Under the pieces are notes generated by a model that saw only the letters and a list, made by a program, of their open reading frames with translations, did no database searches and was not told the DNA's origin. Both the position numbers and the translations under genes were made by a program. Shown here one piece after another: positions 1 through 14,800 of a stretch of 14,800 nucleotides of DNA. Origin of the DNA: an uncultured Candidatus Competibacteraceae bacterium (GTDB taxonomy: Bacteria > Pseudomonadota > Gammaproteobacteria > Competibacterales > Competibacteraceae). Location: assembly GCA_937872125.1 (NCBI GenBank), contig CALMNY010000060.1:1-14800 (forward strand). The letters are read 5' to 3'. Positions within the stretch are counted from its first letter, which is position 1, and every line of letters starts with the position of its first letter.

Positions 1-1
1 G

Positions 2-295
2 ACCCTGAACGTCCATGTATTGCGCGACAGCTGGCGCACTTTGGCCGAGGCGGAGCTTCCCGAGGATTGGCTGCGCCACGATGCCCGGCGCTTGCAGATT
101 CTGGTCGCCCGCCACTATCTGCAAACCGGCAGCGAACCGGCGAAACGGGTGCTGGAGCACTGGCGCGAACTGCTGCCGAAATTCGTCAAGATCATGCCGC
201 TGGACTATCGTCGGGCCTTGCAGGACTTGCAAGCCCAGGCCCGCGCCGCCGCCCGGCAGGACGCGGAAAAAACCGGCCTGGATGTAGGAGCGTAA
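2..295 (+). CDS. gltB: Glutamate synthase (NADPH) large subunit, C-terminal end (partial)
   Basis: The reading frame is open from the window edge to the TAA at 293-295, giving about 97 residues of the C-terminus; the start lies upstream of the window. The end carries FVKIMPLDYRRAL, close to the conserved C-terminal segment of proteobacterial GltB (an FVKxxPxDYRRxL-type motif). GltB is the large flavoprotein subunit that hydrolyses glutamine and transfers ammonia to 2-oxoglutarate, forming glutamate in the cytoplasm. It is followed after three bases by gltD, its obligate small-subunit partner, and the Shine-Dalgarno sequence of gltD (TAGGAG, 285-290) lies inside the last codons, so the two are almost certainly one operon. 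The catalytic, FMN and iron-sulfur domains are outside the window, so the identification rests on this tail and on the neighbour. Confidence 0.88.
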   Translation, partial: TLNVHVLRDSWRTLAEAELPEDWLRHDARRLQILVARHYLQTGSEPAKRVLEHWRELLPKFVKIMPLDYRRALQDLQAQARAAARQDAEKTGLDVGA

Positions 296-298
296 ATC

Positions 299-1735
299 AT
301 GGGTAAGCCGACAGGTTTTCTGGAAATCACCCGCCATGAGCATGGCTACGCGCCGGTGGCGGAACGGGTTGTCCACTTCCGCGATTTCGTAGTGCCCCTG
401 CCCGAATCGGGCGTGCGCGAGCAGGCCGCCCGCTGCATGGACTGCGGCATTCCCTACTGCCATCGCGGCTGTCCGGTCCACAACATCATTCCCGACTGGA
501 ACGATCTGGTGTATCGCGGGAACTGGCGCGAGGCGCTGGAGGTGCTGCACTCCACCAACAACTTCCCGGAGTTCACCGGCCGGATTTGTCCGGCCCCGTG
601 TGAAGCATCGTGCACCCTCAACTTCAACAGCCAGCCGGTGACCATCAAGGACATCGAATGCGCCATCATTGACAAGGGCTGGGCGGAAGGCTGGGTCCAG
701 CCGCAGATCGCCGCCCATCGCACCGGCAAGCGGGTCGCCGTAATCGGCTCGGGGCCCTCTGGTCTGGCCTGCGCCCAGCAACTGGCGCGGGCGTGCCACG
801 CCGTGGTGGTGTTCGAGAAAAACGACCGTATTGGCGGCCTGCTGCGCTATGGCATCCCCGACTTCAAGCTGGAAACCTGGCTGATTGACCGCCGCTTGGC
901 CCAGATGCGCGCCGAGGGTGTGGAATTCCGCCCCAACAGCCATGTCGGCGTAGACCTCCCGGCCCGCATGCTGCTGACTGAATTTGACGCCGTAGTGCTG
1001 GCGGGCGGTTCCGAGCAACCACGCGATCTGAATGCGCCAGGCCGCGAACTGTGCGGCATTCACTTCGCCATGGACTTTCTGACCCAGCAGAATCGCCGGG
1101 TGGCCGGACAGAAAATCGCTGGCGACGAGATTCTGGCCACCGACAAGGACGTCATAGTGATCGGCGGTGGCGACACCGGGTCCGACTGTGTCGGCACCTC
1201 GATTCGCCAGGGCGCGCGGTCCGTAACCCAGTTGGAAATCCTGCCCAAGCCGCCGCAGCACGAAAACAAATTGCTGACCTGGCCCAACTGGCCGCTGAAG
1301 CTGCGCACTTCAACTTCCCACGAGGAAGGCTGCGAACGGGACTGGGCGGTGACCACCAAACAGTTTATCGGCCAGGATGGTCAGGTGACCGCGATGCAGG
1401 TCGCCCGGCTGGAATGGCGCGACAGCAATGGCCGGCAAACCATGGTGGAAATCCCCGACAGCGCCTTCGAGATCGAGGCCGATCTGGTGCTACTGGCGAT
1501 GGGCTTCGTTCATCCGGTTCACGCCGGAATGCTGGCGGAATTGGGTGTGGCGCTGGACCCGCGTGGCAACATCCGCGCCGGGGAAACCGACTACCAGACC
1601 TCGGTCAACAAGATCTTCACCGCCGGCGACATGCGGCGGGGTCAGTCGCTGGTGGTCTGGGCCATCCGCGAAGGCCGCCAGTGCGCCCGCGCGGTGGATG
1701 AGTATCTGATGGGGAGTTCGGAACTGCCGGTCTGA
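299..1735 (+). CDS. gltD: Glutamate synthase small subunit GltD
   Basis: A complete 478-residue protein, the usual GltD length. GltD oxidises NADPH through FAD and passes electrons by iron-sulfur clusters to GltB for glutamate synthesis in the cytoplasm. The N-terminal ferredoxin-like domain has two cysteine groups, C46/C49/C54/C58 ([13 protein letters not shown]) and C97/C101/C105 (CPAPCEASC), which hold the 4Fe-4S clusters. The FAD Rossmann motif is at residues 148-155 (VIGSGPSG) and the NADPH motif at 287-294 (VIGGGDTG). A C-terminal FAD-contact segment, [20 protein letters not shown], spans 441-460. The ATG at 299 is preceded by TAGGAG with an eight-base gap. Codon use is strongly GC-rich. 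The gene follows gltB by three bases, and all expected residues are present. Confidence 0.97.
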
Positions 1736-1740
1736 GAACG

Positions 1741-1775
1741 GCGAGTGGCGAGTGGCGAGTGGCGAGTGGTGAGTC
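1741..1775 (+). repeat. Tandem heptamer repeat GCGAGTG after gltD
   Basis: Four exact copies of GCGAGTG run from 1741 to 1768, followed by a degenerate fifth (GTGAGTC, 1769-1775). The array begins five bases after the gltD stop codon and lies in the gltD-Uma2 spacer. Such short arrays can arise by slippage and may vary in copy number between strains; no function can be assigned from sequence alone. Confidence 0.8.
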
Positions 1776-1801
1776 GGGCAGTCGCTCACGGACCACTCGC
1801 C
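1761..1801 (+). terminator. Hairpin after gltD, possible terminator or attenuator
   Basis: The last repeat unit, GGCGAGTGGT (1761-1770), has an exact inverted partner, ACCACTCGCC (1792-1801), giving a 10-base-pair GC-rich stem around a 21-base loop. An alternative inner pairing is GTGAG (1769-1773) with CTCAC (1785-1789). No run of T follows, so it is not a classical intrinsic terminator. It could slow or end gltBD transcription, protect the transcript's 3' end, or simply be a remnant of a repeat element. The stem is seen; the role is inferred. Confidence 0.4.
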
Positions 1802-1810
1802 GGTTTGAGC

Positions 1811-1814
1811 GAGG
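1811..1814 (+). promoter_or_regulatory. Shine-Dalgarno site that sets the Uma2 gene start
   Basis: GAGG lies eight bases before the ATG at 1823. The frame is open further upstream to 1745, but that stretch is translated heptamer repeat and hairpin, so this site favours the shorter protein. Confidence 0.6.
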
Positions 1815-1822
1815 TGATCACC

Positions 1823-2299
1823 ATGAACTGGCTGGAAGTGTGCGAACACCCGGATTTACAGAATCTGCCTTTCAAGATCGAACTCGACGAAACCGGAAAA
1901 ATCATCATGTCGCCGACCAAGGTCTACCATTCGATCTATCAGGGAGAAATCGCCTACCAATTGCGCGTACTCTCCCCGACGGGCAAAACCTTGGTGGAAT
2001 GCGCCATTGCGACCCGGAAGGGAACCAAGGTCGCCGGCGTCGCGTGGGCTTCGCCAGAACGGCTGGCGACGATCTGGTCGGAAATCGAATGCTCGATAGC
2101 GCCTGAACTCTGCGTCGAAGTGTTGCCCTCGACCAATACCCGGCAGGAAATGCAGGCCAAGCGGCAGCTCTACTTTGAGCGAGGCGCGCTGGAGGTCTGG
2201 CTGTGCGACGCTGAGGGCAAGCTGACCTTCTTCAACCCCGCCGGTGAACTGGCGCGGTCGGCGTTGTTTCCAGACTTTCCGACGCAACTCGAACGTTAA
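1823..2299 (+). CDS. Uma2-family (DUF820) endonuclease-like protein, probable active-site variant
   Basis: The chosen ATG gives 158 residues. The protein has the hallmarks of the Uma2 family, which adopts a PD-(D/E)xK restriction-endonuclease fold: an N-terminal IELDETGKIIMSP segment (19-31), a VAWASPERL segment (73-81), a CVEVLPSTNT segment (97-106) corresponding to the family's usual vEvLSPSt motif, and QAKRQLYFERGALEVWL (111-127) with the family lysine K113. The acidic residue that normally precedes VAWAS (PDVAWAS or ADVAWAS) is glycine here (G72, codon GGC), a single-base difference from Asp GAC. This may abolish nuclease activity. Members often occur as multi-copy, standalone genes of unknown biological role. 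The gene follows a repeat array and ends 26 bases from a convergent gene. The family call is good; the activity is uncertain. Confidence 0.82.
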   Translation: MNWLEVCEHPDLQNLPFKIELDETGKIIMSPTKVYHSIYQGEIAYQLRVLSPTGKTLVECAIATRKGTKVAGVAWASPERLATIWSEIECSIAPELCVEVLPSTNTRQEMQAKRQLYFERGALEVWLCDAEGKLTFFNPAGELARSALFPDFPTQLER

Positions 2300-2325
2300 G
2301 TTCACGCTGTTACCGGCAACCTCCC

Positions 2326-3045
2326 CTACTCCTCCGCCAGCTTGGCCAGCACGCTCAGAGCCTGCGCCTTGCAGCCGCTTTTCGCCATCCAGCCCACCAG
2401 TGCTGCCGGATTGTTCAATGGCGTCGCTGTCTTGTGGATGCGCAAGTTGATGACCTGGCCAGGGCGTTGCAGCAGATAACTCCTGCCATCCCGGAAATAA
2501 TGGCCCGGTACAGACCACCGCGCTTCACCAGCCGGCCAGGTGAAATCAACAATCCGTTCCCCCCGGCTATCAGCCAGGCTAACCGACTCCGCTTTGAAAG
2601 TATTGCCACGCCACAGCACGACCGGATCACCCGTCAGGCAACGCTCGCCTGAGTTGTCCACGCTAACAAGATTGGTGGTTGGCAGCTCTTGCAAGCTTCC
2701 GCCCCGCATGACGCCCAGCGTCGAAGTTGCTTGCTGATGACCCTGCAGTAGATTGGCAATGGCGTTCAAATTACTACTCTCCCCTCCGCCTTTCGACCGA
2801 CCACTGGGTACTCCCGAATAGGGCCCGGTCAGCTTGAGTGTTTTCCCATCCTCCGCTAACAGGACCAGTTGCGCCCCCTCCGCCAGCTTCAATGGCTTAT
2901 CGCCAGGGACCAAAGTGCCCGGCTGCAAAGTACTTTGTTCGGCCGCGATCACCACCCACTGCCCCGCTTCGACCAGCGCCGGCCCCACCAGAGCGATCAG
3001 CCCAAGCGACGTCATCAAAATTCTGTCTATACCCTGCTTGTTCAC
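2326..3045 (-). CDS. Exported protein of unknown function, possibly FecR-like
   Basis: This 239-residue protein starts with GTG at 3045, preceded by AGAGG seven bases upstream. Residues about 8-27 (RILMTSLGLIALVGPALVEA) form a hydrophobic stretch followed by AGQW, which suits a cleaved signal peptide, so it probably acts in the periplasm. Residues about 30-75 have the rhythm of a FecR-type beta domain: a LxPGxLVPGD turn (40-49), then AEGAQLVLLAEDGKTLKLTG (55-74), like the gsrvtLadGstlrLt pattern. A low-complexity Gly/Ser linker lies near 78-92. The rest holds two cysteines (C136, C225) that could form a disulfide and a helical tail. I do not recognise a named family, and the FecR resemblance is weak. 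It is divergently placed next to the CHASE2 cyclase, 143 bases apart, suggesting co-regulation or a sensor partnership. Confidence 0.7.
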   Translation of the reverse strand: MNKQGIDRILMTSLGLIALVGPALVEAGQWVVIAAEQSTLQPGTLVPGDKPLKLAEGAQLVLLAEDGKTLKLTGPYSGVPSGRSKGGGESSNLNAIANLLQGHQQATSTLGVMRGGSLQELPTTNLVSVDNSGERCLTGDPVVLWRGNTFKAESVSLADSRGERIVDFTWPAGEARWSVPGHYFRDGRSYLLQRPGQVINLRIHKTATPLNNPAALVGWMAKSGCKAQALSVLAKLAEE

Positions 3046-3188
3046 TGTTTGACCTCTGGAATCTGATTAAAAAGTTGACCGCTATAACGAACATCACTGC
3101 GATTTTCCTCAGCGACTGCCAAATCTGACTATTCTTGTCTTGATAACAAGCTTAGCCGTTCCCCCCCGGATTTAAACTTGAAACGTTC
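3046..3188. promoter_or_regulatory. Divergent spacer between exported-protein gene and cyclase gene
   Basis: The 143-base spacer must hold promoters for both divergent genes. It is AT-richer than its flanks and contains a 5-base inverted repeat (CTTGT 3134-3138, ACAAG 3146-3150), a TTGACC hexamer at about 3075-3080 and a run of seven C at 3161-3167. No convincing -35/-10 pair or operator could be fixed by eye, and the cyclase start at 3189 has no clear Shine-Dalgarno sequence. Confidence 0.35.
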
Positions 3189-5159
3189 ATGAACAACCAA
3201 CGCCACGATTGGCTCCTGTTTATGGCCGGCGCCTTGGGGATCGCCATGCTCGCGTGGCTACTGGTGGCGCAAGGCCCGCTACGCCTCGCAGAAAACTGGG
3301 TCAGCGATTTGCGGGTGGCGTTGATGACGCCGCGCCAATTGCCGCCCGACGACCTGGTGCTGCTCACGATCACTGAAGACACTCTGCGTTTGTTTCCTTA
3401 CCGATCCCCGGTCAATCGCACGTTCCTCGCTCAGGCGATCACCCTGCTGAATCAAAAGGGTGTGCGGGCCATTGGCCTGGATATCCTGTTTGACCGACCG
3501 ACCGAACCCGCCGCCGATCAGGCGCTAGTGCAAGCGTTGCGTAACTCCGCTGTGCCCGTCGTGGTGGCTTATGCCGATCAGGAACACCTCACCCCGGAGC
3601 AGCAACAGTTTCTCGATGTCTTTACCGCCGGATTGCCGCGCGGGTACGCCAACCTGCCCGCCGACAACATTGATGGCGTTATTCGCACACTGTTTCCAGG
3701 CCGGATCGCGCCCGATGGCCGGTTCACGCCGGGATTGGCCGCTGCCTTGGCGGGCGCCACAATTCTGGATGCCGATGTTTTTTTGCGCTACCGTGGCCTG
3801 CCGCCTGACGCGGGAGTGGAGCATCTGATCAGCGCCTGCAAGCACTATGCGAGCCACCTGGCCGCCGTGCTGCCGACAGTCTGGCTGGCGGGCAAGATCG
3901 TTCTGATCGGGGCGGAATTGCCAATGAGCGGTGAAGATATGCGCAAAACACCGTTCGCCGTCCTGCTCGGCAATCGTCAGGGGCAGATGCCCGGAGTTGT
4001 GATTCAGGCGCACGTCTTAGCGCAGTTATTGGAGGAGCGGCGGTTATGGGTGTTGTCGCCATGGGAAGTGATTGTCCTGTATCTGGTTGCCGCCACGCTG
4101 AGTACGGTTCTGACCCGACTGGACTGGCCCGCCTGGGCAAGTCTGGGCTTGACGCTGGCCCTGTTGTTGGGGTTCTGGGCGCTGGGGTTCTGGTGGTACC
4201 ACGAAGGAGGAACTCTGGTGCCGCTGGCGGGACCTTCCTTGGCGCTGTTGGGCACAGCCTGGTGGTCCTACGCCCAGACCAGCCGCCAGGAACGCCGCCA
4301 GAAACGCTTTATCTACGGCGCCTTTGCCCGTTACCTGCATCCCGACTGGGTGAAACAATTGGTGGCCAATCCTGATCTGCTACGACTTCAGGGCGAGCGG
4401 CGGGAAATTACGGTTCTTTTCACGGACGTGGCCAGTTTCACAACGACCTCCGAAATGCTGCCGCCAACGACCCTGGTGCATCTGTTGAGTCGTTACCTGG
4501 AAGGCATGACGCAAATCATCATCGCCCACGGGGGCACGGTGAATAAGTATTTGGGTGACGGGATCATGGTGCTGTTCGGTGCGCCGGTCGCCCAGGCGGA
4601 TCATGCCCTGCGCGCCGTGCGCTGCGCCCTGGAACTTGATCAGTTCGCCGAGGCGTTTCGCCAGGGTGCTACAGACCCCGATGGTCAGCCCGTCACTTTC
4701 GGCCTGACCCGGATCGGGGTTCATACCGGCGAGGCGACCGTGGGCAATTTCGGCTCGGCGGCCAGGCTGGAATATACGGCCATTGGCGACTCGGTGAATG
4801 CGGCCTCACGACTGGAGAGCCTGAACACCCATTTCGGCACCCGGATCGCAGTCAGCGGTGCAACCCGGTCGCAAGTAAAGACCGGTGATCTGTGGTTTCG
4901 GCCCATGGGGCAGGTGATCGTCAAAGGTAAACAACAGGCGCTGGCGGTGTTCAATCCGCTGGCGGTGGACAGCGAACCGAACGCTCTGGTGGAGGAATAT
5001 GCTGAAGCTTATGCACTGCTGACCGCAGGCGACCCCCACTCAGCCCACCGTTTCACACGGTTACATTCCCGTTATCCCGACGATCCGCTGGTGGCTTTTC
5101 ATTGGCGGCGCACACAGGCTGGCGAATTGACCACGCAAATCAAACTGGCTTCTAAATAG
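3189..5159 (+). CDS. Membrane adenylate cyclase with CHASE2 sensor domain (class III)
   Basis: A 656-residue receptor cyclase that should make cyclic AMP from ATP. An N-terminal membrane anchor (about 8-27) leads into a periplasmic CHASE2 sensor domain (about 35-285, including FLAQAITLLNQKGVRAIGLD at 79-98). Three membrane segments follow (about 292-309, 316-337, 342-361), then a linker ending GERREITVLFTD and the cytoplasmic catalytic domain (about 402-590). Metal-binding aspartates are D413 (FTDVASFT) and D457 (YLGDGIM). K453 in NKYLGD and T530 in YTAIGDSVNAASRLE occupy the base-specifying positions and point to ATP (class IIIb-like). N537 and R541 are the transition-state pair. A helical tail (about 597-645) resembles a TPR unit. 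The sensed signal is unknown. The adjacent divergent exported protein is a candidate periplasmic partner. Confidence 0.92.
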   Translation: MNNQRHDWLLFMAGALGIAMLAWLLVAQGPLRLAENWVSDLRVALMTPRQLPPDDLVLLTITEDTLRLFPYRSPVNRTFLAQAITLLNQKGVRAIGLDILFDRPTEPAADQALVQALRNSAVPVVVAYADQEHLTPEQQQFLDVFTAGLPRGYANLPADNIDGVIRTLFPGRIAPDGRFTPGLAAALAGATILDADVFLRYRGLPPDAGVEHLISACKHYASHLAAVLPTVWLAGKIVLIGAELPMSGEDMRKTPFAVLLGNRQGQMPGVVIQAHVLAQLLEERRLWVLSPWEVIVLYLVAATLSTVLTRLDWPAWASLGLTLALLLGFWALGFWWYHEGGTLVPLAGPSLALLGTAWWSYAQTSRQERRQKRFIYGAFARYLHPDWVKQLVANPDLLRLQGERREITVLFTDVASFTTTSEMLPPTTLVHLLSRYLEGMTQIIIAHGGTVNKYLGDGIMVLFGAPVAQADHALRAVRCALELDQFAEAFRQGATDPDGQPVTFGLTRIGVHTGEATVGNFGSAARLEYTAIGDSVNAASRLESLNTHFGTRIAVSGATRSQVKTGDLWFRPMGQVIVKGKQQALAVFNPLAVDSEPNALVEEYAEAYALLTAGDPHSAHRFTRLHSRYPDDPLVAFHWRRTQAGELTTQIKLASK

Positions 5160-5177
5160 GCGTTCACTCGTCCGAGT

Positions 5178-5190
5178 TGGGCATTGCCCA
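5178..5190. repeat. Short inverted repeat between convergent cyclase and thiM genes
   Basis: TGGGCA (5178-5183) and TGCCCA (5185-5190) form a small hairpin, realistically a GGGC/GCCC core with a three-base loop plus a closing T-A pair, 18 bases past the cyclase stop. No T-run follows on either strand, so a terminator role is possible but weak. The remainder of the 113-base convergent spacer shows nothing recognisable. Confidence 0.3.
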
Positions 5191-5272
5191 TCAATCTAAA
5201 CACCGGGCGCGCTGCGGCTGAATAGGTCCGGGCAAAAACCACGATCCTGGCTTTCACGAAAATCCTGGAGGA

Positions 5273-6082
5273 CTATTCTTTGTCCAGCTTCAGCCGTTGC
5301 GCCAAATCGCTTTGCGTTAGCGCATACAAAGCATCCAACAACGCGACCTGTAAACTTCCCGGTCCCGCTGCCCATTCCGCTGCCATCTCCCCCGCCACGC
5401 CGAACACGGCCAGTCCCGCGACTGTCGCCATCAATGGATCGCGCTCCACCGCCAGAAACGCCCCGATGATCGCCGTGGCCGAGCAACCCAGCCCGGTGAC
5501 CCGCGCCATTAGCGGGTGGCCATTGTGGATTTCCACCATTTTGGCGCCATCGGTCACGTAATCCACCGCGCCGGTGACGGCAACCACTGCGCCGGTTTCC
5601 GCCGCCAGCGTTCGCGCTGCCTCCACCGCCGCTTCCGAGTCGTGCAGGCTGTCCACGCCCCTGCCCTGCCCCACCCGGGCTTGTTGCGCCAGCGTCAGAA
5701 TTTCCGAACCGTTACCACGAATCACATTCGGTCGCAGCCGCGTCAGCGCGCTGGCCGCTGCCTGCCGGTACGGCGTCGCCCCCGCCCCTACTGGATCCAG
5801 AATCCAGGGTACACCCCCCGCCCGCGCCCGCTGCGCCGCCAGCTTGCACGCCGCGATTTGCTCGGGGTACAGCGTACCGATATTGACCACCAGCGCCTGA
5901 CTGATCGCAACAAAATCCTCCACTTCATCGAGAGCATGAACCATCGCGGGTGATGCCCCCAGCGCCAGCAGGGCATTCGCCGTCGTGTTCATCACGACAA
6001 AGTTGGTGATGTTGTGCACCAACGGCTGCCGTTCGCGGACCGCATTCAATAAAATCCAGAGGGCATCCGCATCTATCGCCAT
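5273..6082 (-). CDS. thiM: Hydroxyethylthiazole kinase ThiM
   Basis: A complete 269-residue protein of the usual ThiM length (ribokinase-like fold). It phosphorylates 4-methyl-5-(2-hydroxyethyl)thiazole with ATP, the salvage route to the thiazole half of thiamine phosphate, in the cytoplasm. Family signatures are seen in order: PLVHNITNFVVMNTTANALLALGASPAMVH (20-49), VVNIGTL (65-71), ILDPVGAGATPYR (94-106), NVIRGNGSEI (119-128), VAVTGAVDYVTDG (167-179) and the catalytic GLGCSATA with C200. The start codon lies two bases after the malQ stop, so translation is probably coupled and thiM should be expressed from the glgC-malQ promoter. No room exists for a TPP riboswitch directly before it. This placement inside a glycogen operon is unusual. 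Confidence 0.95.
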   Translation of the reverse strand: MAIDADALWILLNAVRERQPLVHNITNFVVMNTTANALLALGASPAMVHALDEVEDFVAISQALVVNIGTLYPEQIAACKLAAQRARAGGVPWILDPVGAGATPYRQAAASALTRLRPNVIRGNGSEILTLAQQARVGQGRGVDSLHDSEAAVEAARTLAAETGAVVAVTGAVDYVTDGAKMVEIHNGHPLMARVTGLGCSATAIIGAFLAVERDPLMATVAGLAVFGVAGEMAAEWAAGPGSLQVALLDALYALTQSDLAQRLKLDKE

Positions 6083-6084
6083 GA

Positions 6085-7560
6085 CTACAGCCGCCCGTAC
6101 AACATCAATAGATGCCGATAATGCTCGGTAACGCCTGATTTAACCTGCTCCCAACGGAATTGCCAGCGCCAGTTGCCTTCCGCAACGCCCGGCCGGTTCA
6201 TGCGATCCTCACTGCCGAGTTCCAGTACATCTTGCATGGGCGCCACTGCGAGTCGCGCCACCGAAGCGAATGCGGTTCGAATCAGCAGTTCCGGCATCCG
6301 CTCCGGCCCACCGCCCAGATAATCAAACAAATGGGTGCGGGTTTGCTCGTCGAGTTCCGCAAACCAGCCTAGCGTGGTGTTGTTATCGTGCGTACCGGTG
6401 TAAACCACCGAATTGGGAATGTGGTGATGTGGCAGATAAGGATTATCGGCCCCGCTACCAAAAGCGAAATGTAAGACCTTCATCCCCGGCAACCCATGCG
6501 CATCACGCAGCGTTTCAACTTCTGGCGTGATGATGCCCAAATCCTCGGCGACCAGTGGCAGATTGCCGAATTCCGCCCGCAGCGCCCTGAATAATTCATC
6601 GCCAGGCGCCTGCCGCCATTGTCCCGCTACCGCTGTTTCCGCGCTGGCAGGAATTTCCCAATACGCTTCCAATCCCCGAAAATGATCAATCCGTAACAGA
6701 TCAAACTGGGTCAATTGAGTGCGAATCCGCTCCTTCCACCACTGGAACCTGTCAGCCTTCATTCGTTCCCAGGCATAATGTGGATTACCCCACAACTGAC
6801 CGGTAACAGAAAAATAATCCGGTGGTACTCCAGCCACGACTTGCCGCCGCCCTTCACTATCCAGTAAAAAAGCCTCACGTTGCGCCCAAACGTCTGCGCT
6901 GTCGTAACCAACGAACAGTGGAATATCACCAAAAATCAAAATACCCCGCTGGTTAGCATAACGCTTCAGCGCAGTCCACTGTTGATAAAATAGAAATTGC
7001 TCAAACTGGACTTGGGCCACAGTCTCCGAAAGTTGCTGCCGCGCTGCAGCCAGCGCCCCTGGCTGGCGGTCTCGCAACTCGCGCGGCCAATCGAACCAGG
7101 CGCGCTGTCCCTGCGCCGCCCGAATAGCTTGATACAGCGCGTAATCATCCAGCCAGCCTTGATGATGCTGTAGAAAAGCCTTGTAATCGCTGCGCTTTAT
7201 TCCACCCGCTTCCTCAAATCGGTACCGTGCCTTGACCAATCGCTTTTGGCGGTAGTCCCAGCCAGTCTCATCCGCGCCAGGTCCTGCATCGGGCTGTAGC
7301 CAACCAGCCTCGATGAGCGGTTCCAGCGCAATTAGGCGAGGATTGCCTGCATGGACCGACTGTGCTGAATAGGGTGATAAATCATTATGCGTTGGTCCTA
7401 ATGGCAATGTTTGCCAAACGGTGAATCCGCAGGCGGCCATAAAGTCCACAAAGTGGTAAGCATCCGGCCCCAGATCGCCGTTACCATAATTGCTGGGGAG
7501 TGAAGTTGGATGTAGTAACAAACCCGCGCGCCGGCGGTCAAAGGGCCAATCTATATTCAT
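6085..7560 (-). CDS. malQ: 4-alpha-glucanotransferase (amylomaltase) MalQ, GH77
   Basis: A 491-residue GH77 enzyme, close to the short bacterial amylomaltase length of about 500. It transfers glucan segments between maltodextrins, recycling the short oligosaccharides left after glycogen breakdown. Visible signatures: GLLLHPTSLPSNYGNGDLG near the N-terminus, PLGPTHNDLSPYSAQSVHAGNP, IFGDIPLFVGYDSADVW, VAGVPPDYFSVTGQLWGNP, the nucleophile segment LRIDHFRG (D292), the acid/base segment VAEDLG (E339) and the stabiliser segment GTHDNNTTLGW (D392). The ATG at 7560 is preceded by AAAGGAG with an eight-base gap. An upstream in-frame start at 7626 would add 22 residues unlike the family and is rejected. 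It lies 72 bases after glgC and 2 bases before thiM, in one apparent operon. Confidence 0.96.
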   Translation of the reverse strand: MNIDWPFDRRRAGLLLHPTSLPSNYGNGDLGPDAYHFVDFMAACGFTVWQTLPLGPTHNDLSPYSAQSVHAGNPRLIALEPLIEAGWLQPDAGPGADETGWDYRQKRLVKARYRFEEAGGIKRSDYKAFLQHHQGWLDDYALYQAIRAAQGQRAWFDWPRELRDRQPGALAAARQQLSETVAQVQFEQFLFYQQWTALKRYANQRGILIFGDIPLFVGYDSADVWAQREAFLLDSEGRRQVVAGVPPDYFSVTGQLWGNPHYAWERMKADRFQWWKERIRTQLTQFDLLRIDHFRGLEAYWEIPASAETAVAGQWRQAPGDELFRALRAEFGNLPLVAEDLGIITPEVETLRDAHGLPGMKVLHFAFGSGADNPYLPHHHIPNSVVYTGTHDNNTTLGWFAELDEQTRTHLFDYLGGGPERMPELLIRTAFASVARLAVAPMQDVLELGSEDRMNRPGVAEGNWRWQFRWEQVKSGVTEHYRHLLMLYGRL

Positions 7561-7568
7561 ATATTCAA

Positions 7569-7575
7569 CTCCTTT
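7569..7575 (-). promoter_or_regulatory. Shine-Dalgarno site that sets the malQ start
   Basis: AAAGGAG on the minus strand sits eight bases before the ATG at 7560, an almost ideal ribosome-binding site. It decides against the longer frame beginning at 7626. Confidence 0.85.
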
Positions 7576-7632
7576 ATTTGTTGATGAATTAGTTATTTGA
7601 ACTTCCAGCTTTGGCCTTTGAACCACCGCATG

Positions 7633-8904
7633 TTAACGGACCCGGTGCAATTCCTGCCCCAACATCTCACGCGTGATCAAGACTACCCCCTGCTCAGTGC
7701 GATAAAAACGTCGGGCATCTTCTTCAGGGTTTTCACCGACTACTGTACCTGGTGGAATGATGCAACCCCGATCAATGATGACTTTGCTTAAATGGCAATA
7801 GCGCCCGATATCTACTTCCGGTAATACGACTGCATCCCGTAATTGCACGAAAGAGTGTACTTGTACCTGTGGGAAAAGTAGTGAATGATTTACGTAACCA
7901 CCTGAAATTATACAGCCATCGGCTACCATGGAATCTACCGCCATACCTCGCCGCCCATCATCGTCGAATACAAACTTGGCGGGTGGTAACTGTTCTTGAT
8001 AAGTCCAGATTGGCCAGTGCTCATCATATAAATTTAACTCTGGATCTACGCCGATTAGCTCCATATTTGATGTCCAAAACGCATCTACAGTGCCTACATC
8101 GCGCCAATAGCTTTGCGTCTTGGTTTGTACATCACGAAACGGGTAAATGATCACCCGATGTCTATCTAACAGGCGCGGCAGTAGATCCTTGCCAAAATCA
8201 TGGCTGGAATCCGGATTTTCAGCATCTTCGATTAATTGCTCGTATAAAAACCGTGTGTTGAAGGCGTAAATTCCCATCGAGGCGAGCGCCACATTATCCC
8301 GGCCCTGTAAAACTTCTGGGACTTGAGGTTTTTCTACGAAGCGAATCACCTCGCCACGTTCATTCGTCGTCAGTACCCCAAACTCGTGCGCCCGTTCGCG
8401 CGGCACCTCAATGCTGCCAATCGTTAAATCCGCTTTGCTCTCTACGTGGAGCGCCAGCATCGGTCCGTAGTCCATTTTATAGATGTGATCCCCGGCTAAA
8501 ATGAGCACAAATTCGGGGGCATGGTTACGAATGATGTCCAAATTTTGGTAAACTGCATCAGCGGTTCCTTTGTACCATGAAGTTTCGTCAATCCGTTGCT
8601 GAGCAGGTAAAAGCTCCACAAACTCGCCGAATTCGCCCCGCAGGAAACCCCAGCCTCTCTGGATATGCTGGATCAGGGAGTGCGCCTTATACTGGGTTAG
8701 AACGCAGACCCGCCGAATACCTGAATTGATACAGTTTGATAACGGGAAATCAATAATTCGATATTTGCCTCCAAAGGGGGTAGCCGGTTTGGCGCGCCAT
8801 AAAGTAAGCTGTTTAAGACGACTGCCTCTTCCTCCTGCCAATATCAGAGCAAGAGTCTCTCGGGTCAGGCGGCTAACAAAACGTGAGGTGATAGCGGCGC
8901 TCAT
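7633..8904 (-). CDS. glgC: Glucose-1-phosphate adenylyltransferase (ADP-glucose pyrophosphorylase) GlgC
   Basis: A complete 423-residue protein, the usual bacterial GlgC length. It converts glucose-1-phosphate and ATP to ADP-glucose and pyrophosphate, the committed and regulated step of glycogen synthesis. The nucleotidyltransferase signature LALILAGGRGSRLKQLT is at 18-34, followed by WRAKPATPFGGKYRIIDFPL (36-55). K39 corresponds to the enteric lysine involved in fructose-1,6-bisphosphate activation. WYKGTADAVYQN has Y111, LAGDHIYKMD has catalytic D139, and FVEKP has K192, the glucose-1-phosphate-binding lysine. The C-terminal part (about 310-423) has the spaced hydrophobic pattern of a left-handed beta-helix. 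A GAGAGGA ribosome site lies nine bases before the ATG. It heads the operon glgC-malQ-thiM and is divergent from glgB. Confidence 0.97.
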   Translation of the reverse strand: MSAAITSRFVSRLTRETLALILAGGRGSRLKQLTLWRAKPATPFGGKYRIIDFPLSNCINSGIRRVCVLTQYKAHSLIQHIQRGWGFLRGEFGEFVELLPAQQRIDETSWYKGTADAVYQNLDIIRNHAPEFVLILAGDHIYKMDYGPMLALHVESKADLTIGSIEVPRERAHEFGVLTTNERGEVIRFVEKPQVPEVLQGRDNVALASMGIYAFNTRFLYEQLIEDAENPDSSHDFGKDLLPRLLDRHRVIIYPFRDVQTKTQSYWRDVGTVDAFWTSNMELIGVDPELNLYDEHWPIWTYQEQLPPAKFVFDDDGRRGMAVDSMVADGCIISGGYVNHSLLFPQVQVHSFVQLRDAVVLPEVDIGRYCHLSKVIIDRGCIIPPGTVVGENPEEDARRFYRTEQGVVLITREMLGQELHRVR

Positions 8905-8920
8905 ACTCGGTATTCCTCTC

Positions 8921-8929
8921 TGCTATAAT
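8921..8929 (+). promoter_or_regulatory. Candidate extended -10 promoter toward glgB
   Basis: TGCTATAAT matches the extended -10 pattern TGnTATAAT on the plus strand. The -35 region at the normal spacing (about 8901-8906) is poor, as is tolerated with an extended -10. It would give glgB a leader of about 240 bases. Read on the other strand, the same bases (TATTATA) could instead serve as a -10 for glgC, which starts at 8904. Unproven. Confidence 0.35.
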
Positions 8930-8972
8930 AGTTCAGTTTTCAAGCTGGAAGGCCCTGGCAGTGGGGTAATTT

Positions 8973-9002
8973 GTCGCTTTTAGTATACTAACCATTAGCG
9001 AC
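8973..9002. promoter_or_regulatory. Nested palindrome in the glgC-glgB divergent spacer, candidate operator
   Basis: TTAGTATACTAA at 8980-8991 is a perfect 12-base palindrome. It is flanked by a second inverted pair, GTCGCT (8973-8978) and AGCGAC (8997-9002). It lies about 70 bases upstream of the glgC start and about 190 bases upstream of glgB, a suitable place for a dimeric regulator of both glycogen transcription units. The symmetry is seen; the operator role is inferred. The rest of the spacer (to 9177) is AT-rich, with a small GGTTAACC palindrome at 9140-9147. Confidence 0.45.
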
Positions 9003-9177
9003 GAGCGGCTATCTGAGACTGTATCATAGTTAATTTTAAATAGGTTTTTTCTTCTTGTAGCGTAGTCTTGGTTTAAAAACAAAAATAAGACGAGTGAATA
9101 TATTATTATACGTACTTGACGACTTTCTTGATGATTAACGGTTAACCCTGGAATTGCGACGCTTTACTGGAAACCGA

Positions 9178-11337
9178 ATGTTGACTGATGCCAATCTGTT
9201 ATCCTTGGGCATGCACCCTGATCCATTCGCGGTGCTTGGTCGCCATGTTTATAGTAATTACCTAATAATAAGAGCATTTTTGCCTGGTGCCCAACAGGTT
9301 CGATTGGTTGATATTGATCAGCCGTTGCAGCGACTGGCGGATAGTGATCTTTTCGAGTGGCGCGGTGCTGTTGAAACCTTTCCCGTGCATTATCGTTTGG
9401 CTTGGACGGATGCTGCTGACCACAGGTGGGTTGCCTATGATCCTTATAGCTTTCCCCCTCAAATTAGCCTTTATGATTTGCACTTGTTTAATGAAGGTCG
9501 TCACCTGCATGCTTATCGGGTTTTAGGGGCGCACCCGCGAGTAGTAGATGACATTGCGGGAGTGTTATTCGCTGTTTGGGCGCCAAACGCTGCTCAAGTT
9601 AGCATAATAGGTGATTTTAACCAATGGAATCCTTTGCGTCATCCTCTGCGCCGGCGTGGGGGTATTTGGGAACTGTTTGTTCCCGGAGTAAGTGCCGGAG
9701 CGCGCTACCAGTTTGAGATTCGGGTTCGGGAAACTGGTGAAAGGCTGCACAAAAGTGATCCTTATGGTCGTGGATTTGAGCGGCGTCCTGCCCATGCTTC
9801 CCTGGTTGTAAAAAATACTTCCTACTTGTGGCGTGATGAAGCTTGGATGGCGCACCGCCGATGTCACCATTGGGCTCAAGCCCCGTTAGCAGTCTACGAG
9901 GTCCACTTGGGTTCTTGGCAACGGGGTGAGCACGGCGACTATTTGAGCTATGAGGAATTAGCGCATCGCTTGGTAGCTTATGTCAGTTCGCTGGGCTTTA
10001 CTCACATTGAATTGATGCCGATTACCGAACATCCGCTGGACGCATCTTGGGGCTATCAGACAACTGGCTATTTCGCTCCAACCAGTCGCTATGGCGATTT
10101 GTATGCTTTTTGTAAGTTCATAGATTATTGTCATCAGGCGGGCATTGGTGTTATTCTGGATTGGGTGCCAGGCCATTTTCCCAAGGATGCGCATGGTTTA
10201 ACCCGGTTTGATGGTACTTATCTTTATGAACATGAAGATCCTGATCGCCGCGAACAACGGGGTTGGGGTACCTTGGCATTTAACTATGGTCGAAATCAAG
10301 TAAAAAATTTTCTTTTGGCTAGCGCTTACTTCTGGTTAGAAGAATGTCATTTGGATGGCCTGCGAGTGGATGCTGTTGCATCCATGTTGTACTTAGACTA
10401 TGACCGTGAGTCTGGTGAGTGGGCGCCTAATCCATTTGGTGGTAATGAAAATCTGGAGGCGGTTACTTTTTTGCGGGAACTTAACGAGGTAATTCACCGC
10501 CGCTGTCCAGGTGTTTTAATGATTGCTGAAGAATCTACTGCTTGGCCATTAGTAACCCGCCCCTCTTGGAAAGGTGGTTTGGGATTTAGTATGAAGTGGA
10601 ATATGGGGTGGATGCATGATACTTTGCAATATCTGGCATGTAACCCAGACCTGCGTCGTTACCATCATGAGCTACTGACGTTTGGGTTATTATATGCTTT
10701 TACTGAAAATTTTATGCTTCCTTTGTCTCATGATGAAGTTGTTCATGGTAAAGGAGCTCTTATTTCCAGGATGCCTGGAGATTGTTATCAGCGTTTTGCA
10801 AATCTGCGCTTGCTTTATTTTTATATGTGGACCTACCCAGGTAAGAAATTTTTGTTTATGGGTAACGAATTAGCACAGGAGCGCGAATGGGATTATGCTG
10901 GAGCTTTAGATTGGGATTTATTAGGAAAACCAGAATATAGAGGCATACAGTTTCTGATTCGTGACTTGAATAGCTTTTATCAATCCACGGCAAGTCTATA
11001 TGATTTGGATTTTGTTCAGGGAGGCTTCGAATGGCTTAATTGTAATGATGCTGATCGATCTATTATAGTCTATTTGCGTCGTGGTAGCCACAGCGATCCT
11101 GTTTTGGTAATACTAAATTTTTCAGATGTAGAGCAATCCAATTATAGATTGGGTGTACCGTTTCCGGGCCTTTATCGGGAGCTTATAAATTCTGACTCTA
11201 AGATTTATGGTGGCAGTGGTGTATCAAATGGTGATAGATATGCTGATTTGATTCCGCATTTAGGATATCCTTATTCTTTAGAGTTAAACTTACCACCATT
11301 AAGTGGTTTGGCGTTAGCTGCTTTTAGAGCAGATTGA
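9178..11337 (+). CDS. glgB: 1,4-alpha-glucan branching enzyme GlgB
   Basis: A complete GH13 branching enzyme of 719 residues from the ATG at 9178; E. coli GlgB has 728. It cuts alpha-1,4 glucan chains and rejoins them as alpha-1,6 branches in glycogen. In order: an N-terminal domain beginning near HPDPFAVLGRH, a CBM48 domain (about 127-215, with VLFAVWAPNAAQVSIIGDFN), and the catalytic barrel with VYEVHLGSWQ, the nucleophile segment GLRVDAVASMLYLDY (D398), the acid/base MIAEEST (E451) and LPLSHDEVVHGK (D519), then an all-beta C-terminal domain. A TTG at 9154 could add eight residues, but it has no ribosome site at proper spacing, so the ATG is preferred, though its own site (GGA, six bases) is weak. 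Codon use becomes clearly AT-richer toward the 3' end. No terminator is evident before cysB. Confidence 0.96.
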   Translation: MLTDANLLSLGMHPDPFAVLGRHVYSNYLIIRAFLPGAQQVRLVDIDQPLQRLADSDLFEWRGAVETFPVHYRLAWTDAADHRWVAYDPYSFPPQISLYDLHLFNEGRHLHAYRVLGAHPRVVDDIAGVLFAVWAPNAAQVSIIGDFNQWNPLRHPLRRRGGIWELFVPGVSAGARYQFEIRVRETGERLHKSDPYGRGFERRPAHASLVVKNTSYLWRDEAWMAHRRCHHWAQAPLAVYEVHLGSWQRGEHGDYLSYEELAHRLVAYVSSLGFTHIELMPITEHPLDASWGYQTTGYFAPTSRYGDLYAFCKFIDYCHQAGIGVILDWVPGHFPKDAHGLTRFDGTYLYEHEDPDRREQRGWGTLAFNYGRNQVKNFLLASAYFWLEECHLDGLRVDAVASMLYLDYDRESGEWAPNPFGGNENLEAVTFLRELNEVIHRRCPGVLMIAEESTAWPLVTRPSWKGGLGFSMKWNMGWMHDTLQYLACNPDLRRYHHELLTFGLLYAFTENFMLPLSHDEVVHGKGALISRMPGDCYQRFANLRLLYFYMWTYPGKKFLFMGNELAQEREWDYAGALDWDLLGKPEYRGIQFLIRDLNSFYQSTASLYDLDFVQGGFEWLNCNDADRSIIVYLRRGSHSDPVLVILNFSDVEQSNYRLGVPFPGLYRELINSDSKIYGGSGVSNGDRYADLIPHLGYPYSLELNLPPLSGLALAAFRAD

Positions 11338-11434
11338 TAAGAATATTTGAATTTTTTTAAAGAAGCTTTTTTTGCATCAGTTGGATTTTTCCAGTCTTGA
11401 CTGCTACTGAATTTGGTTCTCGGATCAGTCTTGT

Positions 11435-11438
11435 GGAG
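11435..11438 (+). promoter_or_regulatory. Shine-Dalgarno site that sets the cysB GTG start
   Basis: GGAG lies six bases before the GTG at 11445. This start makes the protein begin MKLQQLRYL, as in known CysB proteins, rather than at the TTG at 11397. Confidence 0.8.
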
Positions 11439-11444
11439 TTTACC

Positions 11445-12419
11445 GTGAAGTTGCAGCAATTGCGTTATCTTACTGCTATTGTTCGTAATAATTTAAATAT
11501 TTCTTCTGCTGCTGAGAGCCTTTATACTTCGCAGCCTGGTATTAGCAAACAGTTGAGGCTACTGGAAGAAGAGTTGGGCGTTGAGTTATTTAACCGTAAT
11601 GGCAAACACCTTACAGATATAACTCCAATTGGCCGGCAGATTATAGCCAGAGCCGAGAAAATTCTGCATGAAGTTAATAATATTCAGATATTGGCTGAGG
11701 AATATCGAGACGACCGGCGTGGCAGCTTATCAATTGCTACAACTCATACTCAGGCTCGTTATGCACTTCCGCCGGTGATAAGGACTTTTCGGGAGCGCTA
11801 CCCAGCCGTAACTTTACAGGTCCATCAAGGATCTCCGGCACAGATTGCTGAGTTGGTGCAGTCTGGATCAGTGGATTTCGCTATTGCTACCGAATCCCTG
11901 GAACTATTTGAAGATTTGATAATGATGCCCTGTTATATTTGGTATCGCTGTATTTTAGTGCCATGTGGTCACCCTTTAGTAAATCTGGAATACTTAACTT
12001 TGCACGATATTGTTCAGTATCCGCTGGTCACTTATGTTTTTGGTTTCACAGGAAAATCACAATTAGATGAGGCATTTCGTAATGCACAATTGAAGCCGAT
12101 GGTTGCATTTACTGCGACAGATGCAGATATTATTAAAACTTATGTACGTTTAGGAATGGGGGTTGGTATTGTTGCTCGAATGGCCTATGATCCGGTGCAT
12201 GATAAAGACTTGGTTCAACTGGATGCCAGTTATCTATTTGCAGCAAATATAACCAAGATAGGTTTTCGGCGTGGAACATTTCTGAGGTGCTATATGTATG
12301 ATTTTATGGAATTGTTTGCCCCTCATTTAACCCGGGAGCGGGTGCGGCTAATGGAACGATCTCAGACTCCTGAAGAAGTGGAAAAATTGTTTGACAAAGT
12401 AACTTTACCGGTCTTTTAG
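11445..12419 (+). CDS. cysB: LysR-type regulator CysB (sulfur assimilation)
   Basis: From the GTG at 11445 the protein has 324 residues, the same as enteric CysB, and begins MKLQQLRYL. CysB is a tetrameric LysR-type activator of sulfate uptake and cysteine biosynthesis, induced by N-acetylserine. The helix-turn-helix covers about 18-45 (NISSAAESLYTSQPGISKQL). The effector-domain segment ATTHTQARYALP (99-109) and YVFGFTGKSQLD (197-208) match the family; T100, T102, Q103, T149 and T202 fall at the positions known to bind sulfate/inducer in Klebsiella CysB. ATDADIIKTYVRLGMGVGIV and the C-terminal RERV/LP segments also fit. It follows glgB by 107 bases, with no obvious functional link, and precedes the Tus-like gene by 44 bases. 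Base composition is AT-rich like its neighbours. Confidence 0.95.
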   Translation: MKLQQLRYLTAIVRNNLNISSAAESLYTSQPGISKQLRLLEEELGVELFNRNGKHLTDITPIGRQIIARAEKILHEVNNIQILAEEYRDDRRGSLSIATTHTQARYALPPVIRTFRERYPAVTLQVHQGSPAQIAELVQSGSVDFAIATESLELFEDLIMMPCYIWYRCILVPCGHPLVNLEYLTLHDIVQYPLVTYVFGFTGKSQLDEAFRNAQLKPMVAFTATDADIIKTYVRLGMGVGIVARMAYDPVHDKDLVQLDASYLFAANITKIGFRRGTFLRCYMYDFMELFAPHLTRERVRLMERSQTPEEVEKLFDKVTLPVF

Positions 12420-12451
12420 CATTTTTGTACATCACTTTTAACGAACCAGTT

Positions 12452-12455
12452 AGGG
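12452..12455 (+). promoter_or_regulatory. Shine-Dalgarno site that sets the Tus-like gene start
   Basis: AGGG lies eight bases before the GTG at 12464. The alternative TTG at 12425 has no such site and would add 13 residues that do not extend the similarity to Tus. Confidence 0.6.
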
Positions 12456-12463
12456 AAAAATCA

Positions 12464-13360
12464 GTGCAAAGTTTTTCAGCTATTGCACGAATTAACTTGT
12501 TAGCCTGTTTTGAAGCTTTACTTGCGCAGATTGATGCTCTTTGCATTGCAGTTCGCCGAGACAGCGCTTTACCAACTTGGGTATCGCGTACTGAGGCCGA
12601 ACTGATAGAGAATCTGGATATGCGATCTAAGGCTATTCAGATTTATCGAGCGCTTTGGTATGAGGACAGCCAGGACGGTCGGGAAACAGTAACCTGTCCC
12701 GGTATCGTTGGCGTCAGCCCGGCTACTTTGGTTGTTGCTCATGCCTGTAATACTGCCAAAGACGAGTTCAAGAATGCAGTATTGGCATTAAAAGCACTCA
12801 GCCGAACTGAAGTTCGTGGCCTGATGGATGATTTGCATCGAAGGTGGGATACAGTAGCGATAGCAATGCGACGTATGGGCGCGGCCCGGTTGAATTTGAA
12901 GCAGGCTTATCGGCATGTTCCTTTTTTAGAGCGGCGTCCGCTGAAGATCGGTTTTACTTGGTCAAAACAGGGAAGAGTTATTCAGCGCACCAGTGTCGCT
13001 GCTGCTCGTTGTCTTTTGGAACAGCGAGTAGAGACTCCACAGACTCGCTTGGAGTTACAGAGGTTATTGGAAATTGATAAAAATGAACCTTTGGCGCGGG
13101 TTCGCAGAGTCTGCCCGCACTTGCGCGCCAATATTGTTTTTCCTGAGCCTGAGCATGGCCATCAGGTATTGCGCAGATTGATGCAGGCTCCTATACCGAT
13201 TCTGGTGCCGCTACAGTATGGAGAACGGCTGCCCGAGTTTGTAGCAGTAACACCGGATCCTCCGGTGAGTCTTCGTTTACGGCGGGCGGATGTGCGAATT
13301 GAGGATGAGCCTTTTTTACCGTCGGTTCAGTTATATCGGTATCGTAGTTCTTATCGTTAA
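12464..13360 (+). CDS. tus: Tus-like replication terminus site-binding protein
   Basis: From the GTG at 12464 the protein has 298 residues; E. coli Tus has 309. Tus binds Ter sites and blocks the replicative helicase from one side, trapping forks in the terminus. Aligned from memory with E. coli Tus, similarity runs along the whole length: PG(I/V) at 79-81 (95-97 in E. coli); N96, K99, F102 and V106 at the same spacing as N118, K121, F124 and V128; AYR at 148-150 (155-157); LKIGFTWSKQ against LRFGWANK; PLARV at 209-213 against PIARV; APIPILVPLQYG against CPTPLIALINRD; and an EPFLPSVQLYRY tail against LIIPRLHLYV. The lock residues F140 and H144 of E. coli Tus do not appear to be kept, though the alignment there is uncertain. 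The protein is rich in arginine, fitting DNA binding. It could be a divergent relative with changed specificity. Confidence 0.75.
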   Translation: MQSFSAIARINLLACFEALLAQIDALCIAVRRDSALPTWVSRTEAELIENLDMRSKAIQIYRALWYEDSQDGRETVTCPGIVGVSPATLVVAHACNTAKDEFKNAVLALKALSRTEVRGLMDDLHRRWDTVAIAMRRMGAARLNLKQAYRHVPFLERRPLKIGFTWSKQGRVIQRTSVAAARCLLEQRVETPQTRLELQRLLEIDKNEPLARVRRVCPHLRANIVFPEPEHGHQVLRRLMQAPIPILVPLQYGERLPEFVAVTPDPPVSLRLRRADVRIEDEPFLPSVQLYRYRSSYR

Positions 13361-13379
13361 ATAAGTTTTTAGATGATGG

Positions 13380-13385
13380 TATAAA
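13380..13385 (+). promoter_or_regulatory. Possible -10 element upstream of glgX
   Basis: TATAAA lies in the AT-rich 107-base gap between the Tus-like gene and glgX. At 17-base spacing the -35 (13357-13362, TTAAAT) matches poorly. The return to GC-rich coding sequence in glgX, with its own strong ribosome site, makes an independent promoter here plausible but unproven. Confidence 0.25.
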
Positions 13386-13467
13386 AAAGTAAATGAAATA
13401 GCCTGAAATTATTTGAATTCAAAAATCCTCCTACTCATAACAAAATATCCCCACCAGGAGATTCCCC

Positions 13468-14748
13468 ATGTCCGCTCGCGCTCGCGTATGGCCAGGTCAT
13501 CCATATCCTCTCGGCGCTGCCTGGGATGGCAAAGGGGTTAATTTTGCTTTGTTTTCTGCTCATGCCGAGAAAGTTGAGCTATGCCTGTTCGATTCCTCGG
13601 GCCAGCGCGAAATTGAACGCCTGGCTCTGGCGGAGAATACGGATCAGGTCTGGCATGGTTATGTGCCTGGATTATGGCCTGGCGCCTTGTATGGCTACCG
13701 CGTATCGGGACCTTATGAACCGCAGATTGGCCACCGCTTTAACCATCACAAACTACTGCTTGACCCTTACGCCAAGCAGTTTTATGGCACGCTGCACTTG
13801 CGCGATGAGCACTGCGGCTATCAGGTAGGCCATCATGACGCCGATCTGTCTTTTGATACCCGCGATAATGCCCGCGACATGCTCAAATGCGTAGTGGTAG
13901 ATACTCGCTTCAACTGGGAAAACGATCGCTCCCCTGAAATCCCCTGGTCGCAGACCATCATCTACGAAACTCATGTTCGCGGATTCACCATTCGCCATGA
14001 GGGCGTCCCCCATCATCTTCGCGGCACTTTCGCCGGCTTGGCGCATCCCGAAGTTATTAAGTATCTTCAGTCCCTGGGTATTAGCGCGGTGGAGCTAATG
14101 CCAGTTCATGCATTCGTAGACGACCGCTTTTTGACTGATCGTGGTTTGCGGAATTACTGGGGTTATAACACGTTATGCTTTTTCGCCCCGGAGCCGCGTT
14201 ATCTGAGTGGCGGTGACTTGGTCGAGTTCAAGACCATGATCAAACGACTGCACGACGCCGGCATTGAGGTGCTGCTTGACGTAGTCTATAACCACACTGC
14301 TGAGGGCGACCAGATGGGACCAACCCTCAGTTTCAAGGGCATTGACAACGCTTCCTATTACCGGCTTCAGCCTCACGACCGCCGCTACTACATTAATGAC
14401 ACAGGCTGTGGCAACACCCTGAACCTGATGCATCCACGGGTATTGCAGATGGTGATGGACAGTCTGCGCTACTGGGTTAATGAAATGCACGTGGATGGTT
14501 TTCGCTTTGACTTGGCGGTAACGCTGGGTCGTGAGGAATACGGTTATGATCGCGCTGGCGGTTTTTTTGACGCCATCCGTCAGGATCCCGCCATGTCACG
14601 GGTCAAGATCATCGCCGAGCCATGGGACATCGGTCCCGGCGGATATCAGCTTGGCGGTTTCCCGTCCGGGACCGCCGAGTGGAACGACCGCTTCCGCGAT
14701 ACGGTGCGTCGGATTTGGCGCGGCGACGACGGCATGTTGGCCAAGTGA
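13468..14748 (+). CDS. glgX: Glycogen debranching enzyme GlgX, C-terminally truncated
   Basis: GlgX hydrolyses alpha-1,6 branches of limit dextrin during glycogen breakdown. The start is secure: ATG at 13468 with AGGAG seven bases upstream. The N-terminal CBM48 domain (about 8-130, beginning GHPYPLGAAWDGKGVNFALF) leads into a GH13 barrel with IIYETHVRGFT (164-174), LLDVVYNHTAEG (269-280), the nucleophile segment DGFRFDLA (D348) and the acid/base segment IAEPWD (E384). The frame then meets TGA after FRDTVRRIWRGDDGMLAK, at residue 426, whereas E. coli GlgX has 657 residues. The third catalytic aspartate (HDGFTL segment), the rest of the barrel and the C-terminal domain are missing. None of the three frames after the stop continues GlgX for the last 52 bases, so this looks like an insertion or rearrangement breakpoint rather than a frameshift. 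The product is probably inactive. Confidence 0.88.
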   Translation: MSARARVWPGHPYPLGAAWDGKGVNFALFSAHAEKVELCLFDSSGQREIERLALAENTDQVWHGYVPGLWPGALYGYRVSGPYEPQIGHRFNHHKLLLDPYAKQFYGTLHLRDEHCGYQVGHHDADLSFDTRDNARDMLKCVVVDTRFNWENDRSPEIPWSQTIIYETHVRGFTIRHEGVPHHLRGTFAGLAHPEVIKYLQSLGISAVELMPVHAFVDDRFLTDRGLRNYWGYNTLCFFAPEPRYLSGGDLVEFKTMIKRLHDAGIEVLLDVVYNHTAEGDQMGPTLSFKGIDNASYYRLQPHDRRYYINDTGCGNTLNLMHPRVLQMVMDSLRYWVNEMHVDGFRFDLAVTLGREEYGYDRAGGFFDAIRQDPAMSRVKIIAEPWDIGPGGYQLGGFPSGTAEWNDRFRDTVRRIWRGDDGMLAK

Positions 14749-14800
14749 TCCCCTAACCTGCTTGCGTTATTCTGTGTTCCAGGTAGTATCTCTCCTTACA

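Follow-up and report, generated by a model that had tools for sequence, protein, structure and literature searches.

The window, by which we mean the whole 14,800-nucleotide stretch analysed here, is part of contig C60 of a draft genome (G000; 3.49 Mb, 80.7% complete) from a glycogen-storing environmental member of Competibacteraceae and carries a tus-like gene close to genes for glycogen metabolism. An earlier note on this DNA, made from the letters alone, had read the neighbours as glycogen and sulfur genes, and malQ, glgC, glgB, glgX and cysB each score above their NCBIfam cut-offs; thiM is a further neighbour. The features on which our argument rests are as follows.

9154..11337, forward strand: glgB, a conserved neighbour (NCBIfam GlgB, above cut-off)
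11397..12419, forward strand: cysB (LysR family), the conserved upstream neighbour (NCBIfam CysB 518.6 bits, cut-off 436)
12464..13360, forward strand: tus-like gene of 298 codons with a GTG start, predicted to encode a divergent Tus superfamily protein (frame, start, iterated profile, hhalign)
13370..13387, forward strand (the tus strand): candidate Ter site, core GATGATGGTATAAAA at 13372-13386 (0 mismatches to a conserved motif)
13468..14748, forward strand: glgX, the conserved downstream neighbour, in a frame shorter than the family model (TIGR02100 724.9 bits, cut-off 640.9)

The open frame around the tus-like gene spans 12425-13360 on the forward strand, and the GTG at 12464 coincides with the position of an ATG in many orthologues. 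The residue blocks singled out by the earlier note (PG, AYR, LKIGF, PLARV and LPSVQLYRY) are present in the protein and are largely kept in 24 relatives. The usual place of tus in the family is between cysB and glgX: among 25 named loci with genes for close relatives (Contendobacter, Competibacter or Competibacteraceae in the title of 19, other names in 6), 22 have cysB upstream and 20 have glgX no more than 0.4 kb downstream, contig ends explaining part of the remainder. The corresponding context in E. coli is rstB/fumC. At the end of the window (14745-14800), a stop codon closes the glgX frame at a length of 426 codons, covering positions 2-418 of the 688-position TIGR02100 model, and the bases beyond the stop continue glgX in no frame by eye, so that a truncated gene, an insertion or an assembly join may lie here.

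Homology to Tus and residence in the family

Searched directly, the window protein matched no Pfam family at E<=10, PF05472 included, and found no match in NCBIfam or among PDB sequences; the whole of G000 gave nothing against PF05472 at E<=0.001, and four more Competibacteraceae Tus proteins were likewise without a PF05472 match. Profiles reached further. An iterated profile of 19 family proteins and 25 relatives, which holds no members from Enterobacterales or Pseudoalteromonas plasmids (members from class genomes might include such groups), scored E. coli Tus at 50.7 bits, the top of 2000 shuffles being 15.9, and hhalign against six enteric and Pseudoalteromonas Tus proteins gave 99.2% (E 7.5e-20, 234 columns). 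The narrower profile from the close-family alignment A1 alone gave E. coli Tus just 5.9 bits, a weak score, and in hhalign, too, the close family matched E. coli Tus weakly when this was the only target (E 0.13). Identity to E. coli Tus is about 21% in a four-sequence alignment. The PF05472 check proposed in the earlier note therefore came out negative for the single sequence, and the chain of profiles shows real homology to E. coli Tus; its main suggestion, a Tus-like protein outside the enteric setting, is borne out by that homology and by the gene being a Competibacteraceae one. On these comparisons we conclude that the window protein is a member of the Tus superfamily outside the family as modelled by Pfam. 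Tus has a fold of two domains that clamp DNA; the AlphaFold2 model of the window protein was poor (mean pLDDT 47.8, pTM 0.38).

Relatives also turned up beyond the family. A tblastn search of plasmids matched the window protein in 63 records, and among the 20 matches listed, with identities of 23-38%, 6 carry the annotation DNA replication terminus site-binding protein. The relative on a Methylophaga plasmid matches PF05472 (30.7 bits, cut-off 22), and the one on a Halomonas plasmid gives no match over that cut-off. Across 369 genomes of the class, PF05472 found a match in 9 and A1 in 25 (3 of them Competibacteraceae), and 8 genomes hold proteins matched by both. The viral contigs that we scanned held no relative of the window protein.

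Within Competibacteraceae, tus matches at E<=1e-30 occur in 34 of 39 genomes, namely the window's own and 33 of 38 relatives. G035 has a weak fragment only, G001, G014, G021 and G038 gave no tus match in this search, and G010 and G020 carry a different copy (37-38% identity). The same search of 57 more distant genomes returned a match in 3. On a tree of 32 Tus proteins, in which many inner branches are unresolved, genera g1, g12, g5, g10 and g4 each form a single group; g9 and g11 do not. Galli et al. (2019; PMC6549158) recognize a resident tus by a conserved context within the clade and by a protein tree congruent with the species tree; the former is what we find in this family. The portions of that paper drawn on here place resident tus genes, found using PF05472, in Enterobacteriales, Pseudoalteromonas and Aeromonadales, and describe most non-enteric tus as mobile, plasmid-derived passengers.

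An oriented motif around a candidate dif

The motif was first noticed in reading the gaps around tus in family loci, where it is repeated just before or after the gene and on its strand. The motif, AGATGATGRTATAAAA, has a single copy in the window, 12 bp past the tus stop codon. At <=2 mismatches, 26 of 30 loci have the motif beside tus (upstream in 18, downstream in 18, on the opposite strand in 0), and the other 4 have no copy there at that threshold. Genome by genome, GATGATGRTATAAAA at <=1 mismatch has 189 copies in 36 of the 39 family genomes, about 2-10 in each, against 4 copies of the reversed pattern and a base composition expectation of 0.09 per 4 Mb. The consensus from 96 distinct copies is [AT]AGATGATG[AG]TATAAAAA; these copies were selected by pattern, so conservation of the core is partly by construction, which does not hold for the preferences at -2, -1 and +15. 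The first G of the core is not invariant, its conservation being 86%.

G010 and G020, the genomes with a different tus, have mainly a variant core, TATGATGRTATAAAA, and G014 and G021, among those without a tus match, have no motif copy at <=1 mismatch, a joint absence that may alternatively mean that the terminus region is missing from these drafts. G023 has tus and no motif copy genome-wide at <=1 mismatch. In a class-wide control, one-mismatch matches were common (198 of 369 genomes, 3 in the family), so that the motif tells us something only in the G+C-rich genomes of this family and in combination with its geometry; beside the tus genes of more distant relatives, matches appear just at 3-4 mismatches, near chance. 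Two class-level genomes, G255 and G356, show the motif 11 and 16 times, with 0 and 2 matches to the reversed control, respectively; in G356 a Tus relative is divided between two frames, and G255 has no PF05472 or A1 match.

Similarity between the motif and TerB does not reach significance (P 0.41). The earlier note had seen no E. coli Ter near the gene, and TATGTTGTAACTA at <=3 mismatches indeed gives 2 matches in the window where chance predicts 1.88; its guess of a different Ter sequence agrees with a candidate site that differs from E. coli Ter. By position and recurrence, AGATGATGRTATAAAA is probably the Ter that it missed.

To orient the motif, we needed the terminus. Canonical dif was found in only 3 of the 39 family genomes, and a looser pattern gave scattered weak matches in 4 of 10, so we sought the lineage's own dif as a palindrome common to the regions between opposed motif groups in four genomes (G003, G018, G019 and G026). 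A 28-bp palindrome, 1 of 12 listed candidates, was chosen by visual inspection, on symmetry and A+T content. Across the full set of 39 genomes it occurs in 27 (reversed control 0), in more than one place in 7 of them, and its copies, which are pattern-selected, have conserved, strongly symmetric arms and a variable centre. Positions include G003:C41:218206-218233, G018:C10:74508-74535 and, in the window's genome, G000:C114:110-137, on a contig that aligns to the G004 dif at 96%. Within 60 kb of the palindrome, 9 of 9 contigs have positive GC skew on the left and 7 of 8 have negative skew on the right, G026 being slightly positive there, and octamers of a motif that we take to be of KOPS type are split 67:9 on the left and 6:56 on the right. 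Lying at the switch of both signals, the palindrome is a candidate dif, and it has the marks of a chromosomal one: about 28 bp, inverted arms, roughly one occurrence per genome and a place at the terminus.

A Xer-like recombinase of ~400 aa often lies near the palindrome. At E<=1e-30 the recombinase has a match in 29 of 39 genomes (G000 gave none at this threshold). Both features are on one contig in 18 cases: in 7 of these they are 91-463 bp apart, and in the other 11 the distance is 2.2-17.6 kb. The protein falls far below the XerC and XerD cut-offs. XerD itself is above cut-off in 1 of 39 genomes, G010, among the 3 with canonical dif, and some XerD match at E<=1e-20 exists in 32 of 39; just 4 of 14 control genomes pass the XerD cut-off, so its absence in the family is suggestive only. 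Palindrome and recombinase may together make up a dif system with a single recombinase, here in a family of Gammaproteobacteria. The nearest described kind is Legionellales XerL/dif (PMC9765430, in the sections used here), likened by description and not by sequence: our candidate shares the strongly symmetric arms and a ~400 aa Xer-like recombinase on the same contig, sometimes adjacent, and differs in distance, dif and xerL in L. pneumophila being >400 kb apart against 91 bp to 17.6 kb here.

Two further arrangements deserve mention. A second recombinase form, 65-70% identical to the G008 copy, occurs at L234:3398-4869 (G007:C44), L233 (G008:C380), G003:C10:2134-3607 and in G033:C385; the Ter-like copies that flank it point away from it in 7 of 7 cases, and it is perhaps a mobile element or a Tus-bound recombinase gene. 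At G010:C280:1357-2680, in the genome that has XerD above cut-off and the variant motif TATGATGGTATAAAA, the divergent tus lies 403 bp from a canonical-type dif, and this locus is maybe a replaced termination module.

With a candidate dif in hand, the orientation of the motif could be read. Forty of the 189 copies, from 17 genomes, share a contig with a dif candidate (39 with the palindrome, one, in G010, with canonical dif), and 40 of 40 are directed away from it; the genomes are related, so these copies are not independent. Outside the four discovery genomes, all 26 of 26 copies on dif contigs point outward. The remaining 149 lie on contigs without a dif candidate, and orientation is readable there for six copies in G000 and for those on recombinase contigs. 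On recombinase contigs without dif (G013, G017, G025, G030 and G033:C345), 8 of 9 copies are directed away from the recombinase, the exception being G033:C345:3269, ~190 bp from it. In G000, contigs C60, C145, C248 and C545 align to arms of G003 (listed in the same genus as G000), G004, G005 or G007, which places 6 of 7 copies by synteny, 3 per arm and all outward; the copy on C541 is unplaced.

Copies lie mostly 10-60 kb either side of dif, and where a single contig spans both arms, as in five genomes, 42-98 kb separate the innermost copies of opposite orientation. A fork trap has this arrangement, in which asymmetric sites form one group on each side of dif and the two groups are opposed; the dif is here itself a candidate. 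The earlier note had proposed a genome-wide search for a repeated, oriented motif near the skew switch, and outward copies that flank the candidate dif are what such a search finds. In E. coli, TerB precedes tus directly and is on the same strand as the gene, so the geometry of the family motif agrees with it. On the arm without tus, motif pairs recur ~1.48 kb apart (G003:C41:251625/253109, G018:C10:14030/15513, G028:C131:66580/68080 and others); the G003 pair flanks a thiolase-like frame, named by eye, that adjoins a serS-like frame.

A proposed fork trap and its alternatives

What computation established is homology, conserved gene context and a motif that is rare in these genomes and oriented outward; from these we infer Tus binding to the motif, fork arrest and polarity. 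The window protein is, we think very likely, a resident and highly divergent Tus that forms a polar fork trap at a new ~18 bp Ter flanking dif. In the most likely mechanism, it would bind the asymmetric site, with the consensus [AT]AGATGATG[AG]TATAAAAA, and would let forks enter the dif region but stop those that pass dif and try to leave, in a trap ~42-98 kb wide as judged from the five genomes. The blocking face would be the AGATGATG end, as E. coli geometry suggests. The upstream motif copy in relatives suggests that tus may also be autoregulated.

E. coli Tus halts DNA copying in one direction, and its lock is made of F140, H144 and the C6 base. The earlier note had suspected that F140 and H144 are changed, and neither is kept in the family rows of two alignments, in which the register is uncertain. 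Either another pocket does the work of the E. coli lock or arrest has another basis.

Other readings of the same data deserve weighing. The motif just upstream of tus in 18 of 30 loci is where an autoregulatory operator would sit, and its A+T-rich, -10-like core (TGRTATAAAA resembles an extended -10 box) could make it an operator, or a mere promoter element, of a Tus-derived transcription regulator that has lost fork arrest. This reading is improbable: as many loci, 18 of 30, carry a copy just downstream of the gene, and the orientation of copies tracks the side of dif and not transcription. The copies at the G003 thiolase-like frame are on the strand opposite to it, whereas those at tus are on the tus strand, and the copy at G000:C145:1111 sits in the 32 bp that separate two open frames running toward each other. 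FtsK is known to have oriented signals around dif, and the KOPS-type octamers are polarized in these genomes too, so the motif might instead be an architecture signal of the KOPS or AIMS kind, read by another protein and beside tus by hitch-hiking. KOPS, however, are many per contig and point toward dif, the motif numbers ~2-10 per genome and points away, and its place beside tus in 26 of 30 loci and its mainly altered core where tus is a different one (G010 and G020) also speak against hitch-hiking; we give that reading very little credence.

Least probable of all, and already disfavoured, is that tus came from a plasmid as a mobile passenger and plays no part in the chromosome; Galli et al. 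(PMC6549158, in the portions cited) describe most non-enteric tus in this way. Outside Competibacteraceae, the plasmid search gave its best matches to genes on plasmids of Halomonas, Pseudomonas, Vibrio and Methylophaga, and the G010 tus so close to a canonical-type dif looks replaced or inserted; but a gene present in 34 of 39 genomes in a conserved context, with several genera forming single groups on the Tus tree, does not look like a passenger.

A resident fork trap in Competibacteraceae would resemble E. coli Tus-Ter in its profile-homologous protein, in asymmetric sites forming two opposed groups around dif and in having one site on the tus strand beside the gene. It would differ in the lack of a direct PF05472 match, in sequence identity, in a site without significant TerB similarity, in F140 and H144 not being kept, in the neighbours of the gene and in a trap width of 42-98 kb. 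The passages used from Toft et al. (2021; PMC8707476) describe narrow fork traps of type I in Edwardsiella, Dickeya and others, which the family recalls in its few sites, its narrow trap and a site adjoining tus. These bacteria belong to Enterobacterales and have Ter of the E. coli type, whereas Competibacteraceae have 2-10 copies per genome, at one mismatch, of another sequence. The Tus proteins of plasmids and chromids (Halomonas, Pseudomonas, Methylophaga and Pseudoalteromonas) are the kind to which the closest relatives found among plasmids belong; unlike these, the family tus is on chromosomal contigs with glycogen genes, several also with a candidate dif.

Our literature searches found nothing on Competibacter and Tus beyond a list of taxon names, no work on Competibacter and tyrosine recombinases and no title on Ter in Competibacteraceae; subscription papers were mostly outside their scope, and absence from print is unproven. 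A deeply diverged Tus with its likely Ter would make it testable whether a cytosine lock is needed for polar arrest or whether other contacts suffice. The approach used here, repeats beside the gene and then orientation around dif, could find Ter elsewhere, for example in Pseudoalteromonas, where the consulted part of PMC7858055 says that ter was not found with the E. coli consensus. Competibacteraceae would be a further group with a resident tus, one invisible to PF05472, beyond the three in the portions of PMC6549158 drawn on above. More tentatively, at slightly less than even odds, the family may have the fourth Tus-Ter trap that is resident in a chromosome, one with a Ter of its own and with polarity achieved without the F140/H144 pocket, beside a single-recombinase palindromic dif, so that both termination and dimer resolution would be of a non-enteric kind.
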